64,000 nt of DNA. Origin: Bradyrhizobium ottawaense (GTDB lineage Bacteria > Pseudomonadota > Alphaproteobacteria > Rhizobiales > Xanthobacteraceae). The translations under genes were made by a program, and so were the position numbers. This document shows, in pieces, positions 1 to 64,000 of this stretch; position 1 is the stretch's first letter, and each line of letters starts with the position of its first letter. The stretch spans positions 930,001 to 994,000 of the forward strand of contig NZ_CP029425.2 in the NCBI RefSeq assembly GCF_002278135.3. Reading direction: 5' to 3'. Below the pieces are notes generated by a model. It was not told where the DNA came from. It saw nothing but the letters and a program-made list of their open reading frames with translations, and made no database searches.

Positions 1-389
1 ATTGGACGTCTTTGGTTGGCCTCGATCACGCTCTCGACGATGTCTTCCCAGTCCGGACAAATGGCGACGAGACGATCCAGCACTGTGGGATCCCGTTCGA
101 TCTGGCCAAGCGCCTGAGCGCGCCACTGGTCGTTGAAACTAATGCTCATCAGTCCCAGGCATTCGACAACCGAACTGTCGGGGAGCAAGTGCTCCATCGT
201 TGCCGTCACTATGCCGGTCCACTGTTGGATCAGATGCCACGGCTCCGCCTCGCGCCGCGCCTCCAACTTCTCTCCGAGCAGGCCAATCAGCGCAAAGAAC
301 CGCGTTGGCCAAGGTTGCGGCCTGAGTTCCGTGACCAGAGCATCCACTGTCTCGCGAATGTCGGCTGGCAAGTGCTCGTACAGAGTCAT
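1..389 (-). CDS. Hypothetical protein, C-terminus beyond the left edge
   Basis: From an ATG at 389 the minus strand reads 129 codons without a stop and runs off the window. The product starts MTLYEHLPADIRETVDAL and is acidic and leucine-rich, with the composition of a real soluble protein. I recognise no domain. It points away from the ICE control genes to its right, and about 160 bases separate it from the end of the XRE regulator. Position suggests an accessory gene of the same element, but that is inference only. Confidence 0.6.
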   Translation of the reverse strand, partial: MTLYEHLPADIRETVDALVTELRPQPWPTRFFALIGLLGEKLEARREAEPWHLIQQWTGIVTATMEHLLPDSSVVECLGLMSISFNDQWRAQALGQIERDPTVLDRLVAICPDWEDIVESVIEANQRRP

Positions 390-552
390 GAGGCCTACTC
401 CATCTCCCCAGCATGCTCGTCCGTTTCTGAACTAGGCATGCGCTTTGGAGACAGATCAGATTTACGTAAAGCCGACTATCAACTTATGCGTGAGGCAATG
501 CGGAGTTGATTCACGACGTGCCGGTGTTGCGGTGGGGCACAAAATTGTCGCG

Positions 553-786
553 TCATCGAGCCCGATGGGAATGAACCGTCGTTCGCTTGACGAGATCGGT
601 TGCTTCGACGCCGAGCGCCTCCGCGATTCGGCCAAGCACGGTCACGCTGGCCGACACATCTGCGCGTTCAATTGCGCCGACGTAACGGACGCTTAGTCCA
701 GCGCCATCGGCCAACTCTTCCTGCGTCATTTTCTTCACATGACGTATCCGACGCAGATTGACCGCCATGACCTCCTTGAGATCCAT
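553..786 (-). CDS. qseC: XRE-family repressor, QseC-like
   Basis: A 77-residue protein made almost entirely of one Cro/C1 helix-turn-helix (residues 6-62: NLRRIRH, MTQEELADGAG, SVRYVGAIER). The ATG at 786 is chosen because homologues start MxLxEVxAxNLRR. A GTG at 804 and an ATG at 768, the latter behind a very strong AAGGAGG, are alternatives. It is divergent from the DUF2285 gene at 1018, and paired palindromes lie directly in front of it. In ICEMlSymR7A of Mesorhizobium loti, QseC is a small XRE protein divergent from qseM that controls both promoters and so sets whether the antiactivator QseM is made. The same role is inferred here from layout and domain type. Confidence 0.8.
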   Translation of the reverse strand: MDLKEVMAVNLRRIRHVKKMTQEELADGAGLSVRYVGAIERADVSASVTVLGRIAEALGVEATDLVKRTTVHSHRAR

Positions 787-807
787 GGCAACAAGGGAAC
801 TCACATC

Positions 808-836
808 GGAATGATCGTTCCAGGAACGATCGTTCC
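808..836. promoter_or_regulatory. Tandem palindromic operators of the qseC-qseM intergenic region
   Basis: GGAACGATCGTTCC at 823-836 is a perfect 14-bp palindrome. GGAATGATCGTTCC at 808-821 is the same site with one change. Their centres are 15 bp apart and they abut the 5' end of the XRE gene. Dyad sites this close to an autoregulated Cro/C1 gene fit repressor binding; cooperative binding of two dimers is inferred. Confidence 0.75.
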
Positions 837-1017
837 GATTCGTGCGTCACTGTGCTATTCATATCGTCTGGCTAGGCCCTGGTGTGCCGCTTCCGGGGAG
901 CGCCGCGATGCGATCTGCGCATCACGGCACAATTCGAGTGTGACGATTTCCCAGCTTGCAAAGTTCTGGAGCTTAGATGAATTCTAATCGCTGCATCAAT
1001 GCTGAGGGGCAATTGCA

Positions 1018-1281
1018 ATGAACGGCGCGCCATTCCAGGACCGGCCGCCAATAACGGATCGCGTCAACGCCTATGACGAGAAACATCTTGCTATCTACGT
1101 TCGGTTGTTGATGGCCGAAGAGGAGGGCGCCGACTGGCGCGAGGTGGTCAGCGTGATCTTCGGCCTCGACCCCACGCGCGAACCAGATCGTGCCAAAAAT
1201 GTCCATGATAGCCATCTCGCCCGCGCGCGATGGATGGTGGAAGCCGGATATCAGGGCCTTTTGGAACCGCGGATGCAGTGA
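1018..1281 (+). CDS. qseM: Single-domain DUF2285 protein, QseM-like antiactivator
   Basis: An 87-residue protein that is essentially one DUF2285 domain: an acidic helix with HLAIYVRLLMAEEEGADW, then DPTREPDRAKN and HLARARWMVEAGY near the end. A GAGGGG motif lies about ten bases before the ATG. In ICEMlSymR7A the small DUF2285 protein QseM binds TraR and FseA and blocks excision and transfer. The gene here has the same size and domain, is divergent from an XRE gene and lies just before the fseA-like frames, so the same antiactivator role is likely. No traR or traI is visible in the window; if present they lie elsewhere. Confidence 0.8.
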   Translation: MNGAPFQDRPPITDRVNAYDEKHLAIYVRLLMAEEEGADWREVVSVIFGLDPTREPDRAKNVHDSHLARARWMVEAGYQGLLEPRMQ

Positions 1282-1400
1282 TTTGCGCCCCAATCACGCA
1301 AATTGCGATCTCGCGTGATGCAACCTCCGGGTCTGGTCTCTTGTAGCGTCTTTAGGGATCGTGGTGCGGGGCACAGAACAAAAAGACGAGAAGACAGACC

Positions 1401-1610
1401 ATGCCGACCCAGTACTGGCGCTCGCCGGAGACCATCGAACGCCTGAATCGTCTTGAGCGCCCGGGTTTTGCCCTCGAATTCCTTCGTCGCAATGCCGACT
1501 ACCGCCGCGACTTCGCCCGCACTGAGCGACAGATCGCGCGCGGCGAATCCGATCCCAACACCATCCGAACCAGTTTCGCACGTCGATGGAGGTTGCGGTG
1601 TCGCCCATGA
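1401..1610 (+). CDS. fseA: DUF6499 protein, N-terminal half of FseA-like activator
   Basis: A 69-residue frame beginning MPTQYWRSPETIERLNRL and carrying the pattern FALEFLRRNADYRRDF of DUF6499, a domain normally fused to DUF2285. It stops at TGA 1608-1610 after ARRWRLRCRP, just where fused homologues run on from an RRWGLRF-like motif into the DUF2285 part. The continuation lies in the +1 frame. In ICEMlSymR7A the matching genes msi172 and msi171 are joined by programmed +1 ribosomal frameshifting to give FseA, which activates excision. I read this frame as the zero-frame half of such a gene. Confidence 0.8.
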   Translation: MPTQYWRSPETIERLNRLERPGFALEFLRRNADYRRDFARTERQIARGESDPNTIRTSFARRWRLRCRP

Positions 1611-2187
1611 CCCCGCCTCTCCGGTTTGGCCCGAACCAGCCATTTGGCTGCCCGAGGCATCACCGGGAACATTGATCCTGACGCCCGCGCCGCCGGACTT
1701 CGAGACCGTTCATTCGATTGATCGCAACGCTTTCGGACTGTCGATCGTCGGGCGGACAGATGCTGACGGTCGCGAGCTGGTTGTCGCCGACGGCTCGGGT
1801 GAGCTCCATGTCAGTTTGCGCGACGAGCAGGCCGCGCGCCGTCCCGCCGTGCTTGTGCCGCTCGACGGCATGGGCGAACTGCGGGCCGACGTGGCGCTAC
1901 ACTTCGTGCGTCGCCTCAGCGGCCAGCGCACCGGTCTTCTCCCGGCGGCGCTGCGGCTGACGTCGTTTCAGAAACGGCGACTGATTCAGCTCCTGCACGC
2001 CTTCGACGTCCACGACCTGGGTGGCGGCCCGCGAGACGTGGCAGCGAAGGTGCTCGCCTCCGACCACGCTCAGCGCCGCTCGGTCGAGTGGAAGGATTCT
2101 CATGCCCGCCGCAAGGCGAACCGGCTCATTCACGATTCAATCGCTTTGGTCGAGCGCGGCTATCTGAAACTTCTACGCGGCCTCTGA
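1603..2187 (+). CDS. fseA: DUF2285 protein in +1 frame, C-terminal half of FseA-like activator
   Basis: From about 1603 this frame reads AHDPASPVWPEPAIWLPEA, then LILTPAP, a long beta-rich middle, and LTSFQKRRLIQLLHAFD with DWKDSHARR-like text (EWKDSHARRKANRLIHDS) near the end: a DUF2285 domain. No convincing start exists. The only ATG at the junction (1607) is in the third frame, and the frame is open back to a TTG at 1453, deep in the DUF6499 part. Translation by +1 shift from the preceding frame, between about 1590 and 1610, is therefore the simplest route. By analogy with FseA the fusion would activate the rdfS promoter just downstream. A plain inactivating frameshift mutation cannot be excluded from one sequence. 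Confidence 0.78.
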   Translation, partial: AHDPASPVWPEPAIWLPEASPGTLILTPAPPDFETVHSIDRNAFGLSIVGRTDADGRELVVADGSGELHVSLRDEQAARRPAVLVPLDGMGELRADVALHFVRRLSGQRTGLLPAALRLTSFQKRRLIQLLHAFDVHDLGGGPRDVAAKVLASDHAQRRSVEWKDSHARRKANRLIHDSIALVERGYLKLLRGL

Positions 2188-2272
2188 TCGGCTCCCCGAT
2201 TCCTTCAAGCCATCGACCTGATGAGTTAGTTGCGCCCCGGTAGTACGCCTGGCTTCGCCTGGTTGCGACGAT

Positions 2273-2310
2273 GGGGGGACACAAACGTACGTCAATTTTC
2301 GTCCACCCCC
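2273..2310. promoter_or_regulatory. Inverted repeat upstream of rdfS
   Basis: Arms GGGGGGAC-ACAAA and TTTTCGTC-CACCCCC face each other around the palindrome ACGTACGT (2286-2293), about 85 bases before the excisionase start. The symmetry and place suggest a binding site for the FseA-like activator or part of a transfer origin. Which of these cannot be told from sequence. Confidence 0.45.
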
Positions 2311-2390
2311 AACGCCTGAACTCTCCGCCACTCTGGCCCGGACATGCCGCGACTTGGCCGCGGCACTTCGAGGCAAGACGGAGATCTCCC

Positions 2391-2642
2391 ATGCTCGACA
2401 GGCCTGCGCAACTCGCCACCCGTTACGTGCGCACCCCCGAGGCCGCGCGCCTCCTCGGCATCTCGCCGCGCACGCTTGAAAAATATCGCTGCCATGGCAA
2501 TGGCCCGACTTTTCGCAAGCTCGGCGGCCGCGTTGTCTACGCCATCGGCGATCTCGAAGCCTGGGCCGATCAGGCCGCCTGCAGCTCAACGTCGGATCCG
2601 CGCTACCTCGAAGCGCGCGCCGCCGGCAACGCGCATCGCTAA
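2391..2642 (+). CDS. rdfS: Excisionase-like HTH protein (RdfS-like)
   Basis: An 83-residue protein with one helix_turn_helix_17/MerR-like fold: YVRTPEAARLLGISPRTLEKYRCHG then PTFRKLGGRVVYAIGDLEAWAD, the classic excisionase/AlpA pattern with a basic wing. The ATG at 2391 follows GGAGA at suitable distance; longer readings upstream lack the family pattern. It lies directly after the fseA-like frames and 13 bases before the replication initiator. In ICEMlSymR7A, RdfS is the recombination directionality factor that drives IntS to excise the ICE and is switched on by FseA. No tyrosine integrase is visible here, so the partner must lie outside the window if it survives. Confidence 0.75.
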   Translation: MLDRPAQLATRYVRTPEAARLLGISPRTLEKYRCHGNGPTFRKLGGRVVYAIGDLEAWADQAACSSTSDPRYLEARAAGNAHR

Positions 2643-2655
2643 GGCAACGCTCGTC

Positions 2656-3771
2656 ATGTCGTCGCGTCGCCTCATCACACCCAGCGAGCGAAGCAAGCTC
2701 GACCCGTTCGTTGTCGCCACCGGTGATGCCAGCCCGCGTGATCAACGCGACCTGATGGAGCGCCCGTTCTTTTCGCTCGCCAAGGCCAAGCGAACAAGAC
2801 CGATCCTCTACCAGACCGGCGACGTGTGTGTCGAAGTCTATGCAGTTCCTGAGCACGGTATGGCGACCATTTGGGATGCCGACGTGCTGATTTGGGCGGC
2901 GAGCCAGATTGTCGAGGCCGAGAACCTCGGTCTGAAGACCTCGCGCTTCCTGCGCTTCACACCCTACCAGCTTCTGACCGCAGTCGGCCGGCAGACCGGC
3001 GCCCGCGACTACAAGCTCTTGAAGGGGGCATTGGCCCGCCTGCAGGCGACCGTCATCCGCACCAGCATCCGGCAGGGGGAGCATTGGCGGCGCCACCAGT
3101 TCTCATGGATCAACGAATGGGAGGAATGCGCGACGCGCGACGGTCGGGTGCAGGGAATGGAATTCGTCCTTCCCGACTGGCTCTATCGCGGCGTCATCGA
3201 TCGCTCACTCGTTCTCACGATCGATCCGGCCTATTTCAGCCTGACTGGTGGGATCGAGCGCTGGCTCTACCGCGTCGCGCGCAAGCATGCTGGCCGCCAG
3301 CCGAGAGGTTGGCTGTTCGAGGTCGCACACCTCCATGAGAAATCCGGCAGCCTCGCCAAGCCTGCAGACTTCGCCTTTGATCTCCGCCGGATCGCGGCAC
3401 GTCAACCGCTGCCAGGCTACTGCCTGAGCATCGAACGCAGGGAACGCCGAGAGCTATTGCGCATCCTGCCATCGAAGTCATTCACAGCTCCTGTGGACGG
3501 CGCTGTGAATCAGCTCGGGACTTCGGGCGTTCACACTATCGGGACTCCGGGCGTGCCGGTATCGGGATTCCGGGAGTGCAAACCACAGCTAACGCTTTGG
3601 CCAGGAAACACGATCGCCTGCCCTAACTTAGAGTCTAACTTAGAATCTAACTGTTGTAGTGGGGCCGCGCGTCTTGCGGATAACACCGACATCCGCGCTC
3701 AGCCGCCAACCGAGCACCCAAGCCAACCATCTCTGCCGCTTTCAGGTCGCAAGACGGGAGGCATGCGATGA
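2656..3771 (+). CDS. Replication initiator protein A-like protein
   Basis: A 371-residue protein of the replication initiator A family common on alphaproteobacterial ICEs and plasmids: LMERPFFSLAKAKRTRPI near the start, then FLRFTPYQLLTAVGR, YKLLKGALARLQATVIRT and WLYRVARKHAGRQ, typical of paired winged-helix initiators. The ATG at 2656 lies 13 bases after rdfS. The family may allow limited autonomous copying of the excised circle; that is inference. The last third is low-complexity and encodes GTSGVHTIGTPGVPV and NLESNLESN, which overlie two sets of DNA repeats listed separately. The stop overlaps the parA start as ATGA. Confidence 0.8.
   Translation: MSSRRLITPSERSKLDPFVVATGDASPRDQRDLMERPFFSLAKAKRTRPILYQTGDVCVEVYAVPEHGMATIWDADVLIWAASQIVEAENLGLKTSRFLRFTPYQLLTAVGRQTGARDYKLLKGALARLQATVIRTSIRQGEHWRRHQFSWINEWEECATRDGRVQGMEFVLPDWLYRGVIDRSLVLTIDPAYFSLTGGIERWLYRVARKHAGRQPRGWLFEVAHLHEKSGSLAKPADFAFDLRRIAARQPLPGYCLSIERRERRELLRILPSKSFTAPVDGAVNQLGTSGVHTIGTPGVPVSGFRECKPQLTLWPGNTIACPNLESNLESNCCSGAARLADNTDIRAQPPTEHPSQPSLPLSGRKTGGMR
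3514..3578 (+). repeat. Three iteron-like direct repeats inside the initiator gene
   Basis: CTCGGGACTTCGGGCGTT (3514), ATCGGGACTCCGGGCGTG (3538) and ATCGGGATTCCGGGAGTG (3561) are 18-base direct repeats. The first two are 24 bases apart and the second and third 23, so the third copy is read in another codon phase. DNA likeness kept without keeping the protein frame points to a DNA-level role such as initiator binding. Confidence 0.65.
3623..3653 (+). repeat. Short tandem 12-bp repeats inside the initiator gene
   Basis: CTAACTTAGAGT, CTAACTTAGAAT and a partial CTAACTG follow each other without spacers. They are AT-rich against a GC-rich background and sit about 40 bases after the other repeat set, as would suit an origin with iterons beside an AT-rich opening region. 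The protein reads NLESNLESNC here. Confidence 0.6.
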
Positions 3772-4406
3772 TCGTCGCCGTGCTCAACCAGAAAGGCGGT
3801 GTCGGCAAGACCACGCTCGCCCTGCACCTCGCCGGCGTATGGGCGCTGCGCGGAAAGCGCGTGACGCTGATCGACGCTGACCCCCAGGGCTCCGCATTGG
3901 ACTGGTCGCAGCAGCGTGCGCGGGAGAATGTCGCACGGCTATTCGGCGTCGTTGGCCTCGCGCGCGATACGCTCCACCGCGAGGCGCCGGAAATCGCACG
4001 CACCGCCGATCATGTCGTCATTGACGGACCGCCGCGCGTCGCGGGACTGATGCGTTCGGCGCTGCTGGCGGCGGATCTCGTGTTGATCCCCGTGCAGCCG
4101 TCGCCATTCGACGGCTGGGCCTCGGCCGAGATGCTCGCTCTGCTGCGAGAGGCTCGCATCTATCGTCCGCAGCTTCCTGCTCGCTTTGTGCTCAACCGCT
4201 GCGGCGCGCGCACGATCATCGCCCGCGAGACTGCCGAAACTCTCGCCGACCACGATCCGCCGGTGCTCGCCAGCACCATCGGCCAACGCGTTGTCTTCGC
4301 CGACGCCGCTCAGTCCGGACGGCTCGTCTTCGAGTTCGTCGAGCAGAGCGCCGCCGCCCGCGAGATCGCCGCGCTCGCGGCAGAAGTTGCGAGGTTCGCG
4401 CCATGA
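3768..4406 (+). CDS. parA: ParA-family partition ATPase
   Basis: A 212-residue ParA/MinD-type ATPase. The deviant Walker A is NQKGGVGKTTLALHLA at residues 7-22, Walker A-prime is LIDADPQGSALDW, and VVIDGPP marks Walker B. The length matches short ParA proteins without an N-terminal DNA-binding domain. The start overlaps the preceding stop as ATGA, and its own stop overlaps the next start in the same way, so the genes are translationally coupled. It likely secures maintenance of the excised circular element together with the small protein that follows. No parB is visible. Confidence 0.92.
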   Translation: MIVAVLNQKGGVGKTTLALHLAGVWALRGKRVTLIDADPQGSALDWSQQRARENVARLFGVVGLARDTLHREAPEIARTADHVVIDGPPRVAGLMRSALLAADLVLIPVQPSPFDGWASAEMLALLREARIYRPQLPARFVLNRCGARTIIARETAETLADHDPPVLASTIGQRVVFADAAQSGRLVFEFVEQSAAAREIAALAAEVARFAP

Positions 4407-4669
4407 GCGACCGCTCTATCAAACGCGGCTTCGCCTCGCGTCCGGGCGATGCCGAGAGCTGGATCAAAGCCAGTGATACGCCGCCACGCAGCGTGAATGA
4501 TGCTGCCGCATTCACCGCGCGCCTGACGATTGACGTCACGCCCACGCTGCGCGGCCGCATCAAGGTCGCCGCGTTCCAGCGCGGCGTGACCGTCGCCGAC
4601 ATGCTGCGCGAATTGCTGGCGCGAGAGTTCCCCGCTGACGCCCCGGAGAACCGTCATGAACGACAATGA
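4403..4669 (+). CDS. Small partition-type protein following ParA
   Basis: An 88-residue basic protein whose C-terminal half (RLTIDVTPTLRGRIKVAAFQRGVTVADMLRELLAREF) fits a ribbon-helix-helix fold: one strand with alternating residues, then two helices. Coupled to parA by an ATGA overlap and overlapping the next gene by 14 bases. ParA proteins without parB often work with a small RHH centromere-binding protein (ParG type), which is the likely role here. Confidence 0.75.
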   Translation: MSDRSIKRGFASRPGDAESWIKASDTPPRSVNDAAAFTARLTIDVTPTLRGRIKVAAFQRGVTVADMLRELLAREFPADAPENRHERQ

Positions 4670-5174
4670 AGCCTTGCCGCCGCGTGCAGTGCCGCCCTCG
4701 CATCGACGGGATGTCGCGCTCACCCATGTCGAGCTGACCTGGATCGAGAAGCGGATCGAGCACTGGCTGCGCTTCGGCCGCCGCGCGGAGGAGAAGATTC
4801 TCGACCGTCGCCGCAGCATCTCGAGCTTTGAGCCGGGCAGCATCTTCGGCTTCGTCCGCTGGGCATCGAACGACTATGGCACCGTGGTGTCGCGCATGGA
4901 CATCGTGCGTGCCGTGGAAGCCGGGCAGCGCTATCAGACGCTGCCCTTCGTCCGCCCCGGTGGCGAAATCCTGCTGCGCGTTGATAGCTGGCCGAAGGTC
5001 GAGCGCGTGTTGCAGGCCATCGACGCCATCGAGGCGCTCTCCATCGATCCGGCTGACGCCGCACCCGAATACTGGCGGCATCTCCACAACCGTCTCGCCG
5101 CCGACCATGTGCCGCGCGCCTACACGCGCGAGCAGCATATCGCCTGGCTCAAGCGCCGGAGCGTCACGCCATGA
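4656..5174 (+). CDS. DUF2840 protein of the conjugation gene block
   Basis: A 172-residue protein with the DUF2840 pattern: LTHVELTWIEKRIEHWLRFGR, ILDRRRSISSFEPGSIFGFV, then WASNDYGTVVSR. No catalytic motif is seen. It overlaps both neighbours (14 bases before, 4 after) and so belongs to the parA-traF operon. The family is almost confined to ICEs and plasmids of alpha- and betaproteobacteria and sits before the TraF peptidase. Its biochemical job is not known. Confidence 0.85.
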   Translation: MNDNEALPPRAVPPSHRRDVALTHVELTWIEKRIEHWLRFGRRAEEKILDRRRSISSFEPGSIFGFVRWASNDYGTVVSRMDIVRAVEAGQRYQTLPFVRPGGEILLRVDSWPKVERVLQAIDAIEALSIDPADAAPEYWRHLHNRLAADHVPRAYTREQHIAWLKRRSVTP

Positions 5175-5716
5175 CCCGCTTCGGCTATCTCATGTTGACC
5201 TACCTTGCGGCGCTGGTCGCCGGCGCCCTGGCCCTCGTTCATCCTGCGCCGCGGCTGATTTGGAACGCTACCGCGAGCACGCCAATAGGGCTCTACGCGC
5301 TGCATCCGCTCGGAGAGCTGCGCGACTTGGAACTGGTCGCGGTACGGCTGCCGGAACCGATCGCCAGCTTCCTTGCCGATGGCGGCTTTCTTCCAAAAGG
5401 TCTGCCGCTGCTGAAGCGTGTGATGGCGCTGCCCGGGCAAACCGTGTGCCGGTCGGGCGATGCCATCACGGTCGATGCTGTCGATGTCGGCGCCGCACAC
5501 GAGCACGATCATCGCGGCCGTCCGCTGCCGCGTTGGAGCGGTTGCCATACCCTCGAACCGGGCGAGGTCTTTCTCATGAACCCGACCGTCCCAGACAGCC
5601 TGGACGGCCGCTATTTCGGCGCGCTCCCCGTCAGCTCGATCGTCGCGCGCGCAGTCCCGCTTTGGACGGACGAAGCCGCCGACGGCCGTTTCGTCTGGCG
5701 CGCCGCCACTCATTGA
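5171..5716 (+). CDS. traF: S26-family signal peptidase, TraF type
   Basis: A 181-residue peptidase with one N-terminal membrane segment (residues 6-24). The nucleophile serine lies in STPIGLYAL and the general-base lysine in LLKRVMALPGQTV, the two boxes of S26C peptidases; FLMNPTVPDSLDGRYFG is the C-terminal substrate loop pattern. TraF of conjugative systems matures and helps circularise the pilin TrbC. It acts on the periplasmic face of the inner membrane. The trb pilus operon is missing from this element, so its substrate may be gone. Start coupled to DUF2840 by ATGA. Confidence 0.9.
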   Translation: MTRFGYLMLTYLAALVAGALALVHPAPRLIWNATASTPIGLYALHPLGELRDLELVAVRLPEPIASFLADGGFLPKGLPLLKRVMALPGQTVCRSGDAITVDAVDVGAAHEHDHRGRPLPRWSGCHTLEPGEVFLMNPTVPDSLDGRYFGALPVSSIVARAVPLWTDEAADGRFVWRAATH

Positions 5717-5750
5717 CCCGTTTCCAACCCAGCAACCCAGGAGCTTTCCC

Positions 5751-6086
5751 ATGGCACAAATCGGCCAGTTCACGCGCGATAAGTCCGGCTTCACCGGTCG
5801 CGTTGAAACGCTGTTCTTCGAGCGGATTCTCACCCTCGTCCCGGCCGAATCCTCGGATGCCGAGAACGCGCCGGACTACCGTATCCGCCTCGGCGATGCC
5901 GATGGCCCGGAGATCGGCGCAGGTTGGAAGCGGACCGGCGAGAAGGCCGGCGATTACGTTTCGCTCGTCATCGACGACCCGGCGCTGCCGCGGCCGATCC
6001 GCGCAAATCTCTTCCAGTCGGGCAACGACAAAGCGGCCTGGACGCTGAACTGGAATCGTCAGCCCCAACGCGCCGAGCGGGACTGA
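5751..6086 (+). CDS. DUF736 protein
   Basis: A 111-residue DUF736 protein: MAQIGQFTRDKSGFTGRVETL, PDYRIRLGDADGPEIGAGWKR, then a C-terminal YVSLVIDDPALPRPIRANLF and WTLNW. AGGAG-like bases lie just before the ATG. DUF736 proteins are small beta-rich proteins found beside relaxase and traG genes. A broken second DUF736 gene is at the far right of this window. Confidence 0.9.
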   Translation: MAQIGQFTRDKSGFTGRVETLFFERILTLVPAESSDAENAPDYRIRLGDADGPEIGAGWKRTGEKAGDYVSLVIDDPALPRPIRANLFQSGNDKAAWTLNWNRQPQRAERD

Positions 6087-6090
6087 TTGC

Positions 6091-6999
6091 ATGCAGGATC
6101 CTGTCGCGCGTGCCGCCAACCAGGCGCATCAACGGTCCACCCCCTTGTTCGGGGAAAAGCCCTCTCATAACTCGGGTCCACGCAACCGTCGGGCGGCCGC
6201 CACGCACAGCGGCGGTCAAACCGGTGGTCCGTGCGCACCGCCGGTAGGCAGCAAGACGCCTCGCCATGATGGCGGAGACAGGGCGAGCCTTGCCGTTCTC
6301 CTCCTTACCGGCCTGCTGGTGATTGGCGGGCCAACGGCAGCAGTGTCCGGGCAGAGAGCACCGGCACGAAGTCAACCGGCGAGCGATCACTACGCATCTC
6401 ATGTGGCAGAGGCCGCGCAGCGCTTTGGCATTCCGGCTGCATGGATACGAGCCGTCATGCGGGTCGAGAGCAATGGCGATCGGCGTGCCGTCTCACCCAA
6501 AGGCGCACTCGGCCTGATGCAACTCATGCCCAAGACTTGGGCGGACATGCGCGCGCGCTATGGTCTCGGGCGCGATCCCTTCGATCCCCGTGACAACATC
6601 CTCGCCGGCGCCGCCTTTCTTCGCGAACTGCACGACCGTTACGGCTCGCCGGGCTTTCTCGCGGCCTATAATGCAGGTCCCGGCCGCTACGAGGAGTTTC
6701 GGGATAGACACCGTCCACTGCCCGCGGAGACGACAGCCTATGTCGCGGCCATCGTCCCTTTTGTCGACGCGGAGGGAGCGCCAGGACCTCTTCTCCTCGC
6801 GGCTTCTTCTCGTTCATCCTGGACGCGGGCGCCGCTGTTCTTCGACCACGCTGACGGGCCGTCCCCTGGCGCGCGAGCGGCGCTCGATCAACCCGCGCAC
6901 GGCGGCTCAGTCGGCACTACGGTGCACGATATTTCGGCGATTGCGCCGCAGTCGGAGGGCCTGTTCGTCGCGCTCTCGGCCATGGGGCGATCGCAATGA
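6091..6999 (+). CDS. Lytic transglycosylase (Slt-like) of the transfer system
   Basis: A 302-residue protein with a hydrophobic segment at about residues 67-84 and a goose-type lysozyme/Slt domain at about 100-230. The catalytic glutamate is in AVMRVESNGDRRAVS, followed by PKGALGLMQLMPKTW, NILAGAAFLRELHDRYG and LAAYNAGPGRYEEF, all family signature blocks. It cuts peptidoglycan in the periplasm to let a type IV secretion channel pass (VirB1 role). Five bases after DUF736, so same operon. The C-terminal 70 residues are not recognised. Confidence 0.88.
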   Translation: MQDPVARAANQAHQRSTPLFGEKPSHNSGPRNRRAAATHSGGQTGGPCAPPVGSKTPRHDGGDRASLAVLLLTGLLVIGGPTAAVSGQRAPARSQPASDHYASHVAEAAQRFGIPAAWIRAVMRVESNGDRRAVSPKGALGLMQLMPKTWADMRARYGLGRDPFDPRDNILAGAAFLRELHDRYGSPGFLAAYNAGPGRYEEFRDRHRPLPAETTAYVAAIVPFVDAEGAPGPLLLAASSRSSWTRAPLFFDHADGPSPGARAALDQPAHGGSVGTTVHDISAIAPQSEGLFVALSAMGRSQ

Positions 7000-7467
7000 C
7001 TGCACGGCATCTTCAACGTCAATGCGCGGATCGCGGTACGTCTGCAGGCACCCTTGTTGCGGCGGCTGCACATCGGGCAGCTCGCGATATCAGCTGTCAG
7101 TTTCCAGGTTCGCTGGCGCCCCTTGACGAACATTCGGTTTGCATTCGAAACGCTGCAACACAGTCATACGGGCGATGCCTTCGGCCCGCGCTCTACTCGT
7201 CGCTTCGCTCCTCACCGAGCCACCCTACGGGTGTCTCGGCCCTTCGCGTAACGATCGCTATCGCAAACACTCGCAAACAGTGGGGGCTTCCGCGAGTACC
7301 GACCGAACGATGGCGAGATAAAAGGCCGCAATGTGCGGCTCGGTTGGTTGGTTGTTTGTGCTGCTATTTTTCCTCGGGTCCGCAATGTGCGGCTTCGGCG
7401 CGCAATGTGCGCTCGACTATCAACCCGTTGCAGGGATTCTGCATTCCGCACATTGTCGAGGCTGGCC
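7000..7467. other. Non-coding stretch before the relaxase, candidate oriT region
   Basis: A frame opens at 6996 with an ATGA overlap but its 159 residues are cysteine- and arginine-rich with no family pattern, so I treat the stretch as non-coding. It ends in the repeat cluster listed at 7326-7455, directly in front of the relaxase gene, the usual place for a transfer origin. Confidence 0.55.
7326..7455. repeat. Four CGCAATGTGCG repeats in front of the relaxase gene
   Basis: CCGCAATGTGCGG occurs at 7326-7338 and 7380-7392, GCGCAATGTGCGC at 7400-7412, and the reverse form CCGCACATTG at 7446-7455. Each complete copy is itself an inverted repeat (five-base arms around ATG). CTCGAC (7412-7417) and GTCGAG (7455-7460) form a wider inverted pair. 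The cluster ends 13 bases before the relaxase ATG. It looks like binding sites for a relaxosome protein or repressor. Confidence 0.7.
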
Positions 7468-9207
7468 ATGGCTGAAGACAGCGATTTTCAACCACGGCCC
7501 GGCCGCATCCGCTCCTCGAGGAGCCAGCGGGCCAAGCCCTTCATCGCCCAGGCGCTTGCCGCCGCTCAACGCGCTGGCGGCGGCATTTCGCGAGCCGGCC
7601 AGCTCGTCAGCCACCGTCATTCGCGCTTCGGCCGCGGCCGAGCCGCCAGCGTGCGGGCAAACCGTCTGCTCACCGGCCGCTCGCGTCTGGTGACCATCAA
7701 GACCCGGGTCGTCCGGCACAGGGCGAGGTCGGCGCCGCTCGCGACGCATCTCGGCTATCTCCGGCGCGAAGGCGTGACCCGGGACGGGGAGAAGGCCCAC
7801 CTGTTCGGCCCGGGCACCGAGGATGCCGATCCCAAGGCCTTCGCCGAGCGCTGTCAGAATGACCGCCACCATTTCCGCTTCATCGTCTCCCCCGAGGACG
7901 CGCCTGACATGGCCGACCTCAAGGGTTTCGCCCGCGAATTGGTCGGCCAGATGGAAGTGGATCTGGGTACCAAGCTCGACTGGGTGGGGGTCGATCACTG
8001 GAACACCCAGCACCCCCACGTCCACATCATCGTGCGCGGCGTCGCAGAGGACGGCCAAGACCTCGTCATCTCCCGCGACTACATCAAGGAAGGGATGCGC
8101 GCCCGCGCCCAGGACCTGGTCACCCAGGAACTTGGACTGCGCTCCGATCTCGACATTCGTCGCTCGCTCGAGAGCCAGATCGGAGCCGAGCGCTGGACGC
8201 AGCTCGATCGCCAGCTTGTTCGCGATGCAAACCAGCACGGTGTTATCGACCTTGCGCCGCGTCCCGAGCAGCAGCCCGATCAATTCCATGCGTTGAAGGT
8301 TGGCCGGCTGCGACACTTGGAAAGTCTTGGCCTCGCTCATCAACTCGGGCCCGGCCAATGGTCCATGGACGAGGCCGCCGAAACGACCTTGCGCGAGCTC
8401 GGCGAACGCGGCGACATCATCAAGCGTATCCACCGCAGCTTGACCGAACGCGGCATCGAGCGCGGGAGCGCGAGTTACGTGTTATCAGGCGAAAATCTTG
8501 ACGTCCCCGTCATCGGGCGTCTCGTTGATCGCGGTCTCGACGACGAGCTCAAGGCGACCGCCTATGCCGTGGTCGACGGGGTCGACGGCCGCACCCACCA
8601 CATCCGGCTGCCCGACCTCGACGCTGCCGGCGACAGCGCGCCAGGCTCAATCGTCGAGCTTCGCAAATTCGATGACGCAAGAGGGCAGCGTCGCGTGGCG
8701 CTTGCCGTCCGCTCCGATCTCTCGATCGAAGCGCAGGTGACCGCGAGCGGCGCGACATGGCTCGATCGGCAGGCCGTCGCGCGCGACCCTGTGGCGCTTG
8801 GCCAGGGCGGCTTCGGCGCCGAGGTCCGCGACGCTATGGAACGGCGGCCCGAGCAGCTCATCGGGCAGGGGCTCGCCGAACGCCAGGCGCGTGGACTGGT
8901 GTTCGCGAAAAACCTTATCGGCACGCTGCGCCGTCGGGAGTTAGAGGATCTCGGCAAGCAGCTCGCCGCCGAGACCGGTCAGCCGTTCAACCCGTCGGCT
9001 AGCGGCGAGTATGTGGCAGGCACCTATCGGCAGCGCTTCGCGCTCGCCTCCGGCCGCTTCGCCATGATCGACGACGGTCTCGGCTTCCAGCTCGTGCCTT
9101 GGACGCCCTCACTCGATAAACAGCTCGGCCGGCATGTCTCTGGCGTCGCGCGCGCGGATGGCGGCATCGATTGGGGTTTTGGGCGCAACCGGGGGCTCGG
9201 CTTGTGA
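7468..9207 (+). CDS. rlxS: Relaxase, DUF3363/RlxS type
   Basis: A 579-residue VirD2/RlxS-type relaxase. The metal-binding histidine triad is in WNTQHPHVHIIVRG, preceded by HHFRFIVSPEDA; the N-terminal third also has arginine-rich stretches, and the C-terminal half carries the DUF3363 region up to GGIDWGFGRNRGLGL. The ATG at 7468 is preferred over an in-frame ATG at 7333 because it starts the family's MAEDxDFxPRPGR pattern and leaves the repeat cluster outside the gene. It would nick oriT and lead the strand into the recipient, handed over by TraG downstream. In ICEMlSymR7A the relaxase is RlxS. It appears intact. Confidence 0.9.
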   Translation: MAEDSDFQPRPGRIRSSRSQRAKPFIAQALAAAQRAGGGISRAGQLVSHRHSRFGRGRAASVRANRLLTGRSRLVTIKTRVVRHRARSAPLATHLGYLRREGVTRDGEKAHLFGPGTEDADPKAFAERCQNDRHHFRFIVSPEDAPDMADLKGFARELVGQMEVDLGTKLDWVGVDHWNTQHPHVHIIVRGVAEDGQDLVISRDYIKEGMRARAQDLVTQELGLRSDLDIRRSLESQIGAERWTQLDRQLVRDANQHGVIDLAPRPEQQPDQFHALKVGRLRHLESLGLAHQLGPGQWSMDEAAETTLRELGERGDIIKRIHRSLTERGIERGSASYVLSGENLDVPVIGRLVDRGLDDELKATAYAVVDGVDGRTHHIRLPDLDAAGDSAPGSIVELRKFDDARGQRRVALAVRSDLSIEAQVTASGATWLDRQAVARDPVALGQGGFGAEVRDAMERRPEQLIGQGLAERQARGLVFAKNLIGTLRRRELEDLGKQLAAETGQPFNPSASGEYVAGTYRQRFALASGRFAMIDDGLGFQLVPWTPSLDKQLGRHVSGVARADGGIDWGFGRNRGLGL

Positions 9208-9248
9208 GTGATCCTTCCAATCACCGACGTCAGGAGAGGGCGGCCGCC

Positions 9249-11231
9249 ATGTCGGCGACCAAGATTCTTTGGGGGCAGGTCATCATGGTCTTCGGCATCG
9301 TCCTGCTCACGATCTGGGCCGCGACGGAATGGACGGCTTGGCGCCTCGGCTTTCAGCCGCAGCTCGGGCAGCCCTGGTTCGAGCTGCTCCATTTTCCGTT
9401 CTACCTTCCGCCTGCCTTCTTCTGGTGGTGGTATGCCTACGATGCTTACGCGCCCTCAATCTTCACCGAGGGCGCCTTCATCGCGGCATCCGGCGGCATC
9501 ATCGCTGCGGCGGTCGCGATCGGTATGTCGGTCTGGCGCGCCCGCGAAGCGAAGAATGCCGAGACTTATGGGTCCGCGCGGTGGGCGAAGGCAAAGGAGA
9601 TCGAGCAGGCTGGATTGCTTGGACCCGACGGCGTGGTGCTCGGCCGGTTCGAGCGCACCTATCTTCGCCATGATGGACCGGAGCATGTCCTGTGCTTCGC
9701 ACCCACGCGATCGGGCAAGGGCGTCGGCCTCGTCATCCCTTCGCTCTTGACGTGGCCGGGCTCGGCTATCGTCCACGACCTCAAGGGGGAGAACTGGCAG
9801 CTCACTGCCGGCTTTCGCGCCCGACACGGCCGTGTCCTTCTGTTCGATCCGACCAACGCGAAGTCGTCGGCCTATAACCCGTTGCTCGAGGTGCGCCGCG
9901 GCGAGTGGGAGGTGCGCGACGTCCAGAACATTGCCGACATTCTGGTCGACCCGGAGGGCAGCCTCGAGAAGCGGAACCATTGGGAGAAAACCAGTCACGC
10001 CCTGCTGGTCGGCGCGATCCTCCACGTCCTCTATGCCGAGGAAGACAAGACGCTCGCCGGTGTCGCAGCCTTCTTGTCCGATCCCAAGCGGCCCATTGAG
10101 ACGACGCTTGCCGCAATGATGCGAACCGCGCATCTCGGCGAGGCCGGTGTTCATCCCGTCGTCGCGTCCGCTGCCCGCGAGTTGCTGAACAAGTCCGGCA
10201 ACGAACGCTCCGGTGTCTTGAGCACCGCCATGTCGTTCCTGGGCCTTTACCGAGATCCCGTGGTGGCGGAGGTGACGCGGTGCTGCGACTGGCGGATTAC
10301 CGATATCGTTGGCGGAGAGCGAGCGACCACGCTGTACCTTGTCGTGCCGCCCTCCGACATCAATCGCACCAAGCCGCTGATCCGTCTGATCCTCAACCAG
10401 ATAGGCCGCCGCTTGACCGAGGATCTGCAAGCCAAGGCCGGCCGGCGCCGGCTCCTCCTGATGCTCGACGAATTCCCGGCGCTCGGCCGGCTCGACTTCT
10501 TCGAGTCTGCGCTGGCCTTCATGGCCGGATACGGCATCAAGAGTTTCCTGATTGCTCAGTCGCTGAACCAGATCGAGAAGGCCTACGGGCCCAACAACTC
10601 GATCCTTGACAACTGCCACGTCCGGGTCAGCTTTGCGACCAACGACGAGCGCACCGCAAAGCGCGTGAGCGACGCGCTCGGCACGGCGACCGAGATGAAG
10701 GCGATGAAGAACTATGCCGGCAGCCGGCTGGCGCCTTGGCTGGGCCACCTCATGGTGTCGCGGTCCGAGACCGCCCGCCCGCTGCTCACGCCCGGCGAGA
10801 TGATGCAGCTCCCGCCCTCCGACGAGATCGTCATGATGTCGGGCCTCCATCCGATTCGGGCGAAGAAGGCGCGCTATTACGAAGATAGACGTTTCCAGGA
10901 GCGCATCATGGCGCCGCCGATGCTGACGAAATCCAATGGCGGCCGGTTGGACGATTGGAGCTCAAGGCCATTGCCGCCGCGCCCAAGGGCATTGGAGACG
11001 TTGAACGACGACCAGACGGATGACGAAGATCCAAAGGCCGCCGACCGCAGGCAGCAGCCGGAACTCGATCGAGACACGGTGGAGAATAAGGAACCACTCG
11101 AGAACGAGTTCGCTTCGGACCTCGTGGATGAGCTCGATGAAGATGTCCCGCGGATCAGGCGCATGAACGACATGATGCAGGGCGTGGCGCGCCAAGCCTC
11201 CCTCGATCCCGGCGACGATCTCGGATTGTGA
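9249..11231 (+). CDS. traG: Conjugative coupling protein TraG (VirD4 family)
   Basis: A 660-residue inner-membrane ATPase with two N-terminal membrane segments (about 10-28 and 50-95), Walker A APTRSGKGVGLV, Walker B LLMLDEFPALG, and the TraG/VirD4 blocks VHDLKGENW and FLIAQSLNQIEKAYG. The C-terminal 90 residues are acidic. The start at 9249 (MSATKILWGQV) follows GGAGAGG and matches family N-termini. It couples the relaxase-DNA complex to the secretion channel. The channel genes that normally follow (trbB onward) are deleted in this window, so transfer would need pore proteins from elsewhere. Confidence 0.95.
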   Translation: MSATKILWGQVIMVFGIVLLTIWAATEWTAWRLGFQPQLGQPWFELLHFPFYLPPAFFWWWYAYDAYAPSIFTEGAFIAASGGIIAAAVAIGMSVWRAREAKNAETYGSARWAKAKEIEQAGLLGPDGVVLGRFERTYLRHDGPEHVLCFAPTRSGKGVGLVIPSLLTWPGSAIVHDLKGENWQLTAGFRARHGRVLLFDPTNAKSSAYNPLLEVRRGEWEVRDVQNIADILVDPEGSLEKRNHWEKTSHALLVGAILHVLYAEEDKTLAGVAAFLSDPKRPIETTLAAMMRTAHLGEAGVHPVVASAARELLNKSGNERSGVLSTAMSFLGLYRDPVVAEVTRCCDWRITDIVGGERATTLYLVVPPSDINRTKPLIRLILNQIGRRLTEDLQAKAGRRRLLLMLDEFPALGRLDFFESALAFMAGYGIKSFLIAQSLNQIEKAYGPNNSILDNCHVRVSFATNDERTAKRVSDALGTATEMKAMKNYAGSRLAPWLGHLMVSRSETARPLLTPGEMMQLPPSDEIVMMSGLHPIRAKKARYYEDRRFQERIMAPPMLTKSNGGRLDDWSSRPLPPRPRALETLNDDQTDDEDPKAADRRQQPELDRDTVENKEPLENEFASDLVDELDEDVPRIRRMNDMMQGVARQASLDPGDDLGL

Positions 11232-11238
11232 GGTAGCC

Positions 11239-11679
11239 ATGATCGGGACAAAAAAGAAGGCTCAGCTGTCGGTCTATCTCGATCCTGATGTCATGAAGGC
11301 GCTATCGGCCTACGCCGCCCGGCGCGAGCAGTCGCTGTCGCTTATCGCGGAAGCCGCGATCGCTTCCTTTCTGTCGCCGGACGCCGATGAACGGCGAGAG
11401 GCTGCTACTGCCAAGCGTCTTGACCAGATCGACCGCCGGATCGCGCGCCTTGAGCGGGATGTCGGGATTTCGGTCGAGACTATCGCTCTCTTCATCCGCT
11501 TCTGGCTCACGACAACACCATCACTCCCCGAACCCGCCGCCAAGGCCGCGAGAGCACAGGCCGGAGCGCGTTATGATAATTTCCTTGCCGCATTGGGCCG
11601 CCGGCTCAATCAAGGGCCGAAACTGCGGCAAGAAATCCCGGAGGATGCCCAGCAGACTGACTCGTCCCCAGGCGAGTGA
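11239..11679 (+). CDS. CopG/RHH-type protein between traG and trbB
   Basis: A 146-residue protein with an N-terminal ribbon-helix-helix (AQLSVYLDPDVMKALSAYAARREQSLSLIAEAAIASFL), a coiled segment (QIDRRIARLERDVGI) and a hydrophobic ETIALFIRFWLTTTP. It begins seven bases after traG and lies at the constant place of the CopG-type gene between traG and trbB in this ICE family. It probably regulates transfer genes. Intact; the deletion starts in the gene after it. Confidence 0.85.
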   Translation: MIGTKKKAQLSVYLDPDVMKALSAYAARREQSLSLIAEAAIASFLSPDADERREAATAKRLDQIDRRIARLERDVGISVETIALFIRFWLTTTPSLPEPAAKAARAQAGARYDNFLAALGRRLNQGPKLRQEIPEDAQQTDSSPGE

Positions 11680-11788
11680 TGCTCAACCCCGACGGTCGGC
11701 TCTGGATCGATTGGCTGTCTGGCGGGTTGGAGGATAGCGGACGAACGATGTCCGCCGCCGACGGCGAGCGGATCGTGGACCATCCAAA
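11645..11788 (+). pseudogene. trbB: trbB remnant with internal and 3' deletion
   Basis: An ATG at 11645 overlaps the end of the CopG-type gene and reads MPSRLTRPQAS, like TrbB N-termini. After a change of frame near 11676 comes VMLNPDGRLWIDWLSGGLEDSG and MSAADGERIV, which is the well-conserved N-terminal region of the TrbB conjugation ATPase. About 30 codons between the two parts are missing, and everything after about 11788 is unrelated DNA. Walker boxes are absent, so the gene is dead. Confidence 0.75.
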
Positions 11789-12313
11789 AAGTGTTAGGCG
11801 ACCCGCGTGCTCAACTGCGAAATGCATGCCCTCCCCTGGATCAACTCGATCAGAGGCGACCCCCTGGCCCCGTATGCGACCGTCTGATGCGAGCTATATC
11901 CCTCGACGGCCTGCCAGGATCGACTGCGACCTAGCGAGTGATGTCAACGGGATGAGGGGGGATCCTGTGTTTGCGACAATTGTACAAGCGTTGCCAAGAT
12001 TGCCTCAGTCGAAGACACGGATAGTGTTCGCACATTCACGCTCGATTTCCCAGACTGGTTAACCAATGACCTCGCCATTGAAGCGGGCGTATCTTTAGAC
12101 GGTGTGTGTCTCAAGGCGACGACTGGCATTTCTTCCACCCGAGTTCTTCTCGACTCCAATCGAGCGAGTAAGCCAGGAGCCAATCAGCGCGCCGCGCCCG
12201 TGACTTGCTGGCGGAGTTGCGGCTATTATGTGTTTGCGAACAGGATCAACGAGATTTTGTCAGGCCCCATCCGTTGATCTATCTTCGGTCGGGCTTCTAG
12301 AGACAAACCGCCG
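11789..12313. other. Unassigned stretch inside the trb deletion
   Basis: No gene is recognised. One frame (about 11972 to TGA 12275-12277) stays open for about 100 codons and reads like protein (FTLDFPDWLTNDLAIEAG, then LKATTGISSTRVLLDSN), but it has no start codon and no family I know. It may be the tail of a lost gene. Confidence 0.5.
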
Positions 12314-12709
12314 ATGATGAAGACGTACACCGGCTCGTGTCACTGCGGCACCGTCCGTTTCGAGATCGACGCCGATATCGACCATGTGCGGGTTTGCGAC
12401 TGCTCTATCTGCTCGAAGCGTGGCGCGCTGATTTATCGCGTCGCCGAGGGCGACTTCCGGCTCCTGACGCCCCTCCAGGAGTTGTCGGTCTATCGCTGGG
12501 GTTTATTCACTGCGGCTGACTATTTTTGCCCGGTTTGCGGTATTTTGCCGTTCCGCAAACCAAGCCAGCCCACCGCAGCAGAACGCGAAGCCGGCATTCG
12601 GCCGTTCGACGGATGGGCAGTGAACGTGCGTTGCCTGAAGGACTTCGATCCGTTTTCAGTGCCCGTTCGGCAGATTCACGGCAGCAGGCTGACAATTGAT
12701 TCGCCATAG
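12314..12709 (+). CDS. GFA-family protein (glutathione-dependent formaldehyde-activating-like)
   Basis: A 131-residue zinc protein of the GFA/CENP-V fold. Zinc-binding cysteines are in YTGSCHCGTVRFEID, VRVCDCSICSKRG and YFCPVCGI; the spacing CHC-CxxC-CxxC is complete. Family members were named after S-(hydroxymethyl)glutathione synthase but most have no proven substrate. The gene stands alone in plus orientation among debris. Complete length; ATG at 12314 or 12317. Confidence 0.9.
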   Translation: MMKTYTGSCHCGTVRFEIDADIDHVRVCDCSICSKRGALIYRVAEGDFRLLTPLQELSVYRWGLFTAADYFCPVCGILPFRKPSQPTAAEREAGIRPFDGWAVNVRCLKDFDPFSVPVRQIHGSRLTIDSP

Positions 12710-12780
12710 CGGCCCTTGCCATGGACTTTCCGTTCGACTGCACGTGTTTATAATTGGTGATGTTCGTTGGACGTCGGCAC

Positions 12781-13277
12781 TCAAAGAACGAAATCGGCCC
12801 TTTCCACCACGCTGAGTTTGGGAGTAGTGCCACTTCATAGCCGAGCATCGGGAAAACCTTCAGAAGATGCTCGTTTTCGACAGGCATCCTCGAAATCATG
12901 ACGCGTCTCTTGATCGGTCGCGTGGATGGCCGGCCAAGGCGGAAGCGATGAACACGCGTCGATGATAGTGGCGTGCCTGTCCGAGTTCCTTGTCGCCGGC
13001 TCGCCTGTCACGCGTTCGAGACCCGCTGCGGCGTCGATCAGGCCGCGATCGAATAAACCCAGCCGTCGAACGCACTCGCTCGCGTCAGGTTTTCAAGGGA
13101 AAGATCAAACGCACTGTGCAGGCGCGCTTCAATACCTGTCCCGGGCAACGCGGGAACGCCCGACTCCAATTCCTTCCTTACGACCGGGCGTCCAGGCTCA
13201 TCTATCGTCGCGTAGCCGCGTCGGCCGAGTTCGGTCAGCAGCGTGGACTTCCCACAGCCGGGGCATCCCGAGATCAC
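12781..13277 (-). pseudogene. AAA_28-type NTPase with three frameshifts
   Basis: The minus strand starts MISGCPGCGKSTLLTELGRRGYATIDE (P-loop) and reads DGWVYSIAA then a stop. One frame over it continues FDRGLIDAAAGLERVTGEPAT, the family's Walker B side. A second shift leads to EHLLKVFPMLGYEVALLP and a third to SVVERADFVL followed by TGA at 12781-12783. Joined, these give the whole AAA_28 (ATP/NADK-like NTPase) protein of about 170 residues. Three independent shifts show long decay. Confidence 0.75.
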
Positions 13278-13675
13278 GGCGAATCGATCAGATATTCTTC
13301 AAGCTCAATTGGCGCTCCAATAGACTTGCCTGATGAGGCGTAATCTCCGCGCCTTTGCGCCTCCGGACACATCACACGTGGACTACGAAAGATCGCCCCA
13401 GTGGGGATGAACCCGGTTGCCGTGGTCAATCGGCTGCGTACAAATGGTTGAAAAAGTCGAGGCAATTGCGATTATCGAAGTCTCCTCTTCCGATGCGACC
13501 GCGCCCGCCAATGCATTTCGCGAACCTGCATCCGGCAACCAGTCGTCACTCACTCCCGTGCTGTGAAACGCACTCCAATTTAATCACAGCCCTGTTCGGC
13601 CGGCAAAGAAGGCTTGTCGGGCGAAATTGGTGTTCTAAGTCCCTCAATTGGCTACGTAGAAGCCGTTGAAATTCG
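13278..13675. other. Gene-free stretch
   Basis: Short frames on both strands show no family pattern or plausible start with ribosome-binding site. I see nothing here. Confidence 0.5.
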
Positions 13676-13957
13676 CTATTTTTTCTTGCGACGTGGACCC
13701 GCTGGCTTGCGGCTTTTAGGCAAGGTCTTCGGAGACCTAGCACCTTTGGGCGGCAGAACAAAGAACTCGGACAACTGCACGTCCAGCGTTTCGGCGATGC
13801 GGTCGAGAAGATCAATCGTCGGGTTCTTCGATTGCCGCTCAAGACTACTCATGTAGGAGCGGTCGATCCCGGCCTTCCAAGCCAATTGCTCCTGCGAGAT
13901 ACCCCGATTCACGCGAATCCGACGCACATTCCAGGCTACAATCGCACGAGTTTTCAT
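13676..13957 (-). CDS. XRE-family transcriptional regulator
   Basis: A 93-residue protein with a Cro/C1 domain at residues 9-64 (NVRRIRVNRGISQEQLAWKAGIDRSYMSSLERQSKNP, DLLDRIAETLDVQLSEFF) and a strongly basic tail (KTLPKSRKPAGPRRKKK) that may hold DNA non-specifically. It resembles solitary regulators common in Bradyrhizobiaceae. No nearby intact gene is an obvious target. Seems complete. Confidence 0.88.
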   Translation of the reverse strand: MKTRAIVAWNVRRIRVNRGISQEQLAWKAGIDRSYMSSLERQSKNPTIDLLDRIAETLDVQLSEFFVLPPKGARSPKTLPKSRKPAGPRRKKK

Positions 13958-14122
13958 ACGTCAACTCATGCCATGGTGCTAGGCCTCAAAACACTGGCTA
14001 TAATCCCGCTATTATTTCTTGGTCGGTGTTCCTCGACGTGATCTAGCCTCAAACGCGGCCGGGACCGTGATCGATGCACGTGGGCAGTCGGCGTCCCACG
14101 CGCTTCGCACGATGCCCGCGGC

Positions 14123-14284
14123 TTAGGATGTCGACAGTGTATCGGGGTATTTCGCCTCTAAGCTTTGGCCTATCTCCGAAAAAGCGCTCAAGACCGCATC
14201 GATCTGATCCCGTCCTATTCCAGCGTAGATGACCAACCGTACGTATCGATCGCCATAAGGGACGACAAGCACGCCCAATCCCGC
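14123..14284 (-). pseudogene. C-terminal fragment of an unidentified protein
   Basis: The minus strand reads EAGLGVLVVPYGDRYVRLV, then IYAGIGRDQIDAVLSAFSEIG and a stop. It has the look of the C-terminal small domain of a PLP-dependent enzyme, but I am not sure. It is fused directly to a truncated ABC permease, so a deletion joined the two. Confidence 0.4.
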
Positions 14285-14571
14285 TTCACCCAGCGTCCAA
14301 GATTTGAGGGCAGGAGCTCCGGAAAGACGTAGAACCACAGGAACATCTGGATCAGCAATGGCACGTTCCGAAAGAGAGCTGTGTAGACGAAGCCTATTCC
14401 ACGCACCGCTCTCGATCGAGCAGTGCGGGCTGTACCGACTAAGGTTCCGATCGCAAGCGCTAGGAGGAAGCTCACCACCGCCATGACTATTGTGAGACGC
14501 AGACCTTCCAGCAGCCATCCAAGCTGCGGCTGCTGGAAGAGAATACTCCAGTTCCAATTGTAGGAGAGCAT
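14285..14571 (-). pseudogene. Amino acid ABC transporter permease, N-terminal fragment
   Basis: Reads MLSYNWNWSILFQQPQLGWLLEGLRLTIV, two hydrophobic segments, and ALFRNVPLLIQMFLWFYVFPELLP, the N-terminal half of GltJ/HisM-type inner-membrane permeases of glutamate/aspartate uptake. The conserved EAA loop and C-terminal membrane segments are missing because the gene is cut at about 14285. Confidence 0.8.
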
Positions 14572-14583
14572 TCGACCCAGCCG

Positions 14584-14947
14584 CTATTGAGGGACTGCTT
14601 GCGCTTGCAAAACGGTCTCGAGCTTCTCGCTCAGTGGAATTCCAAATTGGTCAAACCACTTGTGGTAGAGAGATGTTATCTCTCCCGAGCGAAAGAGCTC
14701 GGCCAGCGTCTTGTTGACAGCCAAGCGAAACGCAGAGTCGTCACGGCGCATCATTAACCCGTACGGCTCGAAGGAGAGCGGGCGGCCGACGACCTCCAGA
14801 CGGTCGCGAGCCGGCTTTTGTCGCAAAGTGTAGAGGATCGCGTCGTCCGAACAAAACGCGTCGGCGCGATCGCTATCGACAGCCAAGAGTCCTTCTGAAA
14901 AATTCGAGATGTTTAGGATTTTCACGTTTGGGACCTTTAGTTTCTGG
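14584..14947 (-). pseudogene. Amino acid ABC transporter substrate-binding protein, C-terminal fragment
   Basis: About 120 residues: EGLLAVDSDRADAFCSDDAILYTL, LSFEPYGLMMRRDDSAFRLAVNKTLAEL and GEITSLYHKWFDQFGIPLSEKL, a GltI-like periplasmic binding protein tail. It is upstream of, and in operon order with, the permease fragment (gltI-gltJ). Its 5' part was replaced by an IS66 remnant that joins it at about 14948. Confidence 0.82.
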
Positions 14948-15229
14948 ACCCATCTGCGCCGCCGAGATCGATACTGCGCCGTCCGACGCCGAAGGCCATA
15001 TGAACTTGCCGCGATCCAGGCGCTTGGCGTAGAGCGACATGCCCAGCCCGTCATGCCAGAGGATCTTGACCAGATCGCCGCGGCGACCCCGGAAGATGTA
15101 GAGATCGCCAGCATGAGGATCGCGCTTCAGGCTCTCCTGGACCGCAAGCGCCAGGCTTTGCATCCCGCGGCGCATGTCGGTGTGGCCGGTGGCGATCCAG
15201 ACCCTGACGCCGCTCGGGATCGGGATCAT
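14948..15229 (-). pseudogene. tnpB: IS66 TnpB, C-terminally truncated
   Basis: Reads MIPIPSGVRVWIATGHTDMR, then LYIFRGRRGDLVKILWHDG, YAKRLDRGKFIWPS and SISAAQMG: the IS66 Orf2 pattern. After about 94 residues the frame enters foreign sequence at the junction with the ABC binding protein. Start overlaps the tnpA stop as usual in IS66. Confidence 0.88.
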
Positions 15230-15651
15230 CGCCGTCTCAGAAGCTCAAGAACCCGCTGCAGCGCCTCCGCGTCCACGTCCCGGTCAACGCGCACGCGACA
15301 GCCGCCCCCAAGCTCGATCTCGATAATGCCGGCCCGTGCACGTTGCGCAGGCGGTGAAGACACCGGTTGTGGCGCGCCACTCGAGATCGGAGCCGCCGCA
15401 GGCGTCATCTCAACCGGAACAAGCACCGGCGCGGCATCCCCGCTCAACTTGCCTTCCCGCGCCAACCGGCGCCACGTGAACAATTGGCTTGTCGACAGCC
15501 CGTTACGTCGTGCCGTGACCGACACCAGACGTGGCCCGCCATAGCTCTCGGTGACGATTCGCTGCTTTTCTTCCAATGTCCAACGACGTCGAGCGCCTGT
15601 CGAGACGACTTCAAGTCGGGAAACCTTCGGCATAGGCATATGGTCAGTCAT
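15226..15651 (-). CDS. tnpA: IS66 TnpA
   Basis: A 141-residue protein with an N-terminal helix-turn-helix (RRWTLEEKQRIVTESYGGPRLVSVTARRNGLSTSQLFTWRR), a linker and a C-terminal DVDAEALQRVLELLRRR. It is the accessory Orf1 of IS66 and is complete, but without tnpC has no use here. Confidence 0.9.
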   Translation of the reverse strand: MTDHMPMPKVSRLEVVSTGARRRWTLEEKQRIVTESYGGPRLVSVTARRNGLSTSQLFTWRRLAREGKLSGDAAPVLVPVEMTPAAAPISSGAPQPVSSPPAQRARAGIIEIELGGGCRVRVDRDVDAEALQRVLELLRRR

Positions 15652-15739
15652 ACGCCTATGTCTTCATCCTCCATCAAACCGCACAAGGCGGTCCTCCCCG
15701 GAGCGATACGTCGTCTATGCCGAGTCGCTGGACGACCTA

Positions 15740-15884
15740 GCAGCATCAGCCAGACTGGCCAGCAGATCTGCAGCGCCAGCTCAACATCCAGCCGACGCTG
15801 ACCATCCGGCCAGGTTTCCCCGTGCGGGTCATCGTTACCCGCGATTTGGTATTGGCACCCTACGGCAAGGGAGGAACGCCATGA
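15740..15884 (+). pseudogene. trbI: trbI C-terminal remnant
   Basis: The plus strand reads SISQTGQQI, shifts frame, then QRQLNIQPTLTIRPGFPV and RVIVTRDLVLAPYGKGGTP-stop. This is the conserved C-terminus of TrbI, the VirB10-like channel protein that ends the trb operon. All upstream trb sequence is missing, replaced by IS66. Confidence 0.78.
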
Positions 15885-15907
15885 CGAAGCTCAAACTCGG
15901 TCCGCTA
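15881..15907 (+). pseudogene. Start of the DUF2274 gene that follows trbI
   Basis: ATG at 15881 overlaps the trbI stop (ATGA) and reads MTKLKLGPL, the exact opening of the small DUF2274 protein downstream of trbI in rhizobial elements. After nine codons the frame enters an ABC permease fragment. Confidence 0.65.
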
Positions 15908-16078
15908 CGCGACATCCCGGTCTGGCGTATCTTGATCCATCATGCGTTGCCGAACGCGGCCGTGCCATATTGACGGTGCTCGGGTTGCTTGTTGGGGGAG
16001 TGGTCACGGGCTCAATCCTTGTTGAGACGGTGTTTTCGTGGCCCGGGATGGGCAATCTGCTTATCACGTCGATCGGCA
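15908..16078 (+). pseudogene. Peptide ABC transporter permease fragment with frameshift
   Basis: Reads RDIPVWRILIHHALPNAAVP, then after a one-base shift at about 15968 ILTVLGLLVGGVVTGSILVE and TVFSWPGMGNLLI, the C-terminal EAA region of DppB/OppB permeases. Both ends are cut: by DUF2274 on the left and a deacetylase fragment on the right. Confidence 0.78.
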
Positions 16079-16267
16079 GCTGTGGTGCGCTACGGTGTGG
16101 CCCTGGGCGGCCATACGCCGCACGAGCTCGGGAAATTCCGCCGAGGATCGGCCCACCAGAAAGAACGTGGCTCGCGCGCATTCCTGTGCGAGCGCAGCCA
16201 ACACCTTATCCGTGTTCGGCGGCCGCGGTCCGTCATCGAAGGTGAGGACGACTTCATAGTCCGCCAT
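16079..16267 (-). pseudogene. Polysaccharide deacetylase, N-terminal fragment
   Basis: Minus strand MADYEVVLTFDDGPRPPNTD, then ALAQECARATFFLVGRSSAEFPEL and AAQGHTVAHHS: motifs 1 (TFDDGP) and 2 (HTxxH-like) of carbohydrate esterase family 4. The gene breaks off at the junction with the ABC permease piece, so the rest of the catalytic site is missing. It is not specially like NodB. Confidence 0.82.
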
Positions 16268-16488
16268 CTGCGAGTTCGGTTTGATTCTACGCTTCATCGC
16301 GCGATTCAAACACGGTGCACCTTTGTGTGTCGATATAATTAATGACTCAATACGTGTTATACAAAAGAATACAACTTAAACGTTGACATGGCCGAATGGT
16401 ATTTCCTATCGTCGCATCCAGAAAACCTCGTACGGCAGGCGTAAGCCATCTTGCGCGCCGGCAGTTTGCCGAAGGCGTAACTGACGAT

Positions 16489-16518
16489 CGTAGAGCGCTC
16501 CGTAGGGAGCGCTCTACG
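16489..16518. repeat. Perfect 13-bp hairpin
   Basis: CGTAGAGCGCTCC and GGAGCGCTCTACG pair fully around GTAG. No T-run follows on the plus strand, so it is not a typical Rho-independent terminator. It lies about 75 bases before the small gene at 16592. Confidence 0.7.
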
Positions 16519-16591
16519 TATTTGAGCAACGCGGCCGGCAAAAGCCGGCATCTGATGGCCCCGGCACGCTCCGAAAAGGTGGTAATAACCC

Positions 16592-16777
16592 GTGCGAGAC
16601 CTGATCATCGAAGCCTTTGACAGCGTCATCCGCTGCGAGATCGCGGAAGCAGACGACGTTCGCAAGGAAATCGCCCAGCGCGGCGCCTACTGGGCCGGCG
16701 ACGAGATATGGAAGCTGGGCCGCCAAGTCGCCGCGCTGCGCAAGCGTATCGCCGAGCTGGAAGAAACCGACGCATGA
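16592..16777 (+). CDS. Small hypothetical protein
   Basis: A 61-residue protein from a GTG start with AAGGTGGT nine bases upstream. It is charged and helical (DDVRKEIAQRGAYWAGDEIWKLGRQVAALRKRIAELEETDA), with a heptad pattern in the last 20 residues that suggests a coiled coil. A following frame (16774, ATGA overlap, MISADREYLLDAPLEPWLQSL) may be a coupled gene cut off by the recombinase fragment at about 16860. Function unknown. Confidence 0.5.
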   Translation: MRDLIIEAFDSVIRCEIAEADDVRKEIAQRGAYWAGDEIWKLGRQVAALRKRIAELEETDA

Positions 16778-16862
16778 TCTCAGCAGACCGCGAGTATCTG
16801 CTCGATGCCCCTCTAGAACCGTGGCTTCAATCGCTTCGAGCGGCACCGTGCGCCGGTTATCA

Positions 16863-17140
16863 CAGAAACCAGTTTCCTTCATGCGCGTGCAGATCGTTTG
16901 CCTCAGCAGTCATCCACTGCTCGCGCGGGTTTTCGCGGCTGATGCGCTTGCCGGTCTCCGGGACCTTTATGAACCTTTGGCGGTTCCAGATGATCCGCCC
17001 GGCGTACTGAAGGATGCCGTTCAAGCGCTTGCGGCTACCGTCAATGGTCGAGGCGTTCCAGGCGCCGCCACGTGGCCCGGGTACGCCTTTCTTGTTCAAG
17101 GCAGTTGCGATGTCGCGTGGCGAGTTGCCGCCTTCAACGG
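16863..17140 (-). pseudogene. Serine recombinase fragment (recombinase domain)
   Basis: Reads GNSPRDIATALNKKGVPGPR, GGAWNASTIDGSRKRLNGIL, AGRIIWNRQRFIKVPETGKR: the DNA-binding recombinase domain of a large serine recombinase of a different subfamily from the intact one beside it. No catalytic domain or zinc ribbon remains. Confidence 0.8.
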
Positions 17141-17163
17141 CTTCTTCATCTGCGGTGTTAGAC

Positions 17164-18744
17164 TCACGAAGGCTTTTCCTTGCCGACGCATTCGATGAGG
17201 AAGCGTGACAGCGCTTCGAACGTGTCAAATCGGTTTATGGTGCGGCCCTTATAGACTTCCTTTGAGAACCAGAACATGCGACGACTGAAGGTGAGCCACG
17301 CCGAGGGCATCAAGACATAGTCGAAGATCGCTTCGTTCTTCTCGTCCAGCCGAACCGCGACAACCCATCCCTTCGGCCACCTCACGCGGTATTGCAGCGT
17401 CCAGCGCAAGGGCCGGTTTTCATAGTTGCGGCATCTCGCGACCCGAAAGACGACATTCACGACATTGTCGATTCGAAGACATTCAGTCGAAGCATTGAGG
17501 GTGGCACTGCGACCAAGTCTCTCGAAGGCGTCTCGAAGGCGAGCAGCATTGCTAAGCTGAAGGGCGGCCCACCGTTGGTGCGACGCGTATTTGTCAAACC
17601 ATTCTTGATTGCCGTTGTACCCAATAAGACGGTAGATGTTCCGCAGCGCGCCGAAGTGCAAAACATACGATGACATGGACGGCAGTCCCGGACTTGAATT
17701 GATAATCGTCTTACTAAGCTTGCCTTTCTTCATCAGGACCTTACGGAGCCGAAGCAACATTTCCTCTTCGGGAATGCTGACGCGCCCCTCACCCATAATC
17801 TTTTGCGCGCGCCGGAATGCGTCGCGATGGACGATAGGTTCGATGGCATTCTCTTTTCTGATCCAGAGCTCCCTTGGGTTGCGCGTCACCTTGGCGCCAA
17901 GTTTTCTGCTTTTGCGATTGTAGGTCAGAACGCCGATATAAGCTTCGTTCCGGAGGAGGTCACCGACAGCCTTTCCAAGCCACGGTCTTCCCTGGCTATT
18001 CAAGATCCCTCGCTGGTTGAGCTCTCGGGCAATGGTGGCCTGCGATTTGTGACGGAGATATTCGTGGAGAATCCAATTCACGATCTCGACTTGATCGGGC
18101 GCACCGGGGATGAGCTTGACATGGTCGGTAAGCAAAGATTTGCGCTGGCCGATCGTTAAAATGCCCTTCGGTCTGCATTGATCGTCGACGAGACGTCGTT
18201 GGAACGCGTAAGCCGTAGGGCCGCCCATTTTGAAGCCGCGATGCGTCAGCCGGACTGACCCTGCGAAAACTTTGGCGGAGAGTTCCCGACTGAACTCAGC
18301 CGCCATCACTCTCTTAATATTCTTCATGATGCTGGCGAGAAGGCTTCCGTCATTGTCGAATTGCTCCGCGCAATAAGCAACCTCGACGCCCGCCCTGCGG
18401 CAGATGAACTCGTAGTGCGCGCTCTCGTCAACGTCCTGAAAGCGTCCCCATCGGCTCACGTCGAAGACAAGCAGATGAGCGAAGTCAGCGCGTCCCGATT
18501 GCACGTCTTCAACCAGTTCGGTAAGGCCCCCCCGGTTTTCGATTCTGAGGCCGCTTTCTCCCTCGTCACGATAGGTGTGGACGATGGTTAGCTTGTGAAG
18601 TTCGGCGTAGGTCGCGATGACCACTGCCTGATTCTCAATCGAGTATTGCTGGTAATCCGTCGACATGCGGACATACTGCGCCGCCCGTCGCGCTTTCTGC
18701 GACTGAGGCAGACGTTTCGCGTGTACAACAAGGGTGTTCCCCAT
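17164..18744 (-). CDS. Large serine recombinase
   Basis: A 526-residue recombinase. The resolvase domain has the nucleophile serine at residue 28 (AAQYVRMSTDYQQYSIENQ), DEGESGL and LLVFDVSRWGRFQD; the recombinase domain follows (KSQATIARELNQRGILNSQG, LRNEAYIGVLTYNR). The last 200 residues are unusual for the family and show no clear zinc ribbon. Such enzymes cut and join att sites of integrative elements or phages. It stands upstream of a recombinase fragment, in the same orientation, and could be an island integrase that arrived independently of the ICE. Appears intact. Confidence 0.85.
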   Translation of the reverse strand: MGNTLVVHAKRLPQSQKARRAAQYVRMSTDYQQYSIENQAVVIATYAELHKLTIVHTYRDEGESGLRIENRGGLTELVEDVQSGRADFAHLLVFDVSRWGRFQDVDESAHYEFICRRAGVEVAYCAEQFDNDGSLLASIMKNIKRVMAAEFSRELSAKVFAGSVRLTHRGFKMGGPTAYAFQRRLVDDQCRPKGILTIGQRKSLLTDHVKLIPGAPDQVEIVNWILHEYLRHKSQATIARELNQRGILNSQGRPWLGKAVGDLLRNEAYIGVLTYNRKSRKLGAKVTRNPRELWIRKENAIEPIVHRDAFRRAQKIMGEGRVSIPEEEMLLRLRKVLMKKGKLSKTIINSSPGLPSMSSYVLHFGALRNIYRLIGYNGNQEWFDKYASHQRWAALQLSNAARLRDAFERLGRSATLNASTECLRIDNVVNVVFRVARCRNYENRPLRWTLQYRVRWPKGWVVAVRLDEKNEAIFDYVLMPSAWLTFSRRMFWFSKEVYKGRTINRFDTFEALSRFLIECVGKEKPS

Positions 18745-18839
18745 GTTGCCTCCCCGCGGCTATATCGCGCCGCGCTGTATTGCGCATCGCAAACCATTTA
18801 GGCGCATCATCAAGTCCGCGCCATCGGAAAGTGTATTCA

Positions 18840-19147
18840 GAAAGAGTCAACTGCTATGTCGTTTTTCTTGAAAGCACGTTGCGGCGGGCGAAGCGAGCTG
18901 CAGAGAAATGCGGGTTTGCGCTTTTGGGCCCGTAGCCGACATGTCCGGCGCAGCTCTTTCGTCTGCTTCTGACGAGGCAACCAGCAGGATATCGTCGTTG
19001 TCCTTGTCGATGATGTTGAACGCCCATCCATCATGGCTGTGGCGATCGCCACGTCGGCCTTCTTCTCCTTATTGCCGCTATTCTTGTTGTAGACGTGGGT
19101 CTTGAAGCCGGCCTTGTCGACCATCTTCCAGAATGAGTCGCCGGGGA
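18840..19147 (-). pseudogene. NYN-domain protein, frameshifted
   Basis: Reads FWKMVDKAGFKTHVYNKN then KEKKADVAIATAMMDGR; one frame over it continues FNIIDKDNDDILLVASSEAD. This is the PIN-like NYN nuclease fold with its acidic metal-binding residues (VDxAI and DxDND). The shift and missing N-terminus make it a pseudogene. Confidence 0.7.
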
Positions 19148-19220
19148 GGTGAACCCCACATACCGCCCGTCAGCTGGCAAACCGACAGCGCTGGCAGCAA
19201 TTTAGGATTGGATGAATTCT

Positions 19221-20009
19221 TCAAGCTCGTCGATCATCGTTTACCGGGTTTGATTCCTCCGAAAGGATATCAATGGCCTCGAGCCTTGCGTCATACTCCT
19301 CGTATGTGCCGAGCAGGGCTTGGCCAACTGTCAAGTTGTGCACGGGATCGATAATCGAGGGGGAGTCGTAAGTTAGGGAGGTTGGTCCAGTAAATAGAAC
19401 TTCTTCGCCACGCTCGTCGCGTCGCAACGTTCGGTCCGTACACCATTTGACGAGTTGCGTGACCTCTCCCTTCCCGGACTCAATGATGGGCGGCAGCTGC
19501 CGAACCGAGTAGAAATTCGTCCGCGCAGAATACATCTGCCGCGAATCCGAGCTCATGCGCTCGTCTGGTTGAGCGGTAAGGGTCAGCAGGCGCTTGCCTT
19601 TCGGACGCTCGAGCGTACCCTGAATTAGACCGCCTTCTCTGATCAGTCTAATGTGCGCCAGCTTTTTTGGAGCACCAAGAACCTCTCGTCCCGAGGCGAG
19701 AGCTGCATCATTTACCGTCACGTAAATGTAAGGGATGTAGTAGCCAGTCTCGCCGTCGGGATCACGAACTTGAATTCCTGAATAGCACTCCAAGTATGGC
19801 CCGACAGTGCTTGAGCGATAGCTCGCGACCCCCACAATGGCGATTGCAGGGTTTGCTGCAGGTGCTAGTTCCTTCGGCAATAAACAATTCGCCTCGTGCC
19901 CCACGCTGAACATAAGGTTTATGGCTTGGCAGCCGAGAAACGCACCGCCACGATTTTTGCCCCCATGGTAAAGAGGCGCATCAAGCGGAATGCCTTTGAC
20001 GTCGGGCAT
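19221..20009 (-). CDS. Acetoacetate decarboxylase-family protein
   Basis: A 262-residue protein starting at ATG 20009 behind AAGGAGG. The central block GREVLGAPKKLAHIRLI matches the active-site lysine region of acetoacetate decarboxylases (E-x-x-G-x-P-K-K, Schiff-base lysine); YYIPYIYVTVNDAALASG is the strand before it. Members decarboxylate beta-keto acids or act on other keto acids. It is divergent from, and 1.2 kb away from, an SDR-oleate hydratase pair; the product of such a route could be a keto acid, so a shared pathway is possible but only inferred. Seems complete. Confidence 0.85.
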   Translation of the reverse strand: MPDVKGIPLDAPLYHGGKNRGGAFLGCQAINLMFSVGHEANCLLPKELAPAANPAIAIVGVASYRSSTVGPYLECYSGIQVRDPDGETGYYIPYIYVTVNDAALASGREVLGAPKKLAHIRLIREGGLIQGTLERPKGKRLLTLTAQPDERMSSDSRQMYSARTNFYSVRQLPPIIESGKGEVTQLVKWCTDRTLRRDERGEEVLFTGPTSLTYDSPSIIDPVHNLTVGQALLGTYEEYDARLEAIDILSEESNPVNDDRRA

Positions 20010-21245
20010 CGCATCCTCCTTGATCTCAGAACAATTCGCGCGGTTGGAGATTGAGCTATTCATCTCACCGCGCCTCTCCGGTTGTTGAAGCGCCCCTGAA
20101 GCGACTGTACTGCGCTGGCAGCGATGTGGGTTCGGTAGTCCGTGCGGCACATCGATCCGGTGATAGCGATCTTCGCTACGCGAGGCCGCAGTGCCGTTTC
20201 TGCGCCTTGCACCTCAATCCGCCGGATTAAACGATCCGAAAACATCCGACACGCTTGACCTTTTCCATTCTAGAAGCCGGCAGCTGTCCTGTGCTGCCGG
20301 ATGCGCCTGATTGTGCATCCATTCCGGCGGAGCCTGCTCACCGATGATGACGTCAAGGCGAGTGGGTGATTCCTATTTGTCTATCAGTCGTTATGCAACG
20401 TCGATGCCAGGCACCTCGTGCGGTTTATACGGCTCACTGGCTGACGTCAAATTGGGTACGAGTGACCCGACAACTTTCGACCCTTGTTCTGTTGCCTTCC
20501 TCGCTTGTCCGATTGACGACGCGATGTCGAAAGCCCGACATGATCAAGTATCCGGACAGAAAGTCGATGAGGCTCTCTCACGAGTTTTCGCAACAGCCTC
20601 GATTAAACCAGATCAGCGTAACATTGTCGCTGCGCATGGTCGAAAACGCAGGCCCTGACATCGCCGTCTCGGTGGAGAGTCGGAAGACCTCCGGCGCCTG
20701 TGCAAGAGTCACGTGAGGCTGACTTCCCATCAGAGTCTCGGCGCGCCGATTGCACGGAATGGATACTCCAATTCGCAAGACTAAGGAGAACCTCATGCGT
20801 TCTGCGCCCCACTTTTCGATCCACAAGGAGCTCAGCACCGTTCGGCACCGGTATCGCTCCGCTCGCGGGTACCGATCCTATCTCCGAAACCGGAGGAAAT
20901 TCGGTCGCAAATTGTCGGCGTCTAGAAGGCGGGGTAGTTCGGCAAAGCCAATGCAATAATCCAAAGGATGGCTAACGCCTGAGCGGCGGAAGCATGTTCG
21001 CGACGTGAAATCGTTATCGAAGTGCTTTAGCGCCAATTTACACGGGTACTGCGCACAGGCTTTGGGAATCAAAGATGATACGTAGCAGAGGGCAGATCGC
21101 CAAGAGTCCGGGGCGTGGTGCAGACCGCAACTCTTGGCTTGCCCGACTTTCAATGCTCGTTCTCAACCATTTTGATCAACACGCCCGTCATCCTTTTTGA
21201 TGCTGAAAACCCCTGCACCGCCACTGATCGAGGGAACCAAGAGTT
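20010..21245. other. Gene-poor stretch between divergent metabolic genes
   Basis: Several open frames on both strands (for example 20311-20658 plus and 20578-20838 minus) show no family pattern. The ends must hold the promoters of the decarboxylase-like gene and of the SDR gene. Nothing else is supported. Confidence 0.5.
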
Positions 21246-22004
21246 ATGGGACGTGTGAGCGAAAAAGTCATTTTGGTAACCGGCGGGGCTCAAGGGATGG
21301 GGGCCGCTCATGCGCGCCTGCTGGTAGCCGAGGGCGCGAAAGTCGTGATCACCGATATTCTTGACAATGAAGGAGCGACTTTCGCGGCCGAACTTGGCCC
21401 ATCCGCGATCTATGTGCGTCAAGACGTCGCTCAGCCAGGGGAATGGTGCCAGGCGATTGCGGCTGCGGAGGGCAAGTTCGGCGCGGTGCACGGCCTCGTC
21501 AACAATGCAGGCATAGCGAGTATGGCTCCCATCGAGCGGTTCCCGCTCGAGCAGTGGGAGAAGACCCTGGCTGTCAATCTCACCGGTGTATTCTTGGGAA
21601 TGCAGACTGCCCTACCTGCGATGCGCCGCGCGGGCGGAGGCTCGATCGTCAACATCTCGTCGGTCGAGGGGATGAGGGGTAGTCCTGGGCTTCACGCCTA
21701 TGTTGCTTCCAAGTTCGGCGTGCGGGGCATAACGAAGTCCGCTGCCTTGGAGGCCGCCGCGTCCGGCGTTCGCATAAACTCTATCCATCCGGGCTTCATC
21801 AACACTCGGATGACAGAGAACATCGATCTTTCCAGTTTTCCAATTCCGCTCGCGCGGCCAGCCGAGCCGCAGGAAGTGTCACAGGCAGTCTTGTTCCTGC
21901 TTAGCGACGAGTCCTCTTATCTTACCGGCTCCGAAATCGTCGTCGATGGCGGTCTGACGATCGGCGTCCCGCAGAAGGGTCAGGCGGTCGAAAACATCTT
22001 CTGA
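21246..22004 (+). CDS. Short-chain dehydrogenase/reductase
   Basis: A 252-residue classical SDR: NAD(P) site TGGAQGMG (residues 12-19), acidic D at the end of strand 2 (VVITDILD) pointing to NAD(H), NNAG, catalytic serine in NISSVEG, YVASK (Y-x-x-x-K) and PGFINTRM. The C-terminus has the usual SSYLTGSEIVVDGG. It ends 45 bases before the oleate hydratase, same strand, so likely one operon. Known bacterial routes oxidise 10-hydroxystearate made by oleate hydratase to 10-ketostearate with an alcohol dehydrogenase; this SDR is a candidate for that step. The substrate is inferred from context only. Confidence 0.9.
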   Translation: MGRVSEKVILVTGGAQGMGAAHARLLVAEGAKVVITDILDNEGATFAAELGPSAIYVRQDVAQPGEWCQAIAAAEGKFGAVHGLVNNAGIASMAPIERFPLEQWEKTLAVNLTGVFLGMQTALPAMRRAGGGSIVNISSVEGMRGSPGLHAYVASKFGVRGITKSAALEAAASGVRINSIHPGFINTRMTENIDLSSFPIPLARPAEPQEVSQAVLFLLSDESSYLTGSEIVVDGGLTIGVPQKGQAVENIF

Positions 22005-22049
22005 CTATCAGCGGACGGATTGTCACATCAAACGAGATCGAATGTCGCG

Positions 22050-23810
22050 ATGTATTACACCAGTGGAAATTACGAAGCTTTTGCTCGGCCCCGCAAACCC
22101 GCCGGCGTGGATAGCAAGACAGCATGGTTCGTTGGTTCGGGGTTGGCTGCGCTCTCCGGCGCGGCCTTCTTGATCCGCGACGGGCAGTTGCGTGGCGACC
22201 GTATCACCATCCTCGAACGACAGACGGTTCCGGGGGGCGCGTTGGACGGTTGTCAGGATCCGGAAAGGGGATTCGTGATTCGAGGTGGTAGAGAGATGGA
22301 GGATCATTTCGAGTGTCTCTGGGATCTGTTTCGTTCGATCCCATCGCTCGAACTTGAAGGCGCCAGCGTGCTCGATGAGTTTTACTGGCTGAACAAGGAT
22401 GATCCGAACTACACACTACGGCGGGCGACGGTGAAGCAGGGGCAGGATGCCCATACCGATGGCCTCTTCACACTGAGCGAACAGGCCCAGAAAGAGCTGA
22501 TTGCCCTTTTTCTTGCCACTCGTAAGCAGATGGAGACCAAGCGCATCGACGAAGTGTTCGGAAGAGATTTCTTCAACAGCAATTTCTGGCTCTATTGGCG
22601 GACCATGTTCGCCTTTGAAGAATGGCATTCAGCCCTCGAGATGAAACTTTATCTGCATCGATTCATCCACCATATCGGCGGCCTGCCGGATTTCAGTACG
22701 CTGAAGTTTACCAAATACAATCAATATGAATCGCTCGTTCTGCCGTTATCCAAATGGCTGTTGGCGCAAGGCGTCAACTTTCGCTACGGGGTCGGAGTCA
22801 CCGATATCGATTTCGACATAAAGCGTGGCCGCAAGCAAGCCACAGCCATCCGCTGGCTGGAGAATGGCATTGAGGGCAGTCTCATTATTGGCGCCGACGA
22901 TCTTGTTTTCATGACGATCGGGTCGCTGACCGAAAACTCGGACATGGGGGACCATCACACGGCCGCCAGGCTCAACGAAGGACCGGCGCCCGCCTGGGAT
23001 CTGTGGCGGCGTATTGCGGCCAAAGATGCGGCCTTTGGACGCCCAAATGTCTTTTGCGGCAATATTCCTGCAAGCAAATGGGAATCGGCGACGATCACGA
23101 CCCTGGACAAACGCATTCCAGCATACATCCGCAAGATCGCCAAACGCGATCCGTTCAGCGGCAAGGTTGTCACAGGAGGCATCGTTACGGTGAAAGATTC
23201 GAGCTGGTTGCTCAGTTGGACCACAAATCGCCAGCCGCATTTCAAGCGCCAGCCCAGCGATCAAGTCGTCGTCTGGGTCTATTCGCTATTCGTCGATAAA
23301 GCCGGCGACTACGTGAGGAAACCGATGCAAGATTGTACGGGCGAGGAAATCACGCAAGAATGGCTTTATCACCTCGGTGTGCCGGTTGCGAGTATACCGG
23401 AACTCGCCGCTGGGGCCGCCAAGACGGTCCCGGTGATGATGCCCTACGTCACTTCCTTCTTCATGCCGCGGCAGGCGGGCGACCGGCCAGATGTTGTGCC
23501 GAAAGATGCGGTCAATTTCGCCTTCATCGGCCAGTTCGCGGAGTCGGGTGAACGGGATTGTATCTTCACGACGGAATACTCCGTTCGGACCGCGATGGAA
23601 GCCGTGTATATCCTCCTCAAGATTGAACGTGGCGTGCCCGAGGTATTCAACTCGACCTATGATATTCGCAAGCTGCTTGCAGCAATGGGTAGACTGCGCG
23701 ACGGCAATGAAATTGAGATCCCGGGACCTGCGTTCCTGCGCGAGCTCATTCTAAAAAAGATTGAAGCGACTGAGCTTGGCGAACTACTCAATAAATATCA
23801 CCTGAGGTGA
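22050..23810 (+). CDS. ohyA: Oleate hydratase (FAD-dependent fatty acid double-bond hydratase)
   Basis: A 586-residue member of the myosin-cross-reactive antigen family (EC 4.2.1.53). FAD site WFVGSGLAALSGAAFL (about 28-43) and ERQTVPGGALDG; the GGREMEDHFECLWDLF block holds the catalytic glutamate, and KYNQYESLVLPLSKW the conserved tyrosine block of the substrate site. It adds water to the cis-9 double bond of oleic and similar acids to give 10-hydroxy acids. The ATG at 22050 matches family starts (MYYxSGNYEAFARPRKP). Length is normal and the gene looks intact. It follows an SDR in one operon. Confidence 0.95.
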   Translation: MYYTSGNYEAFARPRKPAGVDSKTAWFVGSGLAALSGAAFLIRDGQLRGDRITILERQTVPGGALDGCQDPERGFVIRGGREMEDHFECLWDLFRSIPSLELEGASVLDEFYWLNKDDPNYTLRRATVKQGQDAHTDGLFTLSEQAQKELIALFLATRKQMETKRIDEVFGRDFFNSNFWLYWRTMFAFEEWHSALEMKLYLHRFIHHIGGLPDFSTLKFTKYNQYESLVLPLSKWLLAQGVNFRYGVGVTDIDFDIKRGRKQATAIRWLENGIEGSLIIGADDLVFMTIGSLTENSDMGDHHTAARLNEGPAPAWDLWRRIAAKDAAFGRPNVFCGNIPASKWESATITTLDKRIPAYIRKIAKRDPFSGKVVTGGIVTVKDSSWLLSWTTNRQPHFKRQPSDQVVVWVYSLFVDKAGDYVRKPMQDCTGEEITQEWLYHLGVPVASIPELAAGAAKTVPVMMPYVTSFFMPRQAGDRPDVVPKDAVNFAFIGQFAESGERDCIFTTEYSVRTAMEAVYILLKIERGVPEVFNSTYDIRKLLAAMGRLRDGNEIEIPGPAFLRELILKKIEATELGELLNKYHLR

Positions 23811-24068
23811 TTAAGGCAGCGGACGCTGCGGCTTCGCTCGGATAGAGAAGCGCTGTCCTGCGCCGTGACGGCTCGGACTCGCCAAGGCGCGGATCAAACG
23901 TTCGCGCCGATCTTCCAGGCAACCTTTAGGCGTACTCTGGAATTCGGTGTTCTTTCGGCTTGATGTTATTCTCGCCACACGCATCCGATTAACCTCTTGC
24001 CACGAGGTGAGGGCGAAACTAGCTAGTGGCTCGTCACAGTGATCTTGATGGTTTGATACCGGCCAGCT

Positions 24069-24236
24069 TAGGATAGGCAAGTTTTCTGGCGGCACAAGGA
24101 CTTCGATGCTTCTGGGGATGCAGGATTCGGCGGGTGGCCGTCCGGACATGTGCGAATAGGTATAGATGAACGCCAGATAATGGCCCTGCTTCTCGGTAAA
24201 GCGTGCGCCTGGTTTTTGACTCATGGATCGATTCAT
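24069..24236 (-). pseudogene. LexA-like HTH protein with internal deletion
   Basis: Reads KPGARFTEKQGHYLAFIYTY, SGRPPAES, and then directly PRSIEVLVPPENLPIL. Intact relatives have a further 25 to 30 residues of winged helix between the two parts, here lost; after them the frame runs on into unrelated text up to 23811. Such small LexA-fold regulators are common in Bradyrhizobiaceae. Confidence 0.6.
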
Positions 24237-24246
24237 CCGTGCCTCC

Positions 24247-24548
24247 TTAGTCGTCCGTGAAGAACAGGTAAGGGGCTGATCTGGAGTCGTTGTTTTTCGG
24301 CTGCGGCGATTTTGTGATTGCAGGCTTTGACAGTGCGGTAGCTCGGAACCTGCAATTTGCAGTTTGAGATTCCCTCGAATCGCACGGCATGATTCGGCGC
24401 TCGTATCGGGAGGAGCCGATGCGACCGAAGAAGCCGAAGGCGACGGACGAAGGTGATCTGTTCCGGGCCAGGCTCAAGCAGGTCATCAACATGGAGCACG
24501 AACTGGTTCAGCACGCCGGCAAGATCAATTGGGACTGGATCGACTATC
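24247..24548 (+). mobile_element. Left end of a second IS5-type element, truncated
   Basis: TTAGTCGTCCGTGAAGAA at 24247 equals the left end of the complete element at 60477. A transposase start at 24419 reads MRPKKPKATDEGDLFRARLK and stays alike up to NWDWID, where IS21 istB sequence takes over. Only the first 40 or so codons remain. Confidence 0.85.
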
Positions 24549-24549
24549 G

Positions 24550-24790
24550 ACATGAAGGCGCCGCGCGGGCTCGACAAGCCGCTGTTCCAAAAGCTCGTCG
24601 CCGGCGAGTGGATCGACCGGCATCAGAACCTGCTCATCATCGGCCCGACCGGCGTCTGCAAGAGCTGGATTGCTTGCGCCTTGGGCCACAAGGCCTGCCG
24701 CGACAACCGCTCCGTGCTCTGTCAGCGGCTGCCGCGGCTGTTCGAGGCGCTTGCCCTCGCGCGGGGCGACGGCCGATGGTTGGGTTGCCG
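24550..24790 (+). pseudogene. istB: istB (IS21 ATPase) fragment
   Basis: Reads MKAPRGLDKPLFQKLVAGEW, LLIIGPTGVCKSWIACALGH and FEALALARGDGRW: the P-loop region of the IS21 helper ATPase, with C replacing the usual G in the P-loop (GPTGVCKSW). Both ends are missing. Confidence 0.82.
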
Positions 24791-24799
24791 ATGAGCTCC

Positions 24800-25098
24800 G
24801 CGCTTTGACTTCCTTGTAGACGTTGCTGATCGACATCGCGGATGTTGCGACACCGCGCCATCGACGAACCGCGTTCGGATGCGAGATCGGCGTGATAGCC
24901 ATCGATCTTGGCGAGCATCTCCTGCACGAGCGCCGGATCAAAGTCGATAGCGACTGCTGCTGACTTTGCCGTCGTTTGTCCCTGTTGCGTTGCTTGGCCT
25001 CGGCGAGCTCTCATGCGCTTGACCTTGCCGATGATGGCGTTGCGAGATACGCATCGCCACCCCTCGCAGACACCGAGTGGCCCGCGCTCCACATGCAT
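24800..25098 (-). pseudogene. Fragment of a small DNA-binding protein (GcrA/GapR-like text)
   Basis: The minus strand reads SRNAIIGKVKRMRARRGQAT, then DPALVQEMLAKIDGYHADLA, SMARCRNIRD and, one frame over, ISNVYKEVKAR. The first part is like the GcrA helix-turn-helix; the second is like phage-type DUF2312 helices. Assignment is uncertain; the frame break shows decay. Confidence 0.4.
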
Positions 25099-25441
25099 TG
25101 CAGAAGCGACACCTCCTCAGAATCCCATGCCGATGTGGCTTGATTGACCATCGTTCGTCATCGTCACGAGCACGAGTCGATGGTCGTTTTGATTGTCGCC
25201 AAAAGCAGTGCGTGTCGATGTTTACGCTTGTTCGCCGCTATTCGATGTTCGGAAAGGTTTTTGGCTGCGACGATCGGCCTGCCTTATAAAATAGGCAGAC
25301 GAACGTGTATTTATGCCTGCGGTTGCATCGTGTCCGGAAAGTTGATCCGCTTACGTTAACGGCTGTTGACAACATGCGTTAACGGCGTTGCAATCACCAG
25401 CACGACAAACGGCGGTGAGTTTACCAACTAACAACAGCAGC

Positions 25442-26630
25442 TAGTCACATGAATCTAAAGTTCGCCACATAGAGTCTGCTGGGCTTTGTGGCAAAAGCGT
25501 TTGACGGAAGCCAAGATCTGGTCTGCGGACTTGGTCCATTTGAAGGGCTTCGGGTTGTTGTTGTGCAATTCGATGAAGGTACGGATGTCGGCTTCGAGCT
25601 GCCTGACGGAGGTGTGAACACCTCGCCGGATCTGCTTTCTGGTGAGTTCAGCGAACCAGCGCTCGATCTGATTGATCCACGACGCGGAAGTCGGCGTGAA
25701 GTGGACATGATAGTGCGGCCGGCGAGCGAGCCACGCTTTAATCTTGGGGGTCTTGTGGGTAGCGTAGTTGTCCATGACGATATGGACAGCGAGCCCCTCA
25801 GGGATTTGAGCGTCGATCTCTTTGAGAAACTTCAAGAACTCGAGCGCCCGATGGCGCTTGTAGCATTTGCCAATGACGAAGCCGGAAGCGACATCGAGCG
25901 CGGCAAACAGCGTGGTCGTACCATGCCGCACATAGCTATGCGTGCGACGTTCCGGCACCCCAGGCATCATCGGCAAGACCGGCTGCTCGCGATCGAGTGC
26001 CTGGATCTGGCTTTTCTCATCGACACTGAGGACAACGGCTCGGTTAGGCGGCGACAGATAAAGCCCGACAATATCGCGCACCTTATCGACGAATAGCGGA
26101 TCGCTCGATAGTTTAAATGTCTGGCTGCGGTGCGGCTGCAAGCCGAACGCCGTCCACATTCGGCGGATCGTGGTGTGAGAAAAGCCAGTATCCGCAGCCA
26201 TCGAGCGGATCGACCAGTGCGTTGCGTCGGGCGGCGTCGTACGCAATGTCCGCTCGATTACCTCGGCAACCTGATCATCGTCGATGGTTCGAGGGCGGCC
26301 CGGGCGGGCTTCGTCAAGCAGGCCATCACAACGATCCTTCAAGAATCGGCGGCGCCACTTGCCGACGGTGTGTTCATGGATGCCAAGTTCGGCAGCCACA
26401 GACTTGCTTGGCAGACCAACTGCACACCGCAGGATCGCGCGGCATCGCTCAGATAGCGATCGGGCTACACGATGACGACGAACTTGCCTCTCCAAGTACG
26501 CCCGCTCCTGCGAACTCAGCACCAACGGCGCGATCGGCCGGCCTTTCACACCTGCATTCGCCACGAGCGCTCTCCTCTCTAGAGATCCGAGCGATCAACT
26601 AATGTCACGAACTTCCGTTCCAGATGACTA
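25442..26630 (-). mobile_element. IS630-family element, apparently complete
   Basis: Left end TAGTCACATGAATC and right end (read inward) TAGTCATCTGGAAC share a short inverted repeat beginning at TA dinucleotides (25442-25443, 26629-26630), the usual IS630/Tc1 target. A single intact transposase gene fills the element. Confidence 0.8.
25455..26564 (-). CDS. IS630-family transposase
   Basis: A 369-residue DDE transposase: an N-terminal helix-turn-helix pair (LPSKSVAAELGIHEHTVGKWRRRF), DDQVAEVIERTLRTTPPDATHWSIR, then catalytic VVLSVDEKSQIQAL (first D), IVMDNYATHK (second D) and ASWINQIERWFAEL (E). No interruptions; the element could be active. Confidence 0.95.
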   Translation of the reverse strand: MANAGVKGRPIAPLVLSSQERAYLERQVRRHRVARSLSERCRAILRCAVGLPSKSVAAELGIHEHTVGKWRRRFLKDRCDGLLDEARPGRPRTIDDDQVAEVIERTLRTTPPDATHWSIRSMAADTGFSHTTIRRMWTAFGLQPHRSQTFKLSSDPLFVDKVRDIVGLYLSPPNRAVVLSVDEKSQIQALDREQPVLPMMPGVPERRTHSYVRHGTTTLFAALDVASGFVIGKCYKRHRALEFLKFLKEIDAQIPEGLAVHIVMDNYATHKTPKIKAWLARRPHYHVHFTPTSASWINQIERWFAELTRKQIRRGVHTSVRQLEADIRTFIELHNNNPKPFKWTKSADQILASVKRFCHKAQQTLCGEL

Positions 26631-27269
26631 GACCACGACGGCGTTACTGCTCGCACACGGCTACTAGCGTGGGTACCCGAGCGTTTGCGCGGAAGGATGG
26701 GCCATGCAGTCGATCCCTTGCTAGGTGTCGTCGGTGCCGGGGATCGTGCCGTTCTCGGAATACTGCCAGAGCTTCCGGTGCCGCGACGCCGACGTCTCCG
26801 GAGGTGACGATGCTGACGTCGACTCGACTTCAACCATTTCAACAGCGACGATGCAAACTTGGTCGCTTGGATCAGCCCTGCGGGCAGCAGGCCGCCGGAG
26901 CCGCCGCCGCCGCCGCCGCGGATGGTCGAGCAGCGCCTGGACGGCCTCGTGCAGATCGTCGAGCGGCTCAAACCCACCTTCGAGAAGGTCGTTCAATTCG
27001 AGCCGCAGCATCTCGTCATCCCAATCGGTGCGTCGAAGGCCTCGAAGAGACGCGACCAAGCGCGAAGCTCGAGACAATACCCGAGAGTGTACCAACAGCA
27101 ACGGGACAGCTCGCAGAGATGGAAGCAAAAGTAAAAAGATCAAACAGCGTCATAGCAAGTCCGCCGATCTGGAAGCTAAGCGCGCGCTGAACCGCCTGAA
27201 GGAGGTTGACCCGGAGGGATATGAGGCCTTCCTTCGTAAGCGCGAGAACCGCGGGGACACTGGCGGTTT
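26631..27269. other. Degenerate stretch
   Basis: A GC-rich run near 26890-26940 encodes proline repeats in one frame. Around 27135-27245 one frame reads KQRHSKSADLEAKRALNRLK then DPEGYEAFLRKRENR, which looks like a protein tail. I cannot name it. Confidence 0.45.
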
Positions 27270-27594
27270 CGGCCCGGCTGGACGGGCGAGGCCATAGTCA
27301 CCACCACATTCCTCGCCGTCGCATTCGCACAACTCTGGCGCGTCGTCGCCATGCGCAGCAGCCGCTCCGGTACCGTTTTCAACGAGTTCACGCGCAATCC
27401 ATGGGTCTGGCTGCGCTCGGCCTGTACGGCCCTCTGCTCGCAGTCCCTCTCTACTGGCCGCCGATGACAGAGGTCTTTCACGTCTGCCACCGACGCTCAC
27501 GATGTGGAGCATTGTCGCGGGCTACAGCCTGACGCCGATGCTGCTAATTCAGGTCAGCCGCGCCGTCATCGTGCTTGCCAAACGAAGCCGTTAA
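27270..27594 (+). pseudogene. Cation P-type ATPase, C-terminal remnant
   Basis: Three frames together read TGEAIVTTTFLAVAFAQLWR, FNEFTRNPWVWLAALGLY, LYWPPMTEVFHV and TMWSIVAGYSLTPMLLIQVS before TAA at 27592. This is the last membrane bundle (Cation_ATPase_C) of calcium-type P-ATPases. The ATPase domains are absent and at least two frameshifts are present. Confidence 0.72.
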
Positions 27595-28038
27595 ATGGTA
27601 GCCGCGTTGCTTGGCTCGAATTCGCCGTCTGCATCATCGTGATCGGCGTGGCCGGATGTATGCTCATGGTCATTGCGCCCTACGGAGTCCTGATCTCCGA
27701 GTGCGAGCCTATTGCCCTCAGGCGCCCGGCCAATTCCGTTCGCTCGCGTTCCCGCGGATTACAGCCCCCCGATCTCCCACAGCGGACCCAACGTCACTGC
27801 AAATTCGATCGCGAGGATGGGATGGCGGCTCGAACAAGAGCTCGTCCGAACGCTCTAGATGTTCTTGTTATGCGGTCAAGTTCGCCCATTCCACAGACCA
27901 CCGATTGTGACGTCAGAAAGAATAGTGATCGCGTCTCAAGGACGTCAACAGCAGGGGTAAGCCTACAAGATCATGTAGTTGTAGTATTACTGTTTGCACG
28001 GCTCTCTGCTGGAGGCCGTTCGCTGACACGGGGGAGCC
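27595..28038. other. Upstream region of the dihaem cytochrome gene
   Basis: No gene recognised. The final part must hold the promoter; GGGGGAG lies just before the ATG at 28039. Confidence 0.5.
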
Positions 28039-30039
28039 ATGTCGACAGTTACCAGCGCAATTCGGCGCCTTTGGTGGCGACGCTTTCTTGTTCTTCTGGC
28101 GATCATCGTGGTCATTGCTTTGATCGCAGTCATGACCAGCTCCCAGCTTGGCGCGACAATCGAAGCTCTGACGCCGCCTGGTCTCCCTGAACCGGTTTCC
28201 GCGAGCGAGCAGGTTTCGCTCGATCAGGGCTGGAACGCCGAAGACGCCGATCGATTCCATCATAAAGCCCAGGGCACGCAGACCTTACCGATCCCGCTGT
28301 CATGGTTTCTCGCCCTGGAAGCGCCGCTGAACTCGCCTTTCGCTATCCCCTTTTTCAAACGAGAACGGTTTTCTGACAACCGCTATTTACTGCGGTTTGG
28401 ATTCATAGAGTCTGCCGAAAGCGAGAACAATGAGTACGGTTTGCCGATCGGCTTTGCATATTCGCCGTTTCAGTCGATCCGCGGACTTTCGCGTAAGGAG
28501 ACTGCCGTTGGATTGACCTGTGCCGCGTGCCATACCGGCCAACTGATCTTCAAAGAGAAGCGCTATGTCATTGAAGGCGGCCCCGCCGTGACCGATCTCG
28601 GTCAATTGACAAATGCGCTCCGCGCTGCGCTCGCACAGACCGCTTTGTCGGCAAAGCTACCCTTCTTCGACGGTCGCTTCGGGCGGTTCGCGAAGCGCGT
28701 TTTAGGAACCGAGTACAGCGATCTTACACGCGTCCAACTGTCCAAGGAGCTCGATGGAATACTTGGTGCTCTGATCGATCAGCCCGCTGGGATCGACGTC
28801 ACGGAAGGGTTTACCCGCCTCGATGCGCTCAATCGCATCGGCAACCAGGTGTTCGCACTCGACCCCAAGCGCTACGGCAACTACGTCAACCTCAACGCCC
28901 CTGTCAGCTACCCGCACATCTGGACATCGTCATGGTTCGATTGGGTGCAGTACGACGGCTCGATTATGCAGCCATTGGTGCGCAATGCCGGCGAGGCGAT
29001 GGGGGTTTCGGCGGAGCTCAACCTCACCGCCCCGCCCAAGGGGGGACGTTTTGCCAGCAGCATCCCCTTCGATAATCTGCACTGGATCGAACAACAGCTC
29101 GCTGGAAAGGACCTGCCGCTGGTGGCGAAAGCCTTCACCGGACTGAATGCGCCAGCCTGGCCCGACAGCTTTCCTGCGATCGACAAAGCCAAGGCCGCCG
29201 TGGGAGCCCAACTCTACGACAAACATTGCAGCGGCTGCCATCTTCCAGCGCTGACGCCGGACATCGTGCACGGCAAGGCCCCGGACGCGGAGTTCTGGAA
29301 GAACTTCGGCCCTATCCGCTGGCGCGGTCGCGATGGGCAGGAGAAGCAGACGAGGGAATCCGTACTCAACGTCAAGATCATCAAGCAAAGCCATATCGGC
29401 ACCGATCCGGCCCAGGGCGACGTGCTGCGCAATCGCACCGTGGACACCGCCGGCAGCGAACTGGCCAGGGCGGGCCAGAGCAGCCCAGGGCTCGGCCTCG
29501 ACATCGATGTCTGCCAACGGAAGGCTGACAACACGCTGGATACGATCCACCTCTCGGACCATGCGATGCAACTCTACGCGCTTGCGCTCGGCGCCGTGGT
29601 CCAATCCGGCATCGACGAATGGCTTCGGTCGACCGGGACGGTCCAAGCGGAGATCGAAGGCGATCGGCCGAACTGTCTAGCGGCAGGTTTCGGCTATAAG
29701 GCGCGTCCGCTGAACGGCGTATGGGCGACTGCGCCGTTCCTGCACAACGGCTCGGTGCCGACGATCTACGATCTGCTCAGCCCGGTTGCGGAGCGCCCAC
29801 AAGTCTTCCTGCTCGGTGAGCCCAGCTTCGATCCTGTCCGCGTCGGTATCGTGACACGGACGGTCGCTCCTGAAGGCAGGACCTACGACAGCAAGGGCTA
29901 CTTCATCATCGATACGTCGAGGCCCGCCAATCGCAATACCGGCCACGAATTCTCGAACGAGAAGCATGAGGGCGTCATTGGCCCTGCGCTGTCTCCGGAG
30001 GAGCGCAACGCAATCATCGAGTTCCTCAAGTCGATCTGA
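28039..30039 (+). CDS. RoxA-like large dihaem c-type cytochrome (peroxidase/oxygenase family)
   Basis: A 666-residue protein with an N-terminal membrane anchor or signal (residues 14-32) and two haem c sites, CAACH at 161-165 and CSGCH at 397-401. WFDWVQYDGSIMQPLVRNAGEA between them and NGVWATAPFLHNGSVPTIYDLL near the C-terminus are MauG/CcpA-like dihaem peroxidase blocks. Length and haem spacing fit the RoxA/RoxB rubber oxygenases better than the 350-residue CcpA enzymes. It would act in the periplasm or outside. A cytochrome P450 follows 125 bases later on the same strand. Substrate unknown; oxidation of an unsaturated lipid or isoprenoid is a fair guess. Confidence 0.82.
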   Translation: MSTVTSAIRRLWWRRFLVLLAIIVVIALIAVMTSSQLGATIEALTPPGLPEPVSASEQVSLDQGWNAEDADRFHHKAQGTQTLPIPLSWFLALEAPLNSPFAIPFFKRERFSDNRYLLRFGFIESAESENNEYGLPIGFAYSPFQSIRGLSRKETAVGLTCAACHTGQLIFKEKRYVIEGGPAVTDLGQLTNALRAALAQTALSAKLPFFDGRFGRFAKRVLGTEYSDLTRVQLSKELDGILGALIDQPAGIDVTEGFTRLDALNRIGNQVFALDPKRYGNYVNLNAPVSYPHIWTSSWFDWVQYDGSIMQPLVRNAGEAMGVSAELNLTAPPKGGRFASSIPFDNLHWIEQQLAGKDLPLVAKAFTGLNAPAWPDSFPAIDKAKAAVGAQLYDKHCSGCHLPALTPDIVHGKAPDAEFWKNFGPIRWRGRDGQEKQTRESVLNVKIIKQSHIGTDPAQGDVLRNRTVDTAGSELARAGQSSPGLGLDIDVCQRKADNTLDTIHLSDHAMQLYALALGAVVQSGIDEWLRSTGTVQAEIEGDRPNCLAAGFGYKARPLNGVWATAPFLHNGSVPTIYDLLSPVAERPQVFLLGEPSFDPVRVGIVTRTVAPEGRTYDSKGYFIIDTSRPANRNTGHEFSNEKHEGVIGPALSPEERNAIIEFLKSI

Positions 30040-30163
30040 AATTGATTGGGTCAGCTCCAACTGGAGCAATAGCGAAGACCATCTCGCTCCCGCAGGGGAA
30101 AGGTGGACGGAAGCCCGGATCGACCGACCAGGCGAAGCTTTTCGGAGTTAGGGTGCGGCAGCA

Positions 30164-31396
30164 ATGGCGGAACAGAAACAGGGGCCGGCGGCGAAGTTCC
30201 TGAAATGGATGATCGCCAAACATCCGGATGCATTGTTCGCATTCATCCGGCGCGTCAGGCCCAACCTGGCGTTGGGCGCCGCGGGGCCGGTGTTCATCAC
30301 CCGCTTCCCCGACGTGCAGGAAGCGCTGAGCCGCCCCGACATCTTCAACGTCACCTATGCGCCAATGATGGACCCTTCGGTCGGCCCCTTCATGCTCGGC
30401 CGCGACTGCACCGAAATAAACCAGCGCGACAAGGGTATCATGCGCGCCTTCATGCGCATGGAGGATCTGCCGGCAATTCGCCAGAAGGTGCGCAGCCTCG
30501 CCAATGCGTCTGTCGAAAAGCAGATCTATACCCAGAACCAGATCGAGGTGGTCAGCACGTTGTCGCGCCTGGTGCCCATTCAGCTGACCCGAGAATATTT
30601 CGGCTTTCCCGGCCCCGATCTGGCCTCGATGTTCCGCTGGTCGCGCGCGACGCAATATGACATGTTTCACAACCTGGACAAAGATCCGAAGGTGCACCAG
30701 GACAACATTGACGCTGGGCAGGAGATGCGCGCCTATCTGACACAACTGCTCCCGCAGCGGCGCGAGCAGCTGAAAAATGGGGCGCCGCTCGAGGACGTGT
30801 TCAGCCGCCTGCTGAATAGCCATTTTGACGATTCGATCGGCTTCGCCGACGAACGCATTATTACCAATATGATGGGCACACTGGTCGGCGGGATTGAGAC
30901 CACATCGGCGGCCATCGTGCAGCTGCTCGACGAGTTGTTCAAGCGCCCGAGGATCCTGAAGGAGGCCATCGACGTCGCCAGCAGCAACAACGACCATCTG
31001 ATGTATCGCTATTGCTGGGAAGCGCTGCGCTTCAACCCGATCAATCCGTTCGTGGTGCGCCACTGCCGGACCGATTACCGGATAGCCAAGGGCTCGCTGC
31101 GCGCGACGACAATCAAGGCCGGCAGCACGGTGCTGATCTCGACCCGGTCGGCGATGCGCGATGGCTTGCAACTGCCGGCGCCGTCCAGCTTCGCGATCGA
31201 CCGGCCGGAGTCGGTCTACATGCATCTGGGCTACGGGATGCACACCTGCCTCGGCGACCAGATCAGCCGCATCCAAGTTCCGGAAATCGTTCGCCGCATC
31301 CTGCAAATCCGGGGCGTCCGTCCCGCCGCGGAGATTGACTACGCAGGAGGGCCGTTTCCAGAGCGTTATCCCATCACCTACGACACGCCGGTCTGA
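30164..31396 (+). CDS. Cytochrome P450
   Basis: A 410-residue soluble P450. I-helix TLVGGIETTSAA (G-x-E-T), K-helix E-A-L-R (ExxR) and haem loop LGYGMHTCLGDQ with the thiolate cysteine; the usual phenylalanine at the start of that loop is leucine. The N-terminus has no membrane anchor. It follows the RoxA-like cytochrome in what may be one operon and lies near oleate hydratase and SDR genes. Similar P450s occur beside peroxidases and dihaem proteins and may take peroxide or electrons from them; no ferredoxin or reductase is seen here. Intact; ATG at 30164. Confidence 0.92.
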   Translation: MAEQKQGPAAKFLKWMIAKHPDALFAFIRRVRPNLALGAAGPVFITRFPDVQEALSRPDIFNVTYAPMMDPSVGPFMLGRDCTEINQRDKGIMRAFMRMEDLPAIRQKVRSLANASVEKQIYTQNQIEVVSTLSRLVPIQLTREYFGFPGPDLASMFRWSRATQYDMFHNLDKDPKVHQDNIDAGQEMRAYLTQLLPQRREQLKNGAPLEDVFSRLLNSHFDDSIGFADERIITNMMGTLVGGIETTSAAIVQLLDELFKRPRILKEAIDVASSNNDHLMYRYCWEALRFNPINPFVVRHCRTDYRIAKGSLRATTIKAGSTVLISTRSAMRDGLQLPAPSSFAIDRPESVYMHLGYGMHTCLGDQISRIQVPEIVRRILQIRGVRPAAEIDYAGGPFPERYPITYDTPV

Positions 31397-32446
31397 AGGC
31401 CGGACTTCCCAGCAACGAGCCGCGAGTACCGATCCGGCCGCTGGCGTGGCGGCCTCTGGCGTCAGCACTAGGTCGGTCGTCGCGAAGTCTCCGTCACGCG
31501 ATGCGCGTGAGATGCGTGAGGCAATAATCAATCGTGTCGGTGGTGTGTTCCGCTTGCGAAACACATCAATAGATGAGAGGCAGAGCTTCGCATGCGCGGC
31601 TACTACATTGGCTTACCGAGGAAATGGTTTAAGCGAACGGAAGCCGTACGCTGAAGCGGGCCTCGGCAACCGGCAGTTATGCACGAACATCGCGCAATCA
31701 GCGCAACAGCAATGATACGCTCAAACGGCACCTGCAGGATCACCATTACGCACGACGCCGACGACTACAAACAGCGCATAGCATCGAGCGCTGCTTCTGC
31801 TCGCTGATACACTCTTTCGACGCTTGGCACCCGTTATGACAGGCGAATAGGACAGGCGAACCGTAATTTTACCGGCTTCTTCATCGATCTCGCGGCCGCA
31901 TTGGTCTGCGGTTGCACGCGTTTCCCCGTAGCTGTCCGGATTGGCAAGTGTTGGAACACGGTGTTCTACTTGAAAGAACACCGGCTGAGGGATTTTATAC
32001 TTAAACTGTCTTTTCACTAAATTCCGGTGGCGAGGCCGCGGGACTGCATCGTCTCGCGGCCCCATTGATTTTTCGTCGTTGAGGTCCGGGCGAGCTCCTC
32101 CACCGAATTCCGACTCTTTACTCCCAGAAGGGGTAATCGCTTCGATCGCCCGTTGGCATTCAGACGCGTCAAATTCGGGCCGTCGGCAAGTCCTCGCTGG
32201 ACAGCATTCCGGAGTATGTTGTCGTGGAGTGCACATGGCTGCTGCCAACCTGATCGACAGTAGCGACAGCGATCGTACGAAAACGCGCTCCGCATCGAAC
32301 ATGGCGCGTGCTGTTTGACGTCCCAAGATGGCTGGAGTTCTCCCATCGAGACAGCTTCGGCCGAGCTTGTTTGGCTTTCTGGCTCTGCCAAAGGGCAGAG
32401 CCAGACTGATACAACAAAGTCGGCTCGCTGTCGCGCGCGCCATCGA
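31397..32446. other. Gene-free stretch after the P450
   Basis: Overlapping frames on the minus strand (31721-32467, 32017-32391) lack family patterns and conflict with each other. I see no supported gene. Confidence 0.5.
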
Positions 32447-32666
32447 AAACTGCCCCCTCGACGTCACGAGGAATTGCCCCCTCCTTGGATAGCCGAGGAG
32501 AGAGCGAATGAACGAGGAACAGAGCTGGCCCCGGTTGTTTGGACAGCGCCCCGCTGGATTTAAGTGGATTCCTGCCGGGTTATGCTGAACGCGGGGCTTT
32601 ACGATTTTGTCGTTGCGTCGGGAGGGCGTAGCCCGACCAGAGCGACGACAAAATCGTCGGCGACGG

Positions 32667-33494
32667 TCATGCGGCCATCACCATAGCTTGCGTGCCGAAG
32701 TAAGCCTCGTCGGGCGTGCGCCCGTCAAGGCTCGAGTGAGGGCGTCCCTGATTGTAGAAGGCCAGATACTTGGCAATTGACGCTCGCGCCTCGGACACGC
32801 TGTCGTAGGCGCGGAGATAAACTTCTTCGTATTTGACCGTGCGCCAGAGCCGCTCGACAAACACGTTGTCGCGCCAGGCGCCCTTGCCATCCATGCTGAT
32901 GGCGATCTTCGCGTCCAGCAGCACATCGGTGAACTCGAGGCTGGTGAACTGGCTGCCCTGGTCCGTGTTGAAAATCGCGGGCCTGCCGTGCTTCGCCAAC
33001 GCCTCCTGGACCGCTTCGACGCAGAAGGCCGCCTCCATTGTGATCGAGACGCGATGGGCCAGGACCCGTCGGCTGAACACATCGACGACCGCCGCGAGAT
33101 AGACGAAGCCACGCCGCATCGGAATGTAGGTGATGTCCATTGCCCACGCATGGTCGGGCCGCTCGATCTTCAATCCGCGCAACAGGTACGGGTAGATCTT
33201 GTGACCCGGAGCCGGCTTGCTCGTGTTCGGGCGACGATAGACCGCCTCGATCCCCATGCGCTTCATCAGCGTCGCGATGTGGCGGCGACCGGCGTATACC
33301 CCCTCCCGCCGCAGCAACGATCGCAGCATACGCGCTCCCGCGAAGGGATAATCGAGATGCAGCTCATCGAGCCGACGCATCAAGGCAAGGTCCTCGGCCG
33401 AAACTGGCCGAGGTTCATAGTAGACCGTGCTGCGAGCCAGCTTCAGGACCTTCGCCTGGCGCACGATAGAAAGATCATGACCGCGGTCGATCAT
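32667..33494 (-). CDS. IS3-family transposase OrfB
   Basis: A 275-residue integrase-type transposase: HTH_21 region (IDRGHDLSIVRQAKVLKLARSTVYY), then rve core with WAMDITYIPM (D), FNTDQGSQFTS (D) and WRDNVFVERLWRTVKYEEVY (E). Its ATG overlaps the OrfA stop as ATGA; OrfAB fusion by -1 frameshifting, known for the family, is possible. Confidence 0.95.
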   Translation of the reverse strand: MIDRGHDLSIVRQAKVLKLARSTVYYEPRPVSAEDLALMRRLDELHLDYPFAGARMLRSLLRREGVYAGRRHIATLMKRMGIEAVYRRPNTSKPAPGHKIYPYLLRGLKIERPDHAWAMDITYIPMRRGFVYLAAVVDVFSRRVLAHRVSITMEAAFCVEAVQEALAKHGRPAIFNTDQGSQFTSLEFTDVLLDAKIAISMDGKGAWRDNVFVERLWRTVKYEEVYLRAYDSVSEARASIAKYLAFYNQGRPHSSLDGRTPDEAYFGTQAMVMAA

Positions 33495-33796
33495 CGCTTT
33501 GCGCTCAGCAGGCCCGCCTTGGTGAGCGCGCCGGACAAAAAATCGTTTTCCAACGCCAGCTCGCCGATCTTGGCATGCAACGCCTTCAAATCGACCGGCG
33601 TCTCGGCCGATGTCTTGTCATGCCCAAACACGCCGGCGGCGCCTTCCAGGAGCTGGTTTTTCCAGATCGTGATCTGGTTCGGATGAACATCAAACAGTTG
33701 CGCCAGCTCCGCCAGTGTCTTGTCTCCTTTGACCGCAGCCAAAGCAACCTTCGCCTTGAATGCCGGAGAATGCGTCCGGCGGCTCTTCTTCGTCAT
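33491..33796 (-). CDS. IS3-family transposase OrfA
   Basis: A 101-residue protein, MTKKSRRTHSPAFKAKVALA then TLAELAQLFDVHPNQITIWKNQLL: an HTH_Tnp_1 domain with a C-terminal leucine-rich helix (ALHAKIGELALENDFLSGAL). ATG at 33796 is chosen from this family start. Confidence 0.93.
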   Translation of the reverse strand: MTKKSRRTHSPAFKAKVALAAVKGDKTLAELAQLFDVHPNQITIWKNQLLEGAAGVFGHDKTSAETPVDLKALHAKIGELALENDFLSGALTKAGLLSAKR

Positions 33797-33928
33797 CTTC
33801 GCTCCTGATTCGCAGCAAGAATCCTCGCCGCTGTCAGGCAGAAAATCCACTCAAGCTACTGTCCGAATTTGCGGGGCCAGCTCTAACGAATCAAAGGCTT
33901 GTCGTGGAGTAATTCACAGGGGCAGGTG

Positions 33929-35113
33929 ATGAATACGCCGGATGACGTGACGGAGATGTTGCACCTGAGGGTGTGTGGGTGAGGTCTGAAGCGGATTGCG
34001 CGCCAGCTGGGCTGCAGACGGTGAAGGACTACGTGGCGCGGGTGGGTGAAGCCTTCAAGTCGCCTGAGCGGGCGAAGCGGGTCATGGCCTTGAAGGCTGG
34101 CTGCGCGAGAGGTTCATTCGACATCGCGGCAATGCGGATGCGGTCCGTCACGACCTGTTGGCCGAAAACGGCTTGGCGGTCAGCCGGCGAACGCTGCGAC
34201 GCGCCGTGCAGCCCTACCGCCAGGCACTGAAGGCCGAAGCTCTGGCGACGACCCGGTTCGAGACGCCCCCGGGGCGGCAGCTACAGATCGACTTCGGCGA
34301 GCGTCTGGTCGATATCGGCGGGGCGAAGGTCAAAGCATTTGTGTTCGTGGCGACCCGCGCCGAAAAGCAAGAGCACTGGTTCGCTGGGCTCGAGAGCGCA
34401 TTCACGACCTTGCCGGAGGAAGTGCTGAAGGACAATCCACGCGCGCTCGTGGTGCGCCACGACAGGTGAGCCGGTCGGTTCAGTTTGACGACAAGCTCAT
34501 CACGTTCGCGAAGCATTGGGGCTTCCGTCCTCGCGCCTGCGCACCGTATCGGGCGCGCACAAAGGGCAAGACGGAGAATGGCGTCCGCTACGTGAAGAAG
34601 AGCGTGATCGCGGGGCATTCCTTCGCGAGCTGGGAGGCATTCGAGACGCATCTCGCCGAGTGGGAGGGCGGGGTGGCGAACGTACGTATCCACGGCACGA
34701 CGGGCGTGGCGCCGATCACTCGCTTTGCGTGTGACGAGGTACACCGGTCGAAGCCGCTCGGCGTCGCTCGGATCGCCGCGCGAACTGGCCCGCGTCGTCG
34801 GCAACGATTGTGCTGTCGAGATCGATACGAACAACTACGGTACCCTGGCGGCTGATCAGCGAGCGCGTGGCGGTGACGGTCGCGGCTGGCGAGGTGCGCA
34901 TCCACCATGGCATGCGCGAGGTTGCGGTCACAGGCAATCGGAGGATCGCCGGCTGCGGATCGTCGAGTTCGCCCACCTCGACGGGGTTGCCTGTCGCGAT
35001 GGCGCGGTCTGCCAACCAGCAACCGCGACACCGACAGTGCCGGCGCCTTCACCACTGCCCTCGTTGTTACGTCCTCTTGCCGAATACGAAGCTACGATCG
35101 GAGGGAGCTTCTG
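33929..35113 (+). pseudogene. istA: IS21 istA, multiply disrupted
   Basis: Starts MNTPDDVTEMLHLRVCG then stop, resumes GLKRIARQLG, and in further frames reads AEALATTRFETPPGRQLQIDFGERL, KAFVFVATRAEKQEHWFAGL, VVRHDR, then SVQFDDKLITFAKHWGFRPR and YRARTKGKTENGVRYVKKS. The DDE core is recognisable but several blocks are missing. The end reads SLLRPLAEYEATIGGSF. Confidence 0.85.
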
Positions 35114-35425
35114 ATGGTGCGTACAAAGAAGGTCACCGAAGCACCAATCGATTGGCTGGGGGCCATGCTGGCGCGCTCGCAGCTCTCCGGCATCCGCGAC
35201 CAGCTCGACAACCTGCCCGACGAGACGGCGCGCGTGAACCTGTCGGCGCGTGAGACGCTGATCCTACTGTGCGAGCGCGAGGTCGTGCGCAAGGATCATA
35301 GACGCAGCCGTCGATCGACCGAAGCAGATCCGCGACCTGGCCGCCGTCACGTTGGATCGCCAACGGCGAGAACGTGCTGCTGCTCGCGCGCTCGAGTCAG
35401 GTTCATGCTGCCCACCTCGCTACCC
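35114..35425 (+). pseudogene. istB: IS21 istB, 5' part
   Basis: Reads LGAMLARSQLSGIRDQLDNL, SARETLILLCEREVVRKDHR, then in another frame IDAAVDRPKQIRDLAA and ANGENVLLLAR. The P-loop itself is garbled (LLLARSSQVHAAHLATPLE), and a recombinase pseudogene begins at about 35425. Confidence 0.75.
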
Positions 35426-37430
35426 CCTTGGAGTTGAGTTTCTTTTTGACCCGGATCGCCAGACGATGGCCGCCGGAACCGCCGCGCCCTTGACTTGGGG
35501 ATGTTCCAGATCAACCGCTTTGACCATCCACGGTGCGCCTTTGCACAGCTGCTGCGCAGGCAAGCTCTGTTCTTCGATCAGACGGCGAGCCGTCGAAGGA
35601 CTGACTTTCAACGCAGCTGGGCGCGCTCGTCCTCTCGGTAGGCCGCGATGGCGTGTTGGTTGCGCAGACTGCGAACGCGGACGCGGACGCGGGCCCAACT
35701 GTTGCCACGCCCTGTCGACCTACTGGCGCGGTTGAGAACCGCGGCGATGATGCTGTCGGGCATCTGACGCGCGAGGACACGAACGAGATCGACCACATCC
35801 GCCGCGGTGCTCGCCGGTGCGGTTCCTCCTCACCTGCAATGCCGTGTGATCGCCGCCATGCCAGTGGACAATCAAGTCCAGCACCTCGTCGCGCATGCGC
35901 ACAACGATCTCATTGATGAAGCTTCGGATGATCCTGTTGCGCGTCGCAGCTGTTGCACCCGGACTTTCCCAAGCTCTCTTGAGTTCGGAATCAAGCGCAA
36001 GTAACCGATCGCGATCGATGTCGCTCAACGTCATCTCCGGCGTAGCCAACAACGTGTCGCGCTTGCCCTCAAGCTCGCGGACAGCGACCAGGCGTTCGTT
36101 CCAGCGCCGCTCCAGCTCGCCGGCAACAAGGCGATTGTCCGAATCGACAGCCTCGTATCGCCGAGGAGCGCGAGTTGCCTCGTAGCGTGCCTGCTCCAGA
36201 GTCAACTCGAGCTGACGCAGCTTGTCGGCGTGTTCACAGCCGCGCGCTTCCATGGCCGCCAGCGCTGCCTGTATACCCAGCGGCTGCAGCCGCGCGATGA
36301 CCTCCGCGCTGATCGCGCGATCCGCGCGCAGACCGCCTAATGAGATGCACGGGTCTCCACCATGGTTGATCTGGCTACCGCGGCAATGATACCGCCCGAC
36401 AGTACTGTGCGTACCGCTGTAGGTAACGTGAAGTTTGCGGCCGCAGTGGCCGCAACGAAGAACCCGCGAGCCGGCCTTCGCCGCTGCGAACCGAGCCTCG
36501 ACTCATGAAGCGTTTTCCGTTGGCGTTGTCGGTGATCAGGCCCTGATTCTTCTCGAACTCCGCCCACGTAATGTAGCCCTCATGGTGGTCCTTGATCAAA
36601 ACCTCCCAGTCGTTGCGCTCGCGCCGGAAGCCCCGCACGATCCTCTTGCGGCCGGCCTCGATCGTCACCCGACTGCCCGAGCGCCCGAAGACATAGGCGC
36701 CAGCATAGGCGGGATTGGTCAGGATGTGGTAGATCGTATTGTACACTGGTAACTTCCATTCGACGTGGCGGCCCTCGGGGCCATGGCCGCCCCCCGGGCA
36801 AAGTGATTCGCTCCTGCCGTAAGCAGAGGTGGACCTGGCGCGGTGTCTGCATCTCGGCAAACTTGGTGAACACGAGTGCGAGCGCCTCCTGAATGCGCCG
36901 ATCAGGGTCCTTGTCGATCCGATCGTTGGAGACCTTGAGATAGCCGATGGCGACGTTGAGGAAGAGCTCACCCCTGCGTGCCTTCTGCTCCAAGGCTTCA
37001 AGCGAGCGTTGCCGAACGATAGACAGCTCCATCTCGCTCATCGTGCCTTTCATGCCAGCAGAAGGCGATCGTTGGGATGGCGAGGATCGTCGACGCCATC
37101 CTCATCGACGATCAGTGTTCCAACGAGCCCGTAGAACTCCAGGAGCGTATGCCAATCCTGCCGTTGCGCGCCAGCCGAGAGGCCTCACTCGAGACCACAG
37201 CGCCAACTTGCCCTTCGCAAATGGCGGCGAGCAGCTTCTCGAAACCGGGACGCGCGGTGCCGCCACCAGAGCGACCGAGTTCGTCGTCGATTGCGGCCAC
37301 CTCGCTCCAGCCCAGCTGCCGGGCAAGGTCGGCCAAGCCGTACTAGCGGCGCTCGCTCTCGCGGTTGTTGATGACCTGGTCTGCCGTCGACTGGCGAACG
37401 TAGACGACGGCCTCAAAGCAGATCCGCCGC
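35425..37430 (-). pseudogene. Serine recombinase, full length but broken
   Basis: From about 37430 leftward the minus strand reads RQSTADQVINNRESERR, a TAG, YGLADLARQLGWSEVAAIDD, GRSGGGTARPGFEKLLAAIC, then MKGTMSEMELSIVRQRSLEAL, ALALVFTKFAEMQTPRQVHL, YNTIYHILTNPAYAGAYVFG, a coiled-coil part (DKLRQLELTLEQARYEATRA) and a C-terminal HTH (VSPSTARRLIEEQSLPAQQL). Together a protein of about 690 residues with at least five frame breaks and one stop. Confidence 0.85.
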
Positions 37431-37439
37431 TTCCGGTGG

Positions 37440-37612
37440 ATCGTCTACTGGAGGCGCGTCTTCTTGCCGCGATCCTCGACCGGCTCCTGCACCACCGCCA
37501 CGTGCTGACGATCCGCGGCGACAGCTACCGACTCCGCGCCAAGAGTGGCTTCATCAAACCGCCGACCGCCGGTGACGGCCGTCCGGTCGGCTCCGCCTCC
37601 CTCCGTCCCGTC
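37440..37612 (+). pseudogene. istB: IS21 istB, 3' part
   Basis: Reads LLEARLLAAILDRLLHHRHV then LTIRGDSYRLRAKSGFIKPP, the C-terminal AAA lid of IstB (normally AILDRLLHHSHVxxIRGDSYRL). It resumes right after the recombinase pseudogene, showing that istB was split by it. Confidence 0.8.
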
Positions 37613-37682
37613 ACCGGCGGAAGCGACCATCAAACGTCCGATGGTGGGGGCAGTTCTTCATGACGAAAAGGGGGCAGTTCCG

Positions 37683-38931
37683 GATGGCGTTCGACAGACT
37701 ATGCTCAAGGTTGAACCCGGGCCAACTCAGCATCAAGGGCGGATAGATCCCTACCTATTCTGGGGAGGTCTTCGCTACATTGCCTTCTGATATGCTGCCC
37801 CGACGACTACAGTTTTCCAAGACAGAACGAAACAACATGACTCACCACGTGGATCTCGGACCTGGTGTGGCAAGCATACCAGCGCCAAGAAATCTTCCAA
37901 ACCGTTCCGATCAGGGAGTGAGTTGGAACAAGTCCTACGAAGCCATCAACGCTTGTGGCCAAAAACCTCTTTTACGAGAGTTACTCACGCAACTACGTCA
38001 GCCTGCTGTCTTTCCCACTATGGCAAGGATCGCGGCGGATACAACTGACCTGGGCGTCAAGTACGACGAGGGCACGACAGCAACGTTTTCGCTCGATAGA
38101 GCTAACGCCGTTGTGCGAGCGATCGACACGCCTGACGATCAATCAATGCACGAAAGCTCTCGCGCGATCCCAAGTTGCGTTGTTCAGTAGGTCGACGGCG
38201 GCAGCGTCGTGGTATCCAGTCCCGTTGCCTTGATCCGACAATCGCGAATCGCGGCGATGATGCGCCGAGACAAGAACATCAAGGAGCGCGGACAACATGC
38301 GATAATTGGAAAGCCGCTGTACTACGCATATGAGTCTCGCAGACGAAAGCTCTCTCTGCCGGTGACCGCGGACACGACGTTGGCAATGGAGGTTTCGCAC
38401 TTAGCATGTGTTTTGACCAAGAAACTTACGAGAACCGCTCAATACGAGACGAGGTGATGATTCCTTGCCTAGTCTGGACCTCGACGCGCGACACTTGGCT
38501 GGCTGTTTGCTCGTGCCGGAGCCCGGTTCAGGCAGCCATCGCCCGATGTTCGCCATGCCCTGACTTCTTCGCACTTGCAATATCAAAGGCGTCCTCATGT
38601 CATTCCCTTCGCGGACGGTTGCAGGCTGCCGAACCGTGTCGACCTTGAGAACGTCGGAGCTTCCTTGGGAAGGGCGGGGCGGGTTCCAGATAGGGCGTGG
38701 AAGCGCAGAAGCCCGCCAGGAATATGTAGATCCAAGCATTGCCTACCAAGGAGCCTTCGTCCGAAGTGGCCGTCAAAGTCAGCCGTCTGAGACAGGCGGA
38801 GATCTCGGAAGGGAAACCAAATGCACCCGGCGAGTCCCCGTCGGTGCATCCATTCCGCTCACCGTCAGATGTGTCGATGCCATGCTCCTCCTTGGAAGGC
38901 CAATGCCAAAACAGAGCCCCGAAACGACTTC
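37683..38931. other. Gene-free stretch
   Basis: Frames at 37780-38190 and 38209-38457 (plus) are open but have no family pattern; the second has a weak start. I see no supported gene. Confidence 0.45.
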
Positions 38932-39573
38932 ATGACAGAAGAATCAGATATCAGATCTGCGAACGCAAACATTCGTGCAAGCACTGTCTGGACAATTGTG
39001 CTCGGCTTTGCCGCGGATCCGTTGATGCGTTGGAGCTGGCCTGACCCAAGGCAATACCTTAGAAGCATGCCTCAGTTCATTGACGCCTGTGGGGGCCGAG
39101 CATTTGCACATGGCACAGCCTACGTCGCGGGAGAGATTCGTGGCGCGGCCCTGTGGCTGCCTCCCAACGTGCAGCAAGATGAGGAGGCATTGGATGCAAT
39201 CATGGCGCTATCCCTGCGCCCGGAGATTACCGAGGATATGGCACACTTGCGGCGGAGAATGGCCGAACATCGTCCCCACGAGCCACATTGGTATCTGCCA
39301 CTCATTGCCGTCGATCCGAACTGGGTCGGAAAAGGGCTTGGCACGTTGCTGATGAACTACGCCCTTCAACGATGCGATGAGGACGGCATTGTTGCCTACC
39401 TCGAAAGTTCGAACCCTGAAAACATTCCCTTTTACCAACGTCACGGCTTCAAGGTCGTTGGTGAGATACAACACGGTTCTTCGCCGCCGCTCACGCCAAT
39501 GTTGCGAACGGCTTCATTCCGACCCAGCAAGGCCGCGCCGCCGGATCGGCTCGTCACCCAGACTCAAGCATAG
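38932..39573 (+). CDS. GNAT-family N-acetyltransferase
   Basis: A 213-residue acetyltransferase. Motif A is WYLPLIAVDPNWVGKGLGTLLMNYAL (the acetyl-CoA pyrophosphate loop, here GKGLGT) and motif B is AYLESSNPENIPFYQRHGF, both well formed. ATG 38932 (MTEESDIRSANANIR) is picked because the upstream extension is rich in cysteine and proline and unlike the family. Substrate unknown. It stands alone. Confidence 0.9.
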   Translation: MTEESDIRSANANIRASTVWTIVLGFAADPLMRWSWPDPRQYLRSMPQFIDACGGRAFAHGTAYVAGEIRGAALWLPPNVQQDEEALDAIMALSLRPEITEDMAHLRRRMAEHRPHEPHWYLPLIAVDPNWVGKGLGTLLMNYALQRCDEDGIVAYLESSNPENIPFYQRHGFKVVGEIQHGSSPPLTPMLRTASFRPSKAAPPDRLVTQTQA

Positions 39574-39924
39574 CTCCGCCTCATCCCGTTAGGATTGATT
39601 GCCAATAACCTGACATGACCGCGTTCGGTCAGGACGGCTTATGTTCGCGGCCAGACAACTGAGCACGTGAGGCGGCTCGCCGGGCCTGCGAAAAGCATAC
39701 CAATCGTCTCTTCGGCAAAGTTGGCACGTCTGATGTGAGAGCTGGCGGGGTCAAATCCACTAAGCTGGGATATTGCCACGGGCGGCTGCATCGATTTGCG
39801 GTCGGGCTCCAGACAATTTTTGATCTAAGGCCACAGAAAGCGATGAATGGCGAGACGCGTATGGCTACCGAAACCCGATCCGGCCCAACTCAATTCGCGG
39901 ACCGCGAACCGATCGATGCCAACA
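39574..39924. other. Degenerate stretch leading into an IS5 fragment
   Basis: No gene recognised; probably worn IS sequence, as the following fragment suggests. Confidence 0.45.
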
Positions 39925-40155
39925 TTCAGGATGTCCAGGGTTGCTGTTCCCCTGTTGGAGAATTTGCGACGCCACTTCCAAAGGTTTGAGCACATCTTGG
40001 CCGATCGCAGGCGCTGGGTCGTCGAGCGCACCTTTGCGTGGCTCGGCAGATGTGGGCATCTCTGCAAAGACTTCGAAGGTTCCGCCGCTACCGAGCTCGC
40101 CTGGCCGCTCGTCGCCCATCTGAGGCTCCTAACTCGCCGATTGGCCAGGCCTTGA
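39925..40155 (+). pseudogene. IS5-family transposase, C-terminal fragment
   Basis: Reads VAVPLLENLRRHFQRFEHIL, ADRRRWVVERTFAWLGRCG and HLRLLTRRLARP-stop: the glutamate end (WVVERTFAWL) of the IS427 group of IS5 transposases. The first two-thirds are absent. Confidence 0.85.
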
Positions 40156-40280
40156 GACATCTATGTTTTTTGAGTGAGGCTCTCAGGACAGGCGCTCGGC
40201 GAATTTCGAACCTCGACCTCGGGGCTGCTCCAACTGGTTAACTTGACTGTGCCGTCTTGACGAGTCTGGGCAAAGGCTTC

Positions 40281-40320
40281 TATATGTGGTGTCGTAGTGG
40301 TTTTAAATTCGCATATATGG
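40281..40320 (+). promoter_or_regulatory. Candidate NrdR box pair
   Basis: TATATGTGGTGT (40281) and CATATATGGTGG (40312) resemble halves of the NrdR consensus (acaCwATATaTwGTgt), and their TATATG cores are 33 bases apart, about three helix turns as is usual for NrdR sites. The match is incomplete, so this is tentative. Confidence 0.35.
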
Positions 40321-40321
40321 T

Positions 40322-40530
40322 GGCACGGTGTTAGGGGGGAACCCATTGTGTCGGCAGCGGCTATTCCGAGGCATTAGCGCGACAGCGCTGGGAAGGCCGA
40401 CAGCCGCAGCGACCCGCGAGCCAGGAAACCTACCGCGACAGAACCCATGTCCTCGGGCGGGGTGCCCGGTGGGTCGCTTGCAGCCGGGGACATTTGCCCG
40501 GTCCCCTCGCAAGTCGTCCGCACGGTCCCA
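40322..40530 (+). ncRNA. Cobalamin (AdoCbl) riboswitch upstream of nrdA
   Basis: Conserved 3' blocks of the B12 element are present in order: GCTGGGAAGGC (40387-40397), then GACCCGCGAGCCAGGAAACC (40411-40430) and TACCGCGACA (40431-40440). An upstream GGGGGGAACCC (40334-40344) may be the worn counterpart of the GGGAA core. G-rich and C-rich arms at 40484-40507 (CCGGGGAC / CCCGGTCCCC) could be the expression platform just before the start codon. B12 switches before B12-independent ribonucleotide reductases are known in bacteria such as Streptomyces, where they shut off class Ia genes when B12 allows the class II enzyme. The 5' half of the aptamer is poorly matched. Confidence 0.7.
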
Positions 40531-40555
40531 GCCCCCAAATATCACGGGGTTGCCG

Positions 40556-42499
40556 ATGTCGGCGTCTTACGATTTCGATCAGTATGGTCATCTCATTGAG
40601 CTGCCGAGTGTGCGGCAGCCCTCAGCGCAGGCAAAGCCTACCACACCTGAACTGTGTCTTGTGCAGCCCCCAGCATTGCCGGCTCCCCTGCCGAGGCCCC
40701 CCGCGCGATCGCCAACTCCGTCTGACCTTTCGCTCGATCGGTCGCGCGACGACCTGCTGACCTCGTTTGGTAGGCTGACGCTGACCGACCGCTATCTGCT
40801 CGCCGGCGAAGGCCTCCAGGACATGTTCGCCCGAGTGTCTTGCGCCTTCGCGGACAATGTTGCGCATGCCCAACGTCTATATGATGCGATGTCTCGGCTG
40901 TGGTTCATGCCGGCCACACCGGTGCTCTCCAACGGCGGCACGACGCGCGGCCTTCCGATCTCGTGCTTCCTTAACTCAGTGTCGGACTCGCTCGAAGGCA
41001 TCGTCGGCACCTGGAACGAGAACGTCTGGCTTGCTTCCAATGGCGGCGGCATCGGCACCTACTGGGGTAATGTTCGCTCAATCGGCGAGAAGGCGAGGGG
41101 CGGCGTCACCTCGGGCATCATCCCGTTCATCCACGTCACGGACGGCCTCACGCTGGCGATCAGCCAGGGCTCGTTGCGGCGCGGCTCGGCGGCGGTCTAT
41201 CTCGATATCCACCATCCCGAGATCGAGGAGTTCCTCGAGATCCGCAAGGCGTCTGGTGACTTCAACCGCAAGAGCCTCAACCTACATCACGGCATCAACG
41301 TCACCGACGAGTTCATGTGTGCCGTGGGCGCCGGCACCGCATTCGCTCTGCGCAGCCCGAAGACTAACGAGGTCGTCCGCGAGATCGACGCCCGCCAGCT
41401 GTGGCAACGCATCCTTGAGAACCGGCTGCAGACCGGCGAGCCTTATCTCTTGTTCATCGACACCGTGAACCGTGCGCTCCCCAAGCACCAGCGCGAGCTC
41501 GGCCTCGAGGTCTCGACCTCCAACCTGTGCAGCGAGATTACCCTGTCGACCGGCATCGATCATCGCGGCGAGGAGCGCACCGCGGTTTGCTGCCTGTCGT
41601 CGCTCAACCTCGAGACCTGGGACCAGTGGAATGAGGAGCCCGGCTTCATAGAGGACGTCATGCGCTTCCTAGACAACGTGCTCACGCACTTCATCACGGT
41701 GGCGCCGGACGGAATGAAGCGTGCCCGCTACGCCGCCCTGCGCGAGCGCTCCGTTGGCCTCGGCGTCATGGGCTTCCACTCGTTTCTCCAGGCCAAGGGC
41801 ATTCCAATGGAGGGTACCTTGGCCAAGTCATTCAATCTGAACATGTTCCGAAAACTCCGTCGCGAAGCCGACGCCGCATCCGTGGCGCTCGCTCGCGAGC
41901 GTGGCCCGTGCCCGGATGCCCTGGAACGCGGCGTGATGGCGCGCTTCAGCCACAAGATCGCAATCGCGCCGACCGCCTCGATCAGCATCATCTGCGGGGG
42001 CACCAGCGCCTGCACTGAGCCGATCCCGGCCAACATCTACACCCACAAGACGCTATCCGGCGCCATCTCGGTGCGCAATCCGCACCTCGCTAAGGTGCTG
42101 GCCGCGAAAGGCGCCGACACCTCGGCGACCTGGGAGTCGATCATCGCGCACGACGGATCGGTCGCCCATCTCGACGTCCTGTCGGAGCACGAGAAAGCGA
42201 TCTTTCGCACCGCCTTCGAGATCGACCAGCGCTGGATCGTCGAGCTTGCCGCCGACCGCGCCGCGTTGATTTGCCAGAGCCAGTCGATCAACCTCTATCT
42301 GCCGGCCGACGTCGATAAGTGGGACCTCCACATGCTGCACTGGACGGCGTGGAAGCGTGGGGTGAAGAGCCTCTACTACTGTCGATCAAAGTCGATCTCG
42401 CGCGCGGCGTTCGCCGGCAAGATTGCCGGGGATGCAACGCCGACGCAGCAGCCGGCGCGGCAGCGCACCGACTATGAGGAGTGCCTCGCATGTCAGTGA
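40556..42499 (+). CDS. nrdA: Class Ia ribonucleoside-diphosphate reductase, alpha subunit
   Basis: A 647-residue catalytic subunit. TPVLSNGGTTRGLPISCFLN has the first redox cysteine, TSNLCSEITLST the N-x-C-x-E active site (radical cysteine and its partners), AVCCLSSLNLETW the second redox cysteine, and YEECLACQ the C-terminal cysteine pair that passes electrons. It reduces ribonucleotides to deoxyribonucleotides. The first 60 residues are proline-rich and have no ATP-cone, so dATP feedback at the usual site is not expected. The ATG at 40556 is preferred because a longer reading would translate the riboswitch. It overlaps nrdB by ten bases. Confidence 0.95.
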   Translation: MSASYDFDQYGHLIELPSVRQPSAQAKPTTPELCLVQPPALPAPLPRPPARSPTPSDLSLDRSRDDLLTSFGRLTLTDRYLLAGEGLQDMFARVSCAFADNVAHAQRLYDAMSRLWFMPATPVLSNGGTTRGLPISCFLNSVSDSLEGIVGTWNENVWLASNGGGIGTYWGNVRSIGEKARGGVTSGIIPFIHVTDGLTLAISQGSLRRGSAAVYLDIHHPEIEEFLEIRKASGDFNRKSLNLHHGINVTDEFMCAVGAGTAFALRSPKTNEVVREIDARQLWQRILENRLQTGEPYLLFIDTVNRALPKHQRELGLEVSTSNLCSEITLSTGIDHRGEERTAVCCLSSLNLETWDQWNEEPGFIEDVMRFLDNVLTHFITVAPDGMKRARYAALRERSVGLGVMGFHSFLQAKGIPMEGTLAKSFNLNMFRKLRREADAASVALARERGPCPDALERGVMARFSHKIAIAPTASISIICGGTSACTEPIPANIYTHKTLSGAISVRNPHLAKVLAAKGADTSATWESIIAHDGSVAHLDVLSEHEKAIFRTAFEIDQRWIVELAADRAALICQSQSINLYLPADVDKWDLHMLHWTAWKRGVKSLYYCRSKSISRAAFAGKIAGDATPTQQPARQRTDYEECLACQ

Positions 42500-43563
42500 T
42501 CGATCTATCGCGCGCCGATCCGCGCACGTTGATCGGCAAGGGACGCGTCGGCCTCCTTGACTCGACCGGCAGCTACGACGTCGATCGCTATGCCTGGGCT
42601 TACGAGTTCTGGAAGCGCCAGCAGCAGACCCACTGGATGGGCGAGGAGGTGCCGCTCGGCGCCGACCTCAACGACTGGGCTTCGGGCCGCGTCACCGACA
42701 GCGAGCGCGCGCTGCTCACCCAGATCTTCCGTTTCTTCACTCAGTCGGACATCGAGGTCGGCGACAACTATTTCAAGCGGTACATTCCGATCTTCCAGCC
42801 ACTCACCGTCCAGATGATGATGGCCGCTTTCACTAACATGGAGACGGTTCATATCGACGCCTATGCCCTGCTACTCAAGACGCTCGGTATGCCTAAGACC
42901 GAGTTCGAGGCATTCCGCGGCTATGCGCAGATGCGCGCCAAGGCGGACTACATGCACGAGTTCGGCGTCGACAGCGTGGCGGATGTCGCCCGTACCCTGG
43001 CGATGTTCGGCGCCTTCACCGAAGGCATGGCCTTGTTCGCCAGCTTCGCCATGCTGCTCAACTTCCCACGCCACAACAAAATGAACGGCATGGGACAGAT
43101 CGTAAGCTGGTCAGTGCGCGACGAGAGTCTCCACTGCGAGGGCATCATCAAGCTATTTCACGAATGGCACCGCGAAACCGGCGCGGTGACGCGCCCCGTC
43201 CGCGACGACATTGTCGACGTAGCCAAGACCATGGTGAAGCTGGAGGAGAACTTCGTCGAGCTCGCCTTCGGCCTTGGCAAGATCGAGGGGATGCTGCCTG
43301 AGCATATCCACGCCTACGTCCGCTACGTCGCCGACTGGCGACTGGCCCAACTCCGGATTGCCCCGGTCTTCGGCTTCTTCGAGGCGAAGGAGGGCGGGTT
43401 CACCCAGCTCAAGGCGCATCCGCTGCCGTGGCTCGTCGAGATTCTCAATGGCGTCGAGCACGCCAATTTCTTCGAGCAGCGCGCCACGGAGTACTCCAAG
43501 GCGGCGAGCCGCGGCAGCTGGGACGGCGAAGACGGGGTGTGGGCGACTTTCGGCCGTATCTAG
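42490..43563 (+). CDS. nrdB: Class Ia ribonucleoside-diphosphate reductase, beta subunit
   Basis: A 357-residue ferritin-like radical subunit. Iron ligands: D in FTQSDIEVGD, E and H in NMETVHIDAY, E in FTEGMALF, and E/H in RDESLHCEGI. The tyrosine seven residues after the first E (E-T-V-H-I-D-A-Y) is at the radical position, so this is a tyrosyl-radical enzyme. The start overlaps nrdA by ten bases (translational coupling). Intact. It gives the cell a B12-independent, oxygen-requiring reductase. Confidence 0.95.
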   Translation: MSVIDLSRADPRTLIGKGRVGLLDSTGSYDVDRYAWAYEFWKRQQQTHWMGEEVPLGADLNDWASGRVTDSERALLTQIFRFFTQSDIEVGDNYFKRYIPIFQPLTVQMMMAAFTNMETVHIDAYALLLKTLGMPKTEFEAFRGYAQMRAKADYMHEFGVDSVADVARTLAMFGAFTEGMALFASFAMLLNFPRHNKMNGMGQIVSWSVRDESLHCEGIIKLFHEWHRETGAVTRPVRDDIVDVAKTMVKLEENFVELAFGLGKIEGMLPEHIHAYVRYVADWRLAQLRIAPVFGFFEAKEGGFTQLKAHPLPWLVEILNGVEHANFFEQRATEYSKAASRGSWDGEDGVWATFGRI

Positions 43564-44852
43564 CCCATTTTATTCATGCTAGCGGCATTGACAGCGGCAG
43601 GCGCCGATAGTCGTCGCCGTCACCCGCCAGCATGACAAAGGCATAGAACCGGACCTCCTCATCGTGGCGTCTTGATTGCAGCGCGACAAAGCCGGACACA
43701 CAGATGGTTTGTTGGGTTAAGCCGGTACATGCGCTCCATTGCTGATGGCGGCTAGGGTTTACAGTATTTCCGCAGGTCGGTGAGGTGGGTCTCGTCAACC
43801 ACCTTCATGAAGTCAATCAGCGCAACACGGCTACGCCCTTGAGCAGACGAATGTTCTCGATGATCGCCACGGCCGCCCCCCTCTTAGGGCTAGAGGGGAT
43901 TACTATCACGCAATCGGAAGTTGTAAAGAGGGGCAACCCTGTCAAAGGGGGTCATCTTCATTGCAGCCCGGTCGGATCAGGCAAACCGATTTGTTCTTCA
44001 TCCCCCTTCGCGTTTGATTTCGTCGCCGACCCACTGGCGGTCTTCCTCGGCCGTGGCTTCGCGGAGGTGATCTACTACGAGCAGACGCTGGCAATGCGGC
44101 TCGGATGACAGCCGCGTTTCTGTCCTAACACAAGAGTTCCGCTTCAGCGCTGCCGATCCACCTCTCGAGATTTTGCATCCGCTCTCCGAGGCGCTCCCAA
44201 TTGATCCGCGCCAGCGGGGGTTCGGCAGGCTGATCGGGCGCAGAGATCGGCAGCGACGATGACGCAAGCCATCACGTCGTCGACGTTATGTCCCACCCTC
44301 GCACGAGCGCCGCTTCGACCGCTCGTCGGCCTTTCGTCCGAGGTGGCCAGTGCGGCCTCGACCTGGTCGACCAAGTCGTAGCACGAAGGTGCGCCCGGCT
44401 CGCACCTCGGCTCGCATTTCAGTGCGCTGCCTGTGCGATGAGCGTGCTGCGGCCGACCGGAACGATTGTAATCGATGACCTGTGTCTCCCTAAGCGAGGG
44501 CCGGGTTAACTACGACGGTCGACAAAACTATTTTTTGCCTCATCATTCTCCGACGGCCGGAAAGCCGACGGTGATGCAGGTGGAGGCACGGGGCCGGGAA
44601 ATCGGCGCAGCCAGCCACTAAGCGGCTGGCGTTCGACCACGGCAGCACGCTTGAGTTCGCCGCGATCTCGCCGTGGCGCTGCGTCATAACCAGATCAGCC
44701 AGATTCCTTTGAACCACGCCTAACCAGCTCGAGCCGATGTACCGACAAGAAGCCGATAGCGCTATTGATGCGAGTCCCTGTTGCCAAGGTTTCTATGCCG
44801 CGATGCGGCTCAGGATATTGGTGCGAACCCGCGCCATTTTGGCGAAGATCGA
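43564..44852. other. Gene-free stretch
   Basis: Short frames on both strands without family patterns. The AT-rich tail near 44525-44535 and the inverted CGGCC/GGCCG around 44555 might end a transcript. I see no supported gene in 1.3 kb, which is long for such a genome. Confidence 0.45.
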
Positions 44853-45598
44853 TCAATAGGTCGTGGCGATCACGCCACCCCACCGGTAGTTCACACGGAC
44901 CAAGCCGATATCGACGTCCTGACCGATACGGGCAGTCCCTGCAAAAGTGCCCACCGGAACACCCACGAGTCCGGGTGAAAAAAAGAAATCCACATCCCGA
45001 CGACCCATGAACAGGTGGTCGTATTCAACGCCGATGGACCAGTTCGGAGCAAAGCCAAATTCAAGGCCCGCCCCTACCGTGCCGCCCCAACGAGTTTCGC
45101 TGCCGTTGTCGATAGTGAGCCCGGTCGCAAAATCGGAGACCCGGTATTTGTCACGGACGACTGCAGCCCCACCTCTTACATAGAGCAGCACGTTATTCCA
45201 AGCATAGCCGACTTGGCCCGTGAACAGGCCGAATGCATCAAGCGTGGAGTCATCCCGGACGCCTGCGAAAGCAAGGTTCGCGTTGGAGCCCTTGAAATCG
45301 GCCCAATTGCCCTGCGTCTCCAGACCGAACACCGAGTTCGCTATTTGCCAGCGGTAGCCGATGTGACCGCCCACCGTGCCTCCCGTCGCATGATGGCGCC
45401 CCATGCCAACGGGCGGAGCGACGACCACGCCGCCGGCGTTGACCACGTCCCAGCACTGCCGACGTAGAAGCCGCTCCAATCATAGATCGGAATGACCGCC
45501 GGAGGCGCTTTGAAGTAAGGCCGCGCGGCCGGATCAACGGCAGAGGCAGGAGCAGCCAGCGTGTTGAGGGCTACCGTGCCCGCTAGCAATTTTTTTAT
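44853..45598 (-). pseudogene. Omp25/RopB-like outer membrane beta-barrel protein, frameshifted
   Basis: The N-terminal part reads KKLLAGTVALNTLAAPASA (signal peptide), VDPAARPYFKAPPAVIPIYD, WSGFYVGSAG; the rest lies in another frame: CWDVVNAGGVVVAPP, GGHIGYRWQIANSVFGLETQ, DAFGLFTGQVGYAWNNVLLY, GAGLEFGFAPNWSIGVEYDH and RVNYRWGG with a final aromatic residue. Joined, a full 8-stranded barrel of rhizobial type. The codon at the expected start is ATA (45596-45598), so both start and frame seem lost; a TTG two codons on might serve. Confidence 0.8.
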
Positions 45599-46314
45599 TC
45601 TTCTGAATCCCAGTTTCGAATTCGACGCCCCCGACGGGATATTGACGACGATTGCCACGTTTCCGCCACCTCCATCAACTGCAAGGGTTGGTAGTTGACG
45701 GGGTCGCAAGCGCCGCCTGAGCGGCCGGTCGATGGGCAAAGTGCATGTCGGGTCGGTCGCGGATGCTGTCCGCCGACTGTTGATTAAGTGGCTTGACCCG
45801 AAAATGTCTAATCGCGGTTACCCGTCCTGCGCGGCTTCGAGCACATCAGCATGACAAGAGTCAGCGCATCGACAGCGAGTCAGTTTCCTGATTGCAGCTG
45901 CTCCGCGTGTCCTCGTTCCGCCCGTATCGACCGTTCGTCGGCCATTGGATGCAAGTGTTCCCGCTTACGGCGAAGCTTCGACGGACGAGCCGCATTCAAT
46001 CCATTTCGTTCCGGGCGGACGATGCATCCGCAGTAAGACGGAGGCGTGTGTAGGGGCCGGCGATAAGGCTCGGCGCCGCATCGAGTTAAGAGTCCAGAAT
46101 TTCTTGCTGCGGCTGGCCTTCTCGATCACGGCCAGTACCCTCTTCGATACATGAAATTTGAGCCGCGAAACAGGCCGAGCGACATCCCGAGAACTGGCTA
46201 TTCCAGGAGCTCTCACAGAACTCCCAGCCGAGTTCGGTATTGAACGACTGCGCTCGGAGCGGCCGACTACGGCACCCATCTCCAACAGCCACGTGAGCCG
46301 GTTGCTGGAAGACC
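45599..46314. other. Gene-free stretch
   Basis: Frames at 45965-46285 and 46086-46595 (minus) have no recognisable pattern. I see nothing supported. Confidence 0.45.
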
Positions 46315-46425
46315 GGGCGCCGTGTCGTCTTCGCCTTCATCGTCACCGAGTTCGATGCAGAAGCTGCAACGGCGCAGTTCGGCAAGGTCGCCGATCCGCT
46401 CCGTCCCAAACTCGAAGCGGCGATG
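46315..46425 (+). pseudogene. IS256-family transposase fragment
   Basis: Reads RVVFAFIVTEFDAEAATAQF then GKVADPLRPKLEAAM, the IS256 block just after the second catalytic residue (usually AFAxxDAEAAKAQWRxVADQLRP). About 37 codons only. Confidence 0.65.
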
Positions 46426-46474
46426 ATCCCTGAGTGCGCTCTCGCGCATCCGAAGCTGAGCAAAGGCGTCAAAC

Positions 46475-46580
46475 GAACGGCGCCTTCGAGAGCTATCGCA
46501 CGCTCGATCCCGTGGCTCTGCTGGCGGAGATGAGGGACGCCAAGATCGAGCTCGGCACGCGTATCGGCGCCCGGCCGCCC
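46475..46580 (+). pseudogene. Integrase-type transposase fragment
   Basis: Reads FESYRTLDPVALLAEMRDAK then IELGTRIGARPP, like the linker after the DDE core in the intact element at 53831 (IYTALDPVTLLRDIRDVQ). Very short; identification tentative. Confidence 0.45.
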
Positions 46581-46739
46581 CTTGCTTGCTGCCAACGGAG
46601 GGAGAGGCTACTGCGATAAGAAATATCATGTCTTGTCGATACGGGCTTAGTCGTGTCGCGTGATCATTTTCATTCACGACGCATCCTCGATTGTCGAATT
46701 AGCGAACCAGGTTCAAGGCATTCGCTTTTGCGGAAAATG

Positions 46740-46991
46740 CTACCCCCTGCGCCGAAATGTTACTGTCCGCTGCAATCGATTTGGTTCGGCTTGATACCCC
46801 GGAACTGTCCACGCAAGGCTGTGACTGTGATTTGTTTTGACGGGGTCTTCGTTGGCCCACCACGCATCATATTCATACGCTGATTTCGGGAGGGAGCGAC
46901 CGATAAGCATCTCGATGTCGGCAAAGGTCATCTTGAGCGAGGCAGAGCTGTTTGCGACCAGCTTGTCTCTCAAAGGGTTATAGATCGACAT
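46740..46991 (-). CDS. DUF7662-type small protein
   Basis: An 83-residue protein: MSIYNPLRDKLVANSSASLK, MTFADIEMLIGRSLPKSAYE, AWWANED and a final strand RTVTFRRRG. This YxPLRDxL...FxxIExIxGxxLPxSA...WWAN pattern is a widespread small domain (DUF7662) found beside restriction and defence genes and also alone. Function unknown. Seems complete; ATG 46991. Confidence 0.75.
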   Translation of the reverse strand: MSIYNPLRDKLVANSSASLKMTFADIEMLIGRSLPKSAYEYDAWWANEDPVKTNHSHSLAWTVPGYQAEPNRLQRTVTFRRRG

Positions 46992-47511
46992 CGGGCTCCC
47001 CCATCCAACGATCTCATATTATATAGCCAATCCGGACTTTTCGTCACCAATTGCGGATTTTGTCCGATATTTGTCGGTTTTCGTTCGCAGCGGCACTGAC
47101 GCCGCCGCGACATCATGTCGAGCAGCAGCCACGTCTGCGCCGAAGGCAGGCGGACGTACCACCTTTTACGGCCCTGAACATCGGCCTGAGCGGCTCTCGA
47201 GCAATGAAGCTACCGAAACGATATAGCCTATCCGGAGACTTTCGTTCATCTCGATGTGTTAGGCCCGCTGGCATTGGCATATGTTCGAAGAAAAGCGCGA
47301 AGCCGTGCCTGCCATTGAGATGCCGGTTTCGGCTCTTGTGCTACAGCATCGCAAGTGGGCCGCCGGTCGGGTGGAGATATCCTCCGGTGGCCCTGACGGT
47401 CAGTTTCAATGCGCTGTCATGCTTTTAAGCGGCTAGCGTGGCCGCCATGGATCCGACAGGTGCATGCAGACGCTCGCCCCGCAGCACAGGGGAATTGCGG
47501 CTTTACCAGAA
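46992..47511. other. Gene-free stretch with diverged repeats
   Basis: ATAGCCAATCCGGACTTTTCG (about 47020) recurs as ATAGCCTATCCGGAGACTTTCG (about 47222), in the same orientation and near TTTTCGTTCG-like text. These may be worn copies of one short element. No gene seen. Confidence 0.4.
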
Positions 47512-48051
47512 TTAAGCAGCGCCTCGATGAGGCGACCCAAGCCCAGCAACAGGAACGCTGGTGCTTGAAATCGCCCTCAGGCCTCGGAGCTTCTCGGCGG
47601 CGCTCCAACTACTGAGAGCCTCGTGTGTTAGATACGTCGCGGCCAATTCATTCCAGGATCTCACGACCTGATTCCAGCTCTCTTTTCGGGCGGGCAAGAG
47701 CTCAAGCATCCTTTGCGCCTTGCGGGCAGCGGCAAACCTCCCGTCTCGCGTAGCGTCTTTCAGAATTCTCCGCACCAACACTTCGGTTCGCTTCCATCCG
47801 GCGCCCGTCGATCTATCCTCGGCCAAGGAAGCGAAGTACACTCGAAAGGTCAGGGCACGTTCGGCGGCGATGCCCGATGCCAAGCTTGGCTCGTTCAACC
47901 ATCGGTAAAGAGACTCGAGCTGCTCCGAGTCGCCGAGCGTGAAAGTGTCATCATCCCCGAAAACCAAGAATGTCGCGAAACCGGCGATCTCAAGTTGCAT
48001 GCCCAAATCTTGTGAGTCCAGCCAACGGGTGATTGCTTCTAGTGGAGACAT
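47512..48051 (-). CDS. Hypothetical protein
   Basis: A 179-residue protein from ATG 48051 with AGGAG eight bases before. The start reads MSPLEAITRWLDSQDLGMQL, then IAGFATFLVFGDDDTFTLGD, RVYFASLAEDRSTGAGWKRT and LELLPARKESWNQVVRSWNE. It is balanced in charge and looks like a real helical soluble protein. I recognise no domain. It may form a pair with the frame upstream at 48107-48433. Confidence 0.6.
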   Translation of the reverse strand: MSPLEAITRWLDSQDLGMQLEIAGFATFLVFGDDDTFTLGDSEQLESLYRWLNEPSLASGIAAERALTFRVYFASLAEDRSTGAGWKRTEVLVRRILKDATRDGRFAAARKAQRMLELLPARKESWNQVVRSWNELAATYLTHEALSSWSAAEKLRGLRAISSTSVPVAGLGSPHRGAA

Positions 48052-48106
48052 AGCTTTGCTCTCCTGTGGGGTTGATCGCGATTCAGCCCGGAGGACACCG
48101 CGCGGG

Positions 48107-48433
48107 TCAACTACAAGAATTTGTAGCTGACGGAAATAAAGAGCTGTCAGGCGTGCCGCCGCTATGGTGTTTCTGCATTGAACGGAGGGATTTCCGAAGG
48201 ACGGCTGAGCAGCGCCACCCCGCGCCGACGACTTGCAAATTCCGAGCCTCGTTACTCCAAGAGGCGCTTGTTCGATTGGAGAAGATTCGGCGGCTTGCGA
48301 TATCCGTTGGAACATCAAGGACGAGCCCAACCCCGACCAGCTCGAAGGAATTGACGCTCTGAAGCACGGTCGCTAGGGCAAGGTTGTAATCTTTGAGGCG
48401 ATCAGCGAACATGACGGATGTGCGGATTGACAC
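48107..48433 (-). CDS. Hypothetical protein, doubtful
   Basis: A 108-residue frame from a GTG start: MSIRTSVMFADRLKDYNLAL, VNSFELVGVGLVLDVPTDIA; the second half is less protein-like and competes with another frame (reading LTALYFRQLQILVVDPRGVL up to 48051). A frameshifted single gene of about 120 residues upstream of the 47512-48051 gene is possible. Confidence 0.35.
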   Translation of the reverse strand: MSIRTSVMFADRLKDYNLALATVLQSVNSFELVGVGLVLDVPTDIASRRIFSNRTSASWSNEARNLQVVGAGWRCSAVLRKSLRSMQKHHSGGTPDSSLFPSATNSCS

Positions 48434-49025
48434 TTCGACGTGGGAGCGCGAGTACGGGAAGAAGCCAAGCGGGCGCCGCTATCGGCGCTTCCGGATCATA
48501 TCGCCCAGTATTGCAGTCAAAGACTATTAATTAAGAACGGAGATCCCAATGACGTTCCCCAGGGCGTGCAGGGGGGCAATAGAAAGGGCGCGGCAACGCG
48601 GTTCGGCTCAAATCGTGCTGCTACCGTGAGGGACCCTGACGAGTTTGACGATCGAACGCATGTTTTCCCGAGGGCTGAGACGGAACAAGAGCTTGGGATC
48701 ACGGTCATAATGGAAAAGTGGATCGTCTCCCAATCCGTCATCAATCCAGCCTTTGACTCTAACGAGAGAGAAAAGACTGGCTAGCAGCTAGGCGACATCT
48801 CGCTCTCGACACTCGATCTCGCCGATTGCAGCCGCGATCGCTCGTGAATAAGGGAAGCGACCAAGGCCCGGCAGTTGGTCTCCCCGGTCACAGCAACAGT
48901 CCAGCCCTATCACTACAAGGCGCTGCTCCTTCCGAGCCCACCAAATTCGGTAGTTGAGGCGACCGCGGCAGATTTGCAGAGTAAGGCCATCTGTCGATCA
49001 CAGGGGCGAGGCCGGAGCAAGCTTT
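48434..49025. other. Stretch with one doubtful frame
   Basis: A plus frame at 48440-48784 (114 codons: LGITVIMEKWIVSQSVINPA near the end) is open but unmatched to any family I know and has no clear ribosome-binding site. Nothing else seen. Confidence 0.4.
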
Positions 49026-49196
49026 ATGGCTGGCGTTCAATACTTCGTGTCGCGCCATAAAGGCCGGTGGAAGGTTGCGCTCAATTTTGAGTACTCCGGC
49101 CCCTACGCCACTGAGGAAGAGGCGACCGCGTCGCCGTCGACGCCGCGGCAGGGCACGTCGCTCAGGTTCTCGTTCAAAGGGAAACCACCAATTTAG
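49026..49196 (+). pseudogene. DUF2188-type protein with frameshift
   Basis: MAGVQYFVSRHKGRWKVALN then GPYATEEEA matches the first half of DUF2188 proteins; the second half (RVAVDAAAGHVAQVLVQRET) is in the +1 frame, starting near 49130. Joined, the usual 65-residue protein. Confidence 0.65.
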
Positions 49197-49455
49197 AATC
49201 GAGTGGACATATGGCCACGACCCATACCCCCACCAGCCAGCTAATCGCTGACCACATGAGATCGGCGCCGACCTTTCCCGCCACGCCCGCCCCGCAACAC
49301 CAAAGCGCGTGGCATCAGCAGGGCGGAATCTCACACCGAACACTTATCCACTTTCCGACCGCGCTTCTGAGGCCGGCCCTGTCGAGCGCTGCCGTGCCAG
49401 GTTCTGCAGCGGGCGTGCCCTTGGTCTGCGTGGGGAACAAGGCGTTCGTCGCAGG

Positions 49456-49563
49456 TCAACAAGATCGGCGGCGTCAGCGACGCCAGCATCTACAAATGGA
49501 AGGCCAAGTTCTTTCAGCGTCGAGCCTTGCAACGGAAGCGCGCGGTTTCGTCGCGCCTAGAGT
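49456..49563 (+). pseudogene. Transposase OrfA fragment
   Basis: Reads VNKIGGVSDASIYKWKAKFF, the helix-turn-helix end of an IS3-type OrfA. About 36 codons, no start. Confidence 0.5.
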
Positions 49564-50230
49564 AGAATATTAACATTGCAACCGTCTAGGTTGTGTGCGA
49601 CCATAGGCTTGGGTCTCAGAAACCGAAGACAGCATCAGTGGCCATCAATGGGCCAGCGTGCTAACAGCCCCGTTCGGCGGGGACGGTGCGCCCGTGTCCA
49701 AGGGCACCCCAAAAGCACATTGGCCGGTCACGATTACGGTTTCTGAACCCCGGCAGCCAGTCCGCTACCGGCATCAGAGCTAAAAGCAAAATCCATGAAC
49801 CATCAGCGAATCTCGCGCCGCGTCGTGGCGATCGCTCGCGTCTGTAGTCTCGAAGTTCTGCACGACAACGAAACATCTCAGCAGAGGGCCGACCGGTTGA
49901 TGGCACCGCACAAGCGGGGCAACCGTTGTCCGTTGTCAAATGATTTGAGGCTGATTAGGCGGCTGGCGAAAGGAGCGTCGGGCTCCTCAGGGGCTAGAGT
50001 TTAAGCGGCCTGCACTCGATGCTGCAAGCGAAGGTTGCGTCTCATCGGCGCTATCCTGCTCGAGCGGCGCCCAAGTTGAGCACCCGCAAGCAAGAGTCGC
50101 ACGGGCGCATGTCCGTCGTCACGACGATACCCAAGGAAAAGGCGAAGGGGTTTGTTCGCAGGCTCGCTGAAGCTCTTTCCGGCAATCATAGTCAACGGCC
50201 CCGGGTTTGCCGGAGGCCATTTGGTTTAAG
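49564..50230. other. Gene-free stretch
   Basis: No frame with family pattern. An inverted GGCCG/CGGCC run near 50195-50210 lies just before the IS3 fragment. Confidence 0.45.
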
Positions 50231-50525
50231 TTATGCCGCCTTGGCTGGTTGTTCCAGCATGGCGTAGTAGCGTTGCTCGGCTTCGGCCGGCGGGATGTTT
50301 CCGATGGGCTCCAGGAGCCGCCGGTTGTTGAACCAGTCGACCCATTCGAGAGTGGCGAACTCGACGGCCTCGAAGCTGCGCCATGGCCCGCGCCGATGGA
50401 TCACCTCGGCCTTGTAGAGACCGTTGATGGTTTCGGCAAGAGCGTTGTCATAGGAATCTCCGACGCTGCTGACAGACGGCTCGACGCCAGCCTCAGCCAG
50501 GCGCTCGGTGTACTTGATGGATACG
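50231..50525 (-). pseudogene. IS3-family transposase OrfB, C-terminal fragment
   Basis: Reads IKYTERLAEAGVEPSVSSVG, DSYDNALAETINGLYKAEVI, VEFATLEWVDWFNNRRLLEP and PPAEAEQRYYAM: the last catalytic block (DNALAET) and tail of IS3-group OrfB. The upstream two-thirds are gone. Confidence 0.9.
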
Positions 50526-50723
50526 TACGTTAAAGTGCTGGTCAAGAAAGCTGACGTTTCATCGAAATGACTTTGGCTACCCTACAGGACATGAATTGCC
50601 GGAGAGCTGCCTAGTCGAACTCCTTCGCCGCTGATGTTCACGAGTTTAAGTAGGCCTTGTTGACCAGACCGTCGCCGAAGACCGGGGCTGACCGCCTTTG
50701 TCCCCGAGAGAGTCGTGCGGCAC

Positions 50724-50969
50724 TCAACCCTCCCACTCTAGAAGCGCGCGTATGCGTGCAGCGATCCGCCGCGCGTCGTTCGGCCTAAGATTGGGCTTCA
50801 CGCTGTCGAGGATGCCTAACACTGCCCGAGCCTCCTCGGCATCAAATGTCGCGACTTGGCGATCTGCCAGGCTCAAAGACTGATCGGCCGCCCGGGCCTG
50901 ATTGGCTGTAAGCACCTCAAGCGCTTGCGACCGTAGGGCCGTGATGTGCCGCTCGAATATATGCATCCT
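50724..50969 (-). CDS. Small hypothetical protein with hairpin leader (gene a)
   Basis: An 81-residue protein, MHIFERHITALRSQALEVLT, LADRQVATFDAEEARAVLGI, PNDARRIAARIRALLEWEG. Helical and mixed charge; no domain known to me. The start may also be at an upstream ATG (50978). The 79-bp hairpin element at 50985 stands directly before the start. It shares that leader type with two other small minus-strand genes further right. Confidence 0.65.
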   Translation of the reverse strand, partial: RMHIFERHITALRSQALEVLTANQARAADQSLSLADRQVATFDAEEARAVLGILDSVKPNLRPNDARRIAARIRALLEWEG

Positions 50970-50984
50970 TTGGCCCCATGGTTG

Positions 50985-51063
50985 GGAGTTAGCGGCCACG
51001 TGGCTCGGCGCTCAATCTGAGAGAAGAAGAAGCGCTGTCCCTACCACGCGCGCCGCTAACTCC
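50985..51063. repeat. Hairpin element copy 1
   Basis: Outer arms GGAGTTAGCGGC (50985-50996) and GCCGCTAACTCC (51052-51063) are a perfect 12-bp inverted repeat. Inside, GTGGCTCGGCGC faces GCGCTGTCCCTACCAC, leaving an uneven internal loop (CTC against TCCCTA). The minus strand leads straight into gene a. Confidence 0.8.
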
Positions 51064-51084
51064 ACCGCCAGCTTCGGGAGGGAA

Positions 51085-51200
51085 GAAGGCTGTCGGTAGG
51101 ATACATCCACCGCAAAAAGCCGTGGCACAACTACCAGAACTGGTTGCCGCATCACAGTCACGGTCGCCTGGCAATGGGGGCGCGACTCGGCGCCGAGAAG
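51085..51200 (+). pseudogene. Worn small plus-strand gene with PW-NYQ-WLP core
   Basis: One frame reads RLSVGYIHRKKPWHNYQNWL then PHHSHGRLAM, alike to the frame at 52088 (KLTAESIVRESPWRNYQDWL). No start remains. It follows hairpin copy 1 as the other follows copy 2, and a half copy of the hairpin core (GACTCGGCGCC) lies at about 51180. Confidence 0.45.
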
Positions 51201-51279
51201 GATGCAAGGCAACCTACTGGGATTGGTCGGCACACTAACCCACGGCCGAGGTCCACACTGAGGCTCTTTTTTCTTGCAG

Positions 51280-51576
51280 ATGGGAGAGACCCGAGTGACC
51301 AGCCGCATACGAATTCAATGCATCAACAAGACTGACAGGCAGAACCCTCACGAGCGAATCAAAAACGTTGGCGGAGTAAACCCGGACGGGTCTAGGTGGA
51401 AGCAATCCGTCGATCACACGATCAAAGAAATCGAAAACGGTGTATGGGAGTTCTATGTCGAGGAAAAGCGCACGGCCGATGTGATTGTGGCCGTCCACAA
51501 CGGGCACAAGTACATCAAGACGAAGGCCGACGGCATTCAACCGGACAATTTGCTTTCACTCCCTGAGTGCCCCTAA
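51280..51576 (+). CDS. DUF3892 protein
   Basis: A 98-residue protein: RIQCINKTDRQNPHERIKNV, GGVNPDGSRWKQSVDHTIKE, GVWEFYVEEKRTADVIVAVH and GHKYIKTKADGIQPDNLLSL. This is a complete DUF3892 domain, small beta-rich protein of unknown role often carried on mobile DNA. GGGAGA and the ATG at 51280 or the GTG at 51295 can start it. Opposite in strand to its neighbours. Confidence 0.85.
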   Translation: MGETRVTSRIRIQCINKTDRQNPHERIKNVGGVNPDGSRWKQSVDHTIKEIENGVWEFYVEEKRTADVIVAVHNGHKYIKTKADGIQPDNLLSLPECP

Positions 51577-51678
51577 TTGTCGCAAGGATAAAGTTCATTG
51601 GCGATCCGGCTGATCAGTAGTATAATTTTGATAGAGCGCCTCCCGAGAGTCACTTGAAAAGGTTGGACGTGTACGCTC

Positions 51679-51996
51679 CTATCTGCCAGCCTTCCGTTCT
51701 GAGGTCAGCCAGGCTGGGAGCGGATCGCTCGATGCGGTCTCCCCGGTAGGCAGACCGGACGCCCGGTCCAGATACCAATCAATCGCCTTGCGATCCCAAC
51801 GCTGAGTGCCGGGGATAGCCTCCGGTACCAAGCCCTTCTTAATCCACGTGTTGAACGCGTCCTTGGAGCACCCGCAATAGGCGGCTGCGTTGGCCTTAGT
51901 GAGGCCCCGAGGTGCGATCTGATCGGCGCGTAGTATCCGCTCCGAACGTCTCAGCTCTGCGGGCGAAGGTCTGTCACGCTGATGATCACCGTCCAT
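51679..51996 (-). CDS. Helix-turn-helix protein, excisionase-like (gene b)
   Basis: A 105-residue protein. The centre, RGLTKANAAAYCGCSKDAFN then TWIKKGLVPEAIPGTQRWDR and KAIDWYLDRA, is a MerR/Xis-type helix-turn-helix with wing. Hairpin copy 2 lies 15 bases before the ATG, and the sequence between (ACCATAGGTCCAAATG) resembles that before gene a (ACCATGGGGCCAAAGG). It might control excision of a small element formed by this gene group, though no integrase is near. Confidence 0.75.
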   Translation of the reverse strand: MDGDHQRDRPSPAELRRSERILRADQIAPRGLTKANAAAYCGCSKDAFNTWIKKGLVPEAIPGTQRWDRKAIDWYLDRASGLPTGETASSDPLPAWLTSERKAGR

Positions 51997-52010
51997 TTGG
52001 ACCTATGGTA

Positions 52011-52084
52011 GAAGTTAGCGGCAACGTGACTCCGCGCCCGAGCTGGAATGAGAGGCGCTGTCCCTACCACGCCCCGCCAACTTC
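52011..52084. repeat. Hairpin element copy 2
   Basis: Outer arms GAAGTTAGCGG and CCGCCAACTTC (one mismatch). Core GTGACTCCGCGC faces GCGCTGTCCCTACCAC. Directly upstream of gene b on the minus strand. Confidence 0.75.
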
Positions 52085-52087
52085 AAC

Positions 52088-52210
52088 ATGGCCAGCGTCA
52101 AGCGACTGAAGCTGACGGCGGAAAGTATCGTCCGGGAAAGCCCGTGGCGCAACTACCAGGACTGGTTGCCGCCAGACGCTTGGGCGATCAGTCTCAGCGA
52201 CCGGAAGCAA
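52088..52210 (+). CDS. Very small plus-strand frame with PW-NYQ-WLP core
   Basis: MASVKRLKLTAESIVRESPW, RNYQDWLPPDAWAISLSDRK; the frame then runs through hairpin copy 3 to 52282. Its likeness to the worn frame at 51085 at protein level (PW-x-NYQ-x-WLP) suggests a real, possibly shortened gene. The codons for NYQ-x-WL also form a DNA hairpin (CAACTACCAG/CTGGTTG). Confidence 0.4.
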
Positions 52211-52272
52211 CGCGGGCACGGCTCGGCGCCAGGTCAGGATAAGAATCGGGCGTTGTCCCTACCGCGCCCGCG
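52211..52272. repeat. Hairpin element copy 3
   Basis: Arms CGCGGGC and GCCCGCG; core CACGGCTCGGCGCC faces GGCGTTGTCCCTACCG. The arms differ from copies 1 and 2 in sequence but still pair, while the internal CTC/TCCCTA loop is kept. Confidence 0.7.
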
Positions 52273-52280
52273 CTGCAATT

Positions 52281-52365
52281 GAGATTAGCGGTGACGTGAC
52301 TCGGCGCTCTAGCCCCCTCGCGTACACCGGGGCACGCACTGTCCCTGCCACGCGCCGCTAAGCTC
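52281..52365. repeat. Hairpin element copy 4
   Basis: Arms GAGATTAGCGG and CCGCTAAGCTC (one mismatch); core GTGACTCGGCGC faces GCACTGTCCCTGCCAC. It follows copy 3 after eight bases. No gene start is seen directly after it on the minus strand other than the region of copies 3 and 2. Confidence 0.72.
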
Positions 52366-52453
52366 AATGGCTGAGTATTCGGGCTAGCTTTCCAAAAGCT
52401 GACAAAGATCCGCGCGGAAAATTTACAAACGAAAAGCGGCCCGCTTGGGCCGT

Positions 52454-52720
52454 TCAAAGCTCAATCTGTTGTGGGCAATCATGCAGCCACGCAAAGACGC
52501 TCGCTAGACTGTAAGGCCGTGCGACTTCATGGCCGTCAAGCTTAATGGGGTGATCTTCGATAAGATAGAATTGCCCGTCGGCTGTTCTGACCATCCGATC
52601 TCTTAGCTCAAACCACACGCCCGTCGGCCACCTTTTATAGGATACTCGCGTCGCGAAATGGACCGCTTCAGCAATGTCCCGCGCGCGCAAATGCCTTAAA
52701 GGCTTAGCCTTTGGTGCCAT
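52454..52720 (-). CDS. Small hypothetical protein with hairpin leader (gene c)
   Basis: An 88-residue protein: MAPKAKPLRHLRARDIAEAV, TRVSYKRWPTGVWFELRDRM, QFYLIEDHPIKLDGHEVARP, YSLASVFAWLHDC. Beta-rich middle, no domain known to me. GAGGAAATC stands before the ATG at 52720, and hairpin copy 5 ends about 25 bases upstream. Gene d (53015-53200) may code for a distant relative of its C-terminal half. Confidence 0.65.
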   Translation of the reverse strand: MAPKAKPLRHLRARDIAEAVHFATRVSYKRWPTGVWFELRDRMVRTADGQFYLIEDHPIKLDGHEVARPYSLASVFAWLHDCPQQIEL

Positions 52721-52746
52721 GATTTCCTCGTCGGCTCAAGAGCCGC

Positions 52747-52814
52747 GCGGATGCGACTCGGCGCCTTTATCGGCTGGGGGGCTTAGATAGAGGCGCTATC
52801 CCTGCGGCATCCGC
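52747..52814. repeat. Hairpin element copy 5
   Basis: Arms GCGGATGC and GCATCCGC pair fully though unlike the arms of other copies; core GACTCGGCGCC faces GCGCTATCCCTGC. Just upstream of gene c on the minus strand. A smaller inverted repeat GTTAGCC/GGCTAAC follows at 52828-52855. Confidence 0.72.
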
Positions 52815-53014
52815 ACTGCCCCGTGAAGTTAGCCCCTCGGATCATAAAGGCTAACCCACACCCTGCTTTCCCATGAACCTTAATCCGCTGGGAGCTGAAG
52901 TGCGGTTTAGCGAGAAAGCCGCCGTGCGTGGCCTACCTAAATTGATAGGCCAGACTGAGCGACTTAACGCCGCTCAGCCTGCCAGTATTTCAGCCTCGGT
53001 CTTTTGCAGATCGA

Positions 53015-53200
53015 TCAGGCCGCATTAAAAAGGCGTTCGGCCCGCTTACGATCAGTGGCAGCCGCATCACGACGGCGGGTCGGATTGGCGCTCAGCCAAT
53101 CTATTGCCCGCTTACGGCCGATTGGCGTCACGATTTCAGACACTCCCGGCTCCCACGTCTCTTCGACCAAATAGACTCGCCCGCCCGCCCGCCCGACCAA
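53015..53200 (-). CDS. Small hypothetical protein (gene d)
   Basis: A 61-residue frame: MVGRAGGRVYLVEETWEPGV, SEIVTPIGRKRAIDWLSANP, RRRDAAATDRKRAERLFNAA. The layout strand-strand-helix resembles the second half of gene c. Its 5' flank is replaced by an IS fragment at about 53220, so the N-terminus and any leader may be missing. Confidence 0.5.
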   Translation of the reverse strand: MVGRAGGRVYLVEETWEPGVSEIVTPIGRKRAIDWLSANPTRRRDAAATDRKRAERLFNAA

Positions 53201-53225
53201 CGGATTCGTTCGGCCTAGAAGGTTC

Positions 53226-53800
<575 letters not shown>

Positions 53801-53830
53801 CGCCTTAATTGTTACCGGATCCTAAGCCGT

Positions 53831-55529
53831 TGCCTCACGTAAATTGCTCCCCTGGACCGGGAACGAGCGAGGGGCGGAGATGGGGTGGCTAAGCATGGCA
53901 ACGCGGAAGGAACTGACGGCGGCGGCAGGCGTGCGCTATCGGCGGTCGGATCGCGCGAAGAAGGCGCGGATATTGGACGAGTTCGTCGACATCACCGGAT
54001 TCCATCGGAAGCATGCGATGCGTCTACTTCGAAACCAGGAAGGCGTACATCCGGGCCGACGGGCGCGACGTCGGATATATAATGAAGCAGAACACACCGC
54101 ACTCGTGCTGCTTTGGGAGGCGTCAGACCGCATCTGCGGGAAGCGACTGAAAGCATTAATGCCCGCGCTGATTGAGGCGATGGAACGGTACGGGCACCTC
54201 GACCTTGCCCCTGAGATTCGCACCAAACTTTTGGCGATGAGCGCTGCGACGATCGACCGCGCCTTGGTGCGGGTTCGAGAAAAATTGGGTCGCAAGCGCC
54301 GGCGGCACGCGGGGCATTCCCTGCGTCGCAGTATTCCAATACGGACTTCGGCAGATTGGAATGATCCGGCGCCGGGATTCGTCGAGGCCGACCTTGTAGC
54401 GCATAGCGGTCCATCTGCGCGCGGCAGCTTCATCCAGACCCTCGTGCTCACCGACATTGCTACCGGCTGGACAGAGTGCGCACCTCTGATCGTGCGCGAA
54501 CAGACGCTGGTGAGCACGGTGCTGACGGAATTGCGCAAGCAATTGCCTTTTGCGCTGCTCGGCTTCGACACGGACAATGACACCGTGTTCATGAATGAGA
54601 CGTTGAAGGCCTACTGCGAGGCGGCCAACATTGTCTTCACGCGTTGCCGTCCCTACCGGAAGAATGACCAGGCGTTCGTCGAGCAAAAGAACGGCGCCGT
54701 CGTGCGCAGGATGGTCGGCTATCGTAGGTTCGAAGGCCTGGAGGCGGCCAAGCTACTGGCGGAACTCTATCGGTCAGCGCGGCTGTTCGTAAACTTCTTC
54801 CAACCTTCGTTCAAACTGTTAGCCAAGCAGCGCGACGGTGCTCGTGTACGTAAGACATACAGCGCGCCGGCAACACCCCACCAGCGCCTGTCAGCGGACG
54901 CCCGCACGCCTGATGCGGTCCGCCACCATCTCCAGGAAATCTATACCGCTCTCGATCCGGTCACGTTGTTGCGCGACATCCGCGACGTGCAGGAGCGCCT
55001 CGCGGCGCTCGCGGATATCCAACCATCCGCCCATCCTGCTGCGGCATCACAATCGATTGATCGCTTCCTGGCAAGCCTGCGAACGGCCTGGAAGGACGGC
55101 GCCACGCGCCCGACGGATCGGCCAATCGTGAAGGCTAAAAGGGGCCGGCGTCGTCCCGATCCGCTTATCCGGGCAACGTCAGATTTGAGAAAATGGTTTG
55201 AAGCCGAGCCTTGGCGGACCGGCAGCGAACTGCTCTCGCGCCTGCAGGTGGAATATCCTGGAGACTATCCGAACAAGCTTCTTCGAACCCTTCAACGTCG
55301 GTTGAAATCCTGGCGCAGCGAGCAAGCGAATGCGCTGCTGTTTGCTTCAGAAAAAATGCCGCCAGGGCATGAGGTCACAACACCCCAATGACGTGCGAGG
55401 TGCCAGCGGAGGAGGCCGGGCGCTCCGAAACCCCGGCCATCTCCGCACCCGGCCTCCTCCTCAACTCAGGCCAGGAGCAAAATAAATGAGGCAACTGATC
55501 GCGCCCGGGAGCATCGATATGTGAGGCAA
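53831..55529 (+). mobile_element. Integrase-type insertion sequence (ISNCY-like), intact
   Basis: TTGCCTCACGTAAATTGCTCCC at 53831 and, read inward from 55529, TTGCCTCACATATCGATGCTCCC are the terminal inverted repeats; a further TTGCCTCATTTATTTTGCTCC lies inside the right end (55497-55473), so the right end is doubled. One intact transposase gene. Confidence 0.78.
53880..55391 (+). CDS. Integrase-catalytic-domain transposase
   Basis: A protein of 503 residues (ATG 53880; MATRKEL at 53895 is an alternative). N-terminal helix-turn-helix (ARILDEFVDITGFHRKHAMR), then rve core with PGFVEADLVAHSGP (D), LLGFDTDNDTVFMNE (D) and NDQAFVEQKNGAVVRRMVGY (E). The C-terminal third is basic. No disruption. 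Confidence 0.9.
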   Translation: MGWLSMATRKELTAAAGVRYRRSDRAKKARILDEFVDITGFHRKHAMRLLRNQEGVHPGRRARRRIYNEAEHTALVLLWEASDRICGKRLKALMPALIEAMERYGHLDLAPEIRTKLLAMSAATIDRALVRVREKLGRKRRRHAGHSLRRSIPIRTSADWNDPAPGFVEADLVAHSGPSARGSFIQTLVLTDIATGWTECAPLIVREQTLVSTVLTELRKQLPFALLGFDTDNDTVFMNETLKAYCEAANIVFTRCRPYRKNDQAFVEQKNGAVVRRMVGYRRFEGLEAAKLLAELYRSARLFVNFFQPSFKLLAKQRDGARVRKTYSAPATPHQRLSADARTPDAVRHHLQEIYTALDPVTLLRDIRDVQERLAALADIQPSAHPAAASQSIDRFLASLRTAWKDGATRPTDRPIVKAKRGRRRPDPLIRATSDLRKWFEAEPWRTGSELLSRLQVEYPGDYPNKLLRTLQRRLKSWRSEQANALLFASEKMPPGHEVTTPQ

Positions 55530-56235
55530 TACGTCTTCCCACCCAGATCGTCGCGCTATACCGAGAGCCCGGCCCAACGAACTCAATGGTGATTGGCTCT
55601 CTGACCCGGCGATTGCGAATCTCCGCTTCCGCGATCAAGCCTCGGCAACACGCCGCGCTCACGAGAGTCGTTGGCCGTGTCTGTGATCCGCCGCCGCTTG
55701 GTCGATGCCCCTCACAATGACCGCCACGAACCTGCCTGTCTGCGATGATCGGTCGAGCCTCGACGCTTAGGTCGCTCTCAGTCCAGCTTCAAAGACGAGG
55801 ACCGCGAGCACTCGGGGTGCCTGATCCAGTCCAGCCCCTTCGGTGTGACGCTAGCAGCTCCGCGGCAAGATCTGCCCTGTTGGCTAGGGCGCGGTCAGCC
55901 CGTGAAGTGGATGAACGCCGTGGTGCTGACGGCAATCGTGCAGACGGCCGCAGATATTGTGTACGAAGTCGGTGAAGGCATCGCCATCTGGACGATTCCA
56001 TACGTGACGCCGTGCCGGCGTCGGTGGCGGGCTCGACGTAACCTCACGAATACCCTTCGTGACACGGATATCTTATACCGGACAGGGTGAACGCGCGGAT
56101 GGAACAGTGTGTGATCGCGATTGATTGGCGCGACATTCAAGAGCGACGGCCGCAAAAGGTCACATTTTCTTTAAGAACCAAATGCAATCTGTCGCCTGAT
56201 CGTCACGGCCGGATGTACGCCGTGGCATCACGGGG
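55530..56235. other. Gene-poor stretch with a segment duplicated near 62.8 kb
   Basis: No clear gene. About 55905-56010 resembles 62830-62925 (shared GTGCTGACGGCAAT-like, GGTGAAGGcATCGCcATCTGG and CGATTCCA blocks). In one frame both read VGEGIAIWTIPY / AGEGIAIWAIPR, so a small shared gene remnant is possible. Confidence 0.5.
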
Positions 56236-56260
56236 CCCCGGCTTTCATGCCGGGGTTTTT
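56236..56260 (+). terminator. Rho-independent terminator used as intron target
   Basis: CCCCGGC (56236-56242), loop TTTCAT, GCCGGGG (56249-56255), then TTTTT. A strong hairpin with T-run. The group II intron begins four bases after the T-run, the known target habit of bacterial class C introns. Confidence 0.85.
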
Positions 56261-56683
56261 CGTTGTGTGCCGAGTATGAGCGACAGCTTGGAGGTGGAAG
56301 TCCTCTATCCAGCCTGATGGCGGCGAAGGATTAGCGAAGCGCAAGGGCGTCATCGTGAGGTGGGGTCTGAAGAAAGCGTGGAGCAAAGCCGCGGCCCGAT
56401 GGACAAACACCGGATAACGAGGCCTACCCGGCCGGACGAGCGAGCAATTGATCGCGAAGTCCAAGGTCATCAAAGGTCGGGGTGGTAAATTCGGCGGGCG
56501 TGCGGTGAAGGCGGTCGGTCTTACCTCGGGAGGTCTGCGCTGTGTCTCGGCAACGAGACTGAGACCGTCGCAAGACGGCCTGACCGCAGCGCAGAAGTCA
56601 GCCGAGGGCGTAGTAGGCGGCAGCGCGCCGCTGAAGGCCTGAACGGTGGAAGTGGTCAGTAGAGCGGCGATCTCGTGCGAGCC

Positions 56684-57393
56684 ATGCGGCAGAAGAATCA
56701 GGTCGAGCTGAACTTGAGCCCCGGAGCGGAGGGTGAAGCCCGAAGCGCCGGCGCCCGAGAGCCTGAAGCGCGTGCGGCGGAAGTCTGTCTCGAACGCCCG
56801 GCGGTCGCAGGACCGTCGATGGAAGACGTTGTCGAGAGTGAGAATCTGAAGGCAGCGTTGGCGCAAGTAAAGCGCAACAAGGGCGCGGCGGGCGTCGACG
56901 GGATGACCGTCGGCGAGCTGTTAGCCCACCTGAAGGAGCACTGGCCTGCGATCCGAGCCCAGTTGCTTGACGGCACCTACAAGCCACAGCCGGTGCGGCG
57001 GGTGGAGATACCGAAGGCGTCGGGCGGCCTGCGGCCGCTCGGCATTCCGACGGTGCTCGACCGCTTGATCCAGCAGGCGGTGATGCAGGTGCTGCAGGCG
57101 GATTGGGATAGGACGTTCGCCGAGACGAGCTTCGGCTTTCGGCCGGGGCGCTCGGCACATCGGGCGGTGGAACGGGCGCAGGCGTACATTGCGGCCGGCC
57201 ACAGCATCGTGGTGGACATCGACCTGGAGAAGTTCTTTGACCGGGTCAACCACGACATCCTGATGGGACTGGTTGCCAAGCGGGTTGCTGACAAGCGCAT
57301 CCTGAAGCTCATCCGCGCCTTCCTGAATGCGGGTGTGTTGGAAGGAGGGCTGGTCAGTCCGACGGAAGAGGGCACGCCGCAGGGCGGTCCGAT
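56684..57393 (+). pseudogene. ltrA: Group II intron reverse transcriptase, N-terminal part
   Basis: Reads VKRNKGAAGVDGMTVGELLA (RT0/1), PVRRVEIPKASGGLRPLGIP (RT1), FAETSFGFRPGRSAHRAVER (RT2), VVDIDLEKFFDRVNHDIL (RT3, first catalytic D) and EGTPQGG (RT4). After GTPQGG the transposon at 57394 cuts the gene; translation ends in PMVP-stop. Confidence 0.92.
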
Positions 57394-59050
57394 GGTTCCC
57401 TGAACGCAAAAGATAACTTTGCGGTGGGGGAGCGGTCACGGAGCTATTGGCGGCGCCGGGCGCCTTTCCACCGGGAGGGGTGGGTGGGAGGGGGATGGAG
57501 TGGCGGATGACGATCTTGTCGTCGCCAACGAGGACTTCCTTCACGAGAAGGCGCAGCACGCGTTGGCGTTCGATTATATCGAGCGCGCCGACGGACGAGC
57601 GGAGGCGCTCGAGGAAGCTAGTCACGGATTCAGCGAGACGCAGACAAACCTCCTGCTCCTGCGATTGGTCTTCGATCGCCTGCAGCGCCGACAAGCAAGC
57701 CTGTTCGCGGCTACGCAAATCGGGCATGCGACTGCGCAGCTCTTCAAGTGAGAGAAGGCTCTCTTGATAGGCCGTGAGGAGACGCTCGATGCTTTTCCGG
57801 GAACGCGCAAGATCGCGGCGAAGCGTTTCCTCCCGGCGCTGTGTGGGATCGGAGTTGCGCGCCGCCTTGAGCCGGCGCTCAAGTTCGTCTTCGATGAGCT
57901 GTCGGTCTTCAAGTAAACGCGCGATCTCTTTCCATACCACCTCGTCCAGCAAATCCTGGCGCGTCGGGCGACTGTCGCAGACCGGCCCGCCGAGCCGGCG
58001 CCAGCCATCCGAGCCCAAGCAGCGGTAGTAATGGATGGTTCGAGCGCTCGACCTGGTCGAGGTGCGATAGAGCCCATAGCCGCATTTGGCGCAGCTCAAC
58101 AATCCTTGCAGGGCGCTCGGCGTGATCGTGCGTCGCGGGGCATGCTTCTTGTTGGCTTCCAAAAGCTCGTTCGCCAATGCGAAGGTCTCTTCGCTGATGA
58201 TGGTCGGCACAGGGATTTCGATCCACTCTGTGCGAGGAAGCTCATGATTTGCGCTATTGCGAGGAGCGACGCCGCCGCGCAATCGCAACGGCCGCGTCAC
58301 ACGCATGCGCGGCGCGATCCGCGTCTTGCCAAAGCAGGCCGTTCCTTTATACGCGGGATTGCGCAGCATCGCCCAGACCGTCGAGCGCTCCCAGCGGCCT
58401 GTTTCTTTGGCTGTCGGAATCTGGCGCTCATTGAGCAGGCGCGTGATGGCGCCGATGCTGTGGCTTTTTGCGGTGTAAAGCTCGTAGACCCAGCGCACGA
58501 TACCGGCCTGTCGCTCGTCGATCTCATAATAGGCGGCAGAGTGATCGGTCTTGCGCTTGTAGCGATAGCCAAACGGAGCGCCGGAAAGCACGCTCACTTG
58601 GCCTTGAAGGGCGCGATGGCGCTTCCCTCGCCGCGACCGTTCCAGGATTTGCGCGCGTTCATATTCGGCGATCATGCCCTGAAACTGCAGCAGCAGCTCG
58701 TCTTCCGGCGTCGCTGCCCGTCTCGAGCGAATGAACAAGACTTCGACGCCGGCGCGCGCGAACTCTTCGATAAGAAGGATTTGATGCGCATAGCGCCGGC
58801 TCAGCCGATCGGGAGCGTAGACGAGCACGGCTTGGATCCGCCCTTCTGCGGCGAGGTCGCGCAGTCGTTCAAGTCCGGGGCGCAACAAGCTCGCGCCGCT
58901 ATAGCCGTCGTCTTCGATCACCCATTCCGCCGGCACGTCGCAGTTCTGCTCGCGCGCGAAAGCGATCAGCGCGCTCGTCTGACTGGCGATCGTGTTCTCC
59001 TCCTTCTGTTTGTCCGACGACACTCTGGCGTAAATCGCGGCGGTCTTCAT
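56921..59050 (-). CDS. Serine recombinase of the inserted transposon
   Basis: Resolvase domain with the nucleophile in IYARVSSDKQKEENTIASQ (serine at residue 11), LVYAPDRLSRRYAHQIL; recombinase domain HSIGAITRLLNERQIPTAKE; zinc ribbon LLSCAKCGYGLYR with YYRCLGSDGW and PVCDSRP; coiled coil to EVLVGDDKIVIRHSIPLPP. The natural C-terminus should be near 57420. As inserted, no stop occurs inside the terminal repeat, so the frame runs on through the repeat and about 480 bases of antisense reverse transcriptase, giving 709 residues. Family members are about 540-550. Confidence 0.9.
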   Translation of the reverse strand: MKTAAIYARVSSDKQKEENTIASQTSALIAFAREQNCDVPAEWVIEDDGYSGASLLRPGLERLRDLAAEGRIQAVLVYAPDRLSRRYAHQILLIEEFARAGVEVLFIRSRRAATPEDELLLQFQGMIAEYERAQILERSRRGKRHRALQGQVSVLSGAPFGYRYKRKTDHSAAYYEIDERQAGIVRWVYELYTAKSHSIGAITRLLNERQIPTAKETGRWERSTVWAMLRNPAYKGTACFGKTRIAPRMRVTRPLRLRGGVAPRNSANHELPRTEWIEIPVPTIISEETFALANELLEANKKHAPRRTITPSALQGLLSCAKCGYGLYRTSTRSSARTIHYYRCLGSDGWRRLGGPVCDSRPTRQDLLDEVVWKEIARLLEDRQLIEDELERRLKAARNSDPTQRREETLRRDLARSRKSIERLLTAYQESLLSLEELRSRMPDLRSREQACLSALQAIEDQSQEQEVCLRLAESVTSFLERLRSSVGALDIIERQRVLRLLVKEVLVGDDKIVIRHSIPLPPTPPGGKAPGAANSSVTAPPPQSYLLRSGNHRTALRRALFRRTDQPSFQHTRIQEGADELQDALVSNPLGNQSHQDVVVDPVKELLQVDVHHDAVAGRNVRLRPFHRPMCRAPRPKAEARLGERPIPIRLQHLHHRLLDQAVEHRRNAERPQAARRLRYLHPPHRLWLVGAVKQLGSDRRPVLLQVG

Positions 59051-59198
59051 CTTCGCCTCCCGTCACATCGGCGCCAGCGCGCGCGAAGCGCACCTGATCT
59101 GGAACGAGAATTTCGTAAACCTGTTCAAGTTTGACGGCGACGAGGCGATCGAACGCAAATTCGAGTCGAACGTCGCGTTTTTTTCGCCGCTCAGCCAT
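58899..59198 (-). CDS. Small protein between RHH gene and recombinase
   Basis: MAERRKKRDVRLEFAFDRLV then AVKLEQVYEILVPDQVRFAR overlaps the end of the RHH gene by eight bases and the recombinase start by about 150. The first 40 residues look coding (basic, then helical); the rest is the shadow of the recombinase and doubtful. Confidence 0.45.
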   Translation of the reverse strand: MAERRKKRDVRLEFAFDRLVAVKLEQVYEILVPDQVRFARAGADVTGGEDEDRRDLRQSVVGQTEGGEHDRQSDERADRFRARAELRRAGGMGDRRRRL

Positions 59199-59520
59199 CT
59201 TCGCGGACAGACGCGAGATAAGCGGCCACCGCTCGGCGCATCACCTCGCTTGCCGAAAGCCTGGAAGCCGTCGCATGCGTCTGGAGTTTTTGGGCAAGAT
59301 CGGCCGGCATCTTCAGGGAGAGCGTCACTGATGGCTGCGGCGCGGGAAGGAGCCGCTCCCTGCTTTTGGCCACTTCGAGATAGCGATAGGCCTGCCGCAG
59401 CGACAAGCCGCTTTCGCGCGACAGCACCAAGGCCGCCTCCGCCATGCCGATTTTCTTCGCGAGCAAGCGTCGCGCCGCCCTCAGCCGCTCGGCTTTCTGC
59501 GCTTGCGTCGATCGAATCAT
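59191..59520 (-). CDS. HTH-RHH DNA-binding protein of the transposon
   Basis: A 109-residue protein: AEAALVLSRESGLSLRQAYR (helix-turn-helix) then VTLSLKMPADLAQKLQTHAT, LSASEVMRRAVAAYLA (ribbon-helix-helix). First gene of the transposon operon, probably its regulator or a helper of recombination. Confidence 0.78.
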   Translation of the reverse strand: MIRSTQAQKAERLRAARRLLAKKIGMAEAALVLSRESGLSLRQAYRYLEVAKSRERLLPAPQPSVTLSLKMPADLAQKLQTHATASRLSASEVMRRAVAAYLASVREDG

Positions 59521-59627
59521 ATGACATAACGGTATTACCTTTTGCGTCTCAAATCAACAACGGCTCTATCACGCCAGCCGACGATGACGCGTTCAAAGCG
59601 GAAGTTATCTTTTGCGTTCAGGGAGCC

Positions 59628-60296
59628 CTCTCGCCGCTGTTGTCGAACCTGATGCTGGATGTGCTGGACAAGGAACTGGAGAAGCGCGGCCACCGCTTCG
59701 TGCGTTACGCCGACGACTGCAACATCTACGTGCGCAGTCAGCGGGCGGGCGAACGGGTGCTGGCTGGCGTCGAGAGGTTCCTCGAAAAGCGCCTCAAGCT
59801 CAAGATCAACAAAGCGAAGAGCGCGGTTGCCAAACCGAGTGTTCGCAAGTTCCTGGGCTTCAGCTTCACCGGCGGGCAAGAACCGCGGCGGCGCATCGCG
59901 CCGCAGGCACTCGCCCGCTTCAAGGCGAAGGTTCGGGAGCTCACGCGACGCACGCGTGGTCGATGCCTCGTGCAGATCGCCAAAGAACTGTCGACCTACC
60001 TGATTGGGTGGCACGGCTACTTCGGCTTCTGTCAAACCCCGTCGGTGTTGCGCGTGCTTGACCAGTGGATCAGGCGACGGTTGCGCGCCGTTGCCTGGAA
60101 GCAATGGAAGTATGGACCCGCTCGCTTTGCCGAGTTGCGACGCCGCGGCGTCGGCCGGGATCTGGCGGCGCAAACCGCCGGCAGCCCACGTGGCCCTTGG
60201 CGGCTCGCGAACAGCCCCGCGCTCACCATTGCTCTGCCAAACGGCTTCTTTGCCTCACTCGGCTTGGCTTCCGTCGCGGCACGGCGACCCGCATAA
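59628..60296 (+). pseudogene. ltrA: Group II intron reverse transcriptase, C-terminal part
   Basis: Resumes LSPLLSNLMLDVLDKELEKR (RT4), FVRYADDCNIYVRS (RT5, catalytic YADD), KLKINKAKSAVAKPSVRKFL (RT6), FLGFSF (RT7) and the maturase domain X (RTRGRCLVQIAKELSTYLIG, GWHGYFGFCQTPSVLRVLDQ). Complete to the stop; only the transposon separates it from the N-terminal part. Confidence 0.92.
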
Positions 60297-60476
60297 TCCG
60301 CTGAACCGCCGGATACGGACCCGTATGTCCGGTGGTGTGGGAGGGGCGGAGCCGCGAGGCTTCCCCCTATCCCGATTTCAGGGAGTTCGAAAGTCTGCCA
60401 CTGCAAGACATTTTGGATTGGCCGTTGAAATCGAACTCGCCGATGCCAAACGCGCGCTACAAAAGAGCCGCGCTAA

Positions 60477-62006
60477 TTAGTCGTCCGTGAAGAAGGACTA
60501 AGCCACTGATCGGGAATCTCGATTTGGGCTAAGGGGCATTTCCAGATTGCAAGGTTTTGATGCTTTGGGCGTCAGAACCTTGCGATTTGGTTTTCGTGGA
60601 TTCCCTCGAAGCGGGAAGCATGATTCCTTGTCTGCATCGGAGGGAACGATGCGGCCGAAGAAGCACAAGACGACGGGATCGAACGATCTGTTCCGGGCTC
60701 GGCTCGACCAGATCATCAATATGAAGCACGAGCTGGTTCTGCTCGCCGGCAAGGTCGATTGGGACTGGATCGACGGCGAGATCGCGCCGCTCTACAGCGA
60801 GAACGGCAGGCCCGGGATCGAGACGCGCTTCATGATCGGTCTGCTGTTGCTCAAGCACATTTACGGGCTGTCCGATGAGGAGGTGTGCGAGCGCTGGGTC
60901 CATGACCCATACTTCCAGTTCTTCACCGGGGAAGAGTTCTTTCAGCACACGTTCCCGCACGAGCGCTCGGACCTGAGCCATTGGCGCAAGCGGCTTGGCG
61001 ACAAGCTGGAGTTGCTGCTGGCCGAGAGCTTGCGGGTAGCGCACGAGGCCGGTGCATTACGCAGCCAGGACCTCAAGCGGGTTACGGTCGACACCACGGT
61101 GCAGCCGAAGGCCATCACCTTTCCGACCGATGCCAAGCTGCTGCATGCGGCCATCAAGGGGCTCAACCGCCTGGCGATCAGGCACGGCGTCAGGCTGCGG
61201 CAATCCTATGCTCGCATCGCCAAGGCCGCCGCGATGATGGCCGGCCGCTACGCCCATGCCAAACAGTTCAGGCGGCATCAGCGGCAGTTGCGTATCCTGC
61301 GTAGCCGGCTGGGCCGGATCATCCGCGACATCCGCCGCAAGATCGAAGGCCAGCCAGCACTGGAGCAGGCGTTCGCCCTCCCGCTCGGCCGGGCCACGCA
61401 GATCCGCTCGCAGCAGCAGCGCCAGCGCGGCTGGAAGCTCTATTCCTTCCATGCCCCGGAAGTGGAGTGCATCGGCAAGGGCAAGGCCAGCGCGCCTTAC
61501 GAGTTCGGCGTGAAGGCCTCCATCGTCACCAACAACCGCCGGGCTCCCGGTGGCCTGTTCGTGCTGCACGCCAGCGCACTGCCCGACAACCCCTACGACG
61601 GTCACACCTTGCGGGACGTCATTGACCGCACCGAGACACTCACCGGCTGTCCGATCGAGCGGGCCTATGTCGACAAGGGATACCGCGGCCACGACGCACA
61701 AAATCCCCGTCGCGTCTTCATCTCCGGCCAGAAGCGCGGCGTTTTCGGTGTCATCAAGCGCGAGCTGCGCCGCCGCTCCGCCATCGAGCCCATCATCGGA
61801 CACCTGAAGGCGGAAGGCCACCTCGGGCGCTGCTACCTCAAAGGCCGCGCCGGCGATGCCGCCAACGTCGTCCTCTCAGCCGTCGGACACAACTTCCGCC
61901 GCATCCTCGCCTGGCTGAGATATCTCTTGTGCCTGTTCCTGGCCCAGCTATGGCGCACGCTCGCCCGGCCAGCCTCGATCAATCCGGCTTCTTAACGGAC
62001 GACTAA
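60477..62006 (+). mobile_element. IS5-family element, complete
   Basis: TTAGTCGTCCGTGAAGAAG (60477) and, inward from 62006, TTAGTCGTCCGTTAAGAAG are the ends. CTAA stands outside the left end and the right end closes CTAA, fitting a CTAA/TTAG target as in IS5. A truncated second copy lies at 24247. Confidence 0.85.
60649..61995 (+). CDS. IS5-family transposase
   Basis: A 448-residue DDE transposase, ATG 60649 after GGAGGG. N-terminal DUF772-type domain (GRPGIETRFMIGLLLLKHIY), then RVTVDTTVQPKAITFPTD (D), GCPIERAYVDKGYRGHDAQN (D) and RRRSAIEPIIGHLKAEGHLG (E). Intact; likely the youngest IS in the right half. Confidence 0.94.
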   Translation: MRPKKHKTTGSNDLFRARLDQIINMKHELVLLAGKVDWDWIDGEIAPLYSENGRPGIETRFMIGLLLLKHIYGLSDEEVCERWVHDPYFQFFTGEEFFQHTFPHERSDLSHWRKRLGDKLELLLAESLRVAHEAGALRSQDLKRVTVDTTVQPKAITFPTDAKLLHAAIKGLNRLAIRHGVRLRQSYARIAKAAAMMAGRYAHAKQFRRHQRQLRILRSRLGRIIRDIRRKIEGQPALEQAFALPLGRATQIRSQQQRQRGWKLYSFHAPEVECIGKGKASAPYEFGVKASIVTNNRRAPGGLFVLHASALPDNPYDGHTLRDVIDRTETLTGCPIERAYVDKGYRGHDAQNPRRVFISGQKRGVFGVIKRELRRRSAIEPIIGHLKAEGHLGRCYLKGRAGDAANVVLSAVGHNFRRILAWLRYLLCLFLAQLWRTLARPASINPAS

Positions 62007-62232
62007 TTATGACGAGTTCGCTCCGGCCATCACCCAGAAGAATGCAGCCAATCGCCGGCTTGCGCGCCAGACCCGTTCGCGAAAGCTGCTCACGTAAGCC
62101 GAATCCATGGGATAATTCGCGCAAGCGGCCAGGCCGCGTCTTGACGTGGCTGCGATGCGCGCTCCTCTATGCTTAGAGCGCCGAGGCTGCGCGCAGCCAA
62201 TTGCAACCGACATCCCCGAGGAACGTCACACC

Positions 62233-62511
62233 ATGACCACCGCCACTGAAATCGCCGACGAGATCGCCAAGGCGTACAATCTGCCAAAGGCGCAAGCCAA
62301 GGCCATCGTGGACGGTGTCTTCAAGTCTATCGCCGATGCAGCAGCGAGCGACGCTGAAACCAATGTGCCGGGCTTTGGCAAGTTCAAGGTGAAGCACACC
62401 CCGGAACGCGAAGGCCGCAATCCCTCGACTGGCGCGACGATCAAGATCGCGGCGGCGAAGAAGCTGACGTTCGCCCCGGCCAAGGCCCTCAAGGATGTGC
62501 TGAACGGCTAA
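62233..62511 (+). CDS. hup: HU-family DNA-binding protein
   Basis: A 92-residue histone-like protein: MTTATEIADEIAKAYNLPKA, VDGVFKSIADAAASDAETNV, PGFGKFKVKHTPEREGRNPS, TGATIKIAAAKKLTFAPAKA. The GFGxFxV...GRNPxTG arm that binds the minor groove is complete. ATG 62233 fits the family start. It lies next to a DUF736 fragment and may be an element-borne HU rather than the housekeeping one. Confidence 0.95.
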   Translation: MTTATEIADEIAKAYNLPKAQAKAIVDGVFKSIADAAASDAETNVPGFGKFKVKHTPEREGRNPSTGATIKIAAAKKLTFAPAKALKDVLNG

Positions 62512-62660
62512 AGGCAGGAGCGCAGGCCGGCCCCCTTGTCCGAGGGTTCTCGATGCGAGACGGGCCGTGCCTTGACGTTGAAGGCGAGCGTGCGGATCGG
62601 ACCGGTCAACTCGTTGTTGCCGGTCTTCCGGAAGATGCTGATGGTCGCCACGGTGTCCTC
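62508..62660 (-). pseudogene. DUF736 fragment
   Basis: MEDTVATISIFRKTGNNELT, GPIRTLAFNVKARPVSHREP, SDKGAGLRSCL-stop. The first 45 residues are DUF736-like (ATIGxFxKTGNxxxGxIxTLxxNVKA); the conserved second half is missing. It ends against the HU gene. Confidence 0.68.
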
Positions 62661-63981
62661 CATGATCTCTGTTTCCGAGCTCGCACCATCGGCGCTAAAG
62701 CCGCGGTTAGCGCAGGCTCGATGATGAAGGCTTGGTGCCAGTCTGGATGCCTGGAGCGGCCCCACCGTCCTACCGATATCAGCCGCGCGTCAAGCGGTGT
62801 TTGGCTGGTCCGCCTGCGGCCATTCCGGTGAGTCGGACGAAGGCCGTGATGCTGACGGCAATGGCCCCGACGACCGAGAAAATCGTCTGCGAGGCGGGTG
62901 AAGGTATCGCTATCTGGGCGATTCCACGAGGCCCACCGCGATGCCGCCGTGCAGCGCTTAGTGGCGTCCGGGTCAGGGGATGATTGGAGCGATCTCGTCA
63001 TCCTGTATAGCTATCAGCTCATCGGGCCCAAGCCGAGCCTTTGCAACTGTTCCTCTTCGATCGGGCAGTTTAGGGTTGCAGCCTTGGCGCCGCAGTCTTT
63101 CATGGTCAACTTCCCGGCTGCCAACGGATCGGTGGCCGCAACCGCGCAAGTTACGTGCCTGAATTCCTCTTCGTCGTCGTCGCTGCCTTCCTTGAAGATG
63201 GCGACCGTCGGATTGAGAGAGACTAGTCGCCGTCAGTCACGATAGGCGCTGCACAGGTGTGTCTGGTTCAAGCTCTTTTGTTCGAGACTGGACACCGAAG
63301 CGCAAGCCTCACCTCCTCGCGGTCCGGAGCGCGTGTTTGCGCCTGTTTTCAAGCAAGCGTTGCCCATCTTTGATGGCACGTCGCTTGCTGGAACACGGTG
63401 ACCGATCCGCCCGACCGTGGCGGTCTCTCCGTCGTCGGCCCAGGGATTTAGATGAGACTTGCTCGACTGATCAGAATAAGTGCAATTGCCGCGACAACGT
63501 GGAGTTGGGGGCGGCCCGAACTTTGCCGGGCGCAACGCCGGAGTCGTTGCCGTCATCCAAATTGGCTGACGCTCAAGACGATCGGATCGACCTACCATTC
63601 GGCTCAATTAGTCCCGAGCAGGCCCGAACCAGTGTGGCTGGCTGGAGCTGTCATGCGGCATGCGGAGGATCCTGCAGGGGCAATCTCGGCATCGCCCAAG
63701 AGGCAAACGAGGTTTGGCGCCCTGCGAAAGTGGCGGCTGCGGAGAAAGGAGCGAAGGGAGGTCGCGCGAAAGCTTCGTGGCTCGGAGCGAATTCGCCGAG
63801 ACCACCTCCGCTTCCAACACGTCTGTGGGGAGCGCATCATTCTCTCGACGAATGCTCGCGCCCGTCGGCGCCGCCGCGCGCACAATGTTCGCACCGACAG
63901 CGACATCCTTACGTCGTCGCCGAACGAACAGAACTGCCATCGCACCTTTGCCTTAACGCAAAATCCTAAGGAGCACGAAAG
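62661..63981. other. Mostly unassigned right-end stretch
   Basis: 62830-62925 repeats the segment near 55.9 kb. On the minus strand about 63007-63213 reads LNPTVAIFKEGSDDDEEEFR, HVTCAVAATDPLAAGKLTMK, then ATLNCPIEEEQLQRLGLG-stop, a protein-like tail without a start. From 63250 to 63950 frames on both strands are open but arginine-rich and unmatched. Confidence 0.45.
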
Positions 63982-64000
63982 ATGAGTACGCCGACCTATT
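63982..64000 (+). CDS. Start of a gene running off the right edge
   Basis: AAGGAG stands eight bases before an ATG at 63982, an excellent initiation site. Only MSTPTY can be read. The product cannot be named. Confidence 0.5.

Follow-up and report, generated by a model that had tools for sequence, protein, structure and literature searches.

Hairpins in front of small genes in Bradyrhizobium: a structured-RNA family with a copy at the nodule small RNA BjsR9

Five hairpins on the minus strand of the window (the whole stretch of 64,000 nucleotides analysed here) are members of a real structured-RNA family, which among the sampled genomes was restricted to nodA-bearing Bradyrhizobium. The strongest result lies outside the window: by position and sequence, one copy of the family coincides with BjsR9, a small RNA (sRNA) of B. 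japonicum USDA 110 found in nodules only and validated by Northern blotting (Hahn et al. 2016, PMC5082802). The reading that we prefer, with a probability of about 0.55, is that the hairpins form a single Bradyrhizobium family of structured RNAs (the 'BjsR9 family') whose members, as leaders or as stand-alone RNAs, act through a shared factor.

Hairpins and small genes in the window

The features of the region are listed below in coordinate order.

50724..50966, minus strand: gene a, 80 aa, of an orphan family in which every organism-named match is Bradyrhizobium
50984..51068, minus strand: type A hairpin before gene a (model R1, 79.5 bits)
about 51069..51094, minus strand: small hairpin H0 upstream of A (gene a), a conserved block before A (limits by eye)
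51096..51137, minus strand: promoter-like block D (CTGGTAGTTG ... TATCCT), 69 bases before A (repeat D3)
about 51175..51197, minus strand: partial type B hairpin, a remnant (repeats D1 and D6; sequence by eye)
51280..51576, plus strand: DUF3892 gene (PF13031, E 3.9e-22), antisense to the hairpins
51679..51996, minus strand: gene b, 105 aa, helix-turn-helix protein (HTH_17 at E 0.0062, below the Pfam cut-off)
52010..52089, minus strand: type A hairpin, 14 bases 5' of gene b (model R1, 70.9 bits)
about 52090..52116, minus strand: small hairpin H0 upstream of A (gene b; limits by eye)
52120..52169, minus strand: promoter-like block D of gene b, with CTGGTAGTTG 70 bases before A (repeat D3)
52203..52279, minus strand: type B hairpin, straight after type A in transcript sense (model R1, 57.2 bits)
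52280..52370, minus strand: type A hairpin of a tandem A-B unit, 3' of gene c (65.1 bits; aligned as an A-B unit)
52454..52720, minus strand: gene c, 88 aa (dN/dS 0.27-0.50 in 3 comparisons)
52737..52828, minus strand: type B hairpin, 17 bases 5' of gene c, a degenerate A half lying upstream of it (54.7 bits; sequence by eye)
53015..53200, minus strand: gene d, a recurrent upstream neighbour of the hairpins, of uncertain coding status (dN/dS 0.77 and 0.79)

The five hairpins had been reported in the initial annotation, and all were matched on the minus strand by covariance model R1, with E values (7.4e-17 to 9.3e-11) that are not independent of the model, as it was built from 16 copies including these five. 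They fall into two types, A (50984, 52010 and 52280) and B (52203 and 52737), which are often found in tandem and have a common internal loop that is nearly invariant; the outer arms of type A read GTTAGC...GCTAAC. The core described earlier is present in the five copies but is not exact in each, the variants being CTCCGCGC at 52011, GCGTTGTCCCTACC at 52211, GCACTGTCCCTGCC at 52281 and GCGCTATCCCTGCGG at 52747. By eye, half a type A hairpin could be recognized at about 52826-52850, and the 52280-52370 unit follows an apparent terminator of gene c.

In the window's own 8.6-Mb genome the model found 19 strong matches (E <= 2.1e-6), the next having an E value of 2.58. The pattern CTCGGCGC-N(10-40)-GCGCTGTCCCT occurred six times in this genome, compared with no occurrence of the reversed pattern. 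A search with a single 18-base arm and up to three mismatches was not specific at that looseness, since it gave 20 matches against 28 for the reversed control.

Hairpins lie just before genes, as had been claimed, ending 14 bases from b, 17 bases from c and 17 bases from the ATG of a at 50966; this ATG was taken as the start of a, the longer listed reading frame beginning within the hairpin. The likeness of the start contexts of a and b was likewise confirmed. Genes a, b and c are mostly under purifying selection: dN/dS for gene a was 0.15-0.49 in 13 of 14 comparisons (one of the 13 with an internal stop) and 0.78 in the remaining one, and for gene b it was 0.13-0.41 (5 comparisons). No match to gene c was found in Pfam, PHROG, NCBIfam or padloc. 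The DUF3892 gene carries this annotation in a plasmid stretch that is 99.8 % identical, and homologues of gene d adjoin hairpins in four further loci (L098, L099, L100 and L103).

Gene b had been thought excisionase-like. Its PHROG matches comprised helix-turn-helix, regulator and excisionase/regulator families (E 1.8e-6 to 5.1e-6), of which the best was a helix-turn-helix protein and the excisionase/regulator family was third (E 5.1e-6), aligning over the helix-turn-helix. The padloc match mad1 (E 5.3e-5) spans this motif only, and there was no NCBIfam match. With HTH_17 below its cut-off as well, the identification as an excisionase was not supported.

Covariation and the folded strand

The pairing of divergent arms that had been noticed in the five copies was borne out in a larger alignment (A4, the best 150 of 183 model matches, 141 of them distinct), in which 14 of 20 pairs changed on both sides, a result equalled in three of 500 shuffles. 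In this alignment, which was fitted to the model's own structure, 92.7 % of cells were paired, two-sided changes occupied 264 cells compared with 92.2 in the shuffles, and the covariation score was equalled by none of the 500 shuffles. On folding alone, none of 200 shuffles folded as well as the minus strand for three of the five window copies; the signal was weaker in the remaining two, where 9 and 22 of 200 shuffles did so.

G-U pairs far exceeded A-C pairs on the strand that carries genes a, b and c, both in the 16 starting copies (56 versus 9) and in the 141 copies (474 versus 51), and the folded strand is therefore the gene strand. The model strand was also the better-folding one in 115 of the 141 copies. 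In alignment A4, identity is 94-100 % in columns 27-36, 94-95 and 98-104, whilst the tip loops vary in length and sequence. A core kept uniform by gene conversion among repeats would likewise look invariant.

Rfam gave no match at the gathering score over the hairpin region, and up to E 5 a single match (E 3.8) that lay outside the hairpins. The guanidine-II (mini-ykkC) riboswitch consists of two tandem hairpins with conserved tip-loop tetranucleotides ahead of genes. The present hairpins are similar in standing in tandem before genes with one common conserved core, but their conserved bases are in internal loops and their tips vary; membership of this class was rejected on the variable tip loops and the lack of an Rfam match.

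Unit layout and promoter-like block

A full unit consists of the promoter-like block D, the H0 hairpin, hairpin A and hairpin B, in that order, often with a small gene within about 60 bases. Some units have an extra first hairpin after block D, and partial units (A alone, B alone or units without D) are common. H0 corresponds to a conserved block before A in the aligned units and is not predicted by the consensus fold.

With two mismatches allowed, block D was present within 200 bases upstream of 93 of the 145 distinct hairpins, whereas 20 mononucleotide shuffles gave 21.75 on average and the reverse strand gave 23; 52 hairpins had no block D within this distance, and none was found before the 52280-52370 unit. 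After removal of repeats, the short promoter class held 30 units, five of which (L125, L090, L127, L139 and L114 2960) did not resemble D-H0-A by eye, and the long class held 26, with one such exception (L029).

Genes downstream of the hairpins

The 150 matches of alignment A4 gave 126 hairpin groups when adjacent hairpins were merged, with some B hairpins missed; counts over these groups are not independent, since the loci were chosen for having hairpins and several are homologous. Small genes of families a, b, c, e and f within 450 bases downstream of a group were in the sense orientation in all 31 cases; 24 of the genes lay within 60 bases of the hairpin, and seven aligned only 117-156 bases away (distances being to the first aligned residue). 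DUF3892 genes that followed a group were antisense in 10 of 10 cases. Another hairpin group was met first by 15 of the 126 groups, and 70 had none of the seven sought gene families within 450 bases.

The expectation that matches precede genes on one strand was thus correct for the five sense families and failed for the antisense DUF3892 genes and for the 70 groups without a sought gene, so a leader role cannot be general. The interpretation as a structured RNA leader was right as regards a structured RNA with the gene strand folded, 31 of 31 genes in sense and a copy at BjsR9, but wrong if taken as leader only, given the 10 antisense genes and the 15 and 70 groups placed otherwise.

Distribution and nodulation genes

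A scan of genomes with a covariance model had been suggested as a check. Besides the 19 strong copies of the window's own genome, it found copies in 63 of 195 Bradyrhizobium genomes and no match in two samples of 397 and 391 genomes from outside the genus. Up to 36 copies per genome were present (E <= 0.001, six genomes).

All 63 copy-positive genomes had a strong NodA match, and none of the 87 genomes without a strong NodA match was copy-positive. Strong matches were defined by a best E value of <= 2.9e-84 (108 genomes), with 16 further genomes that gave weak matches counted as negative. The hairpin family is not needed for nodulation, since 45 of the 108 strong-NodA genomes had no model match.

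Correspondence with BjsR9 and BjsR10

BjsR9 was located in a genome whose coordinates match those of B. japonicum USDA 110, including the nifH end at 1929449, and which has 23 model matches at E < 0.01. The published start of BjsR9 (1,779,519, plus strand; PMC5082802) lies 63 bases before a type A match at 1779582-1779660 (E 1.4e-5), and a type B match follows at 1779659-1779747 (E 7.8e-4), both on the strand of the transcript. Start and strand fit the unit layout. BjsR9 belongs to the same sequence family, with H0-like and upstream blocks, and can be aligned with 23 other units over both A and B; the promoter-like block before it is repeated before many family copies. It is the one full unit for which there is a published transcript in the accessible text of PMC5082802, and other copies are probably transcribed in the same way.

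BjsR10 has an upstream block of the same type and the H0 hairpin but is without A and B. The starts of BjsR9, BjsR10a and BjsR10b lie 42, 43 and 40 bases, respectively, after the start of the CTGGTAGGT-type block (counted by hand). The BjsR10b start at 1,780,841, taken to be the plus-strand one from the word 'convergent' in PMC5082802, falls within the leader that precedes a homologue of gene a. By analogy with the spacing at these three published starts, a transcript start is predicted near 51095 in the window.

According to the accessible text of PMC5082802, BjsR9 is conserved in Bradyrhizobium; it is not one of the sRNAs named there as having imperfect copies, and the text does not describe a multi-copy family, twin hairpins or gene leaders. 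A literature search outside subscription journals found no published description of the multi-copy family, and BjsR10 named only in PMC5082802. The earlier remark that no named motif is like these hairpins is accurate for Rfam, which gave no match over BjsR9 up to E 2, but BjsR9 was already a published transcript.

Possible functions and alternatives

The mechanism that we envisage is that of a common regulatory element, working as a leader or as a decoy. A and B each contain one copy of the nearly invariant internal loop, which would be bound by one trans-acting factor, either a protein or a small ligand; recognition by a single factor is suggested by core columns that are 94-100 % identical while the tip loops vary. 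A leader copy just 5' of a start codon would set how efficiently the small gene is translated in bacteroids, or how stable its message is, a role indicated by the 31 sense genes, 24 of them within 60 bases, and by the mostly purifying selection on a, b and c. Copies without a gene, such as BjsR9, would be stand-alone RNAs and could compete for the same factor. Within symbiosis islands and plasmids the modules may have been rearranged, probably through recombination of the repeated blocks with one another. An orphan published nodule sRNA thereby becomes a family with a conserved core, its own promoter-like block and small conserved genes behind many copies. With one core, several leaders and candidate bacteroid small proteins, nodule-specific RNA regulation in Bradyrhizobium becomes directly testable.

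More speculatively, and in our opinion doubtfully, A and B could be the two ligand- or protein-binding cores of a tandem sensor on the 5' ends of many unrelated small symbiosis-island genes. Such a sensor would place a dispersed, mobile regulon under a bacteroid-specific signal, and BjsR9 and other stand-alone copies would tune the response. If the core does bind a ligand or protein, mobile symbiosis islands would be linked to a single signal.

It is unlikely, to a similar degree, that all copies are stand-alone trans-acting small RNAs, working by base pairing or as a protein sponge, with the following genes as chance neighbours. The Northern validation of BjsR9 (PMC5082802), the two copies of one core per RNA, as in protein-titrating RNAs, and the 70 of 126 groups near none of the seven genes would all suit such RNAs. 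Chance neighbours would not be expected to be in sense in 31 of 31 cases, 24 within 60 bases, across five unrelated families, and the plus-strand start of BjsR10b within the leader of a gene a homologue also speaks for leaders.

Still less probable is a passive 5' or intercistronic element that stabilizes or processes bacteroid mRNAs with no specific factor: stable GC-rich hairpins before and between genes could serve in this way, but the internal-loop bases are conserved far beyond the needs of stability, while the stems covary.

We give the same low weight to a mobile or REP-like DNA repeat (MITE or BIME), in which the hairpins serve transposition and transcription is incidental. In its favour are the many copies, their location in plasmid and island stretches rich in insertions, the alternation of A and B, which is like that in mosaic repeats, and the lack of a known gene near 70 of the 126 groups. 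However, the hairpins keep a strict orientation relative to the genes beside them (31 of 31 and 10 of 10), and in ten inspected pairs, out of 32 within-genome pairs of stretches that are >=90 % identical and include hairpins, the ends varied from pair to pair. By eye, seven of these ten pairs had at least one end, and five had both ends, within or bordering on D, H0, A or B, a pattern more in keeping with recombination between repeats than with fixed termini. The A-B unit of L060 is kept at one conserved locus in at least about thirteen genomes, nine of which match almost the full query, with no clear empty site among the matches listed (two candidates per genome scored). Br-REP1 and Br-REP2 are also repeated palindromes of Bradyrhizobium, but the hairpins are unlike their consensus sequences, and USDA 110 has these elements at about 200 sites and in at least 50 intergenic regions (PMC5082802), compared with the 23 matches of the hairpin family at E < 0.01.

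The least probable alternative, and a very unlikely one, is that the folded single strand serves as the recombination site of a gene-cassette system, attC-like in function and placed between small co-oriented genes. Integron attC sites have one folded strand, an asymmetric internal loop and a variable tip, lie between small genes and carry arms in the order RYYYAAC...GTTRRRY. The hairpins share all of these features except the arm order, and also occur in arrays of small unrelated genes, with DUF3892 reversed each time, but the arm order of type A is the reverse of that of attC, the ten inspected pairs have no fixed crossover, the annotated stretches examined name no integron integrase, and the transcript and promoter block would be left unexplained. 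The related proposal of a recombination or binding site in a cassette system with gene b as excisionase was not supported, as the ten near-identical pairs have no common fixed ends and b follows only 6 of the 126 groups.

IS66-like 'transposase' matches near L051 are neighbours that lie outside the unit, and three tandem tyrosine recombinases are encoded about 4 kb from one hairpin array. The gap between A and B in L027 is not a gene cassette: it is an insertion of about 2.6 kb, of which 2,541 bases recur in L032 with 100 % identity, and L102, from another genome, has the unit without a break.

Structure of the hairpin family

The hairpins, assigned here to two types (A and B) of one repeated RNA family (the BjsR9 family), and the small genes around them lie in the window as follows.

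50984-52828, minus strand: five hairpin copies
50724-50966, minus strand: gene a
51280-51576, plus strand: DUF3892 gene
51679-51996, minus strand: gene b
52454-52720, minus strand: gene c
53015-53200, minus strand: gene d

All five hairpins claimed in the initial annotation were found, and no Rfam family matched them in an Rfam search, in line with its statement that it knew of no such named motif. The arms were GAAGTTAGCGGC...GCCGCTAACTTC-like in A and GCAGCGCGGGCG...CGCCCGCGCTGC-like in B, with a common core, GGYAGGGACAGCG...CGCCGAGTC, read on the gene strand; core bases were 94-100% identical and tip loops were variable. B often directly followed A, with a smaller block able to pair (H0) ahead of A and a promoter-like block (D) further upstream.

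The covariance model was built from 16 own-genome copies, read on the strand that encodes genes a, b and c. These copies, picked by sequence patterns, contained 232 Watson-Crick cells, 56 G-U, 9 A-C, 20 other and 3 gaps; since G-U exceeded A-C, the gene strand was taken to be the folding strand, and it folded better than its complement in 115 of 141 distinct copies. Among these 141, whose alignment was fitted to the model structure and is thus biased toward it, 92.7% of cells were paired, falling to 32-36% when the partner was slid by one base. Two-sided changes occurred at 14 of 20 pairs, with 264 cells changed on both sides versus 92.2 in shuffles, which bears out the covariation proposed from the window copies. 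The consensus fold of 24 whole units recovered both hairpins (46 pairs, 18 with two-sided changes); H0 was missing from this fold and, as a putative element, rests on its conserved sequence.

Distribution and association with nodA

The own genome is a single contig of 8,589,152 bases, of which the window forms bases 930001-994000. It carried 19 copies at E ≤ 2.1e-6 (following match, E 2.58) in seven places, near 0.98, 1.05, 1.07, 7.03, 7.15, 7.40 and 7.58 Mb, the five window copies being the largest cluster. The scan of further genomes that the initial annotation had proposed gave matches in 63 of 195 genomes of the genus (own genome included), in 24 of 391 genomes of the family, all within one of 47 genera, and in two of 397 genomes of the order, namely the own genome and one from the same genus; the family and order matches were thus restricted to Bradyrhizobium. 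These genus, order and family scans used strict filters, with 23, 11 and 11 candidates scored per genome, and weak relatives may escape them. A fuller search of six genomes gave 30, 36, 34, 21, 24 and 9 copies at E ≤ 0.001, and a loose search with a single arm and up to three mismatches was not above control (20 versus 28). Related DNA was present in 38 plasmid records, all from Bradyrhizobium and 30 of them typed conjugative, and absent from the phage records searched.

All 63 hairpin-positive genomes had a strong NodA match, with no hairpin match in 45 of the 108 strong-NodA genomes or in any of the 87 others (p about 5e-22, uncorrected for relatedness).

Genes downstream of the hairpins

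The best 150 of 183 matches formed 126 hairpin groups, whose gene context was compared by seeking seven families (a, b, c, d, DUF3892 and two further small-gene families, e and f) up to 450 bases downstream. The first downstream gene was a in 11 groups, b in six, c in four, e in three and f in seven, all 31 being sense; 24 of these aligned within 60 bases of the hairpin and seven at 117-156. DUF3892 came first in 10 groups, antisense every time, the next hairpin group preceded any sought gene in 15, and 70 had no sought gene within 450 bases. Sense orientation was thus uniform across five families; the antisense DUF3892 genes and those 70 groups mean that a leader role cannot be general.

Genes a, b, c and DUF3892 were mostly under purifying selection, with a dN/dS of 0.78 for one gene a copy; gene d (0.77 and 0.79) is doubtful. 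A stop was present in one copy each of gene a and DUF3892. Gene a is an orphan with 38 homologues, every one with an organism name being from Bradyrhizobium. No NCBIfam match was obtained for genes a, b, c, d and DUF3892, nor any Pfam match for the e and f proteins (f shortened to 89 residues).

DUF3892 and gene a form a recurring divergent pair, in the window (51280-51576 with 50724-50966) and at loci L028, L100, L101, L103, L104 and L106, the intergenic region containing H0 and a block resembling a promoter, an A hairpin being present in some cases and absent in others; the pair is possibly a two-gene module in its own right. The window open frame 48440-48784 ends in ETEQELGITVIMEKWIVSQS, which by eye resembles the gene f C-terminus, and is perhaps a remnant of a hairpin-led gene f.

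Transcription and interpretation

In B. japonicum USDA 110, the sRNA BjsR9 starts at 1,779,519 on the plus strand; a predicted RpoD-type promoter and a Northern blot signal in nodules only are reported for it (Hahn et al., 2016; PMC5082802). In genome G187, whose coordinates match that strain, nifH ends at 1929449, adjoining the reported BjsR8 5' end at 1,929,431 in the nifH 3' region (PMC5082802). Plus-strand model matches in G187 fell at 1779582-1779660 and 1779659-1779747, and BjsR9 therefore begins 63 bases before A; its RNA probably extends to the end of B. At least one copy of the family, BjsR9, is thus transcribed, judging from the published start, and we infer the same for the remaining copies, including those of the window.

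According to the published starts, BjsR9, BjsR10a and BjsR10b begin 42, 43 and 40 bases past the beginning of a CTGGTAGGT-type block. Allowing at most two mismatches, 93 of 145 distinct hairpins (both types pooled) had this block no more than 200 bases upstream, versus a shuffle mean of 21.75 and 23 on the reverse strand, at distances clustering near 66-76 and 102-116; by eye, a TAYNNT-like -10 region was common to the aligned examples. The upstream block and H0 of the hairpin family also occur in BjsR10a and BjsR10b, which lack A and B. Two convergent starts are given for BjsR10b (PMC5082802), of which 1,780,841 was taken as the plus-strand one; if so, it falls within the leader that precedes a homologue of gene a (L150 of G187, 1642 onward), with the other start antisense to that gene, and the transcript may be the mRNA leader of this homologue.

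The best reading is that the hairpins are a nodule-linked structured RNA family, serving as a 5' leader ahead of small symbiosis-island genes and also as a stand-alone RNA. The near-invariant internal loop occurs twice per full unit, which suggests that a single trans-acting factor would recognize it, possibly with an effect on expression. As BjsR9 is published, the hairpin RNA is not wholly new. Apparently new, as judged from the main text of open-licence papers, are the family, its twin hairpins on one core, the shared promoter-like block and the association with nodA genomes and five families of small genes.

Movement of modules

Within genomes, 32 pairs of near-identical stretches (at least 90% identity) including hairpins were listed. 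In the ten inspected, lengths and ends differed from pair to pair, which disfavours a transposon with fixed termini or one fixed recombination junction and favours recombination between repeats. By eye, seven of the ten pairs had at least one end, and five both ends, inside one of the blocks D, H0, A and B or at its border, which fits movement of modules by recombination between these repeated blocks. One search using a conserved locus (L060) gave no clear empty site. At that locus an A-B unit (1501-1666) is retained in about thirteen Bradyrhizobium genomes, and an open frame for a Peptidase_C58 protein (YopT-type effector; 2491-3027) lies about 0.8 kb away.

At 7.58 Mb in the own genome (L027), an A-B unit is split where B begins by an insertion of about 2.6 kb (about 7340-9978). 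The segment 7448-9988 has a 100% identical counterpart in L032, and in another genome (L102) the unit stands intact. This is a recent insertion into an RNA unit.

Other features of the window were as follows.

Window 40281-40451: Cobalamin riboswitch (Rfam RF00174)
Window 56349-60376: Rfam matches to group II intron fragments
Window 56921-59050: serine recombinase frame, running antisense into the intron region

A hairpin array on a conjugative plasmid has, about 4 kb away, three tandem tyrosine recombinases (as annotated; L085, 1-2205), which we take to be a recombinase-in-trio layout.
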